From Sandaracinus amylolyticus (GTDB lineage Bacteria; Myxococcota_A; Polyangia; Polyangiales; Sandaracinaceae), in the NCBI RefSeq assembly GCF_021631985.1, contig NZ_CP070225.1, positions 4,154,001 through 4,218,000 of the forward strand: a stretch of DNA of 64,000 nucleotides, written 5' to 3'. Below, in pieces: positions 1 to 64,000 of the stretch (position 1 is its first letter; each line of letters starts with the position of its first letter). Under the pieces are notes generated by a model that did not search any database, was not told where the DNA came from, and saw only the letters and a list, made by a program, of their open reading frames with translations. The translations under genes and the position numbers were made by a program.

Positions 1-1006
1 TCGCGACCACGGCGAAGGTTCCCGAGCCGTAGTTCAGGAGCGACGCGCTGCTCTCGTCGATCAGCACGCCGTTCGCGTCGAGCACGATCGCGCCGCGCAG
101 CACCTCGGGGCGGCCGTCGTCGTCGAGATCGTAGATCGACGGGCCCGCCCAGCCGCCGCCGACCGGCTCGTAGGGGCTGCCGTCGGCGCGCGTCGATCGC
201 CACATCACGCGCCACGCGCTCGTGTCCTCGTCGTACGTGAACGCGACGAGCCCGCCGCGCGTCGCCGGCGTGAGCCCGTCGCTCGGCGGCTCGGCCTTGT
301 AGGCGACGATCTCGGCGCGCCCGTCCCCGTCGAGATCACCGAGCGCGACCGGCGCGCTGTGCGCGACGATCTGCAGCGATCCGAGCTCCGCGATCTGCGT
401 GCAGGTCTCGCCGTCGAGGATGCGGATCACGCCGGTCGCGACCTCCGACGATCCGTCGACGCCGTCGTCGAACACCGCGACGATCGACGGGCGATGGGGC
501 TCGTCGGGCCCACGATTGATCGCGAAGTCGACGACCATCGGCGTCGAGAGCACGTGCAGGTGCGTGGGGAACGGATCGCCCGCGGGCGCGGCGGTGAACT
601 CGCACTGCACCGAGGGCGCGAACGTTCCGGCCGCGACGAGGCGCGAGCACGTCGAGTCCGCGACGTAGCCCGACGGGACGCCGTAGGGGACGCAGCGCAT
701 GTGCGTGGGCTCGCAGTAGCTGTCGGCGCCGCACTCCTCGGACGATGCGCAGGGGCCGAGATCGGGCGCGCACACGCTCGCGACGCAGAGCTCGCCGTCG
801 TCGCACGCGGGCGAGCACGATCCGGTCGCGCCGTCGTCGTGCGAGGCGTCGAGCACGCTCGTGGTGGTGCACATCCCGTCGATGCAGCGCTGGCCCGCGC
901 GACAGTCGTTGGTCGAGTCACACGCACCGATCGGCGTCGAGCCGCATTCGCATCCGGCGAGCGAGAGGACGCAGGCGAAGAGGACGAAGCACCCACTGCG
1001 AGACAT
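1..1006 (-). CDS. FG-GAP/VCBS-repeat lipoprotein, C-terminus beyond window
   Basis: This is the N-terminal 335 or so residues of a surface lipoprotein; the rest lies off the left edge. Translation from the ATG at 1006 gives a signal peptide ending in the lipobox LAGC (Cys19). A Cys-rich region of about 90 residues follows, with spaced pairs of the type C-x5-C-x5-C, as in myxobacterial EGF-like or dickkopf-like modules. Two FG-GAP calcium-binding motifs follow, LGDLDGDGRAEIV and IYDLDDDGRPEVL, typical of beta-propeller proteins. FG-GAP propellers usually mediate adhesion or polysaccharide binding outside the cell; the ligand here cannot be told. The gene is transcribed divergently from the glycosylase at 1156. 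Confidence 0.8.
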   Translation of the reverse strand, partial: MSRSGCFVLFACVLSLAGCECGSTPIGACDSTNDCRAGQRCIDGMCTTTSVLDASHDDGATGSCSPACDDGELCVASVCAPDLGPCASSEECGADSYCEPTHMRCVPYGVPSGYVADSTCSRLVAAGTFAPSVQCEFTAAPAGDPFPTHLHVLSTPMVVDFAINRGPDEPHRPSIVAVFDDGVDGSSEVATGVIRILDGETCTQIAELGSLQIVAHSAPVALGDLDGDGRAEIVAYKAEPPSDGLTPATRGGLVAFTYDEDTSAWRVMWRSTRADGSPYEPVGGGWAGPSIYDLDDDGRPEVLRGAIVLDANGVLIDESSASLLNYGSGTFAVVA

Positions 1007-1138
1007 CGCGCGCGGCAACGCAAGACGGGTGCCTCGCGTCGCTCGTGCGCGCAGCCGCGATCCGAGCGTGTGCGAACGCGTTTGCGCGGTCCGAATCGGC
1101 CTACCGATCCGGCCTGCGGTCCCCAGCGCCGGTGACGC

Positions 1139-1144
1139 TAGACT
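1139..1144 (+). promoter_or_regulatory. possible -10 hexamer TAGACT
   Basis: TAGACT fits TANNNT and lies 11 nt before the ATG at 1156. No good -35 is visible. It belongs to the recurrent pattern of -10-like hexamers close to start codons in this window. Confidence 0.25.
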
Positions 1145-1155
1145 CCACCGCCTCG

Positions 1156-2328
1156 ATGACGACGACCACGCTCTCTCGCGAGGAAGCACGCGCGTTCCTC
1201 GTCTCGCAGCTCGGGCTCGCGCGTCCTCGTCGCGAGCGCGGCGGGCGAGGTGTGCGCGCGATGCTCGACGCGCTCCGCTGCGTGCAGCTCGATCCGCTCG
1301 ATCCGATGGGCACCAACGCCGACCTCGTCGCGCTCGCGCGCGTCGACGGCATCGCGAAGGGCGATCTCTTCGCGCACACGCTGCCGGGACACGCGTTCGA
1401 GCACTTCGCGAAGGAGCGCTGTCTGCTGCCGGCGCGCGCGTTCCCTCACTATCGCGATCAGGCCGCGGAGACGCCGTGGTGGAGGCTCGGTGATCGGCTG
1501 CGTCGGCTCCCCGCGGGCGTGATCGACGCGGTGCGCGAAGAGGTCGCGGCACGCGGTCCGATCGCCGCAGGTGAGCTCGAAGATCGAGGGCGCGTCGAGC
1601 CGATCGACTGGAGCGGCTGGAAGGGCACCGGACGTGCGGCGTCGATGGCGATCGAGGTGCTCTGGACGCGCTGCGAGATCGTCGTCGCGGGGCGCACCGC
1701 GCGCGCGAAGCTGTGGGACGTGCCGCGGCGCGCGCTGCCCGATCAGCACGACGTCGACGTCGCGGGGCACGGCTTCGCGGCGTGGGCGCTGCGCGAGCGC
1801 GTCGAGGCCGCGGGCCTGCTCTCGCGCGCGGGCGGCGCGATGTGGTCGATGCTGCGCGACGCACGCACCGACGGAACGATCGAGCAGCTGTTCGACGAGG
1901 GCGCGATCGAGGAGGTCGCGATCGACGGAGCGCGTAGGAGCTACCTCGCGCCGGCCGGCTTCCGCGAGCGTCGCGTGATCGCGCCCGACGATCGGATGCG
2001 CATCCTCGGCCCGCTCGATCCCGTGCTCTGGGATCGCGACCTCGTGCGTCACGCGTTCGACTTCGACTACGTGTGGGAGGTCTACAAGCCCGCGAGCGAG
2101 CGGCGCTTCGGCTGGTACGTCGTGCCGCTGCTGCACCGCGGGCGCTTCGTCGGACGCCTCGAGGGGCACGTGGACGGAGCCACGCTCGTCATCGATCGCG
2201 TGTGGCGCGAGGACGGGATCGCGCTCGACGAGGACGCGCTCGACGCCGCGCTGGAGCGACACGCGACCGCGTGTGGATGCGATCGTGTCGTGCGCCGGCC
2301 CGGCGCACGTCGTCGCGCCGCGCGCTGA
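1156..2328 (+). CDS. AlkZ/YcaQ-like winged-helix DNA glycosylase
   Basis: A 390-residue member of the HTH_42 (YcaQ/AlkZ) family, whose characterised members excise alkylated bases or unhook interstrand crosslinks in base-excision repair. The N-terminal region (residues 1-60) carries the expected winged-helix pattern and the short catalytic motif Q44-L45-D46. That is the Q-phi-D form seen in YcaQ/AlkX-type enzymes rather than the Q-phi-Q of AlkZ. Length is usual for the family. The reading frame is open far upstream, but family homology begins at MTTTTLSREEAR, so the ATG at 1156 was chosen. It is convergent with the methyltransferase; an inverted-repeat element separates their ends. Confidence 0.85.
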   Translation: MTTTTLSREEARAFLVSQLGLARPRRERGGRGVRAMLDALRCVQLDPLDPMGTNADLVALARVDGIAKGDLFAHTLPGHAFEHFAKERCLLPARAFPHYRDQAAETPWWRLGDRLRRLPAGVIDAVREEVAARGPIAAGELEDRGRVEPIDWSGWKGTGRAASMAIEVLWTRCEIVVAGRTARAKLWDVPRRALPDQHDVDVAGHGFAAWALRERVEAAGLLSRAGGAMWSMLRDARTDGTIEQLFDEGAIEEVAIDGARRSYLAPAGFRERRVIAPDDRMRILGPLDPVLWDRDLVRHAFDFDYVWEVYKPASERRFGWYVVPLLHRGRFVGRLEGHVDGATLVIDRVWREDGIALDEDALDAALERHATACGCDRVVRRPGARRRAAR

Positions 2329-2337
2329 GCGCTTGCA

Positions 2338-2392
2338 GGAGTGCTCGTCCCGCCGGGCCCGGACGGACGGTAGGGACCGGCGGGCGAGCCGA
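2338..2392. repeat. dispersed intergenic hairpin repeat, copy 1
   Basis: This is one of three copies in the window, with 15151-15231 and 15240-15309. The shared core is GTGCTCGTCCCGC at the left and GGGACCGGCGGGCGAGCC at the right. The arms are imperfect inverted repeats of each other (GCTCG-CCCGC-GGTCCC against GGGACC-GGCGGG-CGAGC), so a transcript from either strand can fold. All copies sit between the 3' ends of convergent genes. A bidirectional terminator or a REP-like element would fit. Confidence 0.65.
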
Positions 2393-2413
2393 TCGTCGAC
2401 AGCCCTCGAGCCT

Positions 2414-3385
2414 TCAGGGCTTCACGAAGATGCGGCTGGTGCTCGGCCGCCCGACCAGACACCCGAGCTCCGTGCGCACGACGTCGCGCAGCCGCGTCGT
2501 CGCGTGCGCGCGCACCAGCCGCGTGGGCTCGAGCCCGACGGTGCGCGCCATGCGCTCGAGGGTCTCCGGAGTGAACCCGTTGATGTGCTCGAGCGGGTGC
2601 ACCCAGCGCATGTGCTCGAACGTCCGCGGCGGACCGTCGATCCCGCGCGTGTCGGGTGTCTCGATGAGGATGACGCCGCCCGGGCGGAGCGCCGCGACGA
2701 GCGAGAGCAGCACGCGCCGCGGCTCGACGAGGTGCTCGAGCACTTCGCTCATCAGGATGGCGTCGACGCTCCCGCCGACGTCGGCGAGCGCTTCCCCGAG
2801 CGTCGGGTGCACCGCGCCACCGCCGTCGCTGGCGCGCGTGCTGCGGGTCAGGCTGGGATCGACGCCGACCGCGCGGAGCCCGAGCGCCGCCGCGATGCGG
2901 AGCGCACGTCCGTCGCCACATCCGAAGTCGAGCAGCTTCATCTCGTTCGAGCCGCCCGCGAGCGCGTGCATCGCGAGCAGGTCCTTCACGATGTGGCGAC
3001 CGACCGAGAACGGCTCGCGGCGCTCGGGCGGAACGTGCTCGGCCTCGAAGCGCTCGATCTGGCGCGCGTCGATCCACGTCCCGTAGAGCAGCGCCAGACC
3101 GTTCCGATCGAGCACGCGCGCGTGGTAGCGCAGCGCGCACTGGAGGCAGCGCACGAGCTCGAAGTGCTCTTCGGCGAGCACCGCGACTGGATCGCCCGCG
3201 TAGTGATGCGCGGCCAGGAACGCGCGGATCTCGGGGTCGACGAAGCGCCCCTTCCAGAGCGTCATGCGCCGCTCGCCGTCGCAGAGTGGACAGCGCCGGC
3301 GCTCCTCCATCGCGCACGTGACGGGGTCCAGGCTCTGCCCAATCGGATCCCAGGCTCGTTCGATCTGGATGATCTCGGCCCCCAT
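2414..3385 (-). CDS. class I SAM-dependent methyltransferase with N-terminal zinc-ribbon
   Basis: A protein of 323 residues. The first half has two Cys pairs, CPLC near residue 32 and CLQC near residue 80, which probably form a zinc ribbon. The second half is a Rossmann methyltransferase: motif I LLDFGCGDG at about 151-159, the acidic motif II region GVDP, and the MSEVLEHL segment typical of Methyltransf_11/23 proteins. The order of zinc-ribbon then methyltransferase is common in sugar or lipid-carrier C/O-methyltransferases, but no substrate can be assigned. A GTG six bases upstream (3391) is an alternative start. It lies 81 nt after the pterin dehydratase on the same strand. Confidence 0.8.
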   Translation of the reverse strand: MGAEIIQIERAWDPIGQSLDPVTCAMEERRRCPLCDGERRMTLWKGRFVDPEIRAFLAAHHYAGDPVAVLAEEHFELVRCLQCALRYHARVLDRNGLALLYGTWIDARQIERFEAEHVPPERREPFSVGRHIVKDLLAMHALAGGSNEMKLLDFGCGDGRALRIAAALGLRAVGVDPSLTRSTRASDGGGAVHPTLGEALADVGGSVDAILMSEVLEHLVEPRRVLLSLVAALRPGGVILIETPDTRGIDGPPRTFEHMRWVHPLEHINGFTPETLERMARTVGLEPTRLVRAHATTRLRDVVRTELGCLVGRPSTSRIFVKP

Positions 3386-3466
3386 GAGCACGACGATGAG
3401 CGCCCAGATCGCGCGGAAAAGCCTCGAATTCCGGGTGATGCACCGCGCCCCGTGGCGGCCGGGCGG

Positions 3467-3760
3467 TCACACCCAGGAGAAGGACTCGATCACTCGCGCG
3501 AGCTCGACGTCGGCGCGCGTGACGCGATTGCCCGCGTCATGCGTCCGCAGCACGAGCTCCACGGTGGCGTACACGTTGTGGATCTCGGCGTGGTGATCGC
3601 GCTGCTCGGCCTCGTACGAGAGGCGCACCAGGAAGCTCATCGCCTCGCGGTGATTCTGGAAGCGGAAGGTCTTCCGCAGCGCGTCGCCTTCGTGCGTCCA
3701 GCCCGGGAGGTCTCGGAGCGCGCTCGTGATCTCGTCTGCCTGGAGCGGTGTGCGTGCCAT
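3467..3760 (-). CDS. phhB: pterin-4a-carbinolamine dehydratase
   Basis: A protein of 97 residues, the normal length for this family. It dehydrates 4a-hydroxytetrahydropterin and so recycles the cofactor of aromatic amino-acid hydroxylases; related proteins also act in molybdopterin biosynthesis. The signature is seen as RDHHAEIHNVY at residues 54-64, with the active-site His56-His57, then LRTHDAGNRVT at 71-81. The proline that normally follows HH is replaced by alanine. An in-frame ATG at 3775 would add five residues (MHVRR); homology favours the start at MARTPLQ. No aromatic hydroxylase is visible nearby. Confidence 0.85.
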   Translation of the reverse strand: MARTPLQADEITSALRDLPGWTHEGDALRKTFRFQNHREAMSFLVRLSYEAEQRDHHAEIHNVYATVELVLRTHDAGNRVTRADVELARVIESFSWV

Positions 3761-3807
3761 GCGACGAACATGCACGAGCGCCGCACCACGCGCGAGCGTC
3801 AGCGCTC

Positions 3808-5145
3808 TCAGAGCACGCTGCGCGCCTTGAGCTCGAGGTAGCGTCCGACCGCAGCGACCCCGAGCTCTCCGGGCGGTGCCTCGACAACCCCGATGCCCGC
3901 GTGCCGCAGGTGGGCCTTCATCGCGGCGCGCTCGGCGACGAGATCGGCGGCGGCCGCGCGCACGTACGCGTCGTGATCGCGCGCGGCGGGCGCGGACGCG
4001 AGCTCGTCGGCGACGGGATCGCGCATCGTCACGCAGAGCGGCAGGTGCTTGCGGCGCAGCACGGCAGCGTGGGTGGCGAGCGGCATCGCGTGGGCCTCGT
4101 CGAGCAGATCACCGAGCAGCACGACGAGCGCGCGCCGGGGCACGCGGGCTCGCACGAAGTCGACGAGCCGGCGCACGTCGACGTGCGTGAGCTCGGCCTC
4201 CACCGCGAACACCGCCTCGAGCAAGCGGCGGTACTGCGTCGCGCCGCGCCCCGGCGGGACGAACACCCGCACGTCACTGGCGAACACGACCAGCCCCACG
4301 CGATCGCCCTGCCGCAGCGCGACGTACGCGAGGAGCAGCGCCGCATGGATCGCGTGATCGAGCTTCGTGCTGCCGTCTCCGGCGCGGCTCGCCATCATGC
4401 GGCCGGCGTCGATCGCGAGGAGCACCTGCTGGCTGCGCTCCTGCTGCAGCACCCGCGTGACCGGGCGATGGCGCTTCGCGGTCGACTTCCAGTCGAGATC
4501 GCGGAACGGATCGCCGTGCACGTACTCGCGCAGCTGCTCGAACTCGCCGCCTCCGCCGAGCACGCGCACGCTGCGCATGCCGGGTGCGACCAAGCGCGAG
4601 ACGCGCATCGCGAGCTCGCGGCGGCGGGTCCCGAGCACGTTGGGATAGACCCGCGTCTCCTCGGCGGCGGGGACGCTCGCGATCGCGGCGCCGAGGCCGA
4701 GGCCGCCCTCGATGCGCACGTGCAGATCGCCGAAGCGCGCGACGCCGCGGGCGGGAGGCACGACGTGGTAGACGAGCTCGCGCCGAGCGTGCGCGGGGAT
4801 CTCCGCGACGAGCTCGTCGGGATCGGCGCGCCAGCCGTCGGGCAGATCGTCGCGCACCGTCACGCGGATCGCGTGCTCGCTCGCGTTGTGCAGGCGGATC
4901 GCGACGCGATTGCGCGCCCCGAGCACGAGCCGCGGATCGTGGTGTCGCTCGGCGTGGGGCGCGCGTGCGGCCAGACGGCGCGCGTCGATCGCGGCGCCGA
5001 TCACCAGCGCCGCATCGAAGGCGAGCGATCCGACGAACCCGAGCGTGCCCCCACCGAGCGCGAGCGGAATCGCTGCGAGCGCCGCGGGCGCGAGCCGCGC
5101 GCCGGGCGCCCATCGCGTCGCCTTTGCGCGCTCGTCGTCGCTCAA
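3808..5145 (-). CDS. DUF58 family protein, MoxR partner
   Basis: A protein of 445 residues with a short hydrophobic N-terminus (residues 18-52) and the DUF58 signature LREYVHGDPFRDLDWKST at about 205-222. A von Willebrand A-like segment begins at VLLAIDAGRMM (241-251). DUF58 proteins are encoded beside MoxR AAA+ ATPases and are thought to be membrane-linked partners or substrates of these chaperones. The best start is a TTG at 5145 whose TG is shared with the TGA of moxR (TTGA overlap). This implies translational coupling and removes about 56 implausible Arg-rich residues from the longest frame. Confidence 0.85.
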   Translation of the reverse strand: MSDDERAKATRWAPGARLAPAALAAIPLALGGGTLGFVGSLAFDAALVIGAAIDARRLAARAPHAERHHDPRLVLGARNRVAIRLHNASEHAIRVTVRDDLPDGWRADPDELVAEIPAHARRELVYHVVPPARGVARFGDLHVRIEGGLGLGAAIASVPAAEETRVYPNVLGTRRRELAMRVSRLVAPGMRSVRVLGGGGEFEQLREYVHGDPFRDLDWKSTAKRHRPVTRVLQQERSQQVLLAIDAGRMMASRAGDGSTKLDHAIHAALLLAYVALRQGDRVGLVVFASDVRVFVPPGRGATQYRRLLEAVFAVEAELTHVDVRRLVDFVRARVPRRALVVLLGDLLDEAHAMPLATHAAVLRRKHLPLCVTMRDPVADELASAPAARDHDAYVRAAAADLVAERAAMKAHLRHAGIGVVEAPPGELGVAAVGRYLELKARSVL

Positions 5146-6101
5146 CGCGGGACCTCGACCGTCGACGCGACGCGCTCGATCACCTCGCTCGCGGAGAGCC
5201 CGTCGAGCTCCACCTCGGGCGCGAGCACGAGCCGATGTCCGATCACCGGACGCAGCGCGCGCCGCACGTCGTCGGGTGTGACGAATCGGCGCCCTTCGAG
5301 CGCGGCGTACCATCGCGACGCCACGAGCAGGTGCACGCCCGCGCGCGGCCCCGCGCCGAGCAGGATCGCCGGCGTGTTGCGAGTCGCGCGGACGAGATCG
5401 CGCACGTAGCCGCGCACGCGATCCTCGATCAGCACCTGGTGCCCGAGCTCGCGCACCGCGGCGATGCGCTCGCGCGTCGCGACGCGATCGATCCCCGACG
5501 CCCCCACGTCGACCGAGCCCACACCGACGCTCGCGTGCGCGAGGATGCGGTCCTCGTCGTCGGCGCTCGGATAGCCGACGACGATCTTGAGCAGGAAACG
5601 ATCGAGCTGCGCCTCGGGCAGCGGATACGTGCCCTCCTGCTCCACCGGGTTCTGCGTCGCGAACACGGTGAAGTCCGCGCCGAGCGCGTGGCGCTGGCCG
5701 TCGAGCGAGACCTGCCGTTCCTGCATCGCCTCGAGCAGCGCGCTCTGCGTCTTCGCGGGCGCGCGGTTGATCTCGTCGGCGAGCAGCAGCTCCGTGAAGA
5801 TCGGACCCTTGGTGAGCTGGAAGCGGCCGCGCTCGAAGTCGAACACGTTCGTGCCGAGGATGTCGCTCGGCATCAGATCGGGCGTGAACTGGATGCGCCC
5901 GAACCCGAGCCCCATCGTCGCGGCGAGCGCGCGCACCATCAGCGTCTTCGCCGTCCCGGGCACACCCTCGAGCAGCACGTGCCCCTGCGCGAGCAGCGCG
6001 ACGAGCATGCCCTCGATCGCCTCGTCCTGCCCGACGACCACCTTGCGCACCTCGCGCGCGACGTCGCGCTTGAGGCTCGCGAGCTCCTCGACGTGATCCA
6101 T
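5142..6101 (-). CDS. MoxR family AAA+ ATPase
   Basis: A complete MoxR/RavA-type ATPase of 319 residues. Walker A is GVPGTAKT (46-53). Walker B is LLLADEINRAP (105-115), followed by the family signature KTQSALLEAMQERQV. Sensor 1 is FATQNP (147-152) and the lid domain ends with HRLVL. MoxR proteins act as chaperones for assembly of metal-containing or multi-protein complexes and are almost always next to a DUF58 gene, as here. It starts 8 nt after the DUF4350 gene and ends in a TTGA overlap with DUF58, so it is the centre of a tight operon. Confidence 0.92.
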   Translation of the reverse strand: MDHVEELASLKRDVAREVRKVVVGQDEAIEGMLVALLAQGHVLLEGVPGTAKTLMVRALAATMGLGFGRIQFTPDLMPSDILGTNVFDFERGRFQLTKGPIFTELLLADEINRAPAKTQSALLEAMQERQVSLDGQRHALGADFTVFATQNPVEQEGTYPLPEAQLDRFLLKIVVGYPSADDEDRILAHASVGVGSVDVGASGIDRVATRERIAAVRELGHQVLIEDRVRGYVRDLVRATRNTPAILLGAGPRAGVHLLVASRWYAALEGRRFVTPDDVRRALRPVIGHRLVLAPEVELDGLSASEVIERVASTVEVPR

Positions 6102-6109
6102 GCCGTCCC

Positions 6110-7402
6110 CTACACCCGTTCGCGCGTCGCGCGCGCGACCTCCGCGTCGATCTCGCGGGTGCGACGCGCGAGATCGATCGTGCCTCCGTGCTTCGACATG
6201 ATGCGACGCACCGCGTCCGCCGCGTCGTGACGCTTCCTGCGCGCGAGCTCGCCTTCGAGACGCTCGTGCGGGACTCCCTCGAGCCGATGATGCGCGGCGA
6301 TGCGCGTGAGCGCGTGACGTGCGATCAGCGCGAGCGCGCCCGACGCATCCTCGGACTTCGCGAAGAGATTCCCCACTGCGCCCACCAGGCTCGCAGTCGT
6401 CGCGGGCGAGGGCTCGACGTCGCGCCGCGTGCCGCCGAAGCGCGCGCTCGCGCGCCACAGGAAGAAGAGCACCACGACGAGCAGCTGCAGCGCGAGCGGC
6501 ATCATGCCGATCTCCGCGACCCAGCGCATGAACGAGCGCGGTGCGCCGACGCCGAGGTGGTACTCGTCGAAGTACACCGGGCCCTCGTGTGACGCGAGAA
6601 GGCGCGCGAAGAGCGCCGCGCCGCCCGTGCTCGCGAGATCGCGGTTCTGCAGCGCGCTCGCCGACGCGAGCGCGATCACGGTGCCCCGCCCGCGCGAGAG
6701 CGCGACGCCGGCGATGCGCTCCTCGATGCGCAGCAGCACGGTCGCGCTCGCAGGATCGTCGACGTGCACCGACGCCGCGCGGCGCAGCCCGACGGACGGC
6801 ATCCCGAGCAGCGATCCACCGACCGCACGCGCCGAGACGATCGGCGGAGGTGCGTCCTCCGGTGCGAGCTCGTCCGCCGCGCGCCCCGGATCGCGCGCGA
6901 TGCGACCGGTCACGTCGCGCACCTCTTCGTCGTCCTCGTCTTCGCTCGCGCGCTCCCACGCGCGCACGATCATCCCGAACGCTCCGGTGCGTCCGAGACA
7001 CGCTTCGCCCGAGGGGCCGCTCAGCGCGACCCCGAGCTCGCGCGGCAAGTAGTCGTTCGCGCCCGCGACGACGAGCGTCCCGCCGGCCTCGATCCAGCGC
7101 ACGAGCCGCTCGCGCTCCGGCCGCGACACAGCGCGCGCACCGAAGTGATCGCAGCCCCCGAGCGCGACCAACATCCCTCCGTCGGGCAGCGCGCCGAGAT
7201 CTTCCGACCATCGACGCACCGGCACGCCGCGCTCGTGCGCGAACAGATAGAGCCCGCGCGCGCCATCGGGCCCCGCGCCGTGCGTCGAGTACGAGAGCGC
7301 CCAGCGCCCGCGGTCCGCGACGCGCGCGCACACGAGCCCGCTCGCGCCGAGGCCGATCACGATCGCGAGCGCGACCCCGATGCGACGCAGCGCGACGCTC
7401 AC
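6110..7402 (-). CDS. DUF4350-like membrane protein
   Basis: A protein of 430 residues. A transmembrane or signal segment lies at about residues 6-25 (VALAIVIGLGASGLVCA). An extracytoplasmic domain with the pattern GARGLYLFAHERGVPVRRW, typical of DUF4350, follows. A second membrane helix lies in the C-terminal third (MMPLALQLLVVVLFFLW), with a cytosolic Arg-rich tail. DUF4350 proteins accompany MoxR-DUF58-DUF4129 clusters; their biochemistry is unknown. The GTG start at 7402 overlaps the TGA of the upstream DUF4129 gene (GTGA). The longer open frame upstream is Arg-rich shadow sequence. Confidence 0.75.
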   Translation of the reverse strand: MSVALRRIGVALAIVIGLGASGLVCARVADRGRWALSYSTHGAGPDGARGLYLFAHERGVPVRRWSEDLGALPDGGMLVALGGCDHFGARAVSRPERERLVRWIEAGGTLVVAGANDYLPRELGVALSGPSGEACLGRTGAFGMIVRAWERASEDEDDEEVRDVTGRIARDPGRAADELAPEDAPPPIVSARAVGGSLLGMPSVGLRRAASVHVDDPASATVLLRIEERIAGVALSRGRGTVIALASASALQNRDLASTGGAALFARLLASHEGPVYFDEYHLGVGAPRSFMRWVAEIGMMPLALQLLVVVLFFLWRASARFGGTRRDVEPSPATTASLVGAVGNLFAKSEDASGALALIARHALTRIAAHHRLEGVPHERLEGELARRKRHDAADAVRRIMSKHGGTIDLARRTREIDAEVARATRERV

Positions 7403-9054
7403 GCCGGCCCTCCGCGCGCCTGCGCGACGATGCGCTCGGCGAGCTCGCGACACGCGCGATAGTCGTGCTCGCTGGCGGGCTCGCGCCCGTACCACGTGCG
7501 ATCGAAGCGTCGCGTGAAGTCGCGGAAGTCCACGCGCGCATCGCCCTCCGGCATCTGCCGCAGGTACTGTCCGTTCGTGAGCGTCTTCTCGAAGCGGATG
7601 AGACGGCGCCGATCGAGCGCGACGAGCGTCGCGAGATAGAGCGCGCGCAGAGCCTCGCGATGGCGGCCCTCGGCCGCGAGCCGCGCCGCGTCGTCGACCC
7701 ACTCGTCGGGCGCACGCTCGCGCGGATCGGCGATCGCGTCGGGCGCGCCCCGCGGCTCGTCGATCACGCGCGGGGCGCGTCGCAGCGGACGCGTCACGTG
7801 CAGCAGGACCGCGACGAGGAGCAGCACGACGATCGCCATCGCGAGGAACACGAGCGGTCCGGGCAGCGGGATCTCGGGCGCGCGCGGCGCGGCGGGCGCT
7901 TCGATCGGATCGCGATGCCGGAACAGCCACTCGAGGAGGCGCTCGATCAGCTCGCGCACGCCGCGCCCGCGCGCGTCGCCGTGCTCCTGGAACTCGGGGC
8001 GCGCGAGGATCGCCTCGGCGTCCTGGCGCGCCCGCACGTCGGCCTCGCTCTCCGGCACGATCTCGGGCTCGGGATCGACCTGCGCCGGCGGTGCGAACCC
8101 CGGCGGCAAAGGCGGCGGCGGGAGCGGCTGGGCATCGACCCGCGCTGCGCCGAGCGCGATCACGATCACGATCCCCGCCGCGATGCGCGCGCGACCGGGA
8201 CGCGAGCGCGCGATCGCGTCGTCGATGGCGATCCGCAGATCGAGCCCCTCTTCGCGCACCCGTGCCTCGACCCACGTCAGCGCGGAGAGCGCGGCGCGCA
8301 GCGGCTCGATCGCGACGAGCACGATCATCGCGACCACCACGAGCACGAACGTGTTGCGCACGGAGAGGAACGCATCGAGCGTCGCCACGTCGAGCCCGAG
8401 GAACGAGCGCGCGAGCAGCATCCCGACCGCGATCGTCGCGAGCGCGTTCACGTAGAGCCCGAGCGCGCCGACGAGCACGAGCAGCTCCGCGATCATCCCC
8501 GCGAAGCGCTGCCCGCTCGAGTCCCCGATCGCTCTGCGCAGCGCCGCGAGCCCGGCCTCCGCACCGCACGCGCTGCGCGCGATCCACGACGGCGCGAGCG
8601 CACCACGCACCGCGAAGAGCGGGAGCACCAGCACCACGCCGAGCGGCCCCGCGAGCGCGCCGATCGCGAGCACCCAGCCGCCGATCCAGAGCCCGATCGC
8701 AGCCCACCCCGCAGTGCGCGCCACGTCTCGCGCGCGCCCCGCACCGGGTGGGATCGGCGCGTCCGCCCAGAGCCGGCTCACGTGTGCTCGCGCGACGCGC
8801 CCGAGCAGCACCGCGCGCGCCCACCACGCGAGCGCCGCCGCCAGCACGAGCACCGGCCGCAATGCGCGCACGCCCTCGACTGCCTCGAGATACCACGACG
8901 CGATCACCATCAGCGCGACGCCCGCGCCTCCAACCCACGCACGCAGCGCGAGCGTGAGGCCGCCCGCACGCGCGAGCGCGAACGCGCGATCGAGCCGATC
9001 GATCGCACCAGCGGGCGAGAGGTCGCGGCGCCAGCTCGTCTCGCGTTGCGACAT
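7399..9054 (-). CDS. DUF4129 multi-pass membrane protein
   Basis: A protein of 551 residues with five to seven hydrophobic helices in its first 300 residues. A Pro-rich periplasmic stretch follows, with QPLPPPPLPPGF after an Ala-rich helix. A last membrane helix (PGPLVFLAMAIVVLLLVAVLL) precedes a soluble C-terminal DUF4129 domain containing RLIRFEKTLTNGQYLRQMP and RFDRTWYGREPASEHDY. DUF4129 is commonly found with DUF58, MoxR and transglutaminase-like proteins; no transglutaminase gene is present here. The start at MSQRETSW was preferred over one 24 codons upstream, because those codons fall in hairpin-rich intergenic DNA. Confidence 0.78.
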   Translation of the reverse strand: MSQRETSWRRDLSPAGAIDRLDRAFALARAGGLTLALRAWVGGAGVALMVIASWYLEAVEGVRALRPVLVLAAALAWWARAVLLGRVARAHVSRLWADAPIPPGAGRARDVARTAGWAAIGLWIGGWVLAIGALAGPLGVVLVLPLFAVRGALAPSWIARSACGAEAGLAALRRAIGDSSGQRFAGMIAELLVLVGALGLYVNALATIAVGMLLARSFLGLDVATLDAFLSVRNTFVLVVVAMIVLVAIEPLRAALSALTWVEARVREEGLDLRIAIDDAIARSRPGRARIAAGIVIVIALGAARVDAQPLPPPPLPPGFAPPAQVDPEPEIVPESEADVRARQDAEAILARPEFQEHGDARGRGVRELIERLLEWLFRHRDPIEAPAAPRAPEIPLPGPLVFLAMAIVVLLLVAVLLHVTRPLRRAPRVIDEPRGAPDAIADPRERAPDEWVDDAARLAAEGRHREALRALYLATLVALDRRRLIRFEKTLTNGQYLRQMPEGDARVDFRDFTRRFDRTWYGREPASEHDYRACRELAERIVAQARGGPA

Positions 9055-9070
9055 GTGGCTCAGTTTTCGG

Positions 9071-9090
9071 AGGGGTCTTGGAAGACCCCT
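9071..9090. other. 20-bp inverted repeat between operon genes
   Basis: AGGGGTCTT and AAGACCCCT are perfect 9-bp arms around GG. This lies between the B-box gene and the DUF4129 gene on the minus strand. There is no T-tract on either strand, so it could be a weak terminator, an mRNA-processing hairpin or a protein site. A smaller CCGGC-AAA-GCCGG hairpin lies just beyond it at about 9099-9111. Confidence 0.5.
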
Positions 9091-9133
9091 CCCCCCGACC
9101 GGCAAAGCCGGATCGAGTTCCCCCACCCCGAAC

Positions 9134-9162
9134 GCTGCGCGCGGGGCCCCAGCCCCGCTTGC
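9134..9162. repeat. short dispersed intergenic repeat, copy A
   Basis: This 29-base sequence matches 55001-55028 except for two substitutions and one deleted base. Both begin GCTGCGCGCGGG and end CGCTTGC. Each can form a small GCGGG...CCCGC hairpin, and both are intergenic. Confidence 0.5.
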
Positions 9163-9198
9163 TCTCGTTCGCGCAGCGTCCGATTCATCGACGACCTC

Positions 9199-9468
9199 TC
9201 AGCGCGGGAGCGCGATCTCGACGAGCGCCCACCACAGCAGCGTCGCGCCACCGAGCGCCGCGCCCGCCGCGACCCGGCCGCGCCACACGCTCGGCGCCGC
9301 GCGCTCGGTCGCTCCGCTCGCCACGACTGCGAGCGCGCCGAGGCACTCCACGCAGTGGTTCACGCCCTCGATCTTCGTGCTGCACTCCGCGCACACGCGG
9401 CCGCGGCACTTCACGCAGACGCCGATCGCCTCGCGCGCGGGATGGTTCCGGCAGGCGACGATCTGCAC
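9199..9468 (-). CDS. small B-box-like zinc-finger protein with C-terminal membrane helix
   Basis: A protein of 89 residues. Cys6, His9, Cys18, Cys21, Cys26, Cys29, His38 and Cys42 follow the spacing of a B-box zinc finger (CRNHP, CVKC, CAEC, HCVEC). A single hydrophobic helix near residues 66-86 anchors it in the membrane. In myxobacteria and relatives such B-box proteins often precede membrane-protein operons; their partner is unknown. The start is a GTG with AAGG six bases upstream. It is the first gene on the minus strand before the DUF4129-DUF4350-MoxR-DUF58 genes, 144 nt away, and may be part of that group. Confidence 0.75.
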   Translation of the reverse strand: MQIVACRNHPAREAIGVCVKCRGRVCAECSTKIEGVNHCVECLGALAVVASGATERAAPSVWRGRVAAGAALGGATLLWWALVEIALPR

Positions 9469-9508
9469 TCGAACCTTGTAGGAAACCCCGCGCGAGCGGT
9501 CAATCGCG

Positions 9509-10339
9509 CTACATCCGCGCGGCGCTCGCGACGCACACGCCGGAGCCGGGCGGCGAGTACGCCTGGGCCACGCAGCGTCCCTCCTCGAGCGGACAGCTCG
9601 TCGGGTCGTCCACGCGGCAGACGCGCACGCACGTGCGCGACGGGACGCCGCCGCAGAAGAACCCGGGCCCGCAGTCGCGCGCTTCGAGGCAGGGATCGCC
9701 GACGTCGCCCTCGCCCGCCCAGCGGCACACCGTGCGCGCCGGATCGGTCTCGATGTAGCAGCCCTCGCCGGGCGCGCAGTCGCGCTCGGGCGCGAGCACG
9801 TCGCAGGTACGCAGCGCCCCGCAGCGCCCCCACTGCGTCGGCACGCCCGTCACCAACACCGCGTCGGCGCGACAGTCGACCTCGTCCTGGTCGCCGCACG
9901 CGCCGCGATCGCTCGGACAGCAGATGCGCGCGCACACGCCCTCGCCCGGCGTGGTCGCGCCGAAGCACGCGAGCATCGGCGCGCACTCGTCGTCGCTCAC
10001 GCAGATCTCGCCGTCGCGGCGCTCACCGATGCTCGCCACGCACTGCGCGACGCGATCGACCAGGGCGCACACGCCCGCATCTCCATCGCCGCACGAGCTC
10101 GGCGCGCGCGGATCGCACGCCGACGATCCACACGCGCCCCCACCCGCATCACGCGCGCTCGAGGCGTCGCTGCCGATCGTGCCCGCATCCACGGCGGCCG
10201 CGTCGCTCGGGTTGACGCCGCCCTCGGCGAGGGCGGCGTCCCGGAGCATGCCCGCGTCCGGCTCCTCGCGATGCGTATGCCCGCACGCCGAGAGCGCGAG
10301 CATCAGCAGCGACGGGAGGAATGCGGCGGAGCGACGAAT
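9509..10339 (-). CDS. Cys-rich lipoprotein, probable non-canonical (ATT) start
   Basis: This is a secreted Cys-rich protein of 264 residues if it starts at the first ATG (10303), or 276 residues from an ATT at 10339. The ATG version begins MLALSACG and has only six residues before the lipobox Cys, too few for a signal peptide. In the same frame the codons just upstream read IRRSAAFLPSLLMLALSAC: an RR n-region, a hydrophobic core and the lipobox, with Cys at position 19. GAAAGG lies 8 nt before the ATT. No ATG, GTG or TTG is available before the TGA of the upstream gene, which is in the same frame. The mature part has an Asp-Ala-Gly linker and about 24 cysteines like the neighbour at 10358. 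Function is unknown. Confidence 0.65.
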   Translation of the reverse strand: MRRSAAFLPSLLMLALSACGHTHREEPDAGMLRDAALAEGGVNPSDAAAVDAGTIGSDASSARDAGGGACGSSACDPRAPSSCGDGDAGVCALVDRVAQCVASIGERRDGEICVSDDECAPMLACFGATTPGEGVCARICCPSDRGACGDQDEVDCRADAVLVTGVPTQWGRCGALRTCDVLAPERDCAPGEGCYIETDPARTVCRWAGEGDVGDPCLEARDCGPGFFCGGVPSRTCVRVCRVDDPTSCPLEEGRCVAQAYSPPGSGVCVASAARM

Positions 10340-10357
10340 GCGATCGGCCTTTCGCGA

Positions 10358-11170
10358 TCAGGTGCCGGCCGCGGCCACGCAGACGCCGTGCGTCTCGGGG
10401 AACGTGTCGACGCCACCGCACTGCATGCCGTCCGCGCAGTCACCGGCCTCGCCCATGCGGCAGATCGGCGCGCAGATGCGCGTCCCGCCGGGCGGGGTCA
10501 CACACGCGCTGCCGGCCTGGCAGAGGTTGCCCGGGCCACACTCGCCTCCGGGCGCAACCGGCCCCGCGGCACGACAGTCGGTCGAGCCGTCCATGCTGAG
10601 GAAGACGCAGGCCTCTCCGGCCTCGCACCCGGTCTGCGGAACGACGCCGCAGCCCGACGGCACTTCGCAGATGCCGAGCGGCATCGCGTTGCTGTACTGC
10701 GTGCAGAGCTGGCCCGACCCGGCCGTGCAGTCGCTCGCGCGACCTTCGCAGCAGTAGCGGCGACACACACCGTCGTCGCCGCAGCCGAAGCCGGGAAGGC
10801 ATCCGGTCACTTCCGCCGGATCGCACGCCTCGCCCTCGTCGGCGGTGCCCGCGTCCCCACAGAACGTCGTGGGCTCGCCGCCTTCCTCGATGATCGCGAT
10901 GTAGCAGCCCTGCGTCGCGTTCGGGCAGTTCTGCATGATCACGTCGCACTGGCCGCCGGCGATCGAGCAGACGCGACCGCCGCCCCCACCGCCATCGCCG
11001 CCCGCGTCGTCCCCGCCACCGCCGCCGCCGTCCGTTCCCCCGCCGGTCCCGGAGTCGACGCCCGAGTCCATCAGGCCTGGACGGCCATCGTCGTCGTCGC
11101 CGCACGCGACGAGCGTCACTGCCAGGGCGAGCGCGAGCGCGCCGCGCTGCCACTTCCGTTCAAGCACCAT
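10358..11170 (-). CDS. Cys-rich lipoprotein with Gly/Asp linker
   Basis: A protein of 270 residues. The signal peptide ends VTLVAC, followed by acidic residues (GDDDDG), then a Gly-rich linker that tethers the folded part away from the membrane. The body has about 28 cysteines in short modules such as GCLPGFGCGDDGVCRRYCC. It is related in layout to the next gene downstream and is probably an ancient duplicate. The ATG at 11170 was chosen because GGAGG lies six bases upstream; 31 codons of open frame before it are not supported. Function unknown; proteins of this style are abundant outer-surface lipoproteins in myxobacteria. Confidence 0.8.
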   Translation of the reverse strand: MVLERKWQRGALALALAVTLVACGDDDDGRPGLMDSGVDSGTGGGTDGGGGGGDDAGGDGGGGGGRVCSIAGGQCDVIMQNCPNATQGCYIAIIEEGGEPTTFCGDAGTADEGEACDPAEVTGCLPGFGCGDDGVCRRYCCEGRASDCTAGSGQLCTQYSNAMPLGICEVPSGCGVVPQTGCEAGEACVFLSMDGSTDCRAAGPVAPGGECGPGNLCQAGSACVTPPGGTRICAPICRMGEAGDCADGMQCGGVDTFPETHGVCVAAAGT

Positions 11171-11204
11171 CCGAGCCTCCGAGCAGAAAGTCGTCGTCAT
11201 CGAA

Positions 11205-11233
11205 ATCGGACTCGAACGTATCGCGGCTGTCAA
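11205..11233 (-). promoter_or_regulatory. sigma70-type promoter for the Cys-rich lipoprotein pair
   Basis: On the minus strand a perfect TTGACA (11233-11228) is followed by a 17-bp spacer and TCCGAT (11210-11205). The resulting leader of about 28 nt contains the GGAGG ribosome-binding site of the gene starting at 11170. The -10 match is modest (3 of 6). Confidence 0.5.
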
Positions 11234-11364
11234 CGATGCGGCGAGCGCAAGAGCACGCCTCACGCCAACGCGGAATTCTCGGGATCCCTGGGGCGCCGAC
11301 TCTGACTTCGGTGTCGCGATCCGCTCGACGTCAGCGACAGGTCTGCACGCAGGCCCAGAACGCG

Positions 11365-11393
11365 AAACGCCCGCTCCCTCGCGAGAGCGGGCG
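11365..11393 (-). terminator. rho-independent terminator-like hairpin after pyrG
   Basis: Read on the minus strand, CGCCCGCTC and GAGCGGGCG form a perfect 9-bp stem around TCGCGAGG, followed by TTTCGCGTTCT. It lies about 70 nt after the pyrG stop codon and is the best hairpin-plus-T-run in the window. Confidence 0.6.
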
Positions 11394-11460
11394 CTACCCG
11401 TGGCGAAGCAACCGGGTGGGGACCCACGCGCAGCTCGAGGGGTCCCCCGGGTAGCTCGGC

Positions 11461-13584
<2,124 letters not shown>

Positions 13585-14187
13585 ATGTCCTTCAGCACCG
13601 TGAGCGTCGTTGGCTCGGGCCCAGTCGGTTGCCGCATCGCGCTCGCGTGCGCCGTCGAAGGCATGCCGGTTCGTCTGCTGCGCGCGTCGCGCGGCGATCT
13701 CGCGGCGATCCGCACGCGCGTCACGCGCCGTCTCGGGATCGCGGTCGAGCGCGGCGAGATCACGATCGCGCAGCGCACGCGCATCGAGTCGCACGTCGAG
13801 GTCACGCACGATCTCGCGCGCGTCGCCGACGTGGATCTCGTGATCGACGCGACGCCCTCCGATCCGCGCACGCGTCGCGCGCTGCTCGCGACGCTCGAGG
13901 CGCGCATGAGCGGCGGCGCGGTGCTCGCGACGGCATCACCGGCCGAGCGGCTCGTGGAGATCGCGGAGGTGCTTCGCCGTCCCGATCAGCTCGTCGCGAT
14001 CCAGTTCCGCGGCGAGGTGCACGATCTCGGGATCGAGCTCTCGGTGCTGCCCGAGACCGCGCCCGGTGTCGTCGCCGCAGCACGCGCGTTCTGCGCGCTG
14101 CTCCGTCACACGCCGCTCGAGCAGCAGAGCCAGGCGCCGCGCGTCGGCTATCGCGAGTGGCTCTCGCAGCCCGTCGCCGCGGAGTGA
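13585..14187 (+). CDS. stand-alone NAD-binding domain like 3-hydroxyacyl-CoA dehydrogenase
   Basis: A protein of 200 residues. The N-terminus VSVVGSGPVGCRIALACA is a Rossmann GxGxxG fingerprint like that of 3HCDH_N. A beta-strand region VDLVIDATPSD follows, equivalent to the ADLVIEAVPE segment of these enzymes, and then GAVLATASPA in place of the usual IFASNTS. The catalytic His and the C-terminal dimerisation domain of the dehydrogenase are not evident, so the protein is shorter than an active enzyme (about 280 residues). A regulatory or substrate-binding role, or a diverged enzyme, is possible. The start has GAAAGA upstream. Confidence 0.6.
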   Translation: MSFSTVSVVGSGPVGCRIALACAVEGMPVRLLRASRGDLAAIRTRVTRRLGIAVERGEITIAQRTRIESHVEVTHDLARVADVDLVIDATPSDPRTRRALLATLEARMSGGAVLATASPAERLVEIAEVLRRPDQLVAIQFRGEVHDLGIELSVLPETAPGVVAAARAFCALLRHTPLEQQSQAPRVGYREWLSQPVAAE

Positions 14188-14263
14188 GCCGGAACGTCCT
14201 CTCGCACGTCTTGACGCTCGTGCTCGCGGCGTAGTCCGCTGAGCGAACGAGGGGACGACGCGC

Positions 14264-15148
14264 ATGAGGACGACGGTGCTGGCGATCGCGGCGATCGCGA
14301 TGCTCGCGATCACACCGCGCGAGGCGACCGCGCAGTACGGCGGCATGGTCCCGCGTCACTGCGGGATGAGCGCGGGCTACGAGACCTACGGGCCGCTGGC
14401 GGTCGGCTCGATCGTCACGCTCGGGATGCACACGCCGTGGGCCGGCGACGCGAACTGGACGCCCGAGATGAACGGCTTCGTCGGTCGCACCGCGCGCGTC
14501 ACGCAGCTCGCGGGGGTCGACACCGCGGGCTGTCCCGGCGTGCGCGTCGATGCGGACGGCGGGCAGTACTTCTGGCGCATCCGCGACGCGCAGATCGCGG
14601 GCGGGCTCCCGATGGAGATCCCACGCGTCTGCGACATGAGCGCGGCGCAGTACGGGCCGATCGGCCCGGGGACGATGGTGCTGCTCGGCTTGCACGCGCC
14701 CTGGCGCGGAGATGCGAACTGGGCGGCGGAGATGAACGCGTGGGTCGGTCGGATGGCGCGCGTCACGTCGCTCGAGGGCATCGACGGAGTGGGCTGTCCG
14801 GTGGTCCGCGTCGACGTCGACGGGGGCCAGTACTACTGGCGCGTGCGCGACATGCAGCTCGCGGGGACGAGCATGCCGATGGGCCTCGGCGCCGCGCTGC
14901 CGCGCTGGTGCGGGATGACGGACGCGACGACGTCGTACGGGCCGATCGTGCCCGGCGCGGTGATCGTGCTCGGTCGTCACTCGCCGTGGAACGGCGACAC
15001 CAACTGGGCGGCCGAGATGGAGCGCTTCGTCGGCGTGCGGGCGCGGGTCACGCAGCTCTCGGGCATCGACACGATGGGCTGCCCCGGCGTGCGCGTGGAC
15101 GTCGACGGCGGCCAGTTCTTCTGGCGCATCCGCGACGTCGGGTTCTGA
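14264..15148 (+). CDS. secreted protein with three tandem copies of an SH3-like domain
   Basis: A protein of 294 residues with an N-terminal signal peptide ending at about ATAQ. The mature part is three units of about 85-90 residues (starting near residues 33, 122 and 210). Each has the pattern CGM/CDM, YGPxxxG, V-LG-H-PW-GD-NW, EM, F/WVG, ARVTxLxGID, GCPxVRVDxDGGQYFWRIRD. The order of small beta-strand motifs and the closing VRVDVDGGQ-Y-WR resemble MIB/HERC2 or other SH3-like barrels. This is pattern resemblance, not a confirmed match. Each unit holds two cysteines, which may form a disulfide after export. A GAGGGG site precedes the ATG. It is convergent with the phosphoesterase gene across two hairpin repeats. 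Confidence 0.7.
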   Translation: MRTTVLAIAAIAMLAITPREATAQYGGMVPRHCGMSAGYETYGPLAVGSIVTLGMHTPWAGDANWTPEMNGFVGRTARVTQLAGVDTAGCPGVRVDADGGQYFWRIRDAQIAGGLPMEIPRVCDMSAAQYGPIGPGTMVLLGLHAPWRGDANWAAEMNAWVGRMARVTSLEGIDGVGCPVVRVDVDGGQYYWRVRDMQLAGTSMPMGLGAALPRWCGMTDATTSYGPIVPGAVIVLGRHSPWNGDTNWAAEMERFVGVRARVTQLSGIDTMGCPGVRVDVDGGQFFWRIRDVGF

Positions 15149-15150
15149 GT

Positions 15151-15231
15151 CCCTGCCGGAGTGCTCGTCCCGCAGGTCCCGGACGGGAACGCGCGAAGCG
15201 CGCGGACGGTAGGGACCGGCGGGCGAGCCGA
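15151..15231. repeat. dispersed intergenic hairpin repeat, copy 2
   Basis: This is the longest copy of the family also found at 2338-2392 and 15240-15309. Between its arms it carries an extra GCGCGAAGCGCGC insert, itself a small hairpin. It begins 3 nt after the stop of the gene ending at 15148. Confidence 0.65.
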
Positions 15232-15239
15232 GTTTTGTC

Positions 15240-15309
15240 CCTGCCGGAGTGCTCGTCCCACAGGTCCCGGACGGGAGTGCGCCGACGGAGGGACCGGCGG
15301 GCGAGCCGA
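15240..15309. repeat. dispersed intergenic hairpin repeat, copy 3 (tandem with copy 2)
   Basis: It repeats the preceding element directly: both copies open with GTCCCTGCCGGAGTGCTCG and close with GGCGGGCGAGCCGA. The middle part differs. Two tandem copies between convergent genes make the 168-bp gap almost entirely repeat. Confidence 0.65.
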
Positions 15310-15316
15310 TTCTTCG

Positions 15317-16432
15317 CTACCGCTCGCGATCTTCGAACGTCGGGAGCTCGCGCGCGGGGCCGTCGAGCGTCGCGAGATCGTCGAGCCCCTCGGGCGGAGG
15401 CGGCGGCGACGCGAGCTCGTCGAGCTCCGAGGGCGGCGGAGGCGGTGCCGAGAGCCCGCGGCCCTGCTTCTTCAGCTCGGCGAGGTACTTGCGCGCTTCG
15501 CGGATCTCGCGCTGCAGCTCGCGCTTGAACACGTAGTCCTGGCGCTTCTGCGTGAGCTCGGGCGAGGGCTTGCGACCCGCGAGCGCGACCTGCTCGTCGT
15601 GGTGCTCGTCGAAGTCGTGCACGTCCGCGCCGAGCTCGAAGATCGCGAGCTCGCGCCGACCCCGCTCGCCGATGCGCAGCGGCATCACCGCCGCGCCGAT
15701 CCCCGCGCCCACGTAGACCGCGCCGAGGGGCGCGCCCGCGCGCTTGCCGTAGAGGCCGTGCACGTACTTGTGCCCGACGATGCGCCCGAGCGCGAGCTCG
15801 TGCAGGCGCGCGAGCGTGACCTGCCCCGCGTGCGTGTGGCCGGCGAGCACGAGCGGCACGCCGCGATGCCACAGCGCGTCCGCTTCCTCCGCGATGTGCG
15901 AGAGACCGAGCGAGGGGAGATCGCGGCGCAGGCCCTTGAGCGCCTTCTCGCGATCACAGTGGCCGGTGTACGAGTCGTCGAGCCCCACGACCTGGATGCG
16001 CTGGTGATCGAGGGTGATGACCGTGTGCTGGTTGCGCAGCACCTCGACGTCCGCCTTCTTCAGCGCACGCGCGACCTCGGGAGCGCCCGACCAGTAGTCG
16101 TGGTTGCCGAGCACCGCGATCGTCGGCGCCTGGATCCCGCTCAGCGTCTCGACGAGCTGATCCAGATAGAGCTGGCTGTGGCAGACGAAGTCGCCGGTGA
16201 TCACGACGAGGTCGGGCTTCTCCTCGTTGGTGAGCTCCACCGCGCGACGCTGCACCGCCATCGGAGTCACGCGACCGAAGTGCAGGTCGGTCAGGTGCGC
16301 CACGCGCATGTGCGCGAGCTGCTCCGCGTGCTTGGCCGTGCCCTGGAAGCGACGCACCTCGATGCGCGGCTTGCGCGTCGCCGCCTGCTTGCGCTGGTCT
16401 TCCAGCGAGTCGTTCGTCGTTCGGGGGCTCAT
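15317..16432 (-). CDS. calcineurin-like metallophosphoesterase
   Basis: A protein of 371 residues. The di-metal site motifs are all present: D49-x-H51 in LTDLHFGR, GDFVCH with D81, GNHD at 109-112, and GHTHAGQ at 198-204. The YkuE/LpxH-like arrangement suggests a phosphodiesterase or lipid phosphohydrolase. No membrane anchor is present. A C-terminal tail (about 310-371) is coiled-coil then proline-rich (PPPPPSELDEL). The start MSPRTTND at 16432 was chosen; the frame continues open for 734 codons upstream through the opposing gene and is spurious. It is divergent from the PPP-type phosphatase at 16541. Confidence 0.85.
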   Translation of the reverse strand: MSPRTTNDSLEDQRKQAATRKPRIEVRRFQGTAKHAEQLAHMRVAHLTDLHFGRVTPMAVQRRAVELTNEEKPDLVVITGDFVCHSQLYLDQLVETLSGIQAPTIAVLGNHDYWSGAPEVARALKKADVEVLRNQHTVITLDHQRIQVVGLDDSYTGHCDREKALKGLRRDLPSLGLSHIAEEADALWHRGVPLVLAGHTHAGQVTLARLHELALGRIVGHKYVHGLYGKRAGAPLGAVYVGAGIGAAVMPLRIGERGRRELAIFELGADVHDFDEHHDEQVALAGRKPSPELTQKRQDYVFKRELQREIREARKYLAELKKQGRGLSAPPPPPSELDELASPPPPPEGLDDLATLDGPARELPTFEDRER

Positions 16433-16493
16433 GGGCCGGCGGGCCTGCCATCCCCGCTCCGAGTCGATGCGGACCGCATTCGCAACAGGAGCG

Positions 16494-16522
16494 ATTGTAG
16501 GGACCGAATCGCGTTCCGTCGA
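16494..16522 (-). promoter_or_regulatory. promoter TCGACG-N17-TACAAT for the metallophosphoesterase
   Basis: TACAAT (minus strand, 16499-16494) matches five of six -10 positions. TCGACG 17 bp upstream matches four of six -35 positions. It lies about 60 nt before the start at 16432 and back-to-back with the -10-like TATGAT of the divergent gene. Confidence 0.5.
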
Positions 16523-16527
16523 TCCGG

Positions 16528-16533
16528 TATGAT
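16528..16533 (+). promoter_or_regulatory. -10 hexamer TATGAT placed for leaderless transcript
   Basis: TATGAT matches five of six -10 positions and ends exactly 7 nt before the ATG at 16541, so transcription would begin at or next to the start codon. It overlaps the alternative ATG at 16529, which argues against that start. No Shine-Dalgarno sequence is present. Confidence 0.5.
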
Positions 16534-16540
16534 CGCACCC

Positions 16541-18250
16541 ATGCTGACCTTCAGCCGCGATCCGCAGGTCGCCGAGAAGCAGATGCAGGCGATCATCTTC
16601 TCGCTCACGACGTTCGGGCACATCGACGGAGACTTCGACGACCGCGAGCGCGCGTTCGTGAAGGAGTTCATCGGCAAGCTCGTCACCCATCGTGTAGCGA
16701 CCGGCATGCCCGAGGCGACGCCCGAGGTGAAACGCGACGTGGCGGAGCGCTTCACCAAGCACTTCCACGAGACGTTCGAGAACATCGAGCGGTGGGTCGC
16801 GGAGGTGATGAGCGAGCCGATCAGCAAGGACGACTCGCGCGACGAGGTCGTGCACGCGAAGCTGAAGCTGCGCTGCTTCGAGCTCTTCAAGAGCTTCGAT
16901 CGCGCGAGCCAGGAAGCGGTGCTCGAGACGGTCGACGAGTTCATCCTCGCCGACGGCCACTCGCATCCTGCCGAGACGAAGTTCCGCAGCGAGCTCGCGG
17001 CGCTGCTCGGCGCGAACGACGAGGTGCCGATCGAGGTCGTCGACGACGCGAGCGGCGTGCCCGTGCGCCTCTCCGAGCCGATCGATCTGCGCCTGCGCGT
17101 CGATCGTGGGGACAAGGCGGATCACCCGTTCTTCAAGCAGTTCGAGCACCACTACTCGAGCCAGCCCGAGCGCATCCAGAAGCAGGTGCAGGCCGACCTC
17201 GCGCTGGTCGATCGGATGATCGACGTGCTCGCGGAGCAGCGCAGCAAGGGCGCGGGCAAGCTCGAGGGCAAGAAGACGGTGCAGGAGCTCGAGGGCGGCG
17301 ACGCGTTCCTCGACGGGCACGTCTACGTGATGCCGATGAAGCCGGGACGACGCTACGAGCTCGTCGTGCTCGGCGATCTGCACGGCTGCTACTCGTGCCT
17401 CAAGGCCGCGATCATGCAGACGCGCTTCTTCGAGAAGGTCGAGGCGTTCCGGCGCGATCCCGACAACGCGCCCGAGCCCAAGCTCGTCCTGCTCGGCGAC
17501 TACATCGATCGCGGCATCTTCAGCCTCAACGGCGTGCTGCGCACGGTGATGCAGCTCTTCGTGACCGCGCCCGATCACGTCTGCGTGCTGCGCGGCAACC
17601 ACGAGTACTACGTCGAGTACAAGGGACAGATCTACGGAGGCGTGAAGCCCGCCGAGGCGATCAACACGCTGAAGCCGTACCTGCCGCTCGACGTCTTCCG
17701 TCGCTACATGGCGCTCTTCGAGGCGATGCCGAACGTGCTGCTCGCGGGCAGCACCATGTTCGTGCACGCGGGCATCCCGCGCGATCGGCTGATCAAGGAG
17801 CGCTGGAAGGACCTCTCGTCGCTCAACGATCAGGACATGCGCTTCCAGATGATGTGGAGCGATCCCGCGCACGCCGACGTGATCCCCGCGGCGCTGCAGG
17901 AGCAGACCGCGCGCTTCCCGTTCGGGAGGCTGCAGCTGCAGGCGTTCCTCTCGCGCATCGGGTGCAACGCGCTGGTGCGCGGCCACGAGAAGGTCGAGGC
18001 GGGGTACGAGCGGGTCTACGACGATCCGAACGGCACGTTGATCACGCTCTTCTCCGCGGGCGGCGCGGAGAACCAGGATCTGCCGGAGAGCTCGAGCTAT
18101 CGCAGCGTCACGCCCAAGGCGATGTTGGTGACGCACCAGGACGGGACGACGGAGATGGCGCCTTTCGACCTCGACTGGCGTTCCTACAACGACCCTGCGC
18201 ACAACGCGTTCTTCAAGAACCCCATGGAGATCGAGCATCGCGTCGAGTGA
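16541..18250 (+). CDS. PPP-family serine/threonine phosphatase with TerB-like N-terminus
   Basis: A protein of 569 residues. The C-terminal half has the PPP signature motifs in order: GDLHGCY (near 278), GDYIDRG (near 320), LRGNHEY (near 350), FVHAGIP and VRGHEKVE. The first 160 residues contain FGHIDGDFDDRERAFVKEFI and DEFILADGHSHPAE, which look like the two acidic helix pairs of TerB-type domains. Such a fusion suggests a signalling phosphatase whose activity is tuned by metal or by a membrane stress system. The usual length of a bacterial PPP catalytic unit is about 220-300 residues, so the extra half is notable. Confidence 0.85.
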   Translation: MLTFSRDPQVAEKQMQAIIFSLTTFGHIDGDFDDRERAFVKEFIGKLVTHRVATGMPEATPEVKRDVAERFTKHFHETFENIERWVAEVMSEPISKDDSRDEVVHAKLKLRCFELFKSFDRASQEAVLETVDEFILADGHSHPAETKFRSELAALLGANDEVPIEVVDDASGVPVRLSEPIDLRLRVDRGDKADHPFFKQFEHHYSSQPERIQKQVQADLALVDRMIDVLAEQRSKGAGKLEGKKTVQELEGGDAFLDGHVYVMPMKPGRRYELVVLGDLHGCYSCLKAAIMQTRFFEKVEAFRRDPDNAPEPKLVLLGDYIDRGIFSLNGVLRTVMQLFVTAPDHVCVLRGNHEYYVEYKGQIYGGVKPAEAINTLKPYLPLDVFRRYMALFEAMPNVLLAGSTMFVHAGIPRDRLIKERWKDLSSLNDQDMRFQMMWSDPAHADVIPAALQEQTARFPFGRLQLQAFLSRIGCNALVRGHEKVEAGYERVYDDPNGTLITLFSAGGAENQDLPESSSYRSVTPKAMLVTHQDGTTEMAPFDLDWRSYNDPAHNAFFKNPMEIEHRVE

Positions 18251-18281
18251 TCGAGACGCGCGCGCCGCTCGGGCAGTCGCG

Positions 18282-20168
18282 ATGGTGATCGCGATCGTGC
18301 TGAGCGGTGTCGCGCATGCGGCGCGCGCGCAGGAGAGCGCGTGCGGCGCGCTCGCGCCCGCGGCGTGCGCGCGTGAGGCGAGCGCACGCCTCGAGCAGGA
18401 TCCGACGCGCTCGGTCGCGATGCTCCGGAGCGCGTGCGATCGCGGCGAAAGCGAGGGGTGTCGCGTGCTCGGTGCGCTCCACGTGCTGGGGCGCTTCGTG
18501 GCGCTCGACGTGGTGCAGGCGCACACGCTCTTCGGCATCGCGTGCGACGCGGGCAATGATCGCGCGTGCTTCGATCTCGCGCGCATGCTGGCGCGCGGCG
18601 AGGGCGGGCGCGCCGAGCCGGAGCGCGCGATCACGCTGCTCGAGCGGGCGTGCGACGCGCGGGTGTGGGCCTCGTGCGGCGAGCTCGCGGGGATGCTCGA
18701 GCGCGGTGATGGAGGGATGCGCGCCGACGCGGAGCGCGCGCGATCGCTCTACGAGCGCGCGTGCGAGAACGACGATGCGGCCGCGTGCGAGGTGCTCGCG
18801 GATCGCGCGGAGAGCGACCCACGACGTCGCGTCGCGTGGCTCGGGCGCGCGTGCGAGGGCGGACGTCTCGCGGCGTGCGAGCGATGGGGCGAGGCGCTGC
18901 GCGAGAGCGACGCCGAGCGCGCGGCGGGCGCGCTGCGCCGCGCGTGCGAGGGCGGCGTGCTCTCCGCGTGCAACGGGCTCGGCCTGATGCACGAGGACGG
19001 AGCGGGCGTGGCGCGCGATCTCGAGCGCGCCCTCGTGCTGTTCCGGCGCGCGTGCGACGGCGGCATCGCGCTCGCGTGCAACAACGTCGGGCGCTTCGTC
19101 GAGGACGGGATCGGCGGGGCGCGTGCGGACGTCGCCGCGGCGGCGCAGCTCTACCAGCGCGCGTGCGAGGGCGGCGCGCCGGTCGGGTGCAACAACCTCG
19201 CGCTCCTGCACGAAGAAGGTCGCGGCGTCGTGCAGGACGCGACGCGCGCGAGAGAGCTCTACGAGCGCGCGTGCGACGGCGGCGCGATGCTCGGCTGCTA
19301 CCACCTCGCGATCGCGCTCGACGAGCGGCGCGAGGCACGGCGCGCGACCGAGCTGCTGACGCGCGCCTGCAGCGAGGACGTCGCGATCGCGTGCACCACG
19401 CTGGGCGCGCGCTTCGAGGCGGGACGCGGCGTGATGCAGGATCTCGCGCAGGCGTCGTCGCTCTACTCGCGCGCGTGCAACGACGAGGATCGGCTCGGCT
19501 GCGTCGCGCTCGGATCGATGATGCAGGAAGGGCGCGGCGTGCCTCGGGATCTCGCGGGCGCGGCGCGGCTCTTCGCGCACGCGTGCGATGCCGGCGAGCT
19601 CGCGGGGTGCACGCGGCTCGGGCTGATGCACCAGTCGGGCGAGGGCGTCGCGGAGGACGCGGGCCGCGCGGTGACGCTCTTCCGGCGCGCGTGCGAGGGC
19701 GGCGAGCTCCGCGGGTGCAACAGCCTCGGGTACATGTTCGAGCGCGGGCTCGGGGTGGGCGCCGACGCGGTGCGGGCGCGCGATCTCTATGCGCGCGCAT
19801 GTGACGGCGGTGTGCTTCGCGGGTGCAGCAACCTCGCGGTGCTCCATCTGCGCGGCGAGGGCGGCGTGCCCCAGGACACCGCGCGCGCGGTGCAGCTCTT
19901 CGAGCGCGCGTGCGAAGGACGCAACGGGCTCGCGTGCACCAACCTCGGTGCGCTCGTGGAGAGCGGCGGCGCAGGGCTGAGCGCCGATCCCGCGCGCGCC
20001 GCATCGCTCTATCGACGCGCTTGCGAGATCGGCCACGCGCGCGGCTGCGCGCAGCTCGCGGACATGCTCGACGCGGGACGCGGCGTGCCGCGCGACGCCG
20101 AGCGCGCGAGCGCGCTGCGTGCCCAGGCGTGCGGCCAGGGCTACGAGCGCGCGTGCGTCAGCCGTTGA
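18282..20168 (+). CDS. exported Sel1-repeat (Hcp-like) protein
   Basis: A protein of 628 residues. A short signal sequence (MVIAIVLSGVAHAARAQ) is followed by about 16 Sel1-like units of 36-38 residues. These repeat the pattern G-V-x-D-x-x-R-A-x-x-L-x-x-R-A-C-x-x-G-x-x-x-x-C. Each unit has a pair of cysteines one helix turn apart, as in Helicobacter cysteine-rich proteins, where they form intra-repeat disulfides. Sel1 proteins scaffold protein complexes, often at the cell surface. It starts 31 nt after the phosphatase gene and its 3' end overlaps the convergent gene ending at 20158 by 11 nt. Confidence 0.88.
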   Translation: MVIAIVLSGVAHAARAQESACGALAPAACAREASARLEQDPTRSVAMLRSACDRGESEGCRVLGALHVLGRFVALDVVQAHTLFGIACDAGNDRACFDLARMLARGEGGRAEPERAITLLERACDARVWASCGELAGMLERGDGGMRADAERARSLYERACENDDAAACEVLADRAESDPRRRVAWLGRACEGGRLAACERWGEALRESDAERAAGALRRACEGGVLSACNGLGLMHEDGAGVARDLERALVLFRRACDGGIALACNNVGRFVEDGIGGARADVAAAAQLYQRACEGGAPVGCNNLALLHEEGRGVVQDATRARELYERACDGGAMLGCYHLAIALDERREARRATELLTRACSEDVAIACTTLGARFEAGRGVMQDLAQASSLYSRACNDEDRLGCVALGSMMQEGRGVPRDLAGAARLFAHACDAGELAGCTRLGLMHQSGEGVAEDAGRAVTLFRRACEGGELRGCNSLGYMFERGLGVGADAVRARDLYARACDGGVLRGCSNLAVLHLRGEGGVPQDTARAVQLFERACEGRNGLACTNLGALVESGGAGLSADPARAASLYRRACEIGHARGCAQLADMLDAGRGVPRDAERASALRAQACGQGYERACVSR

Positions 20169-20574
20169 TGCTGCGCACCCACTCGATCGCGCTCTCGTAG
20201 CTCGCGAAGAGGCGCGTCGGCGCGGTCGGTCGCGCGAGGCCGAGGAACACCGACGCCGCGGCGCGCCCGAACACGGTCCCGCCCACCAGCGCGAAGCACG
20301 TGATCGACGCGGGATCGGGCTTGCTCGTGTAGACCTTGCGCGCGCCGGGCTGCTGATCGACCAGCCGATCCATGAAGACGATCGACGCGCCGCGCGTCCC
20401 GCGCGCGCGCCAGTGCGCGTGCTGGAACGCGACGCTCTCCGCGGCCGTGCGCTCATCGTCGATCGAGCGCTCGTGCGGGACGATCGCGATCACGCGTGGC
20501 TCGATCTCGTAGAAGTCCGCGTTGCTCGTGTGGCCGAGCAGCGTCCACCGCGTGATGTCGGGCTCGCTGCTCAT
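20158..20574 (-). CDS. STAS-like small protein, tandem paralogue 2
   Basis: A protein of 138 residues, clearly related to its upstream neighbour. Both have FYEIEPRVIAIVPHE or AYYRLDDDVLVAIPHE near the start, then a GASIVFMDRLVDQ/GAIVIFFDRMTSQ strand, ALVGGTxxxRAxASxFLGLxRPxxPxxLFA, and a final AIEWV/ALAWC helix. The alternating strands and helices and the overall size resemble a SpoIIAA/STAS-like fold. No phosphorylatable Ser/Thr motif can be assigned with confidence. The ATG overlaps the stop of the upstream gene (ATGA), giving a uvrC-paralogue-paralogue operon. Confidence 0.7.
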   Translation of the reverse strand: MSSEPDITRWTLLGHTSNADFYEIEPRVIAIVPHERSIDDERTAAESVAFQHAHWRARGTRGASIVFMDRLVDQQPGARKVYTSKPDPASITCFALVGGTVFGRAAASVFLGLARPTAPTRLFASYESAIEWVRSING

Positions 20575-21038
20575 GCCGTGCGCTCCGCGCGCAGCGTGCG
20601 ATCCGCGCTCTGGTTGGTCTGACGGCACCACGCGAGCGCCGCATCGAACGTCGCGAAGAGCTTGATCGGCACGCTCGGCCGCGAGAGCCCGAGGAAGAAC
20701 GACGCCATCGCGCGCGTGAGCATCGTGCCTCCGACCAGCGCGGTGCACGTGAGCACGTCGTCCATCGACTGATAGACGGCGCGCGCATCTTTGTTCTGCG
20801 ACGTCATGCGGTCGAAGAAGATGACGATCGCACCGCGCTTGCCGGTCGCGCGGAAGATCTCGCGCTGCCTCGCGACGTTGTCGCGCGCGGTCGCGCCGTC
20901 GTCCTGCGAGCCCTCGTGCGGGATCGCGACGAGCACGTCGTCGTCGAGCCGGTAGTACGCGGTGTTCCGACTCTCGCCGGCGTGCGTCAGGCCGTGGCTC
21001 TGCACGAGCGAGCGAACGAGGTCGTCGGGGTCCGGCAT
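20571..21038 (-). CDS. STAS-like small protein, tandem paralogue 1
   Basis: A protein of 155 residues and the upstream member of the tandem pair. It starts 7 nt after the uvrC stop codon. Compared with the second copy it has a longer N-terminal helix (MPDPDDLVRSLVQSHGL) and a 20-residue polar tail. Function is not known. The pair may sense or report a state of the cell in the way SpoIIAA-like proteins do, but this rests only on fold-like patterns. Confidence 0.7.
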   Translation of the reverse strand: MPDPDDLVRSLVQSHGLTHAGESRNTAYYRLDDDVLVAIPHEGSQDDGATARDNVARQREIFRATGKRGAIVIFFDRMTSQNKDARAVYQSMDDVLTCTALVGGTMLTRAMASFFLGLSRPSVPIKLFATFDAALAWCRQTNQSADRTLRAERTA

Positions 21039-21045
21039 CGTGTCC

Positions 21046-23079
<2,034 letters not shown>

Positions 23080-23155
23080 GAGCGCGAATATGGGGCGCGC
23101 CGTCGCGATGCGCCTCTGGCGGACGAGACGCGCGGGCAGGCATGCTGACGCGCGT

Positions 23156-24328
23156 ATGTCAGGAGGTCGGCCATCGGTCCGGCGCCGGGTCGTGGTCGTC
23201 GCGATCGCAGCCGTCGCGCTCGTCGCGGGATGGGCCGGGCTCGAGGCGTGGTCCTCGGTGCGCGCGGAGCGACTCGCGGGGGAGCACGACGAGCTCGTGG
23301 CCTGGGTGCGTGCGATGCCACGCGCGCGTCCGGTGCTCGAGGGCGCGCCGCGCGAGTGCGATTCCTACGCGGAGCAGTTGCGCGCGGTCGCAGACGTCCC
23401 CGACGCGGCGCTGTTTCGTGACGACGCGGCGATCGACGCCATCGTCGCGGGACGCCCGACGACGGAAGTGCTCGCGCTCGCGATGCAGCACGAAGCCGCG
23501 CTCCAGGCGTGGAACGCGGTCGCTACGTGTGATCACAGCGAGCTCCCGCTCGACCTCTCGCGCGGCGTCGAGGGGATGGACGCCCCGCTCGCGCCGCTCT
23601 TCCACGCGACGACGCTCGCGCTCGCGTCCGCATGCGCGCGCTCGGACGACGAGTGCGTCGGCACCGCGGTGCGCGCGATGCGCCTCGGACAGGACCTCGC
23701 GCCGGGCGGTGCGATGCTCGGAGTGATGGCCGCGAGCGCGCGCCTCGAGCTCGCGATGCGGGCGTTGTCCCGCGCCGCGAACGGCGCGAGCAACGATGCG
23801 CTCGCACGCGCCGCGCGCGCGCTCCGCGCGCTCGATCTCGCCTGGCCCTCGCTCGTCGATGCGCTCGCGACCGAGTCCGTCGCCGCGGCCGCGACGACCC
23901 GATCCGATCTCGATCGCCAGGGCACCCTCGCGCGCCTCGCCGCGCTCGAGGCGTGGGCGTTCTTCCTGGGCGAAGCACGCGCGTGGGAGCGAGCCCGCCA
24001 CGCGCACGATGCTGCGCAACGGAGTCAGCTGCGCGCCCTGGCCGCACGCCGTGCGTCGTCGACGAGCCCGCGGGTGCTGGAGGGCGCCGGCCGGCTCGAG
24101 CTCTACGTCGACCACGACGCCGCGACGCGCGCCCGGGTACGCGCGCTGGTCGTCGCGCTCGAGCGACGCGTGGGCGTCGCGGGCGAGCTTCCCGTCGATC
24201 CGTTCGACGGGCGTCCTCTGCGCATCGACGTGTCGCGCGTGTGGTCGGTGGGACCGAACGGCACCGACGATCACGGCGCCGAGGACGACATCGTCGTCGA
24301 GCTCGCGCGGTCGCTACGGACTCCGTAG
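23156..24328 (+). CDS. membrane-anchored protein with pseudopilin-like C-terminus
   Basis: A protein of 390 residues. An Arg-rich N-terminus (PSVRRR) is followed by one membrane helix (VVVVAIAAVALVAGWAGL), then a mostly helical periplasmic domain. The last 40 residues (LPVDPFDGRPLRIDVSRVWSVGPNGTDD) match the DPFxGxPLxY...YSVGPNGxDDGG ending found in many uncharacterised pilin-like proteins. The ATG at 23156 has a suboptimal CATGCT nine bases upstream. It is divergent from uvrC and its 3' end overlaps the convergent cyclo-ligase gene by 15 nt. Function unknown. Confidence 0.7.
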   Translation: MSGGRPSVRRRVVVVAIAAVALVAGWAGLEAWSSVRAERLAGEHDELVAWVRAMPRARPVLEGAPRECDSYAEQLRAVADVPDAALFRDDAAIDAIVAGRPTTEVLALAMQHEAALQAWNAVATCDHSELPLDLSRGVEGMDAPLAPLFHATTLALASACARSDDECVGTAVRAMRLGQDLAPGGAMLGVMAASARLELAMRALSRAANGASNDALARAARALRALDLAWPSLVDALATESVAAAATTRSDLDRQGTLARLAALEAWAFFLGEARAWERARHAHDAAQRSQLRALAARRASSTSPRVLEGAGRLELYVDHDAATRARVRALVVALERRVGVAGELPVDPFDGRPLRIDVSRVWSVGPNGTDDHGAEDDIVVELARSLRTP

Positions 24329-24919
24329 CACCTCGATCACGCGCTCGTCGGTGACCACGACGTGCACGCGCTCGTCGCCCGCGGTCTCGGGCACCTCGGC
24401 GACGAGCTGGAAGTCGAACACCACGCCGACGCGCACCGCGCGCGTCAGCCGCGGCAGGAGGTGATCGTAGTAGCCCGCGCCGTAGCCGATGCGCGCGCCG
24501 CGCTCGTCGAGCACCAGCGCCGGCACGATCACGAGATCGACCTCGCTCGGATCGACCAGCGGCGAATCCTCGGGCGGCTCGGGCACGCGCATCGAGCCCG
24601 ACTCGACCGGGACCACGTCGCGCTGCCACTCGTGCACCGCGAGCCCGCTCTCGGTCACGCGCGGGGCGCACACGCGCTTGCCGGCGTCCCACGCCACCTT
24701 CGCCGCCGTGCTCGTGTCGATCTCGGTGCGCATCGACAGGAAGAGCATCACGGTCTTCGCGCTCGCCCACTCCTCGCGCGCGAGCACGCGCTCCCAGATG
24801 CGCCCGCTGCGCACCGCGCGCGCCTCCGCGGGCAGCGCGCGACGCACCCCCCGCATCCGCGTGCGCAGCTCCGCCTTCACGCGCCTCCGCAGCGCGTCTT
24901 CTTCTGCGATCGGGTCCAT
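24314..24919 (-). CDS. fau: 5-formyltetrahydrofolate cyclo-ligase
   Basis: A protein of 201 residues that converts 5-formyl-THF to 5,10-methenyl-THF with ATP, returning this storage form to one-carbon metabolism. The ATP/substrate-binding signature RIGYGAGYYDHLL is present near residues 141-153, and the FLSMRTEIDT segment of the N-lobe is intact. It starts 6 nt after zapA. The zapA-fau order is the same as in gammaproteobacteria, where 6S RNA lies between or beside them; there is no room for that RNA here. Confidence 0.92.
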   Translation of the reverse strand: MDPIAEEDALRRRVKAELRTRMRGVRRALPAEARAVRSGRIWERVLAREEWASAKTVMLFLSMRTEIDTSTAAKVAWDAGKRVCAPRVTESGLAVHEWQRDVVPVESGSMRVPEPPEDSPLVDPSEVDLVIVPALVLDERGARIGYGAGYYDHLLPRLTRAVRVGVVFDFQLVAEVPETAGDERVHVVVTDERVIEVLRSP

Positions 24920-24925
24920 GACGAA

Positions 24926-25237
24926 TCAGCCTTCCGAGTCGCTCGCGGCGTCGGTCTCGAGGCGCCGGTCGATCCGCGCGATGGCCCGCGCGAGCGCGTC
25001 GCGCGTGCTCGACTCGAGCTCGCGACGGCGGTTCTCGCTCTGCACCAGCTCGTCCGCCAGGCCGAGCGCGACCACCGCGAGGAGCTGCGCCGGCGTCGCA
25101 CTCTTCGTCGCCTTCGGGCCGAGCGCGGCGATGCGCTCGTTCACGAGATCGGCGAGCCGACGCAGGTGCTCTTCGTCGGCGTCGGACGCCATCCGATAGC
25201 GCGCGCCCGCGATCTCCAGGGTGACGGTTCTCTTCAC
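24926..25237 (-). CDS. zapA: cell division protein ZapA
   Basis: A protein of 103 residues, the normal size. ZapA binds and bundles FtsZ filaments at the division site. The N-terminal globular part contains VTLEIAGARYRMASDADEEHLRRLADLVNERI, matched to ZapA in spacing. A central hydrophobic helix (LLAVVALGLADELV) precedes a C-terminal coiled coil used for dimerisation. The start is GTG. TAGCTT lies 12 nt upstream on the minus strand and could be a -10. Confidence 0.9.
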   Translation of the reverse strand: MKRTVTLEIAGARYRMASDADEEHLRRLADLVNERIAALGPKATKSATPAQLLAVVALGLADELVQSENRRRELESSTRDALARAIARIDRRLETDAASDSEG

Positions 25238-25446
25238 GGAATCCGCACGAAGCTACGGGGGCCCCCGAGGTCGCGTCAAGGATGCCGCGGCCCGGCCGAA
25301 GAGGGAGGTCCCGCTCCTGCGCGCGCGAGGATCGCTGGTCCGACGCCGCAGGGCCCGTGATACCCTCGCTCCGCGTCCTCACCTGCCGCATCGGCGCGCG
25401 TCCGAGCGTGCCTCGCCGGGGACGGCTCACCGAGGAATCCCGCGGA

Positions 25447-28400
25447 ATGATCAAGGTCGCCTGCCTCTCCTGCGCCGCCCCGTACGACCTCGACGAGCGG
25501 CGCCTGCCTGCGAGCGGGCTGAAGATGCGCTGCCCGAAGTGCGGCACGACGTTCCAGGTCTTTCCCGATGGTCGCGTCGCCGAGGCCGCCGCCGCCGCAC
25601 CGAAGAAGACGCAGGTCGGCGTCGCACCGCCCCCCGCGCCGGCACCGGCGCCCGCCGCAGCCCGCCCCGCGCCGGCGAAGCCCGCGACGCCGCTCGACGA
25701 TCTCGACCTCGATCTCCCCGCGCCCGCCGCGCCCAAGCGCGCACCGATCGCGGTGGGCCCCACCCCGCCGCAGCCCGCCGCCCCCGCGAAGCGCGCGCCG
25801 ATCCCGATGGGCCCCACCCCGCCGCAGCCCGCCGCCCCCGCGAAGCGCGCACCGATCGCGATGGGCCCCACGCCCCAGCCGGCTCCGGCGCCCCAGGCCC
25901 GCGCGCCGCTCGCGCCGGCGTTCGACGCGTCGGCCGATCTCGATCTGCCCGCGCCGCGCGGCGCGGTGAAGCCCGCGCCGCTCGGGCTCGACGGCGATCT
26001 CGACCTCGATCTCCCCGCACCGCGCGCCGCCGCGAAGCCCGCCCCCGCGAAGCCCGCCGCGCCCGCGAAGCCCGCGCCCGCGGCGCTCGACGACTTCGAT
26101 CTCCCCGCGCCGCGCAGCGCGGCCAAGCGCGCCGCCCCGCCCGACGACGGCTTCGATCTCGATCTCCCCGCGCCCCGCGCCGCGAAGCCCACGCCCGGCG
26201 GCGAGGTCGACCTCCCCACCCCGCGCGCCGCGACTCCGCGGAAGCCGCTCGCGCCCGCCTTCGAGCCGGCGCGCCCCGCCGACGGTCTCGAGCTCGATCT
26301 CCCCGCGCCCCGCGGCGCGTCCCGGGGCATCGGTCTCGAGCTCGATCTCCCCGCGCCCCGCGCCGCCGCTGCGCCTGCGCCCCAGGCACCGCGCGGACCG
26401 GCGCTCGCCGACGCCTCGCGCACGCCGTTCGACGACGACCTCGACCTCCCCGCGATCCGCCCCGAGGCCGAGCTCCCCGCGCCGAAGGGCAGCTTCGATC
26501 TCGAGCTCGATCTCCCCGCCACCCGCGAGCCCGCAGGACGTCCCGCGCTCGCGGCCGCCGACGACGCGTTCGGCGACCTCGACCTGCCGATGCCGGGCGG
26601 ACGCAGCGCGCCGCCCGCCGGCGCCGGCGCGCTCAGCTTCGGCGATCTCGACCTCCCCGCTCCCCGCGACGGCGGCGTCGATCTCCCCACGCCCGCCACC
26701 CACCGCGCCGAGCTCCCCGCGCTACGCGTCGACGCGGACCTCCCGATCCCGCGCGCCGGACACTCCGATCTCCCGCTGCCCGGCGCCGACTCGTCGTTCG
26801 GCGATCTCGAGCTCCCGACGCCCAACGCGCCCGCGGGCCGCGCCTCGCTCCCGCCCGGCGACGAGCTCGAGCTCCCGATGCCCGCCCCGCGCGCATCGCG
26901 CGGCCACGGCGAGCTCGACCTCGGTGGCGGCGGCGACGACGAGATGGAGTTCGCCGACATCCCTCAGGCGAGCCCCGGCGGCGGCTCCGCGCCGATGGCG
27001 GTCGCGCCGGTCGCGCGCCCCTCGACCGCGCGTGCCCGCGACAAGTCCGCGACCCCGCCCAAGCGCGGCCGCACCGCCGCGATCCTCATCGGCCTCATGG
27101 TGCTGATCGTCGGCGCGGGTGCCGCGCTCGGCCTCACGCCGCTCGGCCCGTTCGGCATCTTCGCGCTCGAGCCCTTCCTTCCCGGCTCGGGCGATCCCGC
27201 GGTGGTCGCGCGCGTGATCACCGACGCCGACGCGCTCGTCGCGCACGACGTGCGCAGCGACTCGTGGCGCGCGCTCCAGCAGCTCGGCGTCGCGCGTCGC
27301 GATGCGGGCCTCAGCCGCGAGCTCCTCGCGCGCAGCCTGCTGCACGAGTCGCTCTACCAGATCCGCTTCGGCGCCGACGCCGGAGGCGCTGCGCGCGCCG
27401 CCGCGATCCACGAGCGCCTCACCCAGCGCGAGGCCGACGACCCGCGCGCCGCGCTCGCGCTCGCCGCCGATCAGCTGCGCAGCGGCAACCCGAGCGGCGT
27501 CGTCGCGCGCATCGCGACCGCGCGCCAGCACGCCCCCACCGATCCCTTCGTCGACATCGTCGAGGGCGAGGCCGCGCTCGCCGACGGACGCCCCGCCGAT
27601 GCGGCGACCGCGTTCCGTGCCGCGCTCGATCACGGCGGTGGCGCGGCGGCGCAGTGGGGCCTCGCGCGCGCGCTCACGAGCGGCGAGGACCAGGCCGCGA
27701 TCGACGCCGCGATCGAGGCGACGCTCGCCGCGAGCCCGATGCACGCCGGCGCGCGCGTGACCAAGGCGCGGCGGCTCTGGGAGAACGCGTCCGACGAGGC
27801 CGGTGCGCTCGCGCTCGCGCGTCAGGTCGCGGGCATGGAGCCGGTCGACGGGCAGACGCTGCGCGCGTCGTCCGCGGACCGCGCCGACGCGCTCGTCCTG
27901 CTCGGTCGCATCCACGAGCGCCGCGGCCGCATCCACCAGGCGCTCCAGTCGTACGAGGCCGCGCGCGAGACCGACGGGCGCCGCGTCGAGGCCGCGCTCG
28001 GTGCGGGCCGCATGCTGCTCGAGCAGAGCCCCTCGGAGGCGCTCGCGCGCTTCGAGGCGGTGCTCGGCGTCGAGGGCGCGGTCGAGGTGATCGTGCAGCC
28101 GAGCGGGCGGAGCGCGCAGCACGAGGCGCAGCTCGGCGCGGCGCGCGCGAAGCTCTCGGTGGGCCGCGTCGAGGAAGCGCGCGGCAACCTCGAGGCGCTC
28201 GCGGCCCAGCGCCCCGAGGATCCCGAGGTCTTCCTGTGGCTCGGCCGCGCGGAGCAGCAGCTCCAGCACCCCGAGGCCGCGGAGCAGCAGTTCCGCGAGG
28301 CGATCCGCCTCGGACCCTCGGTGTTCGAGAGCTACCTCGCGCTCGCGCGCCTGTACGTCGACGTCGATCGCGGCGGCGACGCGCTCGCGGTGCTCGAGCA

Positions 28401-29532
28401 GGCGCGCACCCAGGTGCCGGAGAGCGCGGAGATGCGGCAGTCGCTCGGCATGTTCGAGCTCGGCCGCAACCGCCTGCCCGAGGCGATCCGCGAGCTGCGC
28501 CGCGCGCTCGAGCTCGACGCGCAGCTGCCCGGCGCGAGCTTCGGGCTCGGCGTCGCGCTGCGTCGCTCGAACCGTCTCGACGATGCCGCCGAGGTGTTCG
28601 AGCGGCTCGCGCAGATCGATCCCGGCCATCCCGGCCTCGCGCTCGAGCGCGGCCTGCTCTACGAGGCGCGCGGCGAGTCGGATCGCGCGGTGCGCTTCTA
28701 CGCGGACGCGCTCGCGGAGTCGCCCGACGATCCCGAGCTGCTGCTGCGCCTCGGCGCGGCGCAGGTCGCGGCCGGGCAGATCGACGCCGCGGAGGACTCG
28801 CTCACGCGCGCCCAGCGGCTCACGCCGAGCTCGGCCGAGGTCGAGCACTTCCTCGGCCGCGTCGCGTTCTCGCGCCACAACCTGCCGACCGCGAGCCAGC
28901 ACTTCGAGCGCGCGATCGGGCTCGACGCGACCCGCGGCGAGTTCCACCTCTACGCCGGCTGGGCCGCGCTCGAGGAAGGTCAGATCGGCCGCGCGCGCGA
29001 GCGCGTGCAGGAGGCCATCCGCCGCGATCCCACGCTCGGCGACGCGTACTGGATCCGCGGCGCGGTCAGCCTGCGCACCGGCGCGGTGCGCGACGCGCTC
29101 GTCGACCTGCAGCGCGCGATCGAGCTGCGCCCCGAGCGCACCGAGGCGATCGCGCTGATGGGCGAGTGCTACGACCAGGTGCGCCAGCTCCCGCAGGCGA
29201 TCGCGGCGTACGAGCGTGCAGTCGCCGCGCGCGACACCCAGGGCGAGTGGTGGTACCGGCTCGGACGGCTGCGCCTCGACGCAGGCCAGCGTGGCGAGGC
29301 GGCGCGGGCGCTCGCGAGGGCGACGTTGCTCGGCGAGGCGACGACGCCGCAGCCCGGGTGGCTCGCCGACGCACATCGACTGCAGGGCGACGCGCAGCGG
29401 CTCGGCGGCGAGCGCGCGGGCGCGATCGAGCACTACCGTCGTTACCTCGAGATCGCGCCGGCGAGCGCGATCGACCGCAGCGAGGTGCGCGACGCGATGA
29501 TGGATCTCGGAGCGGTCCCGCCGGGCGAGTGA
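25447..29532 (+). CDS. zinc-ribbon / Pro-Ala-rich / TPR membrane protein (1361 aa)
   Basis: The N-terminus is an MJ0042-type zinc ribbon (Cys6, Cys9, Cys29, Cys32). Residues 45-530 are a low-complexity linker that repeats the short motif DLDLPAPR/LELPMP more than 20 times, spaced by Ala-Pro-Lys stretches. One membrane helix lies at about 540-563 (AILIGLMVLIVGAGAALGL). The C-terminal 780 residues are mostly TPR helices (for example LPEAIRELRRALELDAQLPGA). In myxobacteria, proteins of this layout occur in gliding-motility and social machinery, with the ribbon and linker in the cytosol and TPRs outside; this role is inferred. GAGGAA precedes the chosen ATG. A similar giant lies at 38118. Confidence 0.85.
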   Translation: MIKVACLSCAAPYDLDERRLPASGLKMRCPKCGTTFQVFPDGRVAEAAAAAPKKTQVGVAPPPAPAPAPAAARPAPAKPATPLDDLDLDLPAPAAPKRAPIAVGPTPPQPAAPAKRAPIPMGPTPPQPAAPAKRAPIAMGPTPQPAPAPQARAPLAPAFDASADLDLPAPRGAVKPAPLGLDGDLDLDLPAPRAAAKPAPAKPAAPAKPAPAALDDFDLPAPRSAAKRAAPPDDGFDLDLPAPRAAKPTPGGEVDLPTPRAATPRKPLAPAFEPARPADGLELDLPAPRGASRGIGLELDLPAPRAAAAPAPQAPRGPALADASRTPFDDDLDLPAIRPEAELPAPKGSFDLELDLPATREPAGRPALAAADDAFGDLDLPMPGGRSAPPAGAGALSFGDLDLPAPRDGGVDLPTPATHRAELPALRVDADLPIPRAGHSDLPLPGADSSFGDLELPTPNAPAGRASLPPGDELELPMPAPRASRGHGELDLGGGGDDEMEFADIPQASPGGGSAPMAVAPVARPSTARARDKSATPPKRGRTAAILIGLMVLIVGAGAALGLTPLGPFGIFALEPFLPGSGDPAVVARVITDADALVAHDVRSDSWRALQQLGVARRDAGLSRELLARSLLHESLYQIRFGADAGGAARAAAIHERLTQREADDPRAALALAADQLRSGNPSGVVARIATARQHAPTDPFVDIVEGEAALADGRPADAATAFRAALDHGGGAAAQWGLARALTSGEDQAAIDAAIEATLAASPMHAGARVTKARRLWENASDEAGALALARQVAGMEPVDGQTLRASSADRADALVLLGRIHERRGRIHQALQSYEAARETDGRRVEAALGAGRMLLEQSPSEALARFEAVLGVEGAVEVIVQPSGRSAQHEAQLGAARAKLSVGRVEEARGNLEALAAQRPEDPEVFLWLGRAEQQLQHPEAAEQQFREAIRLGPSVFESYLALARLYVDVDRGGDALAVLEQARTQVPESAEMRQSLGMFELGRNRLPEAIRELRRALELDAQLPGASFGLGVALRRSNRLDDAAEVFERLAQIDPGHPGLALERGLLYEARGESDRAVRFYADALAESPDDPELLLRLGAAQVAAGQIDAAEDSLTRAQRLTPSSAEVEHFLGRVAFSRHNLPTASQHFERAIGLDATRGEFHLYAGWAALEEGQIGRARERVQEAIRRDPTLGDAYWIRGAVSLRTGAVRDALVDLQRAIELRPERTEAIALMGECYDQVRQLPQAIAAYERAVAARDTQGEWWYRLGRLRLDAGQRGEAARALARATLLGEATTPQPGWLADAHRLQGDAQRLGGERAGAIEHYRRYLEIAPASAIDRSEVRDAMMDLGAVPPGE

Positions 29533-29726
29533 AGGACGCGCCACGGACCGGTCATCGATGGTCCGTGGAACGCTGGGGACGGGACGACGAGCACACGCGG
29601 ACGTTCGACGTGAATCGGGTGCGCGCCGTCGCCCCGCCGCCGTCGAGCGCGCCGCCTCCCGAGGGGCCGAGGAAGATCGTGGAGATCGATGCGTCGCGGG
29701 GGCGGCGCGATCCGCGAAGGGAGTAG
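29529..29726 (+). CDS. small coupled ORF, 65 aa, unknown
   Basis: A GTG at 29529 shares its TG with the TGA of the TPR gene (GTGA overlap), the same coupling seen at five other junctions here. The product is basic and polar, with a Pro-rich centre (APPPSSAPPPEGPRKIVEI) and no membrane helix or Cys. It ends 9 nt before the inverted-repeat element. It could equally be read-through noise; codon-position GC and conservation were not measured. Confidence 0.4.
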   Translation: MKDAPRTGHRWSVERWGRDDEHTRTFDVNRVRAVAPPPSSAPPPEGPRKIVEIDASRGRRDPRRE

Positions 29727-29885
29727 CGCGGGGGCACGGCCGAGCACGCGCAGGCGGCACGCGGGACGAGCACGAGGGACGCGCACGAGCACGAGCACGG
29801 TGCGCGACGGTCCCGGGAAGCTCGCGAGCCCGCGTGGTCGACGCTGCGACGCAGCGAGAACCCGTCGGATCGGGCTCGCGCGCGT

Positions 29886-29924
29886 GAATTTCGACCTCGA
29901 TCGCTTGGAGATCGATCGAAATTC
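29886..29924. other. AT-rich stem-loop inside the 531-bp element
   Basis: GAATTTCGA and TCGAAATTC form a perfect 9-bp stem. After a CC bulge, TCGATC pairs with GATCGA, leaving GCTTGGA as loop. Its low GC stands out in this genome. Confidence 0.65.
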
Positions 29925-29991
29925 GTGTCGGCGCGCGTGATCTCGACGCGAGAATCCGTCGTTTCACCGAGCCATTCGGCACGTTTTCGAA

Positions 29992-30011
29992 TTGGGGTCG
30001 CCCAACCCCAA
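29992..30011. other. short stem-loop TTGGGGT/ACCCCAA
   Basis: A 7-bp perfect stem with a 6-nt loop (CGCCCA) sits immediately before the first unit of the 22-bp array. Confidence 0.5.
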
Positions 30012-30014
30012 CCG

Positions 30015-30156
30015 ATGGCCCCGATCGAGCCATCGCATGGCCCCGATCGAGCCATCGCATGGCCCCGATCGAGCCATCGCATGGCTCCGATCGAGCCATC
30101 GCATGGCTCCGACCGAGCCATCGCATGGCCCCGACCGAGCCATCCGATGGCTCCGC
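30015..30156. repeat. 22-bp tandem repeat, six full units plus a partial
   Basis: Units begin at 30015, 30037, 30059, 30081, 30103 and 30125, with a partial unit at 30147. Each reads ATGGC-YCCGAYCGA-GCCATCGC, where Y marks the only common changes; units 1-3 are identical. ATGGC and GCCAT are inverted both within and between units, so the array is a ladder of short palindromes phased by two helical turns. The unit length is not a multiple of three, which rules out a conserved coding repeat. Confidence 0.85.
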
Positions 30157-30265
30157 GGTGACCTCGCGAGCCGCTCGCGACCTCGAGCCACGGCGTCCGA
30201 GCGTGCTCCTGCTCGTGCTCGTCCCGCGTGCCTCGTCCCGCGTGCCGCCTGCGCGTGCTCGGCCG

Positions 30266-31642
30266 TCAGCGGATCTCCGCGCGCTTCCGGAGCCGCAACG
30301 CCTCCCGTCGCGCCTCCTCCCGCACCGCTCCCTCTTCCAACGTCCTCAGCGCCCCGCCGCGCACCACCGCGCGCCCGTCGATCAGCACGTCGGTCACGTC
30401 GCTCGCGGTCGCCGAGTACACGAGCCTCGCCACCGGATCGCCGCCCGCTGCGCCGTCCTCGTAGGGCTCTCCCGTCGGCAGCGGCTCGCAGTGCAGCCCG
30501 TCGAGCCGCACCACCGCGACATCCGCCTTCTTCCCGATCTCGATCGAGCCGACCTGCCCGTCGATCCCCAGCGCCTTCGCGCCGTCGATCGTCAGCATCG
30601 CGAGCGCGTCGATCGGCGCCAGCGCCGCCGCGTCCTCGCGCCTCACCTTCGCGAGCAGCGCCGCCTGACGCAGCTCGGTGAACGGATCCATGCGGTTGTT
30701 GCAGGGCGCTCCGTCCGCGCCGATCCCCACCACGAGCCCGGCCTCGCGCATCGCGACCACGTCCGCGATGCCGCTCGCGAGCTTCAGGTTCGCGCTCGGA
30801 CAGTGCGCGATGCGCGTCCCCCGCTCCGCCATGCGCTTCATCTGCGCGCGCCCGAGCTGCACGCCGTGCGCGAGGATCACGTCGGGCCCCGCGATGCCCC
30901 ACCCCGCGAGCACGTCGACGTCGTCCTTGCCGAGGATCTTGCGGACCTCGTCGCGCTCGCCCTTGTGCTCGCTCGCGTGGGAGTGGATGCGCGCGCCCTT
31001 GTCGCGCGCGAGCGTCGCGGTCTCGCGCAGCAGGCCCTCGCTGCACGAGAGGATGAAGCGCGGACCGAACGCGTAGCCGAGCCGTCCGCTCTCCGCGCCG
31101 TGCCACTTCGCGGCGAGGCGCTCGCTCTCGCGGAGGCTCTCGCGCGTCGTCTCGCGCAGGCCCTTCGGCACGCCCTGGCCGCGATCCATCATCGCCTTGC
31201 CGGAGAAGCCGCGCATCCCCGACTCGGCCATCGCCTCGAACACCACGTCCTCGTGGTGCACCGTGCCGATGTCGAGGATCGTCGTGGTGCCCGCGCGCAT
31301 CATCTCCGCGAGGCCCAGCCGCGCGCTCGCACGCAGCGAGGCCTCGTCGTGGGCGGCCTCGAGCGGCCAGATGCGGCGCCGCAGCCAGTCCATCAGCGGC
31401 AGGTCGTCGGCCATGCCGCGGAAGAGCGCCTGACAGAGGTGCACGTGCGCCTGCACGAAGCCGGGCACCACCACGCATCCGTCGGCGTCGACCACGCGCG
31501 CGGCCGTCCCGATGCGCCCTCGTGGCTCGATCGCGACGATGCGATCGCCGCGCACGAGCACGTCGGCGCGCAGCACGCGGCGCTCGGGATCCATCGTGAT
31601 CACCGTGCCGCCGCGGATGATCACGTCGATGTCGAGGCTCAC
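30266..31642 (-). CDS. amidohydrolase, adenosine/5'-deoxyadenosine deaminase-like
   Basis: A protein of 458 residues in the ATZ/TRZ/MTA-SAH deaminase group. The metal ligands H66 and H68 are seen in GFVQAHVHLCQ, then HSHASEHKGE, LAHGVQL, and GIGADGAPCNNRMDPF near residue 305. The last is characteristic of 5'-deoxyadenosine/S-adenosylhomocysteine deaminases. The C-terminal composite beta-domain (GSIEIGKKADVAVV) is intact. Together with the PNP and cytidine deaminase genes it points to nucleoside salvage. The exact purine substrate, or guanine as an alternative, is not settled by sequence. The GTG start overlaps the upstream stop (GTGA). Confidence 0.85.
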   Translation of the reverse strand: MSLDIDVIIRGGTVITMDPERRVLRADVLVRGDRIVAIEPRGRIGTAARVVDADGCVVVPGFVQAHVHLCQALFRGMADDLPLMDWLRRRIWPLEAAHDEASLRASARLGLAEMMRAGTTTILDIGTVHHEDVVFEAMAESGMRGFSGKAMMDRGQGVPKGLRETTRESLRESERLAAKWHGAESGRLGYAFGPRFILSCSEGLLRETATLARDKGARIHSHASEHKGERDEVRKILGKDDVDVLAGWGIAGPDVILAHGVQLGRAQMKRMAERGTRIAHCPSANLKLASGIADVVAMREAGLVVGIGADGAPCNNRMDPFTELRQAALLAKVRREDAAALAPIDALAMLTIDGAKALGIDGQVGSIEIGKKADVAVVRLDGLHCEPLPTGEPYEDGAAGGDPVARLVYSATASDVTDVLIDGRAVVRGGALRTLEEGAVREEARREALRLRKRAEIR

Positions 31643-32064
31643 GCCTTCGCCCTTCCGCGCTCGAGCACCGCGGGCCCGAACGCGCCGGGCAGCAGCGTCG
31701 CCACGTCGCTCTCGATCGCCTCGCCGCGCTCGGGATAGCAGCGCACCGGGAACGAAGGCGGGAACTCCGCGAGCACCTGGCGGCACATGCCGCAGGGCGT
31801 CGCCGCGACGTCGCCCGGCGACGCGACCGCGATCGCGCGGAAGCGCTTCACGCCCGCCGCGACCGCCGCCGAGATCGCGCTGCGCTCGGCACAGATGCAG
31901 AGGCCGTAGCTCGCGTTCTCGACGTTGCAGCCGACGAACACGCGCCCGTCCTCCGCGAGCAGCGCCGCGCCGACCGTGTAGCCCGAGTACGGCGCGTAGG
32001 CGCGGCCGCGGATCTCGCGCGCGGCGCGGGCGAGCGCGTCCCAGTCGATCGCCGGCGAGCTCAA
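31639..32064 (-). CDS. cdd: cytidine deaminase
   Basis: A homotetrameric-type cytidine deaminase of 141 residues that turns (deoxy)cytidine into (deoxy)uridine. The zinc site is complete: CNVENASYGLCICAERSAI, with C-A-E as ligand and general acid/base, then PCGMCRQVL with the two further Cys ligands. The N-terminal YAPYSGYTVGAALL is typical. The start is a TTG at 32064 that overlaps the PNP stop codon (TTGA). The longer frame upstream is antisense to nothing useful and Arg-rich. Confidence 0.92.
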   Translation of the reverse strand: MSSPAIDWDALARAAREIRGRAYAPYSGYTVGAALLAEDGRVFVGCNVENASYGLCICAERSAISAAVAAGVKRFRAIAVASPGDVAATPCGMCRQVLAEFPPSFPVRCYPERGEAIESDVATLLPGAFGPAVLERGRAKA

Positions 32065-32906
32065 CCGCTCTCCTTCGCGAGCGCAGCGAGCACGCCGCGC
32101 AGCAGCGCCACGAAGCGGTCGCGCACCCGGTCCGCGACCTCCTGCACTTCCTTGTGATCGAGGAGCTGCGCCGAGAGGCCCGCGCCCTTGTTCGTGATGC
32201 ACGAGATGCCGAGCACCCGCGCGCCCGCGTGACGCGCCGCGATGGTCTCGAGCACCGTGCTCATGCCCACCGCGTCGGCGCCGAGGCGCTGCAGCATGCG
32301 GATCTCCGCGGGCGTCTCGTAGCTCGGCCCGAGCAGACCCGCGTAGATGCCGCCGCGGAGCGGAACGCCCAGCTCGCCCGCGACCTCGCGCGCGAGGCGA
32401 CGCAGCCCGGGATCGTAGGCCTCGCTCATGTCGGGGAAGCGCGGCCCGAGCGCCTCGTCGTTGGGCCCGAGCAGCGGCGTGCGCCCCGTCATGTTGAGGT
32501 GATCCTCGATCAGCATGAGATCGCCGGGCTCGAGCGCCGGGTTGGCGCCGCCCGCGGCGTTCGTCACGACGACGACCTTCGCGCCGAGCCGCATCATCAG
32601 GCGCAGCCCGAACACGACGTCCGCCGACTCGTGCCCTTCGTAGAGATGCACCCGACCCTGCATCGCGATGCACGGCACGCCCTCGGCGCGACCGATCACG
32701 AGGCGACCCGCGTGACCCGCGACGCCGCTGACCGGCATGCCGGGGATCTCTTCGTAGGGGATGCGCGTCGCACCCTCGAGCGTGTCCGCGAAGCTGCCGA
32801 GCCCCGAGCCGAGAACGAGCGCGACGCGCGGGCACGCGTCGGTGCGGGCCCGGACGGCGGCGACCGCCTCCTCGAGCCGCGCGGCGGAAGAGACCGCATG
32901 AGCCAT
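32061..32906 (-). CDS. punA: purine-nucleoside phosphorylase (trimeric class)
   Basis: A protein of 281 residues that phosphorolyses inosine and guanosine to base plus ribose-1-phosphate. Visible motifs are the phosphate loop LVLGSGLGSFAD (near 31-42), MQGRVHLYEGHES, VVTNAAGGANPAL, the base-binding GLLGPSYETPAEIRM, and GMSTVLE. These fit PNP class I (PunA/mammalian type) rather than hexameric DeoD. It is first in a three-gene operon whose genes overlap by TTGA and GTGA. It is divergent from the NifU-like gene. Confidence 0.93.
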   Translation of the reverse strand: MAHAVSSAARLEEAVAAVRARTDACPRVALVLGSGLGSFADTLEGATRIPYEEIPGMPVSGVAGHAGRLVIGRAEGVPCIAMQGRVHLYEGHESADVVFGLRLMMRLGAKVVVVTNAAGGANPALEPGDLMLIEDHLNMTGRTPLLGPNDEALGPRFPDMSEAYDPGLRRLAREVAGELGVPLRGGIYAGLLGPSYETPAEIRMLQRLGADAVGMSTVLETIAARHAGARVLGISCITNKGAGLSAQLLDHKEVQEVADRVRDRFVALLRGVLAALAKESG

Positions 32907-32979
32907 ATCCGCGCATCGAAGCCCGGTCGCGCGCGGAGGTCAAGCGATTGGATCCTTCGCGCCGCCGTGCGCAGCGAGG

Positions 32980-32985
32980 TATGCT
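32980..32985 (+). promoter_or_regulatory. -10-like TATGCT near TTG start
   Basis: TATGCT ends 9 nt before the TTG at 32995. No ribosome-binding site lies between them. The -35 region is weak. Confidence 0.35.
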
Positions 32986-32994
32986 CGCCGCGTC

Positions 32995-33258
32995 TTGAGC
33001 CCTCGCGCCGACCTCGAACGGATGATCGACGAGATCCTGCGGCCATTGCTGGAGGCCGACGGCGGCGGCATCGAGCTCGTGTCGTTCGACGGCGAGGAGC
33101 TCGTGCTCACGCTGACCGGCGCGTTCCGCGGGGATCCCGGGGCGCCCTACGTGCAGCACCGCATCGTGCGGCCGGCGGTCCGGAAGGCGCTGGGGCGCGA
33201 CGTGAAGATCCGCTACGCCGTGGCGCGCGAGGAGCGCGTCTCGCCGGCCCGCAGTTAG
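32995..33258 (+). CDS. NifU C-terminal-domain-like protein lacking Fe-S cysteines
   Basis: A protein of 87 residues. LRPLLEADGGGIELVSFDG is the classic opening of the NifU-like scaffold domain, and the protein has the usual 70-90 residue size. In place of the cluster-binding GACxxCPxS the sequence reads GAFRGDPGAPYV, so both ligand cysteines are gone (Phe and Asp). It therefore cannot bind a 4Fe-4S cluster in the normal way and may serve as a regulator or adaptor. It starts at TTG; the following genes are on the same strand. Confidence 0.7.
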   Translation: MSPRADLERMIDEILRPLLEADGGGIELVSFDGEELVLTLTGAFRGDPGAPYVQHRIVRPAVRKALGRDVKIRYAVAREERVSPARS

Positions 33259-33288
33259 TTCACTCTCGCGCGCGCACCGCGTTAGGAT
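33259..33288 (+). promoter_or_regulatory. promoter TTCACT-N18-TAGGAT
   Basis: The -35 TTCACT (33259-33264) and the -10 TAGGAT (33283-33288) give a leader of about 20 nt containing AGGAG before the ATG at 33316. This is a leadered contrast to the leaderless class in the same window. Confidence 0.45.
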
Positions 33289-33315
33289 GCGAGTCGCTTT
33301 CGGAAGCAGGAGCCC

Positions 33316-33579
33316 ATGGCGCTGATCGAGACCGAAGAGGCTGCACGTCGTCTGGCACGCGCGATCGCGAGCGATCTCTCGCTCTACAACGAGGAGAAGA
33401 TCGTGCAGGGCATCCAGAGCGACAACCTCTTCGAGGTGCTCGCCGAGGAGATCGAGGAGGGCCGCGCGCTCTTCAAGAGCCGCGTCGCGCCCGAGCTCTA
33501 CGCGCGTGGCTTCTACGATCGCGCGATCATCGACATCCTCGTGCGCTCGAAGGGCCACGTGCAGTCGAAGATGTGGTGA
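33316..33579 (+). CDS. small conserved-looking protein, 87 aa, unknown
   Basis: A helical, charged protein with no Cys, membrane helix or recognised domain (starts MALIETEEAARRLARAIASD, ends HVQSKMW). GCAGGAG lies just before the ATG. Its stop overlaps the GTG start of the pseudouridine synthase (GTGA), so the two are probably co-translated, which may hint at a ribosome or RNA link. Confidence 0.7.
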   Translation: MALIETEEAARRLARAIASDLSLYNEEKIVQGIQSDNLFEVLAEEIEEGRALFKSRVAPELYARGFYDRAIIDILVRSKGHVQSKMW

Positions 33580-34562
33580 GCGATCCGAGCGCTCCCTTCG
33601 ATCTCGAGATCGCGGAGGCGCACGACGGAGACCGGCTCGATCGCGTGCTCGCCGCGATGTGCCCGTCGATCTCGCGCTCGACGTTCCAGCGCTGGATCGA
33701 CGAAGGGCGCGTGACGATCGCGGGCGCGCCGGTGATCTCGAAGACGCGCGCGAAGGCGGGCGCGAAGGTGCACGTCGTGCCCGCGCCGCCGCCCCCGAGC
33801 GACGCGACGCCGCAGGACATCCCGCTCGTCGTGCTGCACGAGGACGAGCACCTCGCGGTGATCGACAAGCCCGCGGGGCTCGTGGTGCATCCCGCGCCGG
33901 GCCACGCCGACGGCACGCTGGTGAACGCCCTGCTCTTCCGGTTCGGGATCACGATCGACGAGCCCGCGAGCGCGAGCGACGACGACGATGCGATCCCGAC
34001 CGGACCGCCGCGCCCGGGGATCGTGCACCGCCTCGATCGCTTCACGAGCGGCGTGATGGTCGTCGCGCGCACGCCCGCGGCGCGCGAAGGGCTCACCGCG
34101 CAATTCGCGGCGCACTCGATCGAGCGCGCGTACCTCGCGATCTGCGAGGGCGAGCACCCGGCGCGCGCGACCTACGACACGCTGCACGGCCGTCACCCGC
34201 GCGATCGCAAGAAGTTCAGCGGCAAGGTCGTGCGCGGGAAGCGCGCGGTCACGCACGTGGAGCGCGTGGAGTCGTTGCGCGGCACGTCGCTGGTGCGGTG
34301 CCGGCTCGAGACCGGGCGCACCCATCAGATCCGCGTGCACCTCTCGGAGCACGGCTTTCCGCTGCTCGGCGATCCACTCTACGGGCGCGCGCCGCACGAT
34401 CCGTTCGTGCGCGAGGTCGCGGAGAAGCTCGGAGGACGACAGGCGCTGCACGCGGCGGTGCTCGGCTTCGTGCACCCGATCACGAAGCAGACGCTGCGCT
34501 TCGAGACGCCGCTGCCGCCCGACCTGCGCGAGGCGCTCGAGGCGCTGCGCAGCCGCGCATGA
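33576..34562 (+). CDS. rluD: RluD-family 23S rRNA pseudouridine synthase
   Basis: A protein of 328 residues. The N-terminal S4 RNA-binding domain (DRLDRVLAAMCP...RWIDEGRVTIAG) is followed by the catalytic core. The core shows IDKPAGLVVHPAPGH, the active-site Asp154 in HRLDRFTSGV, GRTHQIRVHL and FPLLGDPLYG. It modifies uridines in helix 69 of 23S rRNA if it is a true RluD; other RluA-family targets are possible. An acidic insert of about 15 residues (ASASDDDDAIPTG) precedes the catalytic motif. It starts at GTG 33576 inside the previous stop codon. Confidence 0.9.
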   Translation: MSDPSAPFDLEIAEAHDGDRLDRVLAAMCPSISRSTFQRWIDEGRVTIAGAPVISKTRAKAGAKVHVVPAPPPPSDATPQDIPLVVLHEDEHLAVIDKPAGLVVHPAPGHADGTLVNALLFRFGITIDEPASASDDDDAIPTGPPRPGIVHRLDRFTSGVMVVARTPAAREGLTAQFAAHSIERAYLAICEGEHPARATYDTLHGRHPRDRKKFSGKVVRGKRAVTHVERVESLRGTSLVRCRLETGRTHQIRVHLSEHGFPLLGDPLYGRAPHDPFVREVAEKLGGRQALHAAVLGFVHPITKQTLRFETPLPPDLREALEALRSRA

Positions 34563-34587
34563 CTTCCACCCGAGCGCGATGCGCGGT

Positions 34588-34593
34588 TAGCAT
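34588..34593 (+). promoter_or_regulatory. -10 hexamer TAGCAT placed for leaderless transcript
   Basis: TAGCAT ends 7 nt before the GTG at 34601 and no ribosome-binding site intervenes. It supports 34601 over the ATG at 34559. Confidence 0.45.
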
Positions 34594-34600
34594 CCCGCTC

Positions 34601-36316
34601 GTGATCCCTTCTCTTCGCGCGGCGAGCCGGGGGCTCGGGCGCGTGCTGATCGCAGCGCTCGTCGCCGCCGCCTTCGGGGGCGCTCCAGCCGTCGCCGAGG
34701 CGCAGCCTCCACGCGGCTTCGATCTGCAGCTGTACAACCCGCCCGCCGCCGTCGGATCGACGTTCGTCATCGATCGTCCCGGCGTGCCGCGACACCTGAA
34801 CGCGGTGTTCGGCATCGCGGCGAGCTACGCGGGCGAGCCCTTCGTGCGCGTCGATCCCGAAGGCTCGACGCAGCCGGTGATGTCGCATCTCTTCCAGGGC
34901 GAGCTGCTCGCGGCGATCGGTCTCTTCGAGTGGATCGAGCTCGGGCTCGCGCTGCCGGTCGCGGTCGCGGAGGTCGCGGACGACGCGCTCGCGCCGCAGC
35001 TCTCGCGCTCGCTGGTCGCAGGCCTCTCGGACATGCGCCTGTCGATGAAGATGCCGATCGTGCGCGGCGACTTCTCGCTCGCGGGAAGGCTCGTCGTCGG
35101 GCTGCCCACCGGCGACTCGGGCGCGTTCCTCGGCATGGGCTACTGGACGACGCTGCCCGAGATCGTGGCGGCGTGGGACCTCGGGGTCGTGCGGCTCGCG
35201 GGCGAGCTCGGCTATCGCTTCCGCCAGCGTCGATCGCTACCCGGCTTCGAGCAGGACGACGAGCTCCAGATCGCGCTCGGCGGCGAGGTGCCGATCGCGC
35301 CGCAGGTGTCGATCGTGGTGGACACGCAGCTGCGTGTGGGCACGGGCGGTCGCACGGTGCGCGAGAACGAGGTGCCGTGGGACGCGAACGCCGGCGCGCG
35401 CGTCGCGCTCGGCGACGGCATGACGCTCGAGGCCGCGGTGGGCTTCGGCATCCACGGCGGCTACGGCGCGCCGCTCGCGCGCGGCGTGCTGACGTTCCGC
35501 TACGCGACCGAGCGCGATCCCTGCGTCGGCGGGCCCGAGGACTTCGACGGCTTCGAGGACGGAGACTTCTGCGCCGATCTCGACAACGATCGCGACGGCC
35601 TCGAGGACGTGCTCGACGCGTGCCGCAACGATCCCGAGGACGTCGACGAGTTCGCCGACGACGACGGCTGCCCCGACACCGACAACGACGCCGACGGCGT
35701 GCTCGACGCGAACGACGCGTGCCCGATGCTCTCGGAGGACGTCGACGCGTTCCGCGACGAAGACGGCTGCCCCGAGCCCGACAACGACGAGGACGGCGTC
35801 GCCGACGGCAGCGATCAGTGCCCGATGGAGCCCGAGGACGCCGATCGTTTTCAGGACGAAGACGGCTGCCCCGAGCCCGGCCCCAACGCGATCGCGGTGA
35901 CGGTCACCGACACCCGCATCCTGATCTCCGAGCGCATCTACTTCGAGTTCGACACCGACACGATCCGCTCGGTGAGCACGCCCTTGCTCGATCAGGTCGC
36001 GGAGGTCATCGGTCAGCTCTCGCCGGAGCTCCGCGTGCGCATCGAAGGGCACACCGATGATCAGGGCGTCGCGCAGTACAACACCGACCTCTCGTTCCGC
36101 CGTGCGCGCGCGGTCGTCGAGTACCTCGTGTCACGCGGCGTGCCGCGCGAGCGCCTCGAGTTCCGCGGCTACGGCTCGCAGCACCCGGTCGCGCCGAACG
36201 ACTCGCCGGAAGGGCGCGCGCTGAACCGGCGCGTCGAGTTCACGATCCTGCATCCGACCGACACCGCGCCGGCCGAGGGTCGCCGGCGCAGAGGGCGCGA
36301 GGGCGGCGAGCGATGA
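34601..36316 (+). CDS. OmpA-family outer membrane protein with thrombospondin-3 repeats
   Basis: A protein of 571 residues. The signal peptide ends PAVAEA. Residues 30-300 look like an outer-membrane beta-barrel (alternating pattern, many Gly and aromatics). Three calcium-binding TSP3-type repeats follow (DNDRDGLEDVLDAC, DNDADGVLDANDACP, DNDEDGVADGSDQCP). The C-terminus is a peptidoglycan-binding OmpA domain with YFEFDTDTIRS, RIEGHTDDQG and LSFRRARAVVEYL. It ties the outer membrane to the cell wall. The GTG at 34601 was chosen over an ATG at 34559 that overlaps the upstream stop, because of the -10 placement and a better signal peptide. Confidence 0.88.
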   Translation: MIPSLRAASRGLGRVLIAALVAAAFGGAPAVAEAQPPRGFDLQLYNPPAAVGSTFVIDRPGVPRHLNAVFGIAASYAGEPFVRVDPEGSTQPVMSHLFQGELLAAIGLFEWIELGLALPVAVAEVADDALAPQLSRSLVAGLSDMRLSMKMPIVRGDFSLAGRLVVGLPTGDSGAFLGMGYWTTLPEIVAAWDLGVVRLAGELGYRFRQRRSLPGFEQDDELQIALGGEVPIAPQVSIVVDTQLRVGTGGRTVRENEVPWDANAGARVALGDGMTLEAAVGFGIHGGYGAPLARGVLTFRYATERDPCVGGPEDFDGFEDGDFCADLDNDRDGLEDVLDACRNDPEDVDEFADDDGCPDTDNDADGVLDANDACPMLSEDVDAFRDEDGCPEPDNDEDGVADGSDQCPMEPEDADRFQDEDGCPEPGPNAIAVTVTDTRILISERIYFEFDTDTIRSVSTPLLDQVAEVIGQLSPELRVRIEGHTDDQGVAQYNTDLSFRRARAVVEYLVSRGVPRERLEFRGYGSQHPVAPNDSPEGRALNRRVEFTILHPTDTAPAEGRRRRGREGGER

Positions 36317-36990
36317 TTCGTGGTGCTCGTGCGCTGATCGCCGCGGCGGTGATCTCGAGCGCGGCGGCGTGCGGCGGAGGTGCCGCGACCGCGAGCCCGG
36401 AGGAGTCGCTCGCTGCGTTCGCGCGGGCGTTGCGCGAGGGCGATGCGTCGCGCGCGTACGCGCTGACCTCGGAGGGCTATCGACGTCGGGTCCGCGAGGA
36501 AGACTTCGCGCGCTGGATGCGCGAGAGCCCCGACGAGATCCGCGCGCTCGCGGAGGCGCTCGATCGCCCGGCGGGACCGGCGGAGCAAGAGGCGACCGTC
36601 GCGATCGAGGGCGAAGATCCGGTGCGCTTCGTGCGCGATCCGTCGGGATGGCGCGTCGCGAGCGACGTCGTCGACTACTACGGGCAGCGGACGCCGCGCC
36701 AGGCGCTGCGCTCGTTCGTGCGGGCGATCGCGCGGCGCCGATGGGACGTGGTGCTGCGGCTCGTGCCCGCGGCGGACGCCGAAGGGATGAGCGAGGACAC
36801 GCTGCGCGCGCGCTGGGAGGGCGAGTCGCGCGAGGAGATCGAGCGGCTCGCAGCGGGCCTGCGCGCGGCGCTCGATGGCGGCGCGCCGATCGAGGAGCGC
36901 GGCGATCACGCGGTGATGCCGTGGGGCGAGCGCTACCGCGCCCAGCTGGTGCGCGAGGACGGCGTCTGGAAGATCGAAGACCCCGACTGA
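36313..36990 (+). CDS. lipoprotein with two NTF2-like halves
   Basis: A protein of 225 residues with the lipobox SAAAC (Cys20). It is built of two similar halves, each with ESLAAFARALREGDASRAYAL or ALRSFVRAIARRRWDVVLRL followed by strands. This pattern is typical of SnoaL/NTF2-like or DUF4878 domains, which bind small molecules or partners. It overlaps the OmpA gene by ATGA, so the two are probably made together and may sit together at the outer membrane. Confidence 0.75.
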   Translation: MIRGARALIAAAVISSAAACGGGAATASPEESLAAFARALREGDASRAYALTSEGYRRRVREEDFARWMRESPDEIRALAEALDRPAGPAEQEATVAIEGEDPVRFVRDPSGWRVASDVVDYYGQRTPRQALRSFVRAIARRRWDVVLRLVPAADAEGMSEDTLRARWEGESREEIERLAAGLRAALDGGAPIEERGDHAVMPWGERYRAQLVREDGVWKIEDPD

Positions 36991-37033
36991 CTTACGGAGG
37001 CTTCGCGCGAGCGGCACGCGCGCGAACGTCCGG

Positions 37034-37039
37034 TATGAC
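37034..37039 (+). promoter_or_regulatory. -10-like TATGAC near start codon
   Basis: TATGAC (four of six matches) ends 9 nt before the ATG at 37049, with no ribosome-binding site between them. Confidence 0.3.
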
Positions 37040-37048
37040 GTCGCGACC

Positions 37049-37600
37049 ATGAGCTTCTTCTCGAAGATCTTCGGCCGCCGTGATCCACTCCCGCGGATCG
37101 TCGCGCACACCGCGTTCGACGGCGCGGTTCGTGTCATCGAGGCGCCGACGGAAGACGGCTGGGACCACGCCGAGGACGCGCGCCGCGGGGACGGGTTCAC
37201 CGCGATGGTGCTCCGGTACGTGCGCATCGCGCCGCCGGAGCCGCTCGCGCTGCTCGCGAAGATCTACACGCTCGAGCCCACCCGCGATCTCCCCGAAGAT
37301 CCCCGGGCGACCGACTGGCGTGCCGCGTTCGGGCCCTTGTTCGCGACGATCGAGTCGGTCGAGGTGCGCGACGCGACGCAGCTCACGATGAAGCGCGCCC
37401 TGCCCGCGATCGAAGCGCTCGTGAACGGGATCGGGACCGATCACGGCACACCTCTGCGCATCCGCGAGCGGCGCTCCGTCGCAGCGCGTGAGCAGCTGAT
37501 CGTCACGGCGATGGGCTCGCCGCGCGCGTTCCAGGAGCTCGGCCCCACCATCGATCGCTGGTTCGAGACGAGCGCGTTCGCGCCCCTCGCCGACGGCTAG
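37049..37600 (+). CDS. hypothetical protein, 183 aa
   Basis: It begins MSFFSKIFGRRDPLPR, a short amphipathic start often seen in peripheral membrane proteins. No catalytic motif, Cys or membrane helix is evident. The sequence has mixed helices and strands. Its 3' end overlaps the ArsR gene tail to tail by four bases. I do not recognise the family. Confidence 0.65.
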   Translation: MSFFSKIFGRRDPLPRIVAHTAFDGAVRVIEAPTEDGWDHAEDARRGDGFTAMVLRYVRIAPPEPLALLAKIYTLEPTRDLPEDPRATDWRAAFGPLFATIESVEVRDATQLTMKRALPAIEALVNGIGTDHGTPLRIRERRSVAAREQLIVTAMGSPRAFQELGPTIDRWFETSAFAPLADG

Positions 37601-37947
37601 AGCGAGCCGACGAGCGCCTTGAGCCGTCGCAGCCGATGCACGTCGGCGCGGTACGGATTGCGCGGCGCTTCGCCATCGGTCGCGTGCACCAGGCCGGCCT
37701 CGCGCAGCACGCGCAGGTGCTCGGAGACCGTCGACTGGGCGAGGCCGAGCTCGCCGACGAGCTCGGTGCAGGTGCAGCCGTCGCGCACGCGGACGCGACG
37801 CAGGATCATCACGCGCGTGGGGTGACCGAGCGCCTTGGCGAGGCGGGCCAGGTCCTCGTCCGCTTCCGGTCCCTCGACCGGGCGCAGGTCCGGCGCCGGC
37901 TCGGCGCGGACATCGTCGGAGTCGCGCGAAAACATCGCGTCCTTCAT
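37597..37947 (-). CDS. ArsR-family transcriptional regulator
   Basis: A protein of 116 residues from the ATG at 37947. The winged-helix core is clear: LAKALGHPTRVMILRRVR, then CTCTELVGELGLAQSTVSEHLRVLREAGLV. The CTC motif resembles the CxC that senses metal in ArsR/SmtB proteins, but a complete metal site cannot be read. The 13 upstream in-frame codons were rejected because they would run through the promoter. It is divergent from the TPR giant and may control it or itself. Confidence 0.85.
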   Translation of the reverse strand: MKDAMFSRDSDDVRAEPAPDLRPVEGPEADEDLARLAKALGHPTRVMILRRVRVRDGCTCTELVGELGLAQSTVSEHLRVLREAGLVHATDGEAPRNPYRADVHRLRRLKALVGSL

Positions 37948-37956
37948 CGGCAGCGG

Positions 37957-37986
37957 ACGATAACGCAGCCGATCTCGACCTCGCAA
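37957..37986 (-). promoter_or_regulatory. promoter TTGCGA-N18-TATCGT for the ArsR gene
   Basis: On the minus strand TTGCGA (37986-37981) and TATCGT (37962-37957) are separated by 18 bp. The -10 ends 9 nt before the ATG at 37947, so the leader is at most a few bases. The adjoining AT-richer stretch at 38000-38030 (CCATAAAACGATAGAC) could hold an operator. Confidence 0.5.
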
Positions 37987-38105
37987 TGAAGCGATTCACG
38001 ATCTCGATCATCGCCATAAAACGATAGACGCGCATCCCTGCCCGTGCGGCCGGGGGCGGCTCCCCCGCGCGCGCGAATGAAGGGCGCGCGCTCGACCCCT
38101 TTTGG

Positions 38106-38111
38106 TAGGAT
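38106..38111 (+). promoter_or_regulatory. extended -10 (TGGTAGGAT) placed for leaderless transcript
   Basis: TAGGAT with a TG one base upstream ends 6 nt before the GTG at 38118. No ribosome-binding site is present. Confidence 0.5.
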
Positions 38112-38117
38112 GCCGCC

Positions 38118-41100
38118 GTGGCGAAGCCCCCCGGCACCAGCTCGGCGCACGAGCTCGACACGCGGCTCCTGCGGTTCCGCACCCGTCCGGGCAGCGAGGA
38201 CGCGAGCCGACTCGCCGCGGATCTCCTGCAGGCCGATCGTGCGGTCGACGCGATCGACGTGACCGCGGCAGGGCTGCGGGGCGCGCCCGACGATCTCTCG
38301 CTGCTCGTGCTCGACGGACGCGCGCACTACGCGGCGGGCGATCTGCTGCGCGCGCAGGCGGCGTTGCTCAAGGCGGCGCGCATCGCGCCCGCTCAGAAGG
38401 AGCCCTTCCGCTGGCTCGGCGAGGTGCTCCTCAAGCGCGGCGATCCCCAGCGCGCGATCAAGGTGCTCGAGCGTGCACGCGCGATCGACGCCGACGATCG
38501 CGCGGTGCAGACGCTCCACGCGCGCGCCGAGCGGCTCGCGCGCATCGCCGACAGCGAGGCCGACGTCGGCGTGCCCTCGCTCGCGACCGACGACGACGAC
38601 CTGCCGGAGGAGCGCACGGTGGTGCGCGCCGAGGTGTCGGCGCAGCTCGCGAACAGCACGCGCCCGCCCTCGCCCGCGCCGGTGCGACGCGAGGCCCACG
38701 CGCTGCCGGAGGAAGAGGACTCGCCGACCTCGCTGATGGATCGGCAGGACATCGTGAAGGCGCTGCAGCCCATGGCCGCGGCGACCGCGACCCGACCGCT
38801 CGAGCCACGCGGCGGCGATGCGCCCGCGCCGGCTGCCGCGCCCGGGCTCGGCGCGCCGGGCCGTCCGCTCTCGCGCCCGCACAGGGCCACGCTGCCGCTC
38901 GGCGCGGGCATCCCGCCCGCCGCGAAGCCGGCGCCGGTCGCGGCGAAGCCTGCGACGCCCGCGGCACCGGTGCCCGCCGCAGCCCGACCCGCGCCGCGCG
39001 CGCCCGCCCCGGCGTCGTCGGTGCCGCCGCCGCTCACCCCGCGCGCGCCGACGCCTCCGGCCCCGCTGCGGCCCGCGGAGCCGGCGCGCAGCGAGGAGCC
39101 GATCGCACCGCCGCGCCAGCGCCCGACGCCGATCCCCGATCCCTTCGCCGCGCGTCCCGTACCGGCTCGCCGCGCGATCGACGACGTGCCCGCCGCGCCG
39201 CCGCCGCGGCTCGCCGAGCCCGCGGTCTCGCCCGCGCCGCCTCCCGAGAGCGTGCGCCCGCCGCCGCTCGCGCGCGCGTCGGCCCGACCGCCCGAGCCGG
39301 AGCCCGAGGACGCCGAGCTGGTCGCGCCGAGCGACGAGGAAGTGCCGCCGCCCGAGCCCGACTTCGAGAGCGGCGCGGACGCCGGTCGCCCCGAGGACGT
39401 CGAGGAGATCCTCGGCATGCTCGAGTCGCAGGGCATCTTCGAGCCGCCCACCGGCGACGTGGCCGCGTGGGCACCCCGCAAGGAAGCGGGCGTCACCGGC
39501 ACGCGCATCGGCCTGTGGATGGCAGCGGCATGGGTGCTCACCGCGGGCCTCGTCGCGGGCGGCTGGTTCGGCTGGCAGAAGTACGTCGAGCAGCGCCACG
39601 CGCGCGCCGCCGAGCTCGTCGCGCAGGCGCGCGAGGAAGCGCGCATTGGCGATCACCAGCGCCTCGTCGACGCGGAGCGCCACCTGCGCGAGGCGCGCGA
39701 GCTGAACCCCAACGACGCGACCAACTCGACGGTGCTGCTCTTCGTGCACGCGCAGCGCGCGCTCGAGGACGGCGCGTTCGAGGTGGGCTATCTGCGCCCG
39801 ACGATCGCGCGCGCCGAGCGCATGGAGGCCGACGCGCAGTGGCTCCACGCCGCGCGCGCGGTGATGTCGGCGGGCGAAGGCGATCGTGACGCGGCGCGCA
39901 CCGCGATCGGCCACGCGCTCGAGAACGGCGGCGCGGAGCAGGCGGGCCTCCTCTACGTCGCGGGCCGTCTCGAGCAGCGCCTCGGCGTGGACACCGCGCT
40001 CGAGCACCTGCAGCAGGCGGTCGGTCGCGACGCGCAGCTCACGGCCGCGGCGATCGCCCTCGCCGAGGCGCGCCACGACGAGGGTCGGCCCGAGGAAGCG
40101 GTCACGCTGATCGATCAGGTGCTCGCGCGCGACGGCGAGAACCTGCGGGCGCAGCTGTGGCGCGCGTTCCTCACCGCCGACGATCGCGATCCCGCCGAGG
40201 CGATCGCGGCGCTCGCGCCCATCGAGGCCCGCCTCGAGCACGGCGCGCCGACGGATCGTGTGCTCACCGAGCTCACGCGTGCGCGCCTGCTGCGTCGTCA
40301 GGGCGAGCACGAGCGCGCGGCCGCAGCGGTCGACGCGGCGCTGAGCGCGGGCGCGCAGGAGCCGCGCCTGCTCGCGCTGATGGCGCGCGCGGCGATGACG
40401 GCGGGGCGCCTCGTCCAGGCCGAGTACGCGGCGACGGCGGCGGTGCGCGGCAGCCCGTCGAGCGTCGATTTCCGTAAGCTTCTCGCGAACATCCATCTCG
40501 AGCGCCGCAACGGAGAGCGCGCGATCGCGACGCTCGCGCAGCTGCCGGCCGACGATCCCGACGTCGTGCTGATGACGGGGCGCGCCGCGATCTTGGTGGG
40601 CAGCGAGGAAGCGCTCGCGGGCGCGGGCGCCGCGCTCGACCAGTACGTCCAGGAGCACGAGGACGCGAACGTCGAGCTGCGCGCGCTGCGCATCCGCATC
40701 GGCGTCCAGACCGGCGACCCTGCACCGATGCTGGCGGCGGCGCGCCAGCTCGCGCGCGACAACCCGGGCGATCCGGTGGCGAGCCTCGCGCTCGGCGAAG
40801 CCGCGCTGCGCGCGCGTGATCCCGAGACCGCGACGCGCGCGCTCGAGCAAGTCGCACAGGCCTCGCCCGACGACGCCGACGGTCACTATCTCCTCGGTCG
40901 CGCGCGCCGCATGCAGGGCGACGGCGAGGGCGCCAAGCGCAGCTTCGAGCGCGCGATCGCGCTGCGCTCCGAGCACGTCGACGCGAAGATCGCGCTCGGC
41001 GGTCTGCTGCTCGACATGGGCGAGGACGAGGCGGCGGAGCGGCTCTACGGCGAGCTCTCGCGCGCCGCGGGCAGCGCGGGTGGGCTCTCGCTCGCGGCGA

Positions 41101-41774
41101 CGGGACGGCTCGGGCGCGTGGAGGCGCTGATCGGGCTCGGTCGTCTCGACGACGCGCAGGTGCAGATGGAGGGCGTTCGCGAGGGCGATCGCGAGTCCGC
41201 GCCCGCGCGCCTGACCGGTGCGCGCCTCGCGCTCGCGCGCGGTCGCGCCGGCGATGCGATCCGCGATCTGCGCGCGCTGCTCCCCGCGGAAGGCAGCGGG
41301 CAGCAGGCATCTCCGACGGTGCTCGCGCTCTACGGCGACGCGCTGCTCGCGGCCGGCCAGGTCGAGCCCTCGGCGGCGGCGTACGAGCAAGCGCTCGCGC
41401 TCGACGCCGACTCGCCCGAGGCGCTGATCGGGCGCGCCGAGCTCTACGTGCGCGGCGAGGCCGAGCGCGATGCGGCTCCGCTCCTCGCGCGTGCCCGCAC
41501 GTCGCTGACGTCGCGCATCCGTCCGCCGCGCCTGCACGCCCGGCTCTCGATGCTCGAGGGGCGCGTCGCGCTCATGAGCCGCGACATGGAGACCGCGCGC
41601 ACGAAGCTGCGCGAAGCGACCGCAGTCGCCGGCGTCCCGGCCGAGGCGTTCTTCCACCTCGGCGAGGCGCTCGCCGGCGAGAACGCGCCCGACGCGCGCG
41701 CCGCGTACGAGCGCTACCTCCAGCTCGCGCCCGAGGGCAGCTTCGCGAGCCGCGCGCGACGCGCGATCCGCTGA
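38118..41774 (+). CDS. large TPR membrane protein with Pro-Ala-rich linker (1218 aa)
   Basis: The first 150 residues are TPR-like helices (LRAQAALLKAARIAPAQ). Residues 200-430 are a proline/alanine-rich linker, then an acidic patch with VEEILGMLESQGIF. A membrane helix lies at about 463-487 (GLWMAAAWVLTAGLVAGGWFGW). The C-terminal 730 residues are about 18 further TPR-type helix pairs. The layout mirrors the 1361-residue protein at 25447 but lacks its zinc ribbon. The two may be functional partners or relatives; both resemble scaffold proteins of myxobacterial surface machines, by inference only. The start is GTG. Confidence 0.83.
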   Translation: MAKPPGTSSAHELDTRLLRFRTRPGSEDASRLAADLLQADRAVDAIDVTAAGLRGAPDDLSLLVLDGRAHYAAGDLLRAQAALLKAARIAPAQKEPFRWLGEVLLKRGDPQRAIKVLERARAIDADDRAVQTLHARAERLARIADSEADVGVPSLATDDDDLPEERTVVRAEVSAQLANSTRPPSPAPVRREAHALPEEEDSPTSLMDRQDIVKALQPMAAATATRPLEPRGGDAPAPAAAPGLGAPGRPLSRPHRATLPLGAGIPPAAKPAPVAAKPATPAAPVPAAARPAPRAPAPASSVPPPLTPRAPTPPAPLRPAEPARSEEPIAPPRQRPTPIPDPFAARPVPARRAIDDVPAAPPPRLAEPAVSPAPPPESVRPPPLARASARPPEPEPEDAELVAPSDEEVPPPEPDFESGADAGRPEDVEEILGMLESQGIFEPPTGDVAAWAPRKEAGVTGTRIGLWMAAAWVLTAGLVAGGWFGWQKYVEQRHARAAELVAQAREEARIGDHQRLVDAERHLREARELNPNDATNSTVLLFVHAQRALEDGAFEVGYLRPTIARAERMEADAQWLHAARAVMSAGEGDRDAARTAIGHALENGGAEQAGLLYVAGRLEQRLGVDTALEHLQQAVGRDAQLTAAAIALAEARHDEGRPEEAVTLIDQVLARDGENLRAQLWRAFLTADDRDPAEAIAALAPIEARLEHGAPTDRVLTELTRARLLRRQGEHERAAAAVDAALSAGAQEPRLLALMARAAMTAGRLVQAEYAATAAVRGSPSSVDFRKLLANIHLERRNGERAIATLAQLPADDPDVVLMTGRAAILVGSEEALAGAGAALDQYVQEHEDANVELRALRIRIGVQTGDPAPMLAAARQLARDNPGDPVASLALGEAALRARDPETATRALEQVAQASPDDADGHYLLGRARRMQGDGEGAKRSFERAIALRSEHVDAKIALGGLLLDMGEDEAAERLYGELSRAAGSAGGLSLAATGRLGRVEALIGLGRLDDAQVQMEGVREGDRESAPARLTGARLALARGRAGDAIRDLRALLPAEGSGQQASPTVLALYGDALLAAGQVEPSAAAYEQALALDADSPEALIGRAELYVRGEAERDAAPLLARARTSLTSRIRPPRLHARLSMLEGRVALMSRDMETARTKLREATAVAGVPAEAFFHLGEALAGENAPDARAAYERYLQLAPEGSFASRARRAIR

Positions 41775-41776
41775 TC

Positions 41777-42991
41777 ATGCTCGAGGACGATCCCGAGATC
41801 GCGCGCGCGCTCACCGCGCTCGCATCGAGCACGACGGCCGCGCCGCGGCGTCAGCCGGTGCACGTGGTGTACGCCGGCGCCCCGCGCTTCACCGCAGAGC
41901 TCTCGAAGAAGCTCGGCGCGATCGCGCTCCGCGCGCTCGACGAGCACGCGAGCACGCCGCTCGAGCTCGCGCGCGCGCTGGGCAACGATCCGCGCTCCGC
42001 CGCGCTGGTGCACGAGCGCGTCCGGCAGAAGCTCGAGCGCGAGCCCGTCGAGGACTTCCGCATCGACTTCGAGGACGGCTACGGGCCGCACTCCGACGAA
42101 GAAGAAGACGCGGACGCGAAGCGCGCCGCGCACGAGCTCGCGCGAGGGCTCGACGCCGGGACGCTGCCCCCGTCGATCGGGATCCGCATCCGCCCGCTCG
42201 AGGGCGAGACCGCGCGCCGCGCGCTGCGCACGCTCGAGCTCTTCGTGACCGAGGCCGGGCGACTGCCCTCGACGTTCGTCGTCACGCTCCCGAAGGTCGA
42301 GTCCGAGGACGCGCTACGCCTGCTCGCGCGCGCGCTCGATCGCCTCGAGGCCCAGCTCGGGCTCGCGCGCGGTGCGATCACGATCGAGGCGATGATGGAG
42401 ACGCCGCGCGCGCTGATCGACGCGAGCGGCGCGTGCCCTCTCTCGCGATGGCCGGACGCGTGCGAAGGCCGCCTCTCGGGCGTGCACCTCGGCGCGTACG
42501 ATCTCTCCGCGTCGATCGACGTGCCCGCGCCGCACCAGACGCTGCACCACCCGATCTGCGTCGACGCGCTCCTGCGCGCGCAGCTCGCGCTCGCCGGTCG
42601 CGACGTGCACGTCTCGGACGGAGCGACGACGCGCCTCCCCCTCGCGCCCAAGGGTGCGAGCCCCGAGGACGCACGTGCCGCGGTGCACGGAGGCTGGCGC
42701 GAGCACGCGGAGCACGTCCGCGAGGCGATCGCGCTCGGCGTGTGGCAGGGCTGGGATCTCCATCCCGCGCAGCTCGTCGCGCGCCTCGGCGCGCTGCACG
42801 GCTTCTTCCTGTCGTCGCTCGCCGACGCGACCGCGCGCATGGCGAACTTCCGCGCCGAGCGAGAGCGCGCGACCCGCGTCGGCGCGACGTTCGACGACGC
42901 CGCGACCGGACGCGGCCTCCGCGGGTTCTTCGCGCGAGGCCTCGCGTGCGGCGCGCTCACGCGCGAGGACCTCGCGGCCGCCGGCCTCTGA
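41777..42991 (+). CDS. HpcH/HpaI aldolase / CitE-like protein (DUF6986-type)
   Basis: A protein of 404 residues that starts 2 nt after the TPR gene. FRIDFEDGYGPHSDEEEDADA contains the Asp-Glu-Asp metal-binding style of the CitE/malate synthase-like TIM barrel. Later motifs are TLPKVES, the active-site-like IEAMMETPRAL, and LHLGAYDLSASI. These fit a Mg-dependent enzyme acting on a CoA-thioester or 2-oxo acid. Members of this subgroup are sometimes annotated as phosphoenolpyruvate kinases without proof. The real substrate is unknown. Confidence 0.7.
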   Translation: MLEDDPEIARALTALASSTTAAPRRQPVHVVYAGAPRFTAELSKKLGAIALRALDEHASTPLELARALGNDPRSAALVHERVRQKLEREPVEDFRIDFEDGYGPHSDEEEDADAKRAAHELARGLDAGTLPPSIGIRIRPLEGETARRALRTLELFVTEAGRLPSTFVVTLPKVESEDALRLLARALDRLEAQLGLARGAITIEAMMETPRALIDASGACPLSRWPDACEGRLSGVHLGAYDLSASIDVPAPHQTLHHPICVDALLRAQLALAGRDVHVSDGATTRLPLAPKGASPEDARAAVHGGWREHAEHVREAIALGVWQGWDLHPAQLVARLGALHGFFLSSLADATARMANFRAERERATRVGATFDDAATGRGLRGFFARGLACGALTREDLAAAGL

Positions 42992-43678
42992 TCAGTCCGC
43001 GAAGTCCTGCGTCCAGTAGGGCCCGGTCCCGCCGCACGCGACGTGTCCGATCCCGATGCGCCCGAACTGCTCGCCCATGATGTTCGCGCGATGGCCCGGG
43101 CTGTTCATCCACGCCTCGTGCACGTCCGCCGGCGTCGGCTGTCCCCGCGCGATGTTCTCGCCGATCGCGCGCCACGTGACGTCCTGCGCGTCGATGCGAT
43201 CGCGGAACGTGCGCCCGTCGAGCGAGTCGTGATCGAAGTAGCCCTGATCGCACATGTCCTGCGAGTGCAGCCGCGCCGCGCGCGTCAGCCCGGGATCGCA
43301 CACCAGCGGCGAGAGCCCCGCGCGCACCCGCTCGTCGTTCGTGAGCCGGAGCTGCTCCTGCTCGATCGGATCGCCGCACTCGGGAGGCGGCGGCTCCGCG
43401 CAGCGATGCCGCCCCGCGACCGTTCCGCACACGCGTCCATCGTCCGCGCAGTCCTCTTCGCGCACCGTGCCGCCCTCGCACCAGCGCGCGATCGTCCCGC
43501 TGCACGCGCCGGTGTCACCGAGCGTCTCGCACTCGTCGCCGCTCACTGGGCCCGCGTCGGCGCCGCCGCTCGCACCGTCGAGCTCGACGCGCGGCCGCTC
43601 GTGATCGGATCCATCGCAGCCTGCGATTCCCATCGCGAGCACCAGCGCACACAGAGCGACGCCCCTCGAGCACGACAT
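42992..43678 (-). CDS. CAP/SCP-domain lipoprotein
   Basis: A protein of 228 residues. The lipobox GIAGC is followed by an Asp/Ala/Gly linker and a small Cys-rich region. The CAP (SCP/PR1) domain begins at LRLTNDERVRAGLSPLVCDPGLTRAARLHSQDM and ends HRANIMGEQFGRIGIGHV and YWTQDFAD. The His and Glu residues of the CAP cavity are present (HSQDM, IGENIARG, HRANI). Bacterial CAP proteins are secreted and bind lipids, metals or cell-wall pieces; no activity can be assigned. AGGTGG precedes the ATG at 43678. The stop codon touches that of the upstream convergent gene. Confidence 0.88.
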   Translation of the reverse strand: MSCSRGVALCALVLAMGIAGCDGSDHERPRVELDGASGGADAGPVSGDECETLGDTGACSGTIARWCEGGTVREEDCADDGRVCGTVAGRHRCAEPPPPECGDPIEQEQLRLTNDERVRAGLSPLVCDPGLTRAARLHSQDMCDQGYFDHDSLDGRTFRDRIDAQDVTWRAIGENIARGQPTPADVHEAWMNSPGHRANIMGEQFGRIGIGHVACGGTGPYWTQDFAD

Positions 43679-43725
43679 CGATACCACCTCGCGGGCGCGA
43701 GGATAGAAGAAGCCCCGGCTCGGTG

Positions 43726-43731
43726 TACCGT
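43726..43731 (+). promoter_or_regulatory. -10 hexamer TACCGT placed for leaderless transcript
   Basis: TACCGT ends 6 nt before the GTG at 43738. The same hexamer and spacing recur before the ROK kinase at 60010 on the other strand. Confidence 0.4.
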
Positions 43732-43737
43732 CGCGTC

Positions 43738-45270
43738 GTGCGTGACCTCGCTCGCCACGCTGTCGTGCTCGCCGCGCTCCTGCTCGCGCTCGCGCCGGTG
43801 CGCGCGCAGGACGAGACCGGCCCGGAGCTCGCGCTCGGCGGGGACGTCATCTTCGACGGCCACATCACCTACGCGATCGAGCGCTTCTTCGGCGACGCGC
43901 CCGCCCCCGCGCTGCGCGAGCTCCTCGCCGAGATGGGCCCGGCGCTCTCGCGCGCCGATCTCGCGATCGTGAACCTCGAGACCCCGGTCGCGCCGCGCAC
44001 CCACGAGCGTGGCCCCGACCACGACGCGCCCACGTTCGCCGCGCCGCCCGAGCTGCTCGACGCGCTCTCGCAGGTGGGCGTGGACGCGCTCACCGTGGCC
44101 AACAACCACGCATACGACCAAGGCGTCGCGGGGCTCGCGAGCACGCTGGCGCACACCGCGCGCGCCCAGCTCCCGACGATCGGCGCGGGGCGCGACCTCG
44201 ACGACGCCTCGCGCGCGATCGTGCTCGACGCGAGCGGCCATCGCATCGCGGTCGCGGCGTTCAGCGAGGGCACGAACCGGCGCGTGCGCGACGGAGATCC
44301 CGATGCACCGCGCATCGCGATCGCGAGCGAGGCGCGCATCACCGAGTCGGTGCGCGCCGCGCGTCGCGATGCCGAGCTCGTCGTGGTGAGCCTGCACTGG
44401 ACGAGCCCGCTCGACGATCGACCGACCCGCACCATGCAGCGCCTGGTGCGCGCCGCGGCCGACGCGGGCGCCGATCTCGTATACGCGCACGGCCCGCACC
44501 AGCCTGCGCCCGCGGGACGCGTCGTCGCGAGCGATGGGCGCGAGGTGCCCGTGCTCTGGTCGCTCGGCAACCTCGTCGCGGTGATGGACGTCGACGACGA
44601 TCGCGTGCACGCGCCCGAGCCCTCGGTGCGCGACGCCGTGATCGCGCGCGTCCGCACGCGCCGCGGTGCGCACGGACGCCTCGAGATCGCATCGATCACG
44701 AGCGACGCGTACTGGATCGCGACGCCGCAGCGCGCGTGGTGGAACGAGCCCACGAGCGCGATGGTCCGCCCGCTCTCGCTGCGCGCCGAGCTCGCCCGGA
44801 TCGAGCGCGCATCGTGCGGCGCGCGTTGTGATCGCTACGCAGCGTCCTACCGCGCGCGAGAGCGCATGCTCGCGTCGCTGCTCGGCGCGCCCGTCGAGCT
44901 CGCGGCCACTGCGCCGCCGCCGCCTCTGCGCACCGAGCCGCGAAGCGCTCCGCGCACCACCGACGAGATCCCGCCCGAGCTCGCGCGCGGCGTGGCGCTG
45001 CGCATCGAGTTCCCACACGACGGTGCCGTCGAGTCGAGCGTCGACCGCGCGCAGATCCGCGCCATCGCCGACCTCCTCCGCGCCGACCGGAGCCTGCGCG
45101 TCGAGATCGTCGCGCGCCCCGCGTCCACCGAGCGCGAATCGCTCGCCCTCTCGCGCGCCCACCGCGCCCGCGGTCTGATCGCGATCCTCGGCCCCTCGAG
45201 GGCTCGCTTCACCCTGCGCGCCGCGCCCGCCGGCGCGACCGCGACGATCACCCTACGCGTCTCGCGTTAG
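43738..45270 (+). CDS. CapA-type metallophosphoesterase-like protein with OmpA-like C-terminus
   Basis: A protein of 510 residues with a signal peptide ending APVRAQ. Residues 25-330 are a PGA_cap/CapA domain: LGGDVIFDG, AIVNLETPVAP, VANNHAYDQGVAGL, VVSLHWTSP, YAHGPHQPAPAG. CapA proteins act in poly-gamma-glutamate or capsule export and anchoring. The last 90 residues (ALRIEFPHDGAVESS...LRVEIVARPASTERESLALSRAHRARG) resemble a weak OmpA/MotB peptidoglycan-binding domain. That would fix the enzyme to the wall. No CapBCE genes are nearby. The GTG at 43738 fits the signal peptide better than the GTG at 43723. Confidence 0.8.
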   Translation: MRDLARHAVVLAALLLALAPVRAQDETGPELALGGDVIFDGHITYAIERFFGDAPAPALRELLAEMGPALSRADLAIVNLETPVAPRTHERGPDHDAPTFAAPPELLDALSQVGVDALTVANNHAYDQGVAGLASTLAHTARAQLPTIGAGRDLDDASRAIVLDASGHRIAVAAFSEGTNRRVRDGDPDAPRIAIASEARITESVRAARRDAELVVVSLHWTSPLDDRPTRTMQRLVRAAADAGADLVYAHGPHQPAPAGRVVASDGREVPVLWSLGNLVAVMDVDDDRVHAPEPSVRDAVIARVRTRRGAHGRLEIASITSDAYWIATPQRAWWNEPTSAMVRPLSLRAELARIERASCGARCDRYAASYRARERMLASLLGAPVELAATAPPPPLRTEPRSAPRTTDEIPPELARGVALRIEFPHDGAVESSVDRAQIRAIADLLRADRSLRVEIVARPASTERESLALSRAHRARGLIAILGPSRARFTLRAAPAGATATITLRVSR

Positions 45271-45995
45271 CGGAGCGGCACCGGCGCCGAGAACGGCGAG
45301 ACCTGCCCGTACGCATCGACGAACGCGATGCGCCCGCTCGCGCCCTCGCCCTCCGGCGGCGCGATCGTCCCCTCGGGCGCGCTCGCACAGCGCGCCGGCT
45401 CGCTCCACACGACCACCTCGCGCTGGCCCTCGATCGCCGGCTGCCACGCCGCGGGCGCGCCGTCCTCGCCCCAGCCCACCACGATCGCGACGATCCCCGC
45501 GGGCACCGGGAACTCCAGCGTCGCCCGCACCTCGGTGCGCGGCGTCCGGCGCGACGACATGCCGGTCGCCGCGACCCTCCGCAGCTCGGTCACCGAGGGC
45601 CGCGTCGGCACCCCCGGCAGCGGCGTGCGTCCCACCGCGATCGAGCTGGTCGGCCCGAGCGCCGGCGCGTTGAACGTGCCCGGCGTCAGCCGCGTCGCTG
45701 CCGCGAACCGCACGAGCCCCGGCGCGAGCTCGCGCGCCACGAGATCCTGGGTCCGCCGCCCCCGCACCAGCTGGACGCCGCTCGGCATCGCGACGTCCTG
45801 GCCGCCGCTCGAGCCCACCATCGCGACGACGATCCCCCCGCCGTCGCGCGGAAGGCTCGCGGTCACCGGCGTCAGCACACGCGGCGCGAGGCCCTGCGGC
45901 GCGCATCTCGCGTCCGCTCTCGTCGAGAATCCCGCGGCGACCGTCCACACCAAGCTGGCGAGGACGACGAACGACGACACGGCTCGGAGGCGCAT
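45267..45995 (-). CDS. exported protein of unknown function, 242 aa
   Basis: It has a signal peptide (MRLRAVSSFVVLASLVWTVAAGF, cleavage near TRADA). The mature part is beta-rich with repeats of charged strands and two cysteines (Cys in DARCAPQG and ARCASAP) that may pair. No known domain was recognised. GAAGG lies eight bases before the ATG at 45995. Its 3' end overlaps the convergent capA-like gene by four bases. It is divergent from the alpha/beta hydrolase. Confidence 0.65.
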   Translation of the reverse strand: MRLRAVSSFVVLASLVWTVAAGFSTRADARCAPQGLAPRVLTPVTASLPRDGGGIVVAMVGSSGGQDVAMPSGVQLVRGRRTQDLVARELAPGLVRFAAATRLTPGTFNAPALGPTSSIAVGRTPLPGVPTRPSVTELRRVAATGMSSRRTPRTEVRATLEFPVPAGIVAIVVGWGEDGAPAAWQPAIEGQREVVVWSEPARCASAPEGTIAPPEGEGASGRIAFVDAYGQVSPFSAPVPLR

Positions 45996-46155
45996 GGGCA
46001 CGACCTTCGGCGATCGAGCGGCCCACATCAACCCCGTCGTGCCCCGCGAAGCGCTCGACGCAGTGCGTAGCAAGCCACGCGCTCCGACCCGGTTCTCAGC
46101 CTCGAAACGTCATGAATTCCGCTCGGCACGCGACGTGTATCATGATCGTCCCGTC

Positions 46156-47115
46156 GTGCCGCACACGTTCATGCAGCTCTCGGATCGCTTCCTCGTCGGA
46201 CAGCTCCAGCTCCGTGGCTTCACGAGCCGCAGAGTCCGTACGAGCGCCGGCCACGTGCACGTCCTGGAGGCGGCCGGCCGCGGCTCGCTGCCGCCGCTCC
46301 TCGTGCTCCACGGATTCTCGGCCGCCGGGCACCTCTACGAGGGCGTGCTGCTGCGCATGCGCCCCCACGCCAAGCGCCTCGTCGCGCCCGACATGCTCGG
46401 CCACGGCCTCAGCGACATGCCGGCCGCCGGCCTCGACGAGAGCGCGTGCCGCCGCGCGATGCTCGAGACCATCGACCGCGTCGTCGACGAGCCGTGCATC
46501 GTGTTCGGCAACTCGCTGGGCGGCGCCGCGGCCCTCACGCTCGCGCTCGAGCGCCCCGAGAAGGTGCGCGGCCTCTTCCTCGTCGCCCCCGGCGGCGCGC
46601 CGATGGACGCGGCCGAGCTCGACGCGTTCGTCGATCGCTTCCGCCTCCGCACCCACGACGAGGCGCTCGACTTCGTCGACCGCCTCTTCGCCAAGCCGCA
46701 CCCGATGCGCCAGGTGCTCGCGTGGGGCACCCGCAAGCAGTTCGAGCGCCCCGGCCTGCGCGACCTCCTCGAGCGCGTGAAGCCCGAGGACCTGCTCTGC
46801 GCGCGCGAGCTCGGTCGCCTCCGCATGCCGATCCAGGTCGTCTGGGGCGCGGCCGACCGCATCCTGCACCCGACGCACCTCGACTTCTTCCGCCGGCACC
46901 TGCCGCCCCACGCGAAGCTGCAGGTCGTCGAGCACTACGGGCACACGCCCCACATGGATCACCCCGAGGAGCTGCATCGCCGGCTGCTCGCGTTCGCCCG
47001 GCTGGTGCACGCGCGCACCCCGCAGCGCGAGGTCGTGACGAGCCCGGGCATCGGCCTCTCGGCTTCGGCCGAACGGCCGGAATTGCCGGGCATTTCGGCC
47101 TCCATCGCTCCTTGA
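46156..47115 (+). CDS. alpha/beta hydrolase
   Basis: A protein of 319 residues with the full catalytic triad: nucleophile Ser in VFGNSLGGAAAL, Asp in VVWGAADRILHP and His in EHYGHTPHMDHP. The oxyanion motif LVLHGFSAAGHLYEG is present. It is most like lipases/esterases of the MhpC/YbfF type. TATCAT lies 12 nt before the GTG start at 46156; an ATG at 46171 is an alternative. It ends just before the promoter of the fatty acyl-AMP ligase gene and may process its lipid product. Confidence 0.85.
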   Translation: MPHTFMQLSDRFLVGQLQLRGFTSRRVRTSAGHVHVLEAAGRGSLPPLLVLHGFSAAGHLYEGVLLRMRPHAKRLVAPDMLGHGLSDMPAAGLDESACRRAMLETIDRVVDEPCIVFGNSLGGAAALTLALERPEKVRGLFLVAPGGAPMDAAELDAFVDRFRLRTHDEALDFVDRLFAKPHPMRQVLAWGTRKQFERPGLRDLLERVKPEDLLCARELGRLRMPIQVVWGAADRILHPTHLDFFRRHLPPHAKLQVVEHYGHTPHMDHPEELHRRLLAFARLVHARTPQREVVTSPGIGLSASAERPELPGISASIAP

Positions 47116-47140
47116 CAGCCTCTTCACCGCCCCATAGAAA
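47112..47140 (+). promoter_or_regulatory. strong sigma70 promoter TTGACA-N17-TAGAAA
   Basis: A perfect -35 and ideal spacing are seen. The -35 overlaps the stop codon of the hydrolase gene, and the -10 ends 10 nt before the ATG at 47151, so the mRNA leader would be a few bases at most. This lets the ligase-ACP-ACP-thioesterase genes be transcribed apart from the hydrolase. Confidence 0.6.
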
Positions 47141-47150
47141 GCGCGCGCCC

Positions 47151-48830
47151 ATGACGGCCTACCCCTCGACGCTCGTCGAAGCGCTCGACCGCCTGCCGGG
47201 CGGCGAGGCGCGCGGCTTCCGGTTCTACGGAGCCGATCGCCAGGAGCGTTACTTCCCCTACGAGGCCATGCGTGCCGAGGCGCACCGCCGGGCCGCGTTC
47301 CTCGCCGCGCTGGGCATGCGGAAAGGCGACTGCGTCGCGCTCGTGCTCCCCGAGAACCACGAGTTCGTGCTGAGCTTCCTCGGCGCGAGCGTCGGCGGGT
47401 TCGTCCCGGTGCCGATCTTCCCGCGCGCGTCGTTCAAGGGCGCCGACCAGTACGTCGATACCCTCGAGCACATCGTGAAGGCCTCGCACGCGAAGGCCGT
47501 CATCTGCATGCAGCAGAACCGCGACATCGTGGATCAGCTGCGCGGTCGCGAGGGCCTCGAGGCGCTGCCGATCCTCGACACCGAGACCGGGTTCACCGGG
47601 CAGGCGCCGCCCTTCGCGCCGCCGGTCGTCACGCCGGACGATCTCTGCTTCCTCCAGTTCACGAGTGGATCCACCAACCGCCCGAAGGGCGTGATGGTGA
47701 AGCACCACAACCTCGTCGCGAACACGACGTCGTTCCTCGGCCCGCACGGCCTGGCGCGCACGCCCGACGACGTCGGGGTCTCGTGGCTCCCGCTCTTCCA
47801 CGACATGGGCCTGATCGGCTTCGTGCTCGGCACGCTGATCGTCGATCTGCCCGTCGTGCTGCTGCCCACGCCGACCTTCGCGCGCATGCCGCGCATGTGG
47901 CTCGAGCTCATCACGAAGCACCGCGGCACGATCACCTACGCGCCGAACTTCGCGTACCAGCTCGTCACCAAGCGCTGCAACGAGAAGGACCTCGCCGCGC
48001 TCGACCTCTCGAGCCTGCGGGTCGCGGGCTGCGGCGCCGAGCCGATCCGCGCCCGCACGCTGATCGAGTTCGCGGAGAAGTTCCGCCCCGCGGGCTTCAA
48101 GAGCAACGCGCTCCTGCCGAGCTACGGCATGGCGGAGAGCTGCCTCGCGATCACGTTCCACCAGCGCAGCACCGAGATGATCGTCGATCGCGTCGACGGC
48201 GCGGCGATGAAGAGCGGTCGCGCGACGCCGAGCACCGCGGCGGACGCCCTCGAGCTCGTCTCGTGCGGCGTGCCCTTCCCCGGCCACGAGCTCGCGATCG
48301 TCGACGAGAGCGGCCAGCCAGTCGGCGAGCGCGTCGTCGGTCAGATCCTCAGCAAGGGCCCGAGCGTCACCGAGGGCTACTTCGAGAACCCCGAGGCGAG
48401 CGCCGAGTCGTTCAAGAACGGCTGGCTCTGGACGGGCGACCTCGGCTACGTCGCGGATGGCAACGTGTACATCTGCGGCCGCGTGAAGGATCTCATCATC
48501 CTGAACGGCGCGAACCACTACCCGCAGGATCTCGAGTGGGCCGTCGGTGAGATCGAGGGTGTGCGCCGCGGGAACGTCGTCGCGTTCAGCGTGATGAAGG
48601 ACGGCGTCGAGCAGCTCGTGATCGCGGCCGAGGGCAACAGCGGCGACGCCGCGCGCCTGCGCACCGAGATCGCCGAGGCGATCCAGAAGAGCTTCGGCCT
48701 GACGCCCGCGCACGTCGCGATCTGCGCGGTGGGCGCGCTGCCCAAGACCTCGAGCGGCAAGGCCCAGCGCCGTAAGACCCGCGCGATGTGGGAGAGCGGC
48801 GAGCTCGAAGAGCATCCGGTGTCGGCCTGA
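47151..48830 (+). CDS. fatty acyl-AMP ligase (FAAL-type)
   Basis: A protein of 559 residues of the ANL adenylating superfamily. The P-loop is FTSGSTNRPKGV, followed by WLPLFHDMGLIG, which is characteristic of FAALs rather than CoA ligases. Further motifs are PSYGMAES, WLWTGDLGY, GRVKDLIILNG, and a C-terminal lysine in PKTSSGKAQR. FAALs activate fatty acids as acyl-adenylates and hand them to an acyl carrier protein, which fits the two ACP genes that follow. No polyketide synthase or NRPS gene is in the window. The start codon is close behind a strong promoter. Confidence 0.9.
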   Translation: MTAYPSTLVEALDRLPGGEARGFRFYGADRQERYFPYEAMRAEAHRRAAFLAALGMRKGDCVALVLPENHEFVLSFLGASVGGFVPVPIFPRASFKGADQYVDTLEHIVKASHAKAVICMQQNRDIVDQLRGREGLEALPILDTETGFTGQAPPFAPPVVTPDDLCFLQFTSGSTNRPKGVMVKHHNLVANTTSFLGPHGLARTPDDVGVSWLPLFHDMGLIGFVLGTLIVDLPVVLLPTPTFARMPRMWLELITKHRGTITYAPNFAYQLVTKRCNEKDLAALDLSSLRVAGCGAEPIRARTLIEFAEKFRPAGFKSNALLPSYGMAESCLAITFHQRSTEMIVDRVDGAAMKSGRATPSTAADALELVSCGVPFPGHELAIVDESGQPVGERVVGQILSKGPSVTEGYFENPEASAESFKNGWLWTGDLGYVADGNVYICGRVKDLIILNGANHYPQDLEWAVGEIEGVRRGNVVAFSVMKDGVEQLVIAAEGNSGDAARLRTEIAEAIQKSFGLTPAHVAICAVGALPKTSSGKAQRRKTRAMWESGELEEHPVSA

Positions 48831-48870
48831 GCGGCCGAGCGCCTCCGGCCAGATCGAAAGAAGAAGACCG

Positions 48871-49119
48871 ATGAACCGTTCCGAGCTGATCAAGACGTTC
48901 CAGCGGATGGCGAGCGAGATCGCCGAGAAGGACTTCAGCCACGTCACCGAGGACGCGAAGATCGCGGCGCTCGGCATCGACTCGCTCGGCATGCTCGAGC
49001 TCGTGGGTCAGATGGAGCGCGAGCTCGGCGTGCAGATCCCGGACGAGCAGCTCGTCGGCATCCAGACCGTCCGTCAGCTCCTCGATCTCGTCGAGAAGCG
49101 CGCGGTCGCGGCGCGTTGA
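48871..49119 (+). CDS. acyl carrier protein 1
   Basis: A protein of 82 residues. The phosphopantetheine attachment Ser38 lies in LGIDSLGMLEL. The downstream helix (RELGVQIPDEQLVGIQTV) is typical of ACPs. A purine-rich site (GAAAGAAGAAG) precedes the ATG. It lies 40 nt after the ligase gene and is its likely acyl acceptor. Confidence 0.9.
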   Translation: MNRSELIKTFQRMASEIAEKDFSHVTEDAKIAALGIDSLGMLELVGQMERELGVQIPDEQLVGIQTVRQLLDLVEKRAVAAR

Positions 49120-49163
49120 GCCCAGACCCGTAGCGCCCCAAGCGGCGAGAAAGTGCAGTCGCG

Positions 49164-49406
49164 ATGTCGGACAGCGACCTGAGGGAGAAGCTCCGCGAGA
49201 TCATCGCCGAGGTGAGCGAGGTCGACGAGATCCCCGACGAGACTCCCTTCAAGGAGCTCGGGATCGACTCGATGATGGCGATCGAGATCGTCGCGGAGGT
49301 CGAGCGCACCTTCAAGCTCTCGATCCCCGAGGACGAGCTCAAGAAGATGACGCACTTCACGGCGGTCTACGACCTCGTGAAGAGCAAGCTCGCCGCCGCC
49401 GCTTGA
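49164..49406 (+). CDS. acyl carrier protein 2
   Basis: A protein of 80 residues. Ser36 in LGIDSMMAIEI is the phosphopantetheine site; the DSMM form is close to that of fatty-acid ACPs and of ACPs from hybrid clusters. It differs from ACP1 enough to suggest distinct partners. Its stop overlaps the TTG start of the thioesterase (TTGA). Confidence 0.9.
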   Translation: MSDSDLREKLREIIAEVSEVDEIPDETPFKELGIDSMMAIEIVAEVERTFKLSIPEDELKKMTHFTAVYDLVKSKLAAAA

Positions 49407-49840
49407 GCCGAGCTCGGTTCGCGCCCCACGTGCCGGACGATCGCACCGCGGTCGTCCGGCATCGTGCTCGTGTGGGCTACGTCGACACCGACAAGGCCGG
49501 TGTCGTGCACCACACGGTCTATCTCGTGTGGATGGAGGCCGGGCGCATCGAGTACCTGCGCGCGCGCGGCGTCGACTACCGACGCTTCGAGGTCGAGCGC
49601 GGGCTCGCGATGCCGGTCGTGGAAGCGAGCCTCGCGTATCGCTCGCCGGCGCGCTTCGACGACGAGGTCGTGATCGAGACGTGGGTCTCGTCGATCACGC
49701 GCGCACGCATCGTGTTCGAGGCGCGCGTGCTGCGTGATGGCGAAGTGCTCTGCGAAGGCGCGATCACGACGGCGGTCGTGCACCTCGCGGAGGCGCGCCC
49801 GGTGAGCGTGCCGGAGGAGCTGCGTCGTGCGTGCTCGTGA
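49403..49840 (+). CDS. 4-hydroxybenzoyl-CoA-type hotdog thioesterase
   Basis: A protein of 145 residues of the YbgC/FadM group. The signature VGYVDTDKAGVVHHTVYLVWMEAGR is at residues 24-48, with the catalytic Asp in DTD. It would release acyl chains from an ACP or CoA. Starting at TTG in overlap with ACP2, it closes the ligase-ACP-ACP-thioesterase set. An off-loading step for the acyl-ACP is the simplest role. Confidence 0.87.
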   Translation: MSRARFAPHVPDDRTAVVRHRARVGYVDTDKAGVVHHTVYLVWMEAGRIEYLRARGVDYRRFEVERGLAMPVVEASLAYRSPARFDDEVVIETWVSSITRARIVFEARVLRDGEVLCEGAITTAVVHLAEARPVSVPEELRRACS

Positions 49841-50558
49841 GCTCTTGATCTCCGTGGCGCTGCTCTCGGGCTGCACCTGCGCGACGCCTCCGCCGCGCAC
49901 CGAGATCCCCACGCTGCGCGTCCCGCGGGCGAGCGCACCGCCGACTCTCGATGGTCGCCTCGACGACGCGATCTGGCGCGATGCCGCGCGGACCGAGCGC
50001 TTCGTCGACACGATGGACGGCTCGCACGCGCAGCCCGAGGTCACCGCGCGGATGGCGTGGGACGACGACGCCCTCTACGTCGCGTTCGAGGTCGCCGACG
50101 AGCTCCTGCGCTGCGATCTCGAAGGCCACGACGCGCACCTGTGGGAGCAGGACGCGGTCGAGCTGATGATCGATCCCGACGGCGACGGGCGCAGCTACGC
50201 CGAGCTGCAGGTCTCGCCGACGAACCTGGTGTTCGACACGTGGTTCGACGCGCGCCGCGTGCCCCAGCCCTTCGGTCGCGTCGCGTGGTCGAGCGAGCTG
50301 CGCTCCGCGGTGTCCACCGAGGGCACGCCCAACGACGACGCGGCGGACGAGGGCTGGACCGCCGAGATCGCGATCCCGTGGAGCGCGTTCGAGCGCCTCG
50401 GCACGCCGGCGTCGCGCCCCTCGCGCGGCGACACCTGGCGCATCGCGCTCTACGTGCTCGACGTGCGCGCGCAGGGACAGCTCGGCGTCGGATGGTCGCC
50501 GCCGCTGATCGGCGACTTCCACGTACCCGAACGCTTCGGACGCGTGACGTTCGAATAA
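49827..50558 (+). CDS. lipoprotein with CBM9/DOMON-like beta-sandwich
   Basis: A protein of 243 residues. The lipobox is LLSGC (Cys16). The domain from about residue 35 has the classic carbohydrate-binding family 9-like pattern PPTLDGRLDDAIWRDAARTERFVD, ALYVAFEVADE, WEQDAVELMIDPDGDG and GWTAEIAIPWSAF. It would bind a carbohydrate or a heme-like ligand outside the cell. It starts at GTG inside the thioesterase gene, with GGAGGAG seven bases upstream, so it is probably part of the same transcript. Confidence 0.82.
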   Translation: MRARELLISVALLSGCTCATPPPRTEIPTLRVPRASAPPTLDGRLDDAIWRDAARTERFVDTMDGSHAQPEVTARMAWDDDALYVAFEVADELLRCDLEGHDAHLWEQDAVELMIDPDGDGRSYAELQVSPTNLVFDTWFDARRVPQPFGRVAWSSELRSAVSTEGTPNDDAADEGWTAEIAIPWSAFERLGTPASRPSRGDTWRIALYVLDVRAQGQLGVGWSPPLIGDFHVPERFGRVTFE

Positions 50559-50598
50559 GCGACCCGCGATCGTGCGACGGGTGACCGTGCGCTCGTGA

Positions 50599-50604
50599 TA
50601 GTGT
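50599..50604 (+). promoter_or_regulatory. extended -10 (TGATAGTGT) placed for leaderless transcript
   Basis: TAGTGT with TG one base upstream ends 7 nt before the ATG at 50612. No ribosome-binding site is present. Confidence 0.45.
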
Positions 50605-50611
50605 CGTCCGC

Positions 50612-51346
50612 ATGCAATTCGGCGTGCGGTTCGGCATGTGCGCGAGCCTCGCGCTCGGCCTCGGTTGCGGGCCCGGGAGCGCGTCGACGGCGGCGGAGCC
50701 GACGAGCGGCGGAGAGCTCGCGGCGGTCGAACAGCCCCCATCCACGAGCGAGTGGCTGAACGACGTGCCGCCGGGCGGGACGCTCAGCTACGACGTCGCG
50801 GTCGGGGACGGCGCACCGCGGCGCGTGCAGATGCGGGTGCAGGAGATCGTGCGGCGCGGCGCCGGCATCGCGGTGCTGCTCGCGCCGGTGGGCACGCCGC
50901 TCGACGAAGAGCCGGTGTACGCGCGCTGGATCGTGGCCGACCAGGGCGAGCTCGTGGGCCTCGACGAGCACGCGGCGCTGACCACCGAGCCGGGCTACGC
51001 GCCCATCGACGACGCCGGGCGCATCCTCACCGAGGCCGCCGAGACGGTGGCGTGGCGGCTCCCGCGCGACTGGCTGACGCCGGGCGTCGGTGTCGCGGGC
51101 GAAGAGGTGTCGGCGGGCTGGCGGCTCGCGGAGCGGGTCGGCGACCTGAGCACGCCGATCGCGGGGCGGGGCTGCGCGCGGCTCGAGCGCGACGACGCAG
51201 GCGAGCGCGCGACGCTCACGGTCTGCGCGAACCTCGGGCTCGTCGAGTCGACGCTCACCACCGCGAGCGGCACCGCCGGCGCGCGCTGGACGCTCGTCGC
51301 GATCGACGGACCGCCCGAGGCGGGCGTCGAGATCGCCGCGGAGTGA
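50612..51346 (+). CDS. putative lipoprotein, 244 aa, unknown
   Basis: The signal peptide ends LGLGC (Cys19), a good lipobox, followed by Ser/Ala/Thr/Glu linker residues. The rest is beta-rich with two Cys (GRGCARLE, LTVCANLG) that may form a disulfide. No domain was recognised. It is convergent with the kinase gene; only 3 nt separate the stop codons. Confidence 0.72.
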   Translation: MQFGVRFGMCASLALGLGCGPGSASTAAEPTSGGELAAVEQPPSTSEWLNDVPPGGTLSYDVAVGDGAPRRVQMRVQEIVRRGAGIAVLLAPVGTPLDEEPVYARWIVADQGELVGLDEHAALTTEPGYAPIDDAGRILTEAAETVAWRLPRDWLTPGVGVAGEEVSAGWRLAERVGDLSTPIAGRGCARLERDDAGERATLTVCANLGLVESTLTTASGTAGARWTLVAIDGPPEAGVEIAAE

Positions 51347-51349
51347 TCC

Positions 51350-53632
51350 TCAGGGCGCGTCGTCGGAGCCCGTGGTCGCGGGCTCGGGGGCGCGGACGTC
51401 GACCGGGGTCGTGTCCTGCCGGCGCGACGGGCCATCGGCCGGATCGAGGATCTCGCGCAGCTGCGCGACACGACGCCGCAGCGTGACGAGCTCCTCCATC
51501 GCGCGCTCGCGCGTGGCCTCCGACTCGCGCAGCTGGCTCTCGAGCGACTCCGCGCGCGCCGTCACCTCGCGGCGCGCTGCGCGCGAGATCTCGAGCTGAT
51601 CCTCGAGCTGCTCGACGCGCCCGCGCGTCTGCTCGAGCTCGCCCTCGAGCTCCGCGGTCACGCGCTCGGAGTCGATGCGCAGCTCGTCGATGTGCCGCGT
51701 CAGATCGCGGACGCGCGTGAGCTCGGTGTCGAGCTGCCTTCGCTGCGTGAGCAGCGTCTCCTGCGTCGTCGCGAGCGCCTCGCGCGTCTCGTCGAGCGAC
51801 GCGCTCAGCGACTCGCGATCGCCGATCAGCTGACCGATCTGATCGCCGAGGATGCGGATCTGGCCTTCCGCGGTCGCGAGCTGATCCGCGAGCTGCTGGC
51901 GCGTGAGGCGGTTCTGCTCGTAGCGCTCCAGCAGCGCGGCGTGATCGGCGTCGAGCGCCTCGAGGCGCGCGGCTTCGACCATGAGGTCGGCGCGCGCAGC
52001 CTGGGCCTCGGTGCGCGCGCGGCTGATCTCGAGCTCCTGCAGCTCGGTCTCGCGGACGAAGACGTAGACGAGCGCGCCGAACGCCGCGCCGAGGCCCACC
52101 AGCAGCGGCACGAGCCACTGCAGCACCGCGCGACGTCGCGCCCGCCGCTCCTCGGGCCGCGTGAGCACTGCGAGCTCGCGCGCGAGCTCTTCCGCGCTCG
52201 GCCGCTGATCGGGATCCATCGCGAGCCAGCGCTCGAACGAGGGCGCGAGCCAGCGCAGCTCCTTCGCGCGCGGCAGCGGCGGGCGCTCGCGCGCGCGCCG
52301 CTCGATGAACGCCTCGATCGCGCCCGCGGGCACGTCCTCTTCCGTGTCCGGCTCGAGCGCGTTGCGAAGCGTGAGCGCGAGCGCGAACACGTCTGCCTTC
52401 GGGCCGATCGGTCGCTCGTCGTCGACGTTCGCGTAGTGCGACGCGACCTCGGGCGCGAAGTACACCGGCGTGCCGCCGATCAGCGCCTCGTGCTCCTTCG
52501 CGGCGACGCCGAGATCGAGCAGCACCGGGATGCTCTCCTCGTGCTCGCCGTCGGGGCCGAAGCCCTTGATGCGCGCGAGGAAGACGTTGTCCGGCTTGAT
52601 GTCCTGATGACGGATGCCGTTCGCGTGCAGCGCCGCGAGCGCGCGCGCGAGGGGCTCGAAGATGCGGCGCGCCTCGGCGCGCGCGAGCGGACCGCGCTGC
52701 ATGCGCTGATCGAGCGTCTCGCCCTCGTACCACGGCATGACGAACCACAGCCGATCCTCGTGCCAGCCGTGATCCTTGAACTGCACGACCGACGGGTGGA
52801 ACACCGCGGCGATCAGCTTGAGCTCGCGCAGCGCGGCCTCGCGCGCCGCGGTCGAGAGCGAGGGCTCGCGCAGCATCTTGAGCGCGACGCGGTGCCCCGG
52901 GACGTCGGCATCGTCCGCCATGTACACGTCGCCGAACGCGCCGATGCCGACGCGCTTCACGACGCGATACCGCGCGCCGATCAGCGTCCCCGGCGGCAGC
53001 GCCGCGAGCGACTCGCCGTCGACGGTGCGCGTCGCGCTGCCCTGCGCGCCCTTCGCGAGCGCGAACGCATCGACCAGCGGGCCACCGCGCGTCGCGTGCG
53101 GATCGGGCGCGTGCGCGCCGAGGAGATCGAACGCCCGCGACGTCGCGCGCGAGAGGCGCAGCTCGACGTCCACGAGCGGCTGCTCGACGACGCACGCGAT
53201 CTCGGCGGGCGAGAGCTCGCGCGCGAAGCGCAGCTCGACGAGCTCGGCGTCGTCGCCCGAGAGCGAACGGCGCACCCGCTGGAGCGCGTCGGCGTAGCCG
53301 CGCGTCGCCTCGGGCGGGTCACGGAACGCGAGCGCCTCGCGCCCCGAGGCCGGGCGCTGCGCCGCGAGGTCGAGCGCGATGCGCCGCGCGAGGCGGTACA
53401 CGTGCGCCTTCGGCCCCGGCTCGCGCACGAGCTCCGACGCGGGCATCGCCGACACGAGACGCCTCAGCTCGCGGAACGCATCGCCGGCGCGCTGGGGGTC
53501 GCCCAGCCTCAGCGCGAGGTACTGGCGCAGGCCGAGCGCCCACGGTCCGAGCAGCCGTCGACGGAGCGCGTCGGGCGACGTCGCAAGGACGCCCGAGAGC
53601 TCGACCGACGCGAGGCTCGCGACCGACGACAT
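51350..53632 (-). CDS. Ser/Thr protein kinase with N-terminal ECF-sigma-like domain and coiled-coil tail
   Basis: A protein of 760 residues. Residues 25-172 look like a sigma-factor remnant. LRQYLALRLGDPQRAGDAFRELRRL resembles region 2. LVELRFARELSPAEIACVV and VDVELRLSRATSRAFDLL resemble the region 4 helix-turn-helix. The kinase domain has the Gly loop GIGAFGDVY (229-237), Lys252, catalytic HQDIKPDN (342-349), DLG in place of DFG (373-375) and APE (393-395). It is probably active. A membrane helix (505-526) is followed by about 200 residues of coiled coil and a Pro/Thr tail. GAGGGTGGG precedes the chosen ATG. Confidence 0.82.
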   Translation of the reverse strand: MSSVASLASVELSGVLATSPDALRRRLLGPWALGLRQYLALRLGDPQRAGDAFRELRRLVSAMPASELVREPGPKAHVYRLARRIALDLAAQRPASGREALAFRDPPEATRGYADALQRVRRSLSGDDAELVELRFARELSPAEIACVVEQPLVDVELRLSRATSRAFDLLGAHAPDPHATRGGPLVDAFALAKGAQGSATRTVDGESLAALPPGTLIGARYRVVKRVGIGAFGDVYMADDADVPGHRVALKMLREPSLSTAAREAALRELKLIAAVFHPSVVQFKDHGWHEDRLWFVMPWYEGETLDQRMQRGPLARAEARRIFEPLARALAALHANGIRHQDIKPDNVFLARIKGFGPDGEHEESIPVLLDLGVAAKEHEALIGGTPVYFAPEVASHYANVDDERPIGPKADVFALALTLRNALEPDTEEDVPAGAIEAFIERRARERPPLPRAKELRWLAPSFERWLAMDPDQRPSAEELARELAVLTRPEERRARRRAVLQWLVPLLVGLGAAFGALVYVFVRETELQELEISRARTEAQAARADLMVEAARLEALDADHAALLERYEQNRLTRQQLADQLATAEGQIRILGDQIGQLIGDRESLSASLDETREALATTQETLLTQRRQLDTELTRVRDLTRHIDELRIDSERVTAELEGELEQTRGRVEQLEDQLEISRAARREVTARAESLESQLRESEATRERAMEELVTLRRRVAQLREILDPADGPSRRQDTTPVDVRAPEPATTGSDDAP

Positions 53633-53906
53633 CCGCGCCCCACCCTCTTCCCGGCGCGCCTCCGCGTCCTCGCCGCGCCGTCGCACGACCAGCGGCACGA
53701 CCGTCTCGTCGGGCCCGGGCCGGAGCGGCGATCGCGCCGTGGGGCGGGAGAGCACCCGCAGGAGAGTTACGCGCTCACGAAAAACACGCAAGAAACCGGT
53801 CAGGGTGCGGGGGCTTCTCCTCCACGAGATGGGAGGCTTACCGCAACGGGACCGAATTGGGCTCCCACCGCACCATGAGACCTTGTTAGGATGCGAATCG
53901 CCCCGG
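53633..53906. other. divergent intergenic region between kinase and phosphatase genes
   Basis: No gene is supported in these 274 bp. The only clear element is the extended -10 at 53884-53892 toward the phosphatase. The minus-strand side carries a ribosome-binding site but no convincing promoter hexamers, so the kinase promoter was not found. Confidence 0.3.
53884..53892 (+). promoter_or_regulatory. extended -10 (TTGTTAGGAT) before the PP2C gene
   Basis: TAGGAT at 53887-53892 is preceded by TG one base away. It lies 14 nt from the ATG at 53907, giving a short leader without a ribosome-binding site. Confidence 0.45.
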
Positions 53907-54959
53907 ATGACGACTTGGATCATCGCAGGCGTCGCCGGCCTCGTGCTGGTGGCCTTTCTCTTCCTCCTGCTCGGCAGGCGTCGCGACGGCGGCTCGCGAG
54001 AGCCGGCTGCGGTCGGCGTCGGCGCGGCCGGGCTCGCGGCGGGCCCGCTCGAGCGCCGTCGTGATGCGACGGGCGAAGAGGCCGGGACCAAGCTCGCGTC
54101 CAACCCGCCTCCGCCGGCCGGCGCGGCCCACCCGAACACCAGCTCGAACGTCGGCAGCATGGAGATCGAGATCTCCGAGACCGGGCTGCCGGGCGAGATC
54201 GAGGAAGACGAGCCCACCGGCCCGCAGCCGCGCATCCTCGTGACCGCGGTCGGCCAGACCGACGCGGGCCGTCGCCGCAAGCACAACGAGGACGCGTACC
54301 TCGTGCTCCAGGCGCACTCGCTCTTCGCGATCGCCGACGGCATGGGTGGCTACGCGGCGGGCGAGGTCGCGAGCCAGATGGCGATCGACGTGATCACCGC
54401 GTCGTTCGAGACCGGGCACTTCGGTGGCTCGCCGATCGCCGGGCTGCCGCGCCGTGGCGACGAGCTGGTGCGCGCGATCCAGACCGCGAACGCCGCGATC
54501 CTCAAGCAGGCGCGCGCGAACGAGGCGCAGGCGGGCATGGGCACGACGCTGGTGTCGGCGCGCTTCTCGCCGAACCGCAAGCGCGTGTACATCGCGCACG
54601 TCGGCGACAGCCGTCTCTATCGTCTCCGTGGTGGCGAGCTCACGCAGCTCACGACCGATCACACGCTCGGCGCGATGGGCATCCAGGGCCCGAGCGCGAA
54701 CAAGCTGAGCCGCGCGGTCGGCGTGTTCGACGAGGTCGAGGTCGATCTCAACGTCGACGAGCCGCACAACGGCGACTACTACCTGCTCTGCTCCGACGGG
54801 CTCTCGAAGATGGTGCCCGAGGACGAGATCGCGAAGATCATCCGCGCCTCGAGCGACGATCTCGACGCGGCGGTGCGGAAGCTGATCGGCGACGCGAACG
54901 AGCGCGGCGGCAAGGACAACGTCAGCGTCATCCTGATCCGCGTCGACGAGCCGCGCTGA
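53907..54959 (+). CDS. membrane-anchored PP2C-type protein phosphatase
   Basis: A protein of 350 residues. A membrane helix (residues 5-24, IAGVAGLVLVAFLFLLLG) and a linker of about 90 residues precede the PPM/PP2C domain. Its metal motifs are complete: GRRRKHNEDAY, AIADGMGGYAAGE, GMGTTLVSA, AHVGDSRLYRLR, LCSDGLSKMV and GGKDNVSVIL. It is divergent from the Ser/Thr kinase gene, and such pairs usually act on the same targets. Here the phosphatase would sit at the membrane beside the kinase. Confidence 0.9.
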   Translation: MTTWIIAGVAGLVLVAFLFLLLGRRRDGGSREPAAVGVGAAGLAAGPLERRRDATGEEAGTKLASNPPPPAGAAHPNTSSNVGSMEIEISETGLPGEIEEDEPTGPQPRILVTAVGQTDAGRRRKHNEDAYLVLQAHSLFAIADGMGGYAAGEVASQMAIDVITASFETGHFGGSPIAGLPRRGDELVRAIQTANAAILKQARANEAQAGMGTTLVSARFSPNRKRVYIAHVGDSRLYRLRGGELTQLTTDHTLGAMGIQGPSANKLSRAVGVFDEVEVDLNVDEPHNGDYYLLCSDGLSKMVPEDEIAKIIRASSDDLDAAVRKLIGDANERGGKDNVSVILIRVDEPR

Positions 54960-54967
54960 GTCTCCCC

Positions 54968-54987
54968 GGGGGGGCTGCGCGCCCCCC
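54968..54987 (+). terminator. GC-rich hairpin after the PP2C gene
   Basis: GGGGGGC and GCCCCCC form a 7-bp stem with loop TGCGC. It starts 9 nt after the stop codon. There is no T-run, so it may need Rho or act as an mRNA end block. Confidence 0.45.
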
Positions 54988-55000
54988 TGTCGACCCCCGG

Positions 55001-55028
55001 GCTGCGCGCGGGTCCCCATCCCGCTTGC
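55001..55028. repeat. short dispersed intergenic repeat, copy B
   Basis: It matches 9134-9162 with two substitutions and one deletion (starts GCTGCGCGCGGG, ends CGCTTGC) and contains a GCGGG...CCCGC hairpin. Confidence 0.5.
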
Positions 55029-55183
55029 GACGTGCGCGCTGCGCGCGCTTCCGTCTCGAGGTGCCGCGGATCTCGAACCCGCTTACGACGCGTTGCCGTC
55101 TCGAGCTGCGCGGATCCGGGCCATCGATCTCGCGGGCGCGAACCGACTCGAACGGCTGGGGTTTCCGGGCGCTCGGTGGTCTG

Positions 55184-55192
55184 TGTTAGCCT
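55184..55192 (+). promoter_or_regulatory. extended -10 TGTTAGCCT
   Basis: TAGCCT with TG one base upstream has the same style as TGTTAGGAT at 53885. It would give a leader of about 80 nt to the GTG at 55281. Confidence 0.35.
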
Positions 55193-55280
55193 CGCATCGA
55201 ACGCGCGATGTCCGCGCGCTTTCACCGCCTCCGAGGGCATCGCGTTGCGATCGCGCTTCGACGGGCAGAGGTGCTTGGCC

Positions 55281-56366
55281 GTGACTCGAGCTGAGAGAGC
55301 CGTCTCGCTGGTCCCGTCGATCGCTGCCCTGCTCGTCTTCACAGGCGCGCTCGCAGCGGGCTGCGGTGGGGGCGGCGGCGACGGTGACGACGTGGACGCG
55401 GGCGTGCGCGACGCGCAGGTCGGCGAGGGCGGAGTGGACGCGGGACGACGCGACTCGGGGCCCCCGGTCGACGCGATGGCTCCGCCGTCGTGCGAAGGCG
55501 TGACGTGCGACGCGTTCGAGTACTGCTTCGAGGGCGAGTGCGCGTCGTACCCGCCGTGCGCGGGCGACGGGACCTGCCGCGCGGGCTCCACCTGCCACTC
55601 GCGGTACTGCGTGCCCGACGACGTCGACGTCGACGGGGACGGCTCGCCGGCGGGCGAGGACTGCGACGAGGCCGATCCCGAGAACAGCCCGCTGCTCGAC
55701 GAGATCTGCGACGGCGACGACGACGACTGCGACACCGAGGTCGACGAGGGCGACCCCGCCGCGATCTGCGAGTACTACCCGGGCGGCGGCGTGTGCATCG
55801 ACGGCTCGTGCGGATGCCCGAGCGGCACGTTCGATCTCGATCGCGAGGTGCCGGGCTGCGAGTGCGCCGCGATGCCCGATCTCGGTCTCGGCGTGACCTG
55901 CGAGACCGCGATCGATCTCGGCTCGTTCCCCGACTCGCCGGGGCTCACGCAGGTCGTGACCGGCAACGTGCTGCCCGATGATCGCGTCGTCTGGTACCGC
56001 TTCACCGCGACCGACGTCGCCGACACGACCTGCGACAACTTCCACGTGCGCGCGCAGCTGACGTCGAACCCCGGTGACACGTTCGAGATCACCGTCTCGC
56101 GCGGGAGCTGCGCCGCGGTCGCGTGCCCGGGCCCGGTCACGCCGACGATCGACTACTCGTGGGCGACCGACTTCCGCGGCGACGTCGGAGGCGTGGTCTC
56201 GGGGCAGTGCCCGTGCTGGGCGGGCGGCACCACGCCGAGCGCGGCGGCCGCGCACTGCACCGACGACAGCGCGACCTTCTTCGTGCGGGTGCGCCGTCGG
56301 CCCGGCTCGGCGCTCAGCTGCGCGACGTACTCGCTCGAGATCTCGAACGGCGTCTACGACAGCTGA
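55281..56366 (+). CDS. MopE-like metal-binding lipoprotein
   Basis: A protein of 361 residues from the GTG at 55281. The signal peptide ends GALAAGC. An Asp/Gly/Ala linker precedes a Cys-rich module (CEGVTCDAFEYCFEGEC). The motif DVDGDGSPAGEDCDEADPEN and the following DEICDGDDDDCD match the MopE-type putative metal-binding repeat (known in copper-binding MopE proteins). The C-terminal part is a beta-sandwich with about eight Cys. It is probably an outer-surface protein that binds calcium or copper. Other starts upstream are possible; this one best fits the signal peptide. Confidence 0.8.
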   Translation: MTRAERAVSLVPSIAALLVFTGALAAGCGGGGGDGDDVDAGVRDAQVGEGGVDAGRRDSGPPVDAMAPPSCEGVTCDAFEYCFEGECASYPPCAGDGTCRAGSTCHSRYCVPDDVDVDGDGSPAGEDCDEADPENSPLLDEICDGDDDDCDTEVDEGDPAAICEYYPGGGVCIDGSCGCPSGTFDLDREVPGCECAAMPDLGLGVTCETAIDLGSFPDSPGLTQVVTGNVLPDDRVVWYRFTATDVADTTCDNFHVRAQLTSNPGDTFEITVSRGSCAAVACPGPVTPTIDYSWATDFRGDVGGVVSGQCPCWAGGTTPSAAAAHCTDDSATFFVRVRRRPGSALSCATYSLEISNGVYDS

Positions 56367-56373
56367 GGCCTGA

Positions 56374-56934
56374 TCAGGGCAGATCGACGGTCAGCGCGCC
56401 GCCGAACGTCCACGCGCTCTCGGAGAGCGAGCTCGTCGCCGGGAGGCCGAAGTACCAGCCGTGGTGGACGCGCGCTTCGACCGCGACGCCGGTGACGATC
56501 GGGACGCCGATGCCGCCGCCGATGCCCGCCGACCACGCGTCGACGAGGCCGTCGCCGCGGCTCGGCAGCTGCACGCGCGAGCCGGTGATCTCGAGGTGCG
56601 GCACGAAGCCGAGCTCGGGCAGGTCGGGGCGCAACGTGAGCAGCACACCGCCGCCGAACGCCGGCGCGTCGCTCATGCCGCCGTCGGCGAACGCGACCTG
56701 GAGGAACCCGCCCGCGGCGAGCGGTCCCGCGACGTTGAACGCGACCTCCGCTCGCACGAGCGGGCGGAACGCGAGCGAGCCCGCGTCGTCGCCGGCGAGC
56801 GCGCCGCCGCTGACCGAGACGTGACCGCTCTCGGGATCGACCTCGGCCGCGTCCTCGGCGTGGGCGCCGGCTGGGACCGCGACGAGCGCGGCCACGACGA
56901 GCGCGGCGTTCCACCTGGACGTACTGCGGCCCAT
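56374..56934 (-). CDS. small exported beta-barrel-like protein
   Basis: A protein of 186 residues. The signal peptide is MGRSTSRWNAALVVAALVAVPAGAHA. The mature part alternates short hydrophobic strands with turns rich in Gly, Asp and Ser and ends FGGALTVDLP, as expected for a small outer-membrane barrel with a C-terminal strand. No family was recognised. Its 3' end faces the MopE-like gene at a distance of 7 nt, and it is divergent from the macro-domain gene. Confidence 0.65.
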   Translation of the reverse strand: MGRSTSRWNAALVVAALVAVPAGAHAEDAAEVDPESGHVSVSGGALAGDDAGSLAFRPLVRAEVAFNVAGPLAAGGFLQVAFADGGMSDAPAFGGGVLLTLRPDLPELGFVPHLEITGSRVQLPSRGDGLVDAWSAGIGGGIGVPIVTGVAVEARVHHGWYFGLPATSSLSESAWTFGGALTVDLP

Positions 56935-56980
56935 GTGGGCGCGACCCTTACCACGCGTGCTCAGGAGGTGCAAAACGCAC

Positions 56981-56986
56981 TACTCT
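56981..56986 (+). promoter_or_regulatory. -10 hexamer TACTCT placed for leaderless transcript
   Basis: TACTCT ends 7 nt before the ATG at 56994. The nearest GGAGG is about 25 nt upstream of the ATG, too far to serve as ribosome-binding site. Confidence 0.5.
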
Positions 56987-56993
56987 GGAACGC

Positions 56994-57518
56994 ATGGCGA
57001 TCACGGTGGAGCGCGGGGACATCACCCAGGTCGAGGTCGAGGCCATCGTGAACGCAGCGAACGAGACGCTGCTCGGTGGTGGCGGCGTCGACGGCGCGAT
57101 CCATCGCGCGGCCGGGCGCGAGCTCCTCGAGGCGTGCCGCGCGCTGCCGATCGTCGAGCCTCCGCGCGTGCGTTGCCCGGTCGGCGAGGCGCGCATCACG
57201 CCGGCGTTCGGCAAGCTCCGCGCGACGTGGGTGATCCACGCGGTGGGCCCGCGCTATCGCGGCGTGTCGGAGGACGCGCGGCTGCTCGCGTCGGCGTTCC
57301 GCGCGTCGCTCGCGCTCGCCGAGGCGAACGAGGCCAAGAGCGTCGCGCTCCCCGCGATCTCGTGCGGCGTGTTCGGTTATCCGATCGACGCGGCGGCGTG
57401 CATCGCGATCGGCGTCGCGCGCGAGCGCGACTGGCGCATCGATGCGATCCGCTTCGTGCTCTTCAGCGACGACGTGCTTCGCGCCTTCCAGGACGCGCTC
57501 GCGAAGAGCGCGTCCTAG
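56994..57518 (+). CDS. macro-domain ADP-ribose-binding protein / deacetylase
   Basis: A protein of 174 residues, the length of a stand-alone macro domain (YmdB/MacroD type). Residues 18-40 carry AIVNAANETLLGGGGVDGAIH, the signature of MacroD-like hydrolases, with the catalytic-type Asn and Asp. ALPAISCGVFGYP forms the second loop. Such enzymes remove ADP-ribose from proteins or deacetylate O-acetyl-ADP-ribose. It is alone on its transcript. Confidence 0.92.
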   Translation: MAITVERGDITQVEVEAIVNAANETLLGGGGVDGAIHRAAGRELLEACRALPIVEPPRVRCPVGEARITPAFGKLRATWVIHAVGPRYRGVSEDARLLASAFRASLALAEANEAKSVALPAISCGVFGYPIDAAACIAIGVARERDWRIDAIRFVLFSDDVLRAFQDALAKSAS

Positions 57519-57532
57519 GAAGGGCCGAGGCC

Positions 57533-57575
57533 CTGCGCGCGCGCCGCTGCCCCCCCGACCCCGGCGCGCGCGCAG
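57533..57575. terminator. 14-bp perfect GC hairpin between convergent genes
   Basis: The left arm 57533-57546 (CTGCGCGCGCGCCG) is exactly complementary to 57562-57575, around a 15-nt C-rich loop. It lies 14 nt after the macro-domain stop codon. It can work in both directions. No T-run is present. Confidence 0.55.
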
Positions 57576-57635
57576 GTCTCCGGGGATAGCGCACTGCGTC
57601 GTGGCAGTCGCTCGCCCGACCGGGTGATCCCCGCG

Positions 57636-58310
57636 TCAGGGTCGCCGGATGCGCGAGCGCGCGGCGGTCTCGTCGAACGTGTCGGACCAGCCGTCGTAGT
57701 GGATCCGCGCGCTTCCGTCGGCGTAGGCCTGGAGCACGGTCGCGCGATACCAGGTGCCGTGCCACTCGACCCAGACCGGTGCGCCGACGCTCAGCACGTC
57801 GCTCGCGGTGAGCGCAGTGCCCGGCGTCGCGTAGGCACCGGGCACCGAGGCCGGCGGATCCGGTGGATCGTTCGCCTTCACGAAGACGATCACCGCCGCG
57901 ATCACCACCACGAGCAGCGCGAACAGCACCTGCACGGCGCGCGCTCCGCCCTTCCCTGCGCGCGGCCCGGGCGGCGTCGCGGCGCGCGGCAGGATGCGCG
58001 TGGGCCCGACGTTCTCGTCCCACGAGCTCGACCAACCGTCATAGTGGACGCGCCACTCGCGCGGTCCGACGACGCCGACGACCGTCGCGTCCCACCACGA
58101 GCCGCGCCACTCGACGATCACCTTCTCGCCGACGCGATACGCGCTGTGCGGTGCGTCGACGATCTCGCCCTTACGCGCGCGCTCCGCGTCGGCGAGCGCA
58201 CGATCGCGCGCCTGGTGCGCGGCGTCGCGCTCCTCGCGGAGCGCTTCGACCTCGCGCTCGAGCGCCTCGTTGCGGTGGCGGAGCGCGTCGCGATCGTCGC
58301 GGAACGACAT
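57636..58310 (-). CDS. membrane protein with two Tudor/chromo-barrel-like domains
   Basis: A protein of 224 residues. Residues 1-45 are a coiled coil (RHRNEALEREVEALREERD). A first domain (56-106) has VIVEWRGSWWDATVVG and WRVHYDGWSSSWDE. A membrane helix (VQVLFALLVVVIAAVIVFV) precedes a second, related domain with VWVEWHGTWYRATVLQ and ARIHYDGWSDTFDE. The VHYxGWxxxxDE pattern is the hallmark of Tudor-knot/chromo-barrel and related domains of eukaryotic chromatin proteins. One copy lies on each side of the membrane, which is unusual. TAGGAT lies 9 nt before the ATG. Confidence 0.7.
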   Translation of the reverse strand: MSFRDDRDALRHRNEALEREVEALREERDAAHQARDRALADAERARKGEIVDAPHSAYRVGEKVIVEWRGSWWDATVVGVVGPREWRVHYDGWSSSWDENVGPTRILPRAATPPGPRAGKGGARAVQVLFALLVVVIAAVIVFVKANDPPDPPASVPGAYATPGTALTASDVLSVGAPVWVEWHGTWYRATVLQAYADGSARIHYDGWSDTFDETAARSRIRRP

Positions 58311-58319
58311 GCGCTCGTG

Positions 58320-58325
58320 ATCCTA
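58320..58325 (-). promoter_or_regulatory. -10 hexamer TAGGAT before the Tudor-like gene
   Basis: On the minus strand TAGGAT ends 9 nt before the ATG at 58310. It overlaps the last codons of the upstream methyltransferase gene, so the Tudor-like gene may have its own start. Confidence 0.35.
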
Positions 58326-59099
58326 CTCCGATCGCACGGCGCGGAAGAGGATGCGCTCGAACGGGAAGAAGAACGGGCGCTCGTCGGGCAGGCGCGCGCG
58401 CAAGAGCTCGCGATAGCGCGCCTCGAAGGGCGCGTGGAGCTCGCGCGGCAGGCGCGTGAGGTACGCGGTGAGCAGCGTGCTGCGCGTCCAGTCGGCGACC
58501 GCGTCGCGCGTGTCGAGCACGTGTGGATAGACCTGCCTTCGCACGTGCACGTCGACGAGGCCGAGCGCGTGGAGCGCGCGCGCGTACTCGCTGATCTCGA
58601 GCACCGGAGAGATGCGTGTCCAGCCCGCGAGCGCGGCGCGGAACGGCGGCTCGGTCGCGACCTCGGCCGCGGCGGTGTGCGAGAGATGACGCTCGTTCGC
58701 GGGCACCTGCACGACGAGCTGTCCACCCGGCGCGAGGAACGACGCGAGGCGCGCGAGGAGCGCGGGGTGATCGTCGACCCAGTGGAGCGCAGCGTTCGAG
58801 AACACGAGATCGAGCGGCGCGTCGGGCGTGAACGCCTCGATCGGTGCGCGCGCGAACGAGAGCCCGGGCGCGAGGTACGCCGCGCTCTTCGCGAGCATCG
58901 TCTCGCTCGAGTCGATGCCGCGCGTGGTCGACGCAGCGAGCGTGTCGTGGACCACGCGCGTGAGCTCGCCGGTGCCGCAGCCGAGATCGACGGCGCGCAT
59001 CGCGGGGCGCGGATGCACGAGCGCGAGCAGATCGTGGAAGGGCTGGGCGCGCTCGCGCGCGAAGCGCGCGTAGAGATCGGGACGCCACTCGCTCGTCAT
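58323..59099 (-). CDS. tam: trans-aconitate 2-methyltransferase-like protein
   Basis: A protein of 258 residues. The start MTSEWRPDLYARFARERAQPFHDLL and motif I AVDLGCGTGELT (near 35-46) match the Tam family, as do SNAALHWV and PGGQLVVQVPAN. Tam methylates trans-aconitate, a by-product that inhibits aconitase. The ATG overlaps the stop of the ROK kinase (ATGA), so the two are co-translated. Confidence 0.85.
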   Translation of the reverse strand: MTSEWRPDLYARFARERAQPFHDLLALVHPRPAMRAVDLGCGTGELTRVVHDTLAASTTRGIDSSETMLAKSAAYLAPGLSFARAPIEAFTPDAPLDLVFSNAALHWVDDHPALLARLASFLAPGGQLVVQVPANERHLSHTAAAEVATEPPFRAALAGWTRISPVLEISEYARALHALGLVDVHVRRQVYPHVLDTRDAVADWTRSTLLTAYLTRLPRELHAPFEARYRELLRARLPDERPFFFPFERILFRAVRSE

Positions 59100-60010
59100 C
59101 GCGCACCGCCGATCGGCCAGAGCCACGCCGCGCCGCGCACGCCGCTCGAGTCGCCGTGCTCCGGAGGCACGATGCGCGTGGTGACGACGTCGCTGAACAC
59201 CCACGAGGACAGCTGCGCGGGCACGTCGCGATAGAGCCGCGCGATCGATCCCACGCCGCCGCCGAGCACGATCACATCGGGATCGATCACGTCGATCACG
59301 ATCGCGAGCGAGCGCGCGAGGCGATCCACGTAGCGCGCGAGCGTCGCCTCGCACGCAGCATCACCCGCGTCGGCGCGCGCGGCGATGGTCGGACCGTCGA
59401 GCGTCTCACCGGTCCGCGCGCGATGATCCTCGGCGAGCGCGGGGCCCGAGCACCACGTCTCCACGCAGCCGTGGCGACCGCAGTAACACGCGCGGCCGGG
59501 GCGCTCGTCGTCGCGCGGCCAGGGCAGCGGTGTGTGGCCCCACTCGCCGGCGATGCCGTGTCGACCGTTCAGCACGCTGCCGCGCACCACGACGCCGCCA
59601 CCGACGCCGGTGCCGAGGATCACGCCGAACACGATCTCCGCGCCCGCTGCCGCGCCGTCGCTCGCCTCCGAGAGCGCGAAGCAATTCGCGTCGTTCGCGA
59701 TGCGCACCGGACGCCCGAGCGCGCGCGACAGATCGCGATCGAGCGGGCGCTCGTTGAGACACACCGTGTTCGCGTTGCGCAGCAAACCGGTCGCGGGAGA
59801 GAGCGCGCCCGGCGTGCCCACGCCGACGCTCGCGCCCTCGCAGTCGGCCTCGCGCTCGACGGTGCGGACGAGCTCGGCGATCGCCGCGATGATCGCGTCG
59901 TACCCGTCGCGCGCCGGCGTCGCGATGCGGCGGCGCGCGGTGATGTTCCCGTCCTCCGCGAGCGCGATCGCTTCGATCTTCGTCCCGCCGAGGTCGACCC
60001 CGATTCGCAT
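59096..60010 (-). CDS. ROK-family sugar kinase
   Basis: A protein of 304 residues. The ATP motif is IGVDLGGTKIEA and the catalytic Asp lies in IANDANCFAL. The zinc-binding motif is GEWGHTPL, then CYCGRHGCVETWCSGPAL, which is intact. The pattern is that of fructokinase (Mak) or N-acetylglucosamine kinase; the sugar cannot be told apart by eye. TACCGT ends 6 nt before the ATG on the minus strand, with no ribosome-binding site. Confidence 0.9.
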   Translation of the reverse strand: MRIGVDLGGTKIEAIALAEDGNITARRRIATPARDGYDAIIAAIAELVRTVEREADCEGASVGVGTPGALSPATGLLRNANTVCLNERPLDRDLSRALGRPVRIANDANCFALSEASDGAAAGAEIVFGVILGTGVGGGVVVRGSVLNGRHGIAGEWGHTPLPWPRDDERPGRACYCGRHGCVETWCSGPALAEDHRARTGETLDGPTIAARADAGDAACEATLARYVDRLARSLAIVIDVIDPDVIVLGGGVGSIARLYRDVPAQLSSWVFSDVVTTRIVPPEHGDSSGVRGAAWLWPIGGAR

Positions 60011-60016
60011 GCCCGA

Positions 60017-60022
60017 ACGGTA
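60017..60022 (-). promoter_or_regulatory. -10 hexamer TACCGT placed for leaderless transcript
   Basis: On the minus strand TACCGT is followed by TCGGGC and the ATG at 60010 (6-nt gap). The same hexamer and gap are seen at 43726 on the plus strand. Confidence 0.4.
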
Positions 60023-60028
60023 CGCCCC

Positions 60029-62368
60029 TCAGGGCTCGTCGTCGTCGCCTTCGTCGTCGTCGCCGTCGAGCTGTGCCCAGCGCGCTTCGAGCAGCGCGGC
60101 GCGACGCTCGAGCCGCTCGGCCCACCACGGCTCGGCGAGCTTCTCGCTCTCGGTCGCGACGCCTTCGGCCATCTCGCGCTCGAGCTCCTCGAAGCGCGCG
60201 ACGAACGCGCTGCCCTCGTCGCCCGCGATCTCGAGATCCGAGGTGTCGCTGCGGAAGTCCGCGAGGTGCGCGCGCAGCTCGAAGAGCGCCGCCGCCGCGT
60301 GATCGAGATCGGCCCGCGCGATCGCCGAGCGGAAGCGCCCGCGCGCGAGCGTGAGGAACGCGTCGATCGCGTCCTCCCAGCGCGTGAGCCACGTCCAGAG
60401 CACGTCGAGCACCCGCCCCGAGAGCTCGAACACGCGCTCGCCGTCGCCGAGGTCCTCGTTCACCTCGATCGCGCGCACCAGCGCCTCGTGCGCGCGGCGA
60501 TGGGCCTCGTCGAGCGTCTCGCTGGTCGCGTCGCCCGACTCGAAGAGCGCGTCGGCCTCGGCCTGCCAGAGATCCGCGATGCGCTCCCAGATCTCGTCCT
60601 CGCGACGGCGACCGTCGGGCACACGATCGTAGAGCGCGAGCGCGCGCCGCAGCCACGCCTCGCCGACCTCGGGATCACTGGTGCGCAGCGCGACCGCGAT
60701 CGCGCGCTCGGCCTGCTCCTCGGCCTGCATCGGATCGCTGGGCTCGGGGAGATCCTGCGCCGGGAGCTGCACGCGCCCGCCGGGACGGAACCCGCTGCGC
60801 GCGGCGCGCCCCGCGGCGGCGAGACGGCCGGTCTGCTTCGCGAGCATCGCGCAGCGCTCGATCGCGCGCACCCAGCGCTCGTGATCGCGCGCCTCGAAGT
60901 ACGTCGCGAGCTCCTCGAAGAGCGCGAGCGCGCCCGCGAGATCTCCCTCGAGCTCGAGCGCGCCCGCGAGGATCTCCTTGGCCTCCATGGCGAGCGCGCG
61001 ATCCTCGGAGGCGATCGCGTGCTCGAGCCAGCGTCGGGTGAGCGCGAGCGTCCCGCGCTCGAGATCGCGATTGCCCCCGAGCGCGCTGCGATCGACGAGC
61101 GCCGCGACGAGATCGAGGGTGTCCTCGTCGGGCCCGACCAGCGCGCCGTCGCGCCAGAGCCGCGAGCCCGCGAGCGCCTCCGCGTCGCTCGCCGGGAGCA
61201 GCGGGTCGGCGACCAGCGCCGAGATCACGCGGGCATCCGCCGCGTCGGTGATCGACGCACGCAGGCGAGCGAGGCGCGCGCCGCGCGCGCTCTCGGACCA
61301 CGGTGACTCGTCGAGCAGCTCGCGCACCCGCGCCGCGTCGACCGGGTGCATCGCCTCGAGCGCGTCGGGGCGCAGCGCCGCGAGCACGTCGAGCATCTGC
61401 TCGTGCGCGGTCACGCGCGCGCGCAACGAGAGATCCTCGGCGCCGCGTGCGCTCGCGAGATCGGCGAGGCGATCCAGCAGCATCAGCACGCGCCCGCCGT
61501 CCTCGAGCAGCGCGGGGCGCGGCAGCGGATCGCTCGCGAGCGCAGCGCGCGCGGCGAGCGCCTCACCGACACGATCGACGAGCGCCTCGAGCGTCGCGAC
61601 CGTGGGCTCGCGCAGGCGCGACTCGAGCTCGGCCTCGAGCGCCTCGTCCCACGGGAAGAAGAGCGTCGACGCGATGTCCCACGCGAGCAGGCGCCCCTCG
61701 TGCTCGGGGTGCCCCGCGACGCGCGGCGCGAGCTCCGCGACCAGCGTGCGGACCGGCGCGACCTCGAGCCATCCCGAGAGCTCGTCGAGCAGGCGATCGA
61801 TCTCGGGATCGGGCAGCTCGCCCTCGCGCACGAGCGCGTGGTAGTCGCGCACCGCCTGGCGCGCCTCGCCCAGCTCGCGCGCCGCGAACGCCCAGCTCGC
61901 GCGCTGGCGGAGCCACTCGAAGCGCTGCGTGGGGCGCGCGCCGAGGTACCCGAGCGGAAGCTCCGACGCCGCGAGCATCGATGCCGCGTGCGCGTACCAG
62001 CCGAGCTCGACGAACGCGCGCGAGAGCGCGATCGCGCGCTCCACCTCGAGCTCGAGCGCGCGGCGGACGTCCTCGGGGAAACGCACCGCACGGCGCAGCG
62101 CGGGCAGGGTGCGATCGACGCGCTCGCGGAACCCGAGGAGCGCGTGCACCCGCGGCCGCTCGACGTGGCGCACGCCGAGCCCGCCTCCGCGCACCCCGCC
62201 GAAGCCCGCTCCGAGCTCGATCTCGGCGCGCACGAGCGCTTCGATCCCGTCGAGGGCCTGGCCCGACTCGAGCGCGCGATCGGCCTCGCGGAGCGCGGCA
62301 TCGACCACCTCGTCGGGCGCCGCCCCCACACGGAACGACGCGAGCGCCTCGTCCAGCGTGCTCGCCAT
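60029..62368 (-). CDS. large helical protein, 779 aa, unknown
   Basis: The protein is almost wholly alpha-helical, with irregular TPR-like helix pairs (ALALFEELATYFEARDHERWVRAIERCAML; EAHRRAHEALVRAIEVNEDLGD). It has no signal peptide or membrane helix, few cysteines and an acidic C-terminus (DGDDDEGDDDEP). A cytosolic scaffold or regulator is likely. It ends 18 nt before the ROK kinase gene on the same strand and may be in its operon. I do not recognise the family. Confidence 0.75.
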   Translation of the reverse strand: MASTLDEALASFRVGAAPDEVVDAALREADRALESGQALDGIEALVRAEIELGAGFGGVRGGGLGVRHVERPRVHALLGFRERVDRTLPALRRAVRFPEDVRRALELEVERAIALSRAFVELGWYAHAASMLAASELPLGYLGARPTQRFEWLRQRASWAFAARELGEARQAVRDYHALVREGELPDPEIDRLLDELSGWLEVAPVRTLVAELAPRVAGHPEHEGRLLAWDIASTLFFPWDEALEAELESRLREPTVATLEALVDRVGEALAARAALASDPLPRPALLEDGGRVLMLLDRLADLASARGAEDLSLRARVTAHEQMLDVLAALRPDALEAMHPVDAARVRELLDESPWSESARGARLARLRASITDAADARVISALVADPLLPASDAEALAGSRLWRDGALVGPDEDTLDLVAALVDRSALGGNRDLERGTLALTRRWLEHAIASEDRALAMEAKEILAGALELEGDLAGALALFEELATYFEARDHERWVRAIERCAMLAKQTGRLAAAGRAARSGFRPGGRVQLPAQDLPEPSDPMQAEEQAERAIAVALRTSDPEVGEAWLRRALALYDRVPDGRRREDEIWERIADLWQAEADALFESGDATSETLDEAHRRAHEALVRAIEVNEDLGDGERVFELSGRVLDVLWTWLTRWEDAIDAFLTLARGRFRSAIARADLDHAAAALFELRAHLADFRSDTSDLEIAGDEGSAFVARFEELEREMAEGVATESEKLAEPWWAERLERRAALLEARWAQLDGDDDEGDDDEP

Positions 62369-62418
62369 GAGGCGCGCGCTCTAGCACCTCGCGCGGGCAG
62401 GGGCGAGAAGCGAGGTTC

Positions 62419-62841
62419 TCAGCGCACCAGCGCGTCCACCACCGGATAGAGCTGCTTGTTCTCCGTCGCCATCCGGCGTCGCAACATCTCGAAGGTCTCC
62501 AGCGTGGAGACCATGAACGCGCGCGGCTCGAGCGAGATCGCGTGCGCGCTCGACCAGCGCGCTTCGTACGCGTCGAAGCCCTCGTAGACGGGACCGAGCT
62601 CGCGGACGAGGCGCACCGCGAGCTCGCGCACCTGCGGATCGTCGTGGCGCAGCAGCTCGGGATAGAGCGCGTCGTTCTCCATCGCCGCGTGCACCCTCAG
62701 CTTCCCCGCGAATCGCGCGACGAGACGCCGGCAGAGCGACGCGTCCTGCTCGAGCACCTCGATGCGCAGGTGCGTGCCGATCTCCACCGCGAGCTCCTGG
62801 AGCTCCTGGTGCTGCCTCCGGAACTGATCGCTTCGTCGCAT
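62419..62841 (-). CDS. hemerythrin-like (HHE) domain protein
   Basis: A protein of 140 residues forming a predicted four-helix bundle. Candidate iron ligands are His10 (RRQHQEL), His52 and Glu55 (VHAAMENDALYP), and the late Glu in TENKQLYP. The usual last His is replaced by Asn/Lys, so iron binding may be altered. HHE proteins sense or carry oxygen or NO or repair Fe-S clusters. GAGGGGG precedes the ATG. It is divergent from the STAS-like gene at 62991. Confidence 0.75.
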   Translation of the reverse strand: MRRSDQFRRQHQELQELAVEIGTHLRIEVLEQDASLCRRLVARFAGKLRVHAAMENDALYPELLRHDDPQVRELAVRLVRELGPVYEGFDAYEARWSSAHAISLEPRAFMVSTLETFEMLRRRMATENKQLYPVVDALVR

Positions 62842-62954
62842 TCGCTCGCCCCCTCGACGAAGCTACGAGCGACGCCGCGCGGCGGATCGCGGATCGCGCG
62901 GATCACCCGCGAAACAAGGGCGAAATCGCGACATGTAGCGCTCGTTCGCACCCG

Positions 62955-62983
62955 TTGACAGCGATCGATCGCGCGAAGAGTCT
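62955..62983 (+). promoter_or_regulatory. promoter TTGACA-N17-GAGTCT with palindromic spacer
   Basis: A perfect -35 is followed by 17 bp and GAGTCT, which keeps the conserved A2 and T6. It ends 7 nt before the ATG at 62991. The spacer contains the 12-bp palindrome GCGATCGATCGC, which could be an operator. Confidence 0.5.
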
Positions 62984-62990
62984 CGCCCCC

Positions 62991-63452
62991 ATGAGCCTGG
63001 GGGACGCGCTCGCAGCGCCGGTCGATCCGGCGCGCGAGAGGACTGGGATCCACGTCGCGATCGACACGTGGCCGCGCGTGCGGCTCACGTGGCCTGCCGG
63101 CGTTCGGCACGACGCGGAGGTCGCGGACGCACTGCACACGCTCGAGGCGATCGCGCAGCGAGGTCGGCCCTTCGTGCTGCTCGTCGACGCGCGCGACGCG
63201 CGGCCGCCGACGCCGGCGCAGCTCGGGATGATGCTCGATGCGATGCGCCGCATCGGTCCCGACGCGCGCTGCCTCGCGCACGCGGTGGTGACGCGATCGG
63301 CGCCGGTGCGCGCCTTCGTCGACTCGTTGCGGTGGATGCGCCTCACGCCCTCGGCGTGGGCGTACTTCGACGACGAGCCGAGCGCGATCGCGTGGCTCGC
63401 CGACGAGCAGCGCACGAACGTGCGCCGCCGCAGCGATCGCCCGCGCGCGTGA
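62991..63452 (+). CDS. STAS-like small protein, third member
   Basis: A protein of 153 residues. After about 30 N-terminal residues, strands and helices alternate: GIHVAIDTWPRVRLTW, RPFVLLVDARDAR, RCLAHAVVTRSAPVRAFVDSLRW, and a final AIAWLADE helix. The layout resembles the tandem pair at 20158-21038 and SpoIIAA/STAS-like domains of myxobacteria. No phosphoacceptor is assigned. The ATG at 62991 fits the promoter; a TTG at 62955 would lie inside the -35 and was rejected. Confidence 0.65.
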   Translation: MSLGDALAAPVDPARERTGIHVAIDTWPRVRLTWPAGVRHDAEVADALHTLEAIAQRGRPFVLLVDARDARPPTPAQLGMMLDAMRRIGPDARCLAHAVVTRSAPVRAFVDSLRWMRLTPSAWAYFDDEPSAIAWLADEQRTNVRRRSDRPRA

Positions 63453-64000
63453 TCAGCCGCCGGTCTTCTTGCCGAGCACCGAGTTGCGCCAGCCGTACGC
63501 GAAGTAGAGCGCGAGGCCGATCACGAGCCACACCGCGAAACGCTCCCACGCCGTCGGGGGCAGGCCCGCCATCGTCCACAGGCACGCGACCGCACCGAGC
63601 GGCGCGACGACCCACACGAAGGGCACGCGGAACGGGCGCGGACGGTTCGGATCGACGACGCGCAGCACCATCACGCCGATGCAGACGAGCAGGAACGCGA
63701 AGAGCGTCCCGATGTTCGTGAGGTCGTACGTCGCGTCGTCGTCGGCGACGAGCGCGCCCACGCCCACGAGCACGCCGGTGAGGATCGTGAGCGTCCACGG
63801 CGTCTTGTACTTCGGGTGCACGTTCGCCATGCGCTTCGGGAGCAATCCGTCGCGCGCCATCGAGAGCAGGATGCGCGGCTGGCCGTACTGGAAGACGAGC
63901 AGCACCGCGCTCAGCGAGATCACCGCGCCCGCGGCGACGAGCCACTGCACGACCGGCAGGCCCGCGGTCTCGAGCGCATGCGCGAGCGGATCGGAGACGC
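63453..64000 (-). CDS. amino-acid permease (APC/CAT family), C-terminal part
   Basis: The coding frame is open from the right edge of the window. It begins with SDPLAHALETAGLPVVQWL, then LVAAGAVISLSAVLLVFQYGQPRILLSMARDGLLP, a hallmark of cationic amino-acid transporters (YfnA/CAT). Four further membrane helices follow (TLTILTGVLVGVGALV; TLFAFLLVCIGVMVLRV; VPFVWVVAPLGAVACLW; FAVWLVIGLALYFAYGW), ending GKKTGG. The first eight or so helices lie outside. It would import an amino acid with a proton. The stop codon touches that of the convergent STAS-like gene. Confidence 0.88.
   Translation of the reverse strand, partial: VSDPLAHALETAGLPVVQWLVAAGAVISLSAVLLVFQYGQPRILLSMARDGLLPKRMANVHPKYKTPWTLTILTGVLVGVGALVADDDATYDLTNIGTLFAFLLVCIGVMVLRVVDPNRPRPFRVPFVWVVAPLGAVACLWTMAGLPPTAWERFAVWLVIGLALYFAYGWRNSVLGKKTGG

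Follow-up and report, generated by a model that had tools for sequence, protein, structure and literature searches.

In mycobacteriophages of Cluster A, one repressor binds the operators at promoters as well as many non-promoter sites known as stoperators, which are single asymmetric 13-bp phage-repressor sites lying mostly in one orientation, and distances between repressors change in step with their site motifs (PMC6550527). This operator/stoperator system appears to be the closest described parallel to a locus that we analyzed in Sandaracinus amylolyticus. The two are alike in that sites are found at promoters and at dispersed non-promoter places, and the joint divergence of consensus and specificity between related phage genomes may have a counterpart here, but the Sandaracinus sites form tandem 22-bp palindromic arrays on a bacterial chromosome, involve several paralogs in parallel, and are putative binding sites. 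Our literature search found no paper on such arrays in Sandaracinus. Plasmid replicons offer a further comparison through their iterons, direct repeats of ~19-22 bp that are phased to the helix and lie beside the gene of the binding protein. Similarly, the Sandaracinus arrays are helix-phased direct repeats beside the gene of a presumed binding protein, but they are chromosomal, fall into many classes and have no Rep homology. An iteron or plasmid-type origin finds no direct support at the locus: no replication initiator is adjacent, its neighbors encode a TPR protein and an amidohydrolase, and the gene-linked copies precede an uncharacterised family.

The window, i.e., the whole analyzed stretch of 64,000 nucleotides, corresponds to G000:C1:4154001-4218000, where G000 is this genome and G001 a sister genome of the same genus. 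Genes were called with a simple codon-usage caller run on fetched genome stretches, and the genome-scan counts are minimum values, since scoring covered a portion of the candidates. Between the TPR protein gene, which ends at 29532, and the amidohydrolase gene, arranged tail-to-tail, we found the following features:

29565-29726, plus strand: putative 53-codon gene between the TPR gene and the left arm, with a GTG start and a TAG stop at 29724-29726
29736-29800, plus strand: left arm, one instance of a ~64-bp repeat that is dispersed in the genome (ACGGCCGAGCACGCGCAGGYGGCACG...), set 9 nt beyond the TAG of the 53-codon frame
29886-29924, no strand: AT-rich stem-loop, of which only the right half (TTCGATCGAAATTCG) is retained in the sister
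29912-29989, minus strand: conserved promoter-like core (GAAAACGTGCCGAATGGCTCGGTGAAACGACGGATTCTCGCG on the minus strand), pointing left, away from the array
29990-30013, no strand: promoter-proximal palindrome, AATTGGGGT-CGCCCA-ACCCCAACC
30015-30155, minus strand: array of 6.4 units of 22 bp (CATGCGATGGCTCGATCGGAGC on the minus strand), with inverted half-sites in every unit
30202-30266, minus strand: right arm, a second copy of the repeat, starting on the final A of the amidohydrolase stop codon (TGA)

The individual structures named in the original prediction were recovered. The ends at 29736-29770 and 30232-30266 are reverse complements at 35 of 35 positions, with weaker pairing (90%) over 30 further bases that brings the arms to ~65 bp in total; the 7-bp stem-loop at 29992-30011 reads TTGGGGT-N6-ACCCCAA; the AT-rich stem-loop is present; and the 22-bp direct repeats match at 94%. 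Their reading as one 531-bp element did not survive, as the locus is a composite of unrelated arms and interior: by itself the interior matches G000:5482699-5482877, a place without arms, and a single unit was ruled out by L010, the best interior match elsewhere, which carries none. Likewise, the element does occupy the gap between convergent genes as proposed, but the gap is not bare of coding potential, since the 53-codon frame adjoins the left arm. A chance local rearrangement, which had been named as the outcome that would undo the prediction, does not account for the locus because each of the three parts has further occurrences in the genome and the sister retains the junction with its arms. 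The inverted arms surround a minus-strand orphan copy of a module consisting of a period-22 array, a palindrome and a promoter-like core.

Comparison with the orthologous junction in the sister revealed that both arms, a ~100-bp core and a period 21/22 array are kept while the unit sequences differ; the long AT-rich stem is not conserved, because the sister keeps only its right half. A covariance model of the core detected three more loci in the sister, and a second model found more in both genomes, giving ~5 module loci per genome, several of them at positions common to both species. All follow one common plan of core, palindrome and array, with the core orientation taken from the gene-linked copies. 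The palindrome occurs as TTGGGGT-N6-ACCCCAA in some loci and as GAACGGTC-N6-GACCGTTC in others, and across six loci 7 of its 9 pairs were altered on both sides, so that symmetry was kept while the sequence changed; no other register pairs as well, and the covariation score was reached by none of 500 shuffles.

Two module loci lie directly 5' of paralogous small genes (MATKRKKTTKK... and MATRKKASKSNKK...). Profile searches identified 8 genes of this family in the S. amylolyticus genome and 7 in the sister, and none in 17 other relatives searched; a broader profile, applied order-wide, showed that some genomes of other families carry between one and three copies, and the inspected order-wide relatives had no upstream period-22 array of three or more copies. 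The family protein combines a lysine-rich tail (MATKK...) with a helical domain, and in its predicted structure the tail is disordered and leads into helices, among them one that is 57 residues long (mean pLDDT 80). Searches of Pfam, NCBIfam, PDB sequences and Foldseek returned nothing convincing for the helical domain and no significant PDB relative, and no recognisable DNA-binding fold was seen; contact with nucleic acid is suggested by the lysine-rich tail alone. Such a lysine-rich, low-complexity tail is shared with bacterial histone H1-like proteins (HC2 and the Rv3852 family), but the matches to these are isolated, weak and confined to single members, and none of the models searched is related to the helical domain.

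We next compared the regions upstream of the family genes with those of unbiased control genes, counting arrays with a period of 20-24, at least three copies and a distance of at most 350 bp from the gene. Arrays preceded 10 of 15 family genes (in one of the ten, L133, a 21-bp match beside the palindromes rather than at them) and 2 of 641 controls (Fisher P = 5e-17). The units are 22 bp in classes A, D, F (sister), G and H, whereas class B has palindromes spaced 22 bp apart, class C has ~32-bp units (2 of the 15 genes), and no array was detected upstream of class E (one of the 15). Most paralogs' arrays differ in sequence, each forming a class of its own. In the sense of the family genes, the order is array, palindrome, core and start codon. 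In the class B core, TAGGAT stands 15 nt downstream of CTTGAGAAA, an arrangement that resembles a promoter. The regions 5' of the family are enriched for a related motif, GAAAAACGCGCGATCTCG (P = 8e-6); it is not clear in the window core, and no consensus sigma-70 promoter was found in the window element. The unbiased sample of this genome also contained different intergenic tandem arrays with 41-43-bp units (L154:5085-5242, L155:13951-14238, L172:8500-8718 and L173:19837-19999).

Pooling all gene arrays of one genome as the query, we found that six classes of the S. amylolyticus genome have partner arrays without a family gene:

Class A orphan: the window array, minus strand
Class B orphans: 2846672 and 1318704
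Class C orphan: 9963876
Class D orphan: 9659751
Class G orphan: 6876708
Class H orphans: 1171097 and 7677101

By local-alignment score every orphan of this genome has a clear best class, class B being the weakest, while the sister orphan L100 is not clear-cut between A and H. The window array is assigned to class A, the class of the gene at G000:5482960, by its match to G000:5482692-5482837 in front of that gene. Hence the same type of site is present, class by class, at family-gene promoters and at remote loci, with the adjacent gene as the assumed regulator. Profile searches behind the inspected orphans detected no degraded family gene. Several orphans aim into the 3' end of a converging gene, and those at 6876708 and 7677101 aim at a downstream gene. 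The arrays at L194 and L197 are inverted relative to the gene-linked array of their class, which suggests that the arrays act as orientation-independent DNA sites. We also observed further arrays of period 22-23 beside post-stop arms and outside the gene classes in G001 (L068 3765-4260 and L070 5130-5203), possibly orphans of lost paralogs. In addition, the sister gene preceding family gene G adjoins, in the S. amylolyticus genome, a class-C orphan array instead of gene G (L203 and L142), suggesting that family genes were gained or lost beside arrays. Separately, G001 has an insertion between tsaD and the class-A array (L097:2685-4468) that comprises a gene for an AAA ATPase together with a small partner gene; the pair resembles defence-type ATPase pairs and is missing from the window's genome.

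Alignment z-scores against dinucleotide shuffles showed that the window array and the gene A array of the same genome, 1.3 Mb apart, are closely alike (score 67, z = 13.3), as are the sister orphan and the sister gene A array (score 50, z = 9.8) and the window array and the sister orphan (score 40, z = 9.9). Across species, the gene A arrays scored only 22 (z = 2.1), and the cross pairs of orphan and gene A had z = 3.1 and 1.0. The two class-A arrays within a genome are therefore more alike than the orthologous gene A arrays, and the arrays appear to co-vary within each genome. Classes H and G of this genome behave alike, whereas arrays of classes C and D are conserved between species. Array similarity also followed protein identity (rho = 0.93, n = 7 pairs, of which pair G is possibly non-orthologous), but synonymous identity moved the same way, and because of this locus-wide confounding the correlation was not used as support.

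Likeness within a genome can arise from a shared, drifting binder or from copying between arrays. The latter underlies the strongest competing explanation, a minisatellite devoid of binding function, in which modules were copied from family-gene promoters into other intergenic sites and the arrays of a genome are kept alike by occasional gene conversion. Slippage can expand GC-rich tandem arrays, the match between the window array and the gene A array is no higher than ~73%, and whole cores are common to the gene copies. Yet intergenic arrays of this period are rare (an unbiased 800-kb sample of the genome contained two with period 21 but none with period 22) and are nevertheless concentrated on one gene family across divergent paralogs, and the palindromic symmetry outlasts sequence change. 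Moreover, the aligned units of the window and gene A arrays share a 10-bp block, CATGCGATGG, without a mismatch, whereas 8 of the other 12 positions differ, a contiguity expected with a probability of ~0.02 by counting arrangements. The contiguous box and the preserved symmetry favor a shared binder over copying, neither being decisive, and we regard the minisatellite explanation as improbable though deserving of weight.

On balance, we consider it somewhat probable that the locus is an orphan, operator-like class-A array, a putative site for its cognate protein, flanked by two unrelated post-stop repeats. The arrays are putative operators, with the cognate family protein as the most likely binder. 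Of the proposals in the original prediction, a protein-binding locus with iteron-like phasing thus seems to fit best, while the suggested link to replication or partition found no direct support. Each array would comprise DNA operators bound by dimers; every dimer would occupy a single 22-bp unit, which spans about two helical turns, and the 22-bp spacing would place neighboring sites on one face of the helix. The cognate family protein as binder is the less certain step; it would regulate its own promoter through the gene-linked array and act also at a few orphan arrays. At the tail-to-tail junction of the window, the orphan could be a remote operator, a titration site or a roadblock, which would stop read-through and a short minus-strand transcript. 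A common trans-acting factor would keep same-class arrays alike within a genome, while classes and species drift apart.

Together, the classes suggest a series of protein-DNA recognition codes, each private to its class, that drift in concert. More tentatively, and with some doubt, we propose up to eight parallel and mutually insulated protein-DNA address systems, in which lysine-tailed paralogs would use private, mostly period-22 array codes at their own gene and, for most, at one or more remote arrays, with potentially fast drift between species and matching within a genome. If the arrays are bound by cognate paralogs, a single bacterium would provide a natural series of transcription factor-site pairs undergoing divergence, and the orphan sites would permit direct tests of specificity co-evolution after duplication and of crosstalk avoidance. 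The arrays would also offer a first handle on an uncharacterised protein family that is present in some parts of the order, with an expansion in Sandaracinus.

The original prediction had also considered a structured non-coding RNA; a related option is that hairpins of the locus serve the convergent genes as a terminator in both directions or as an insulator. The interior folds far more stably than shuffled sequences on both strands (z = -6 and -7.6), the modules of the window, L125 and L127 lie between convergent genes, and the arms would pair in a read-through transcript. Any palindrome array would fold so, however. In the gene-linked copies the array is 5' of the promoter-like core and thus outside the transcript, unit sequence and in places orientation vary, the element has no Rfam family at gathering score (sub-threshold chance matches only), and no hairpin followed by a T-run, as in an intrinsic terminator, occurs in it. 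We judge an RNA or terminator role to be unlikely.

The arms belong to a repeat whose consensus, derived from aligned copies, is ACGGCCGAGCACGCGCAGGTGGCACGTGGACGAGCACGCGGGACGAGCACGTGCACGAGCACGG. A genome search with the whole element returned 53 matches, nearly all of them arms, and further copies of the arm, for which the original prediction had proposed a search, were found at many loci in both genomes; the repeat matched 27 times here and 37 times in the sister (E ≤ 0.001). The copies are often single and lie in sense-strand orientation behind stop codons: 22 of 40 in the two genomes start within 40 nt past a same-strand stop codon, compared with 8% expected for random intergenic positions (binomial P = 3e-14, based on our own gene calls). 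Given this enrichment, the inverted arms of the window are two members of a dispersed post-stop repeat family. Each follows one of the convergent genes, and they face each other because the flanking genes converge. Judging by flanking sequence, some copies are seemingly at orthologous gene ends in both species (L012/L073, L019/L067, L022/L075 and window/L069). Outside the genus there were weak matches, and many of these are short and fall on CACGAGCACG-type repeats. The arms resemble REP/BIME-type repeats in being dispersed, short, intergenic, near stop codons and often facing each other between convergent genes, but the 64-bp unit on its own does not form a strong hairpin (fold z between +0.8 and -1.6); the repeat presumably also lacks the REP consensus.

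The predicted MITE-like, IS-derived or other mobile element bounded by the 35-bp ends, which the perfect terminal inverted repeats and non-coding interior had made plausible, is very improbable, as the arms are chiefly single and post-stop and do not delimit one jointly moving unit; where arms are paired, the interiors are unrelated, range from 30 to 1300 bp and in some cases contain genes; and presence is not variable, the orthologous sister junction having arms, core and array at a conserved position.

Paired arms were also seen between tandem genes at L014, L015 and L016, where they lie 30-45 bp apart and could form hairpins with ~60-bp stems; these pairs are possible terminators. Finally, the 53-codon frame at 29565-29726, which has no Pfam match, may be a real small gene, because the sister has retained its stop and the two indels that separate the species are multiples of three and preserve the frame.
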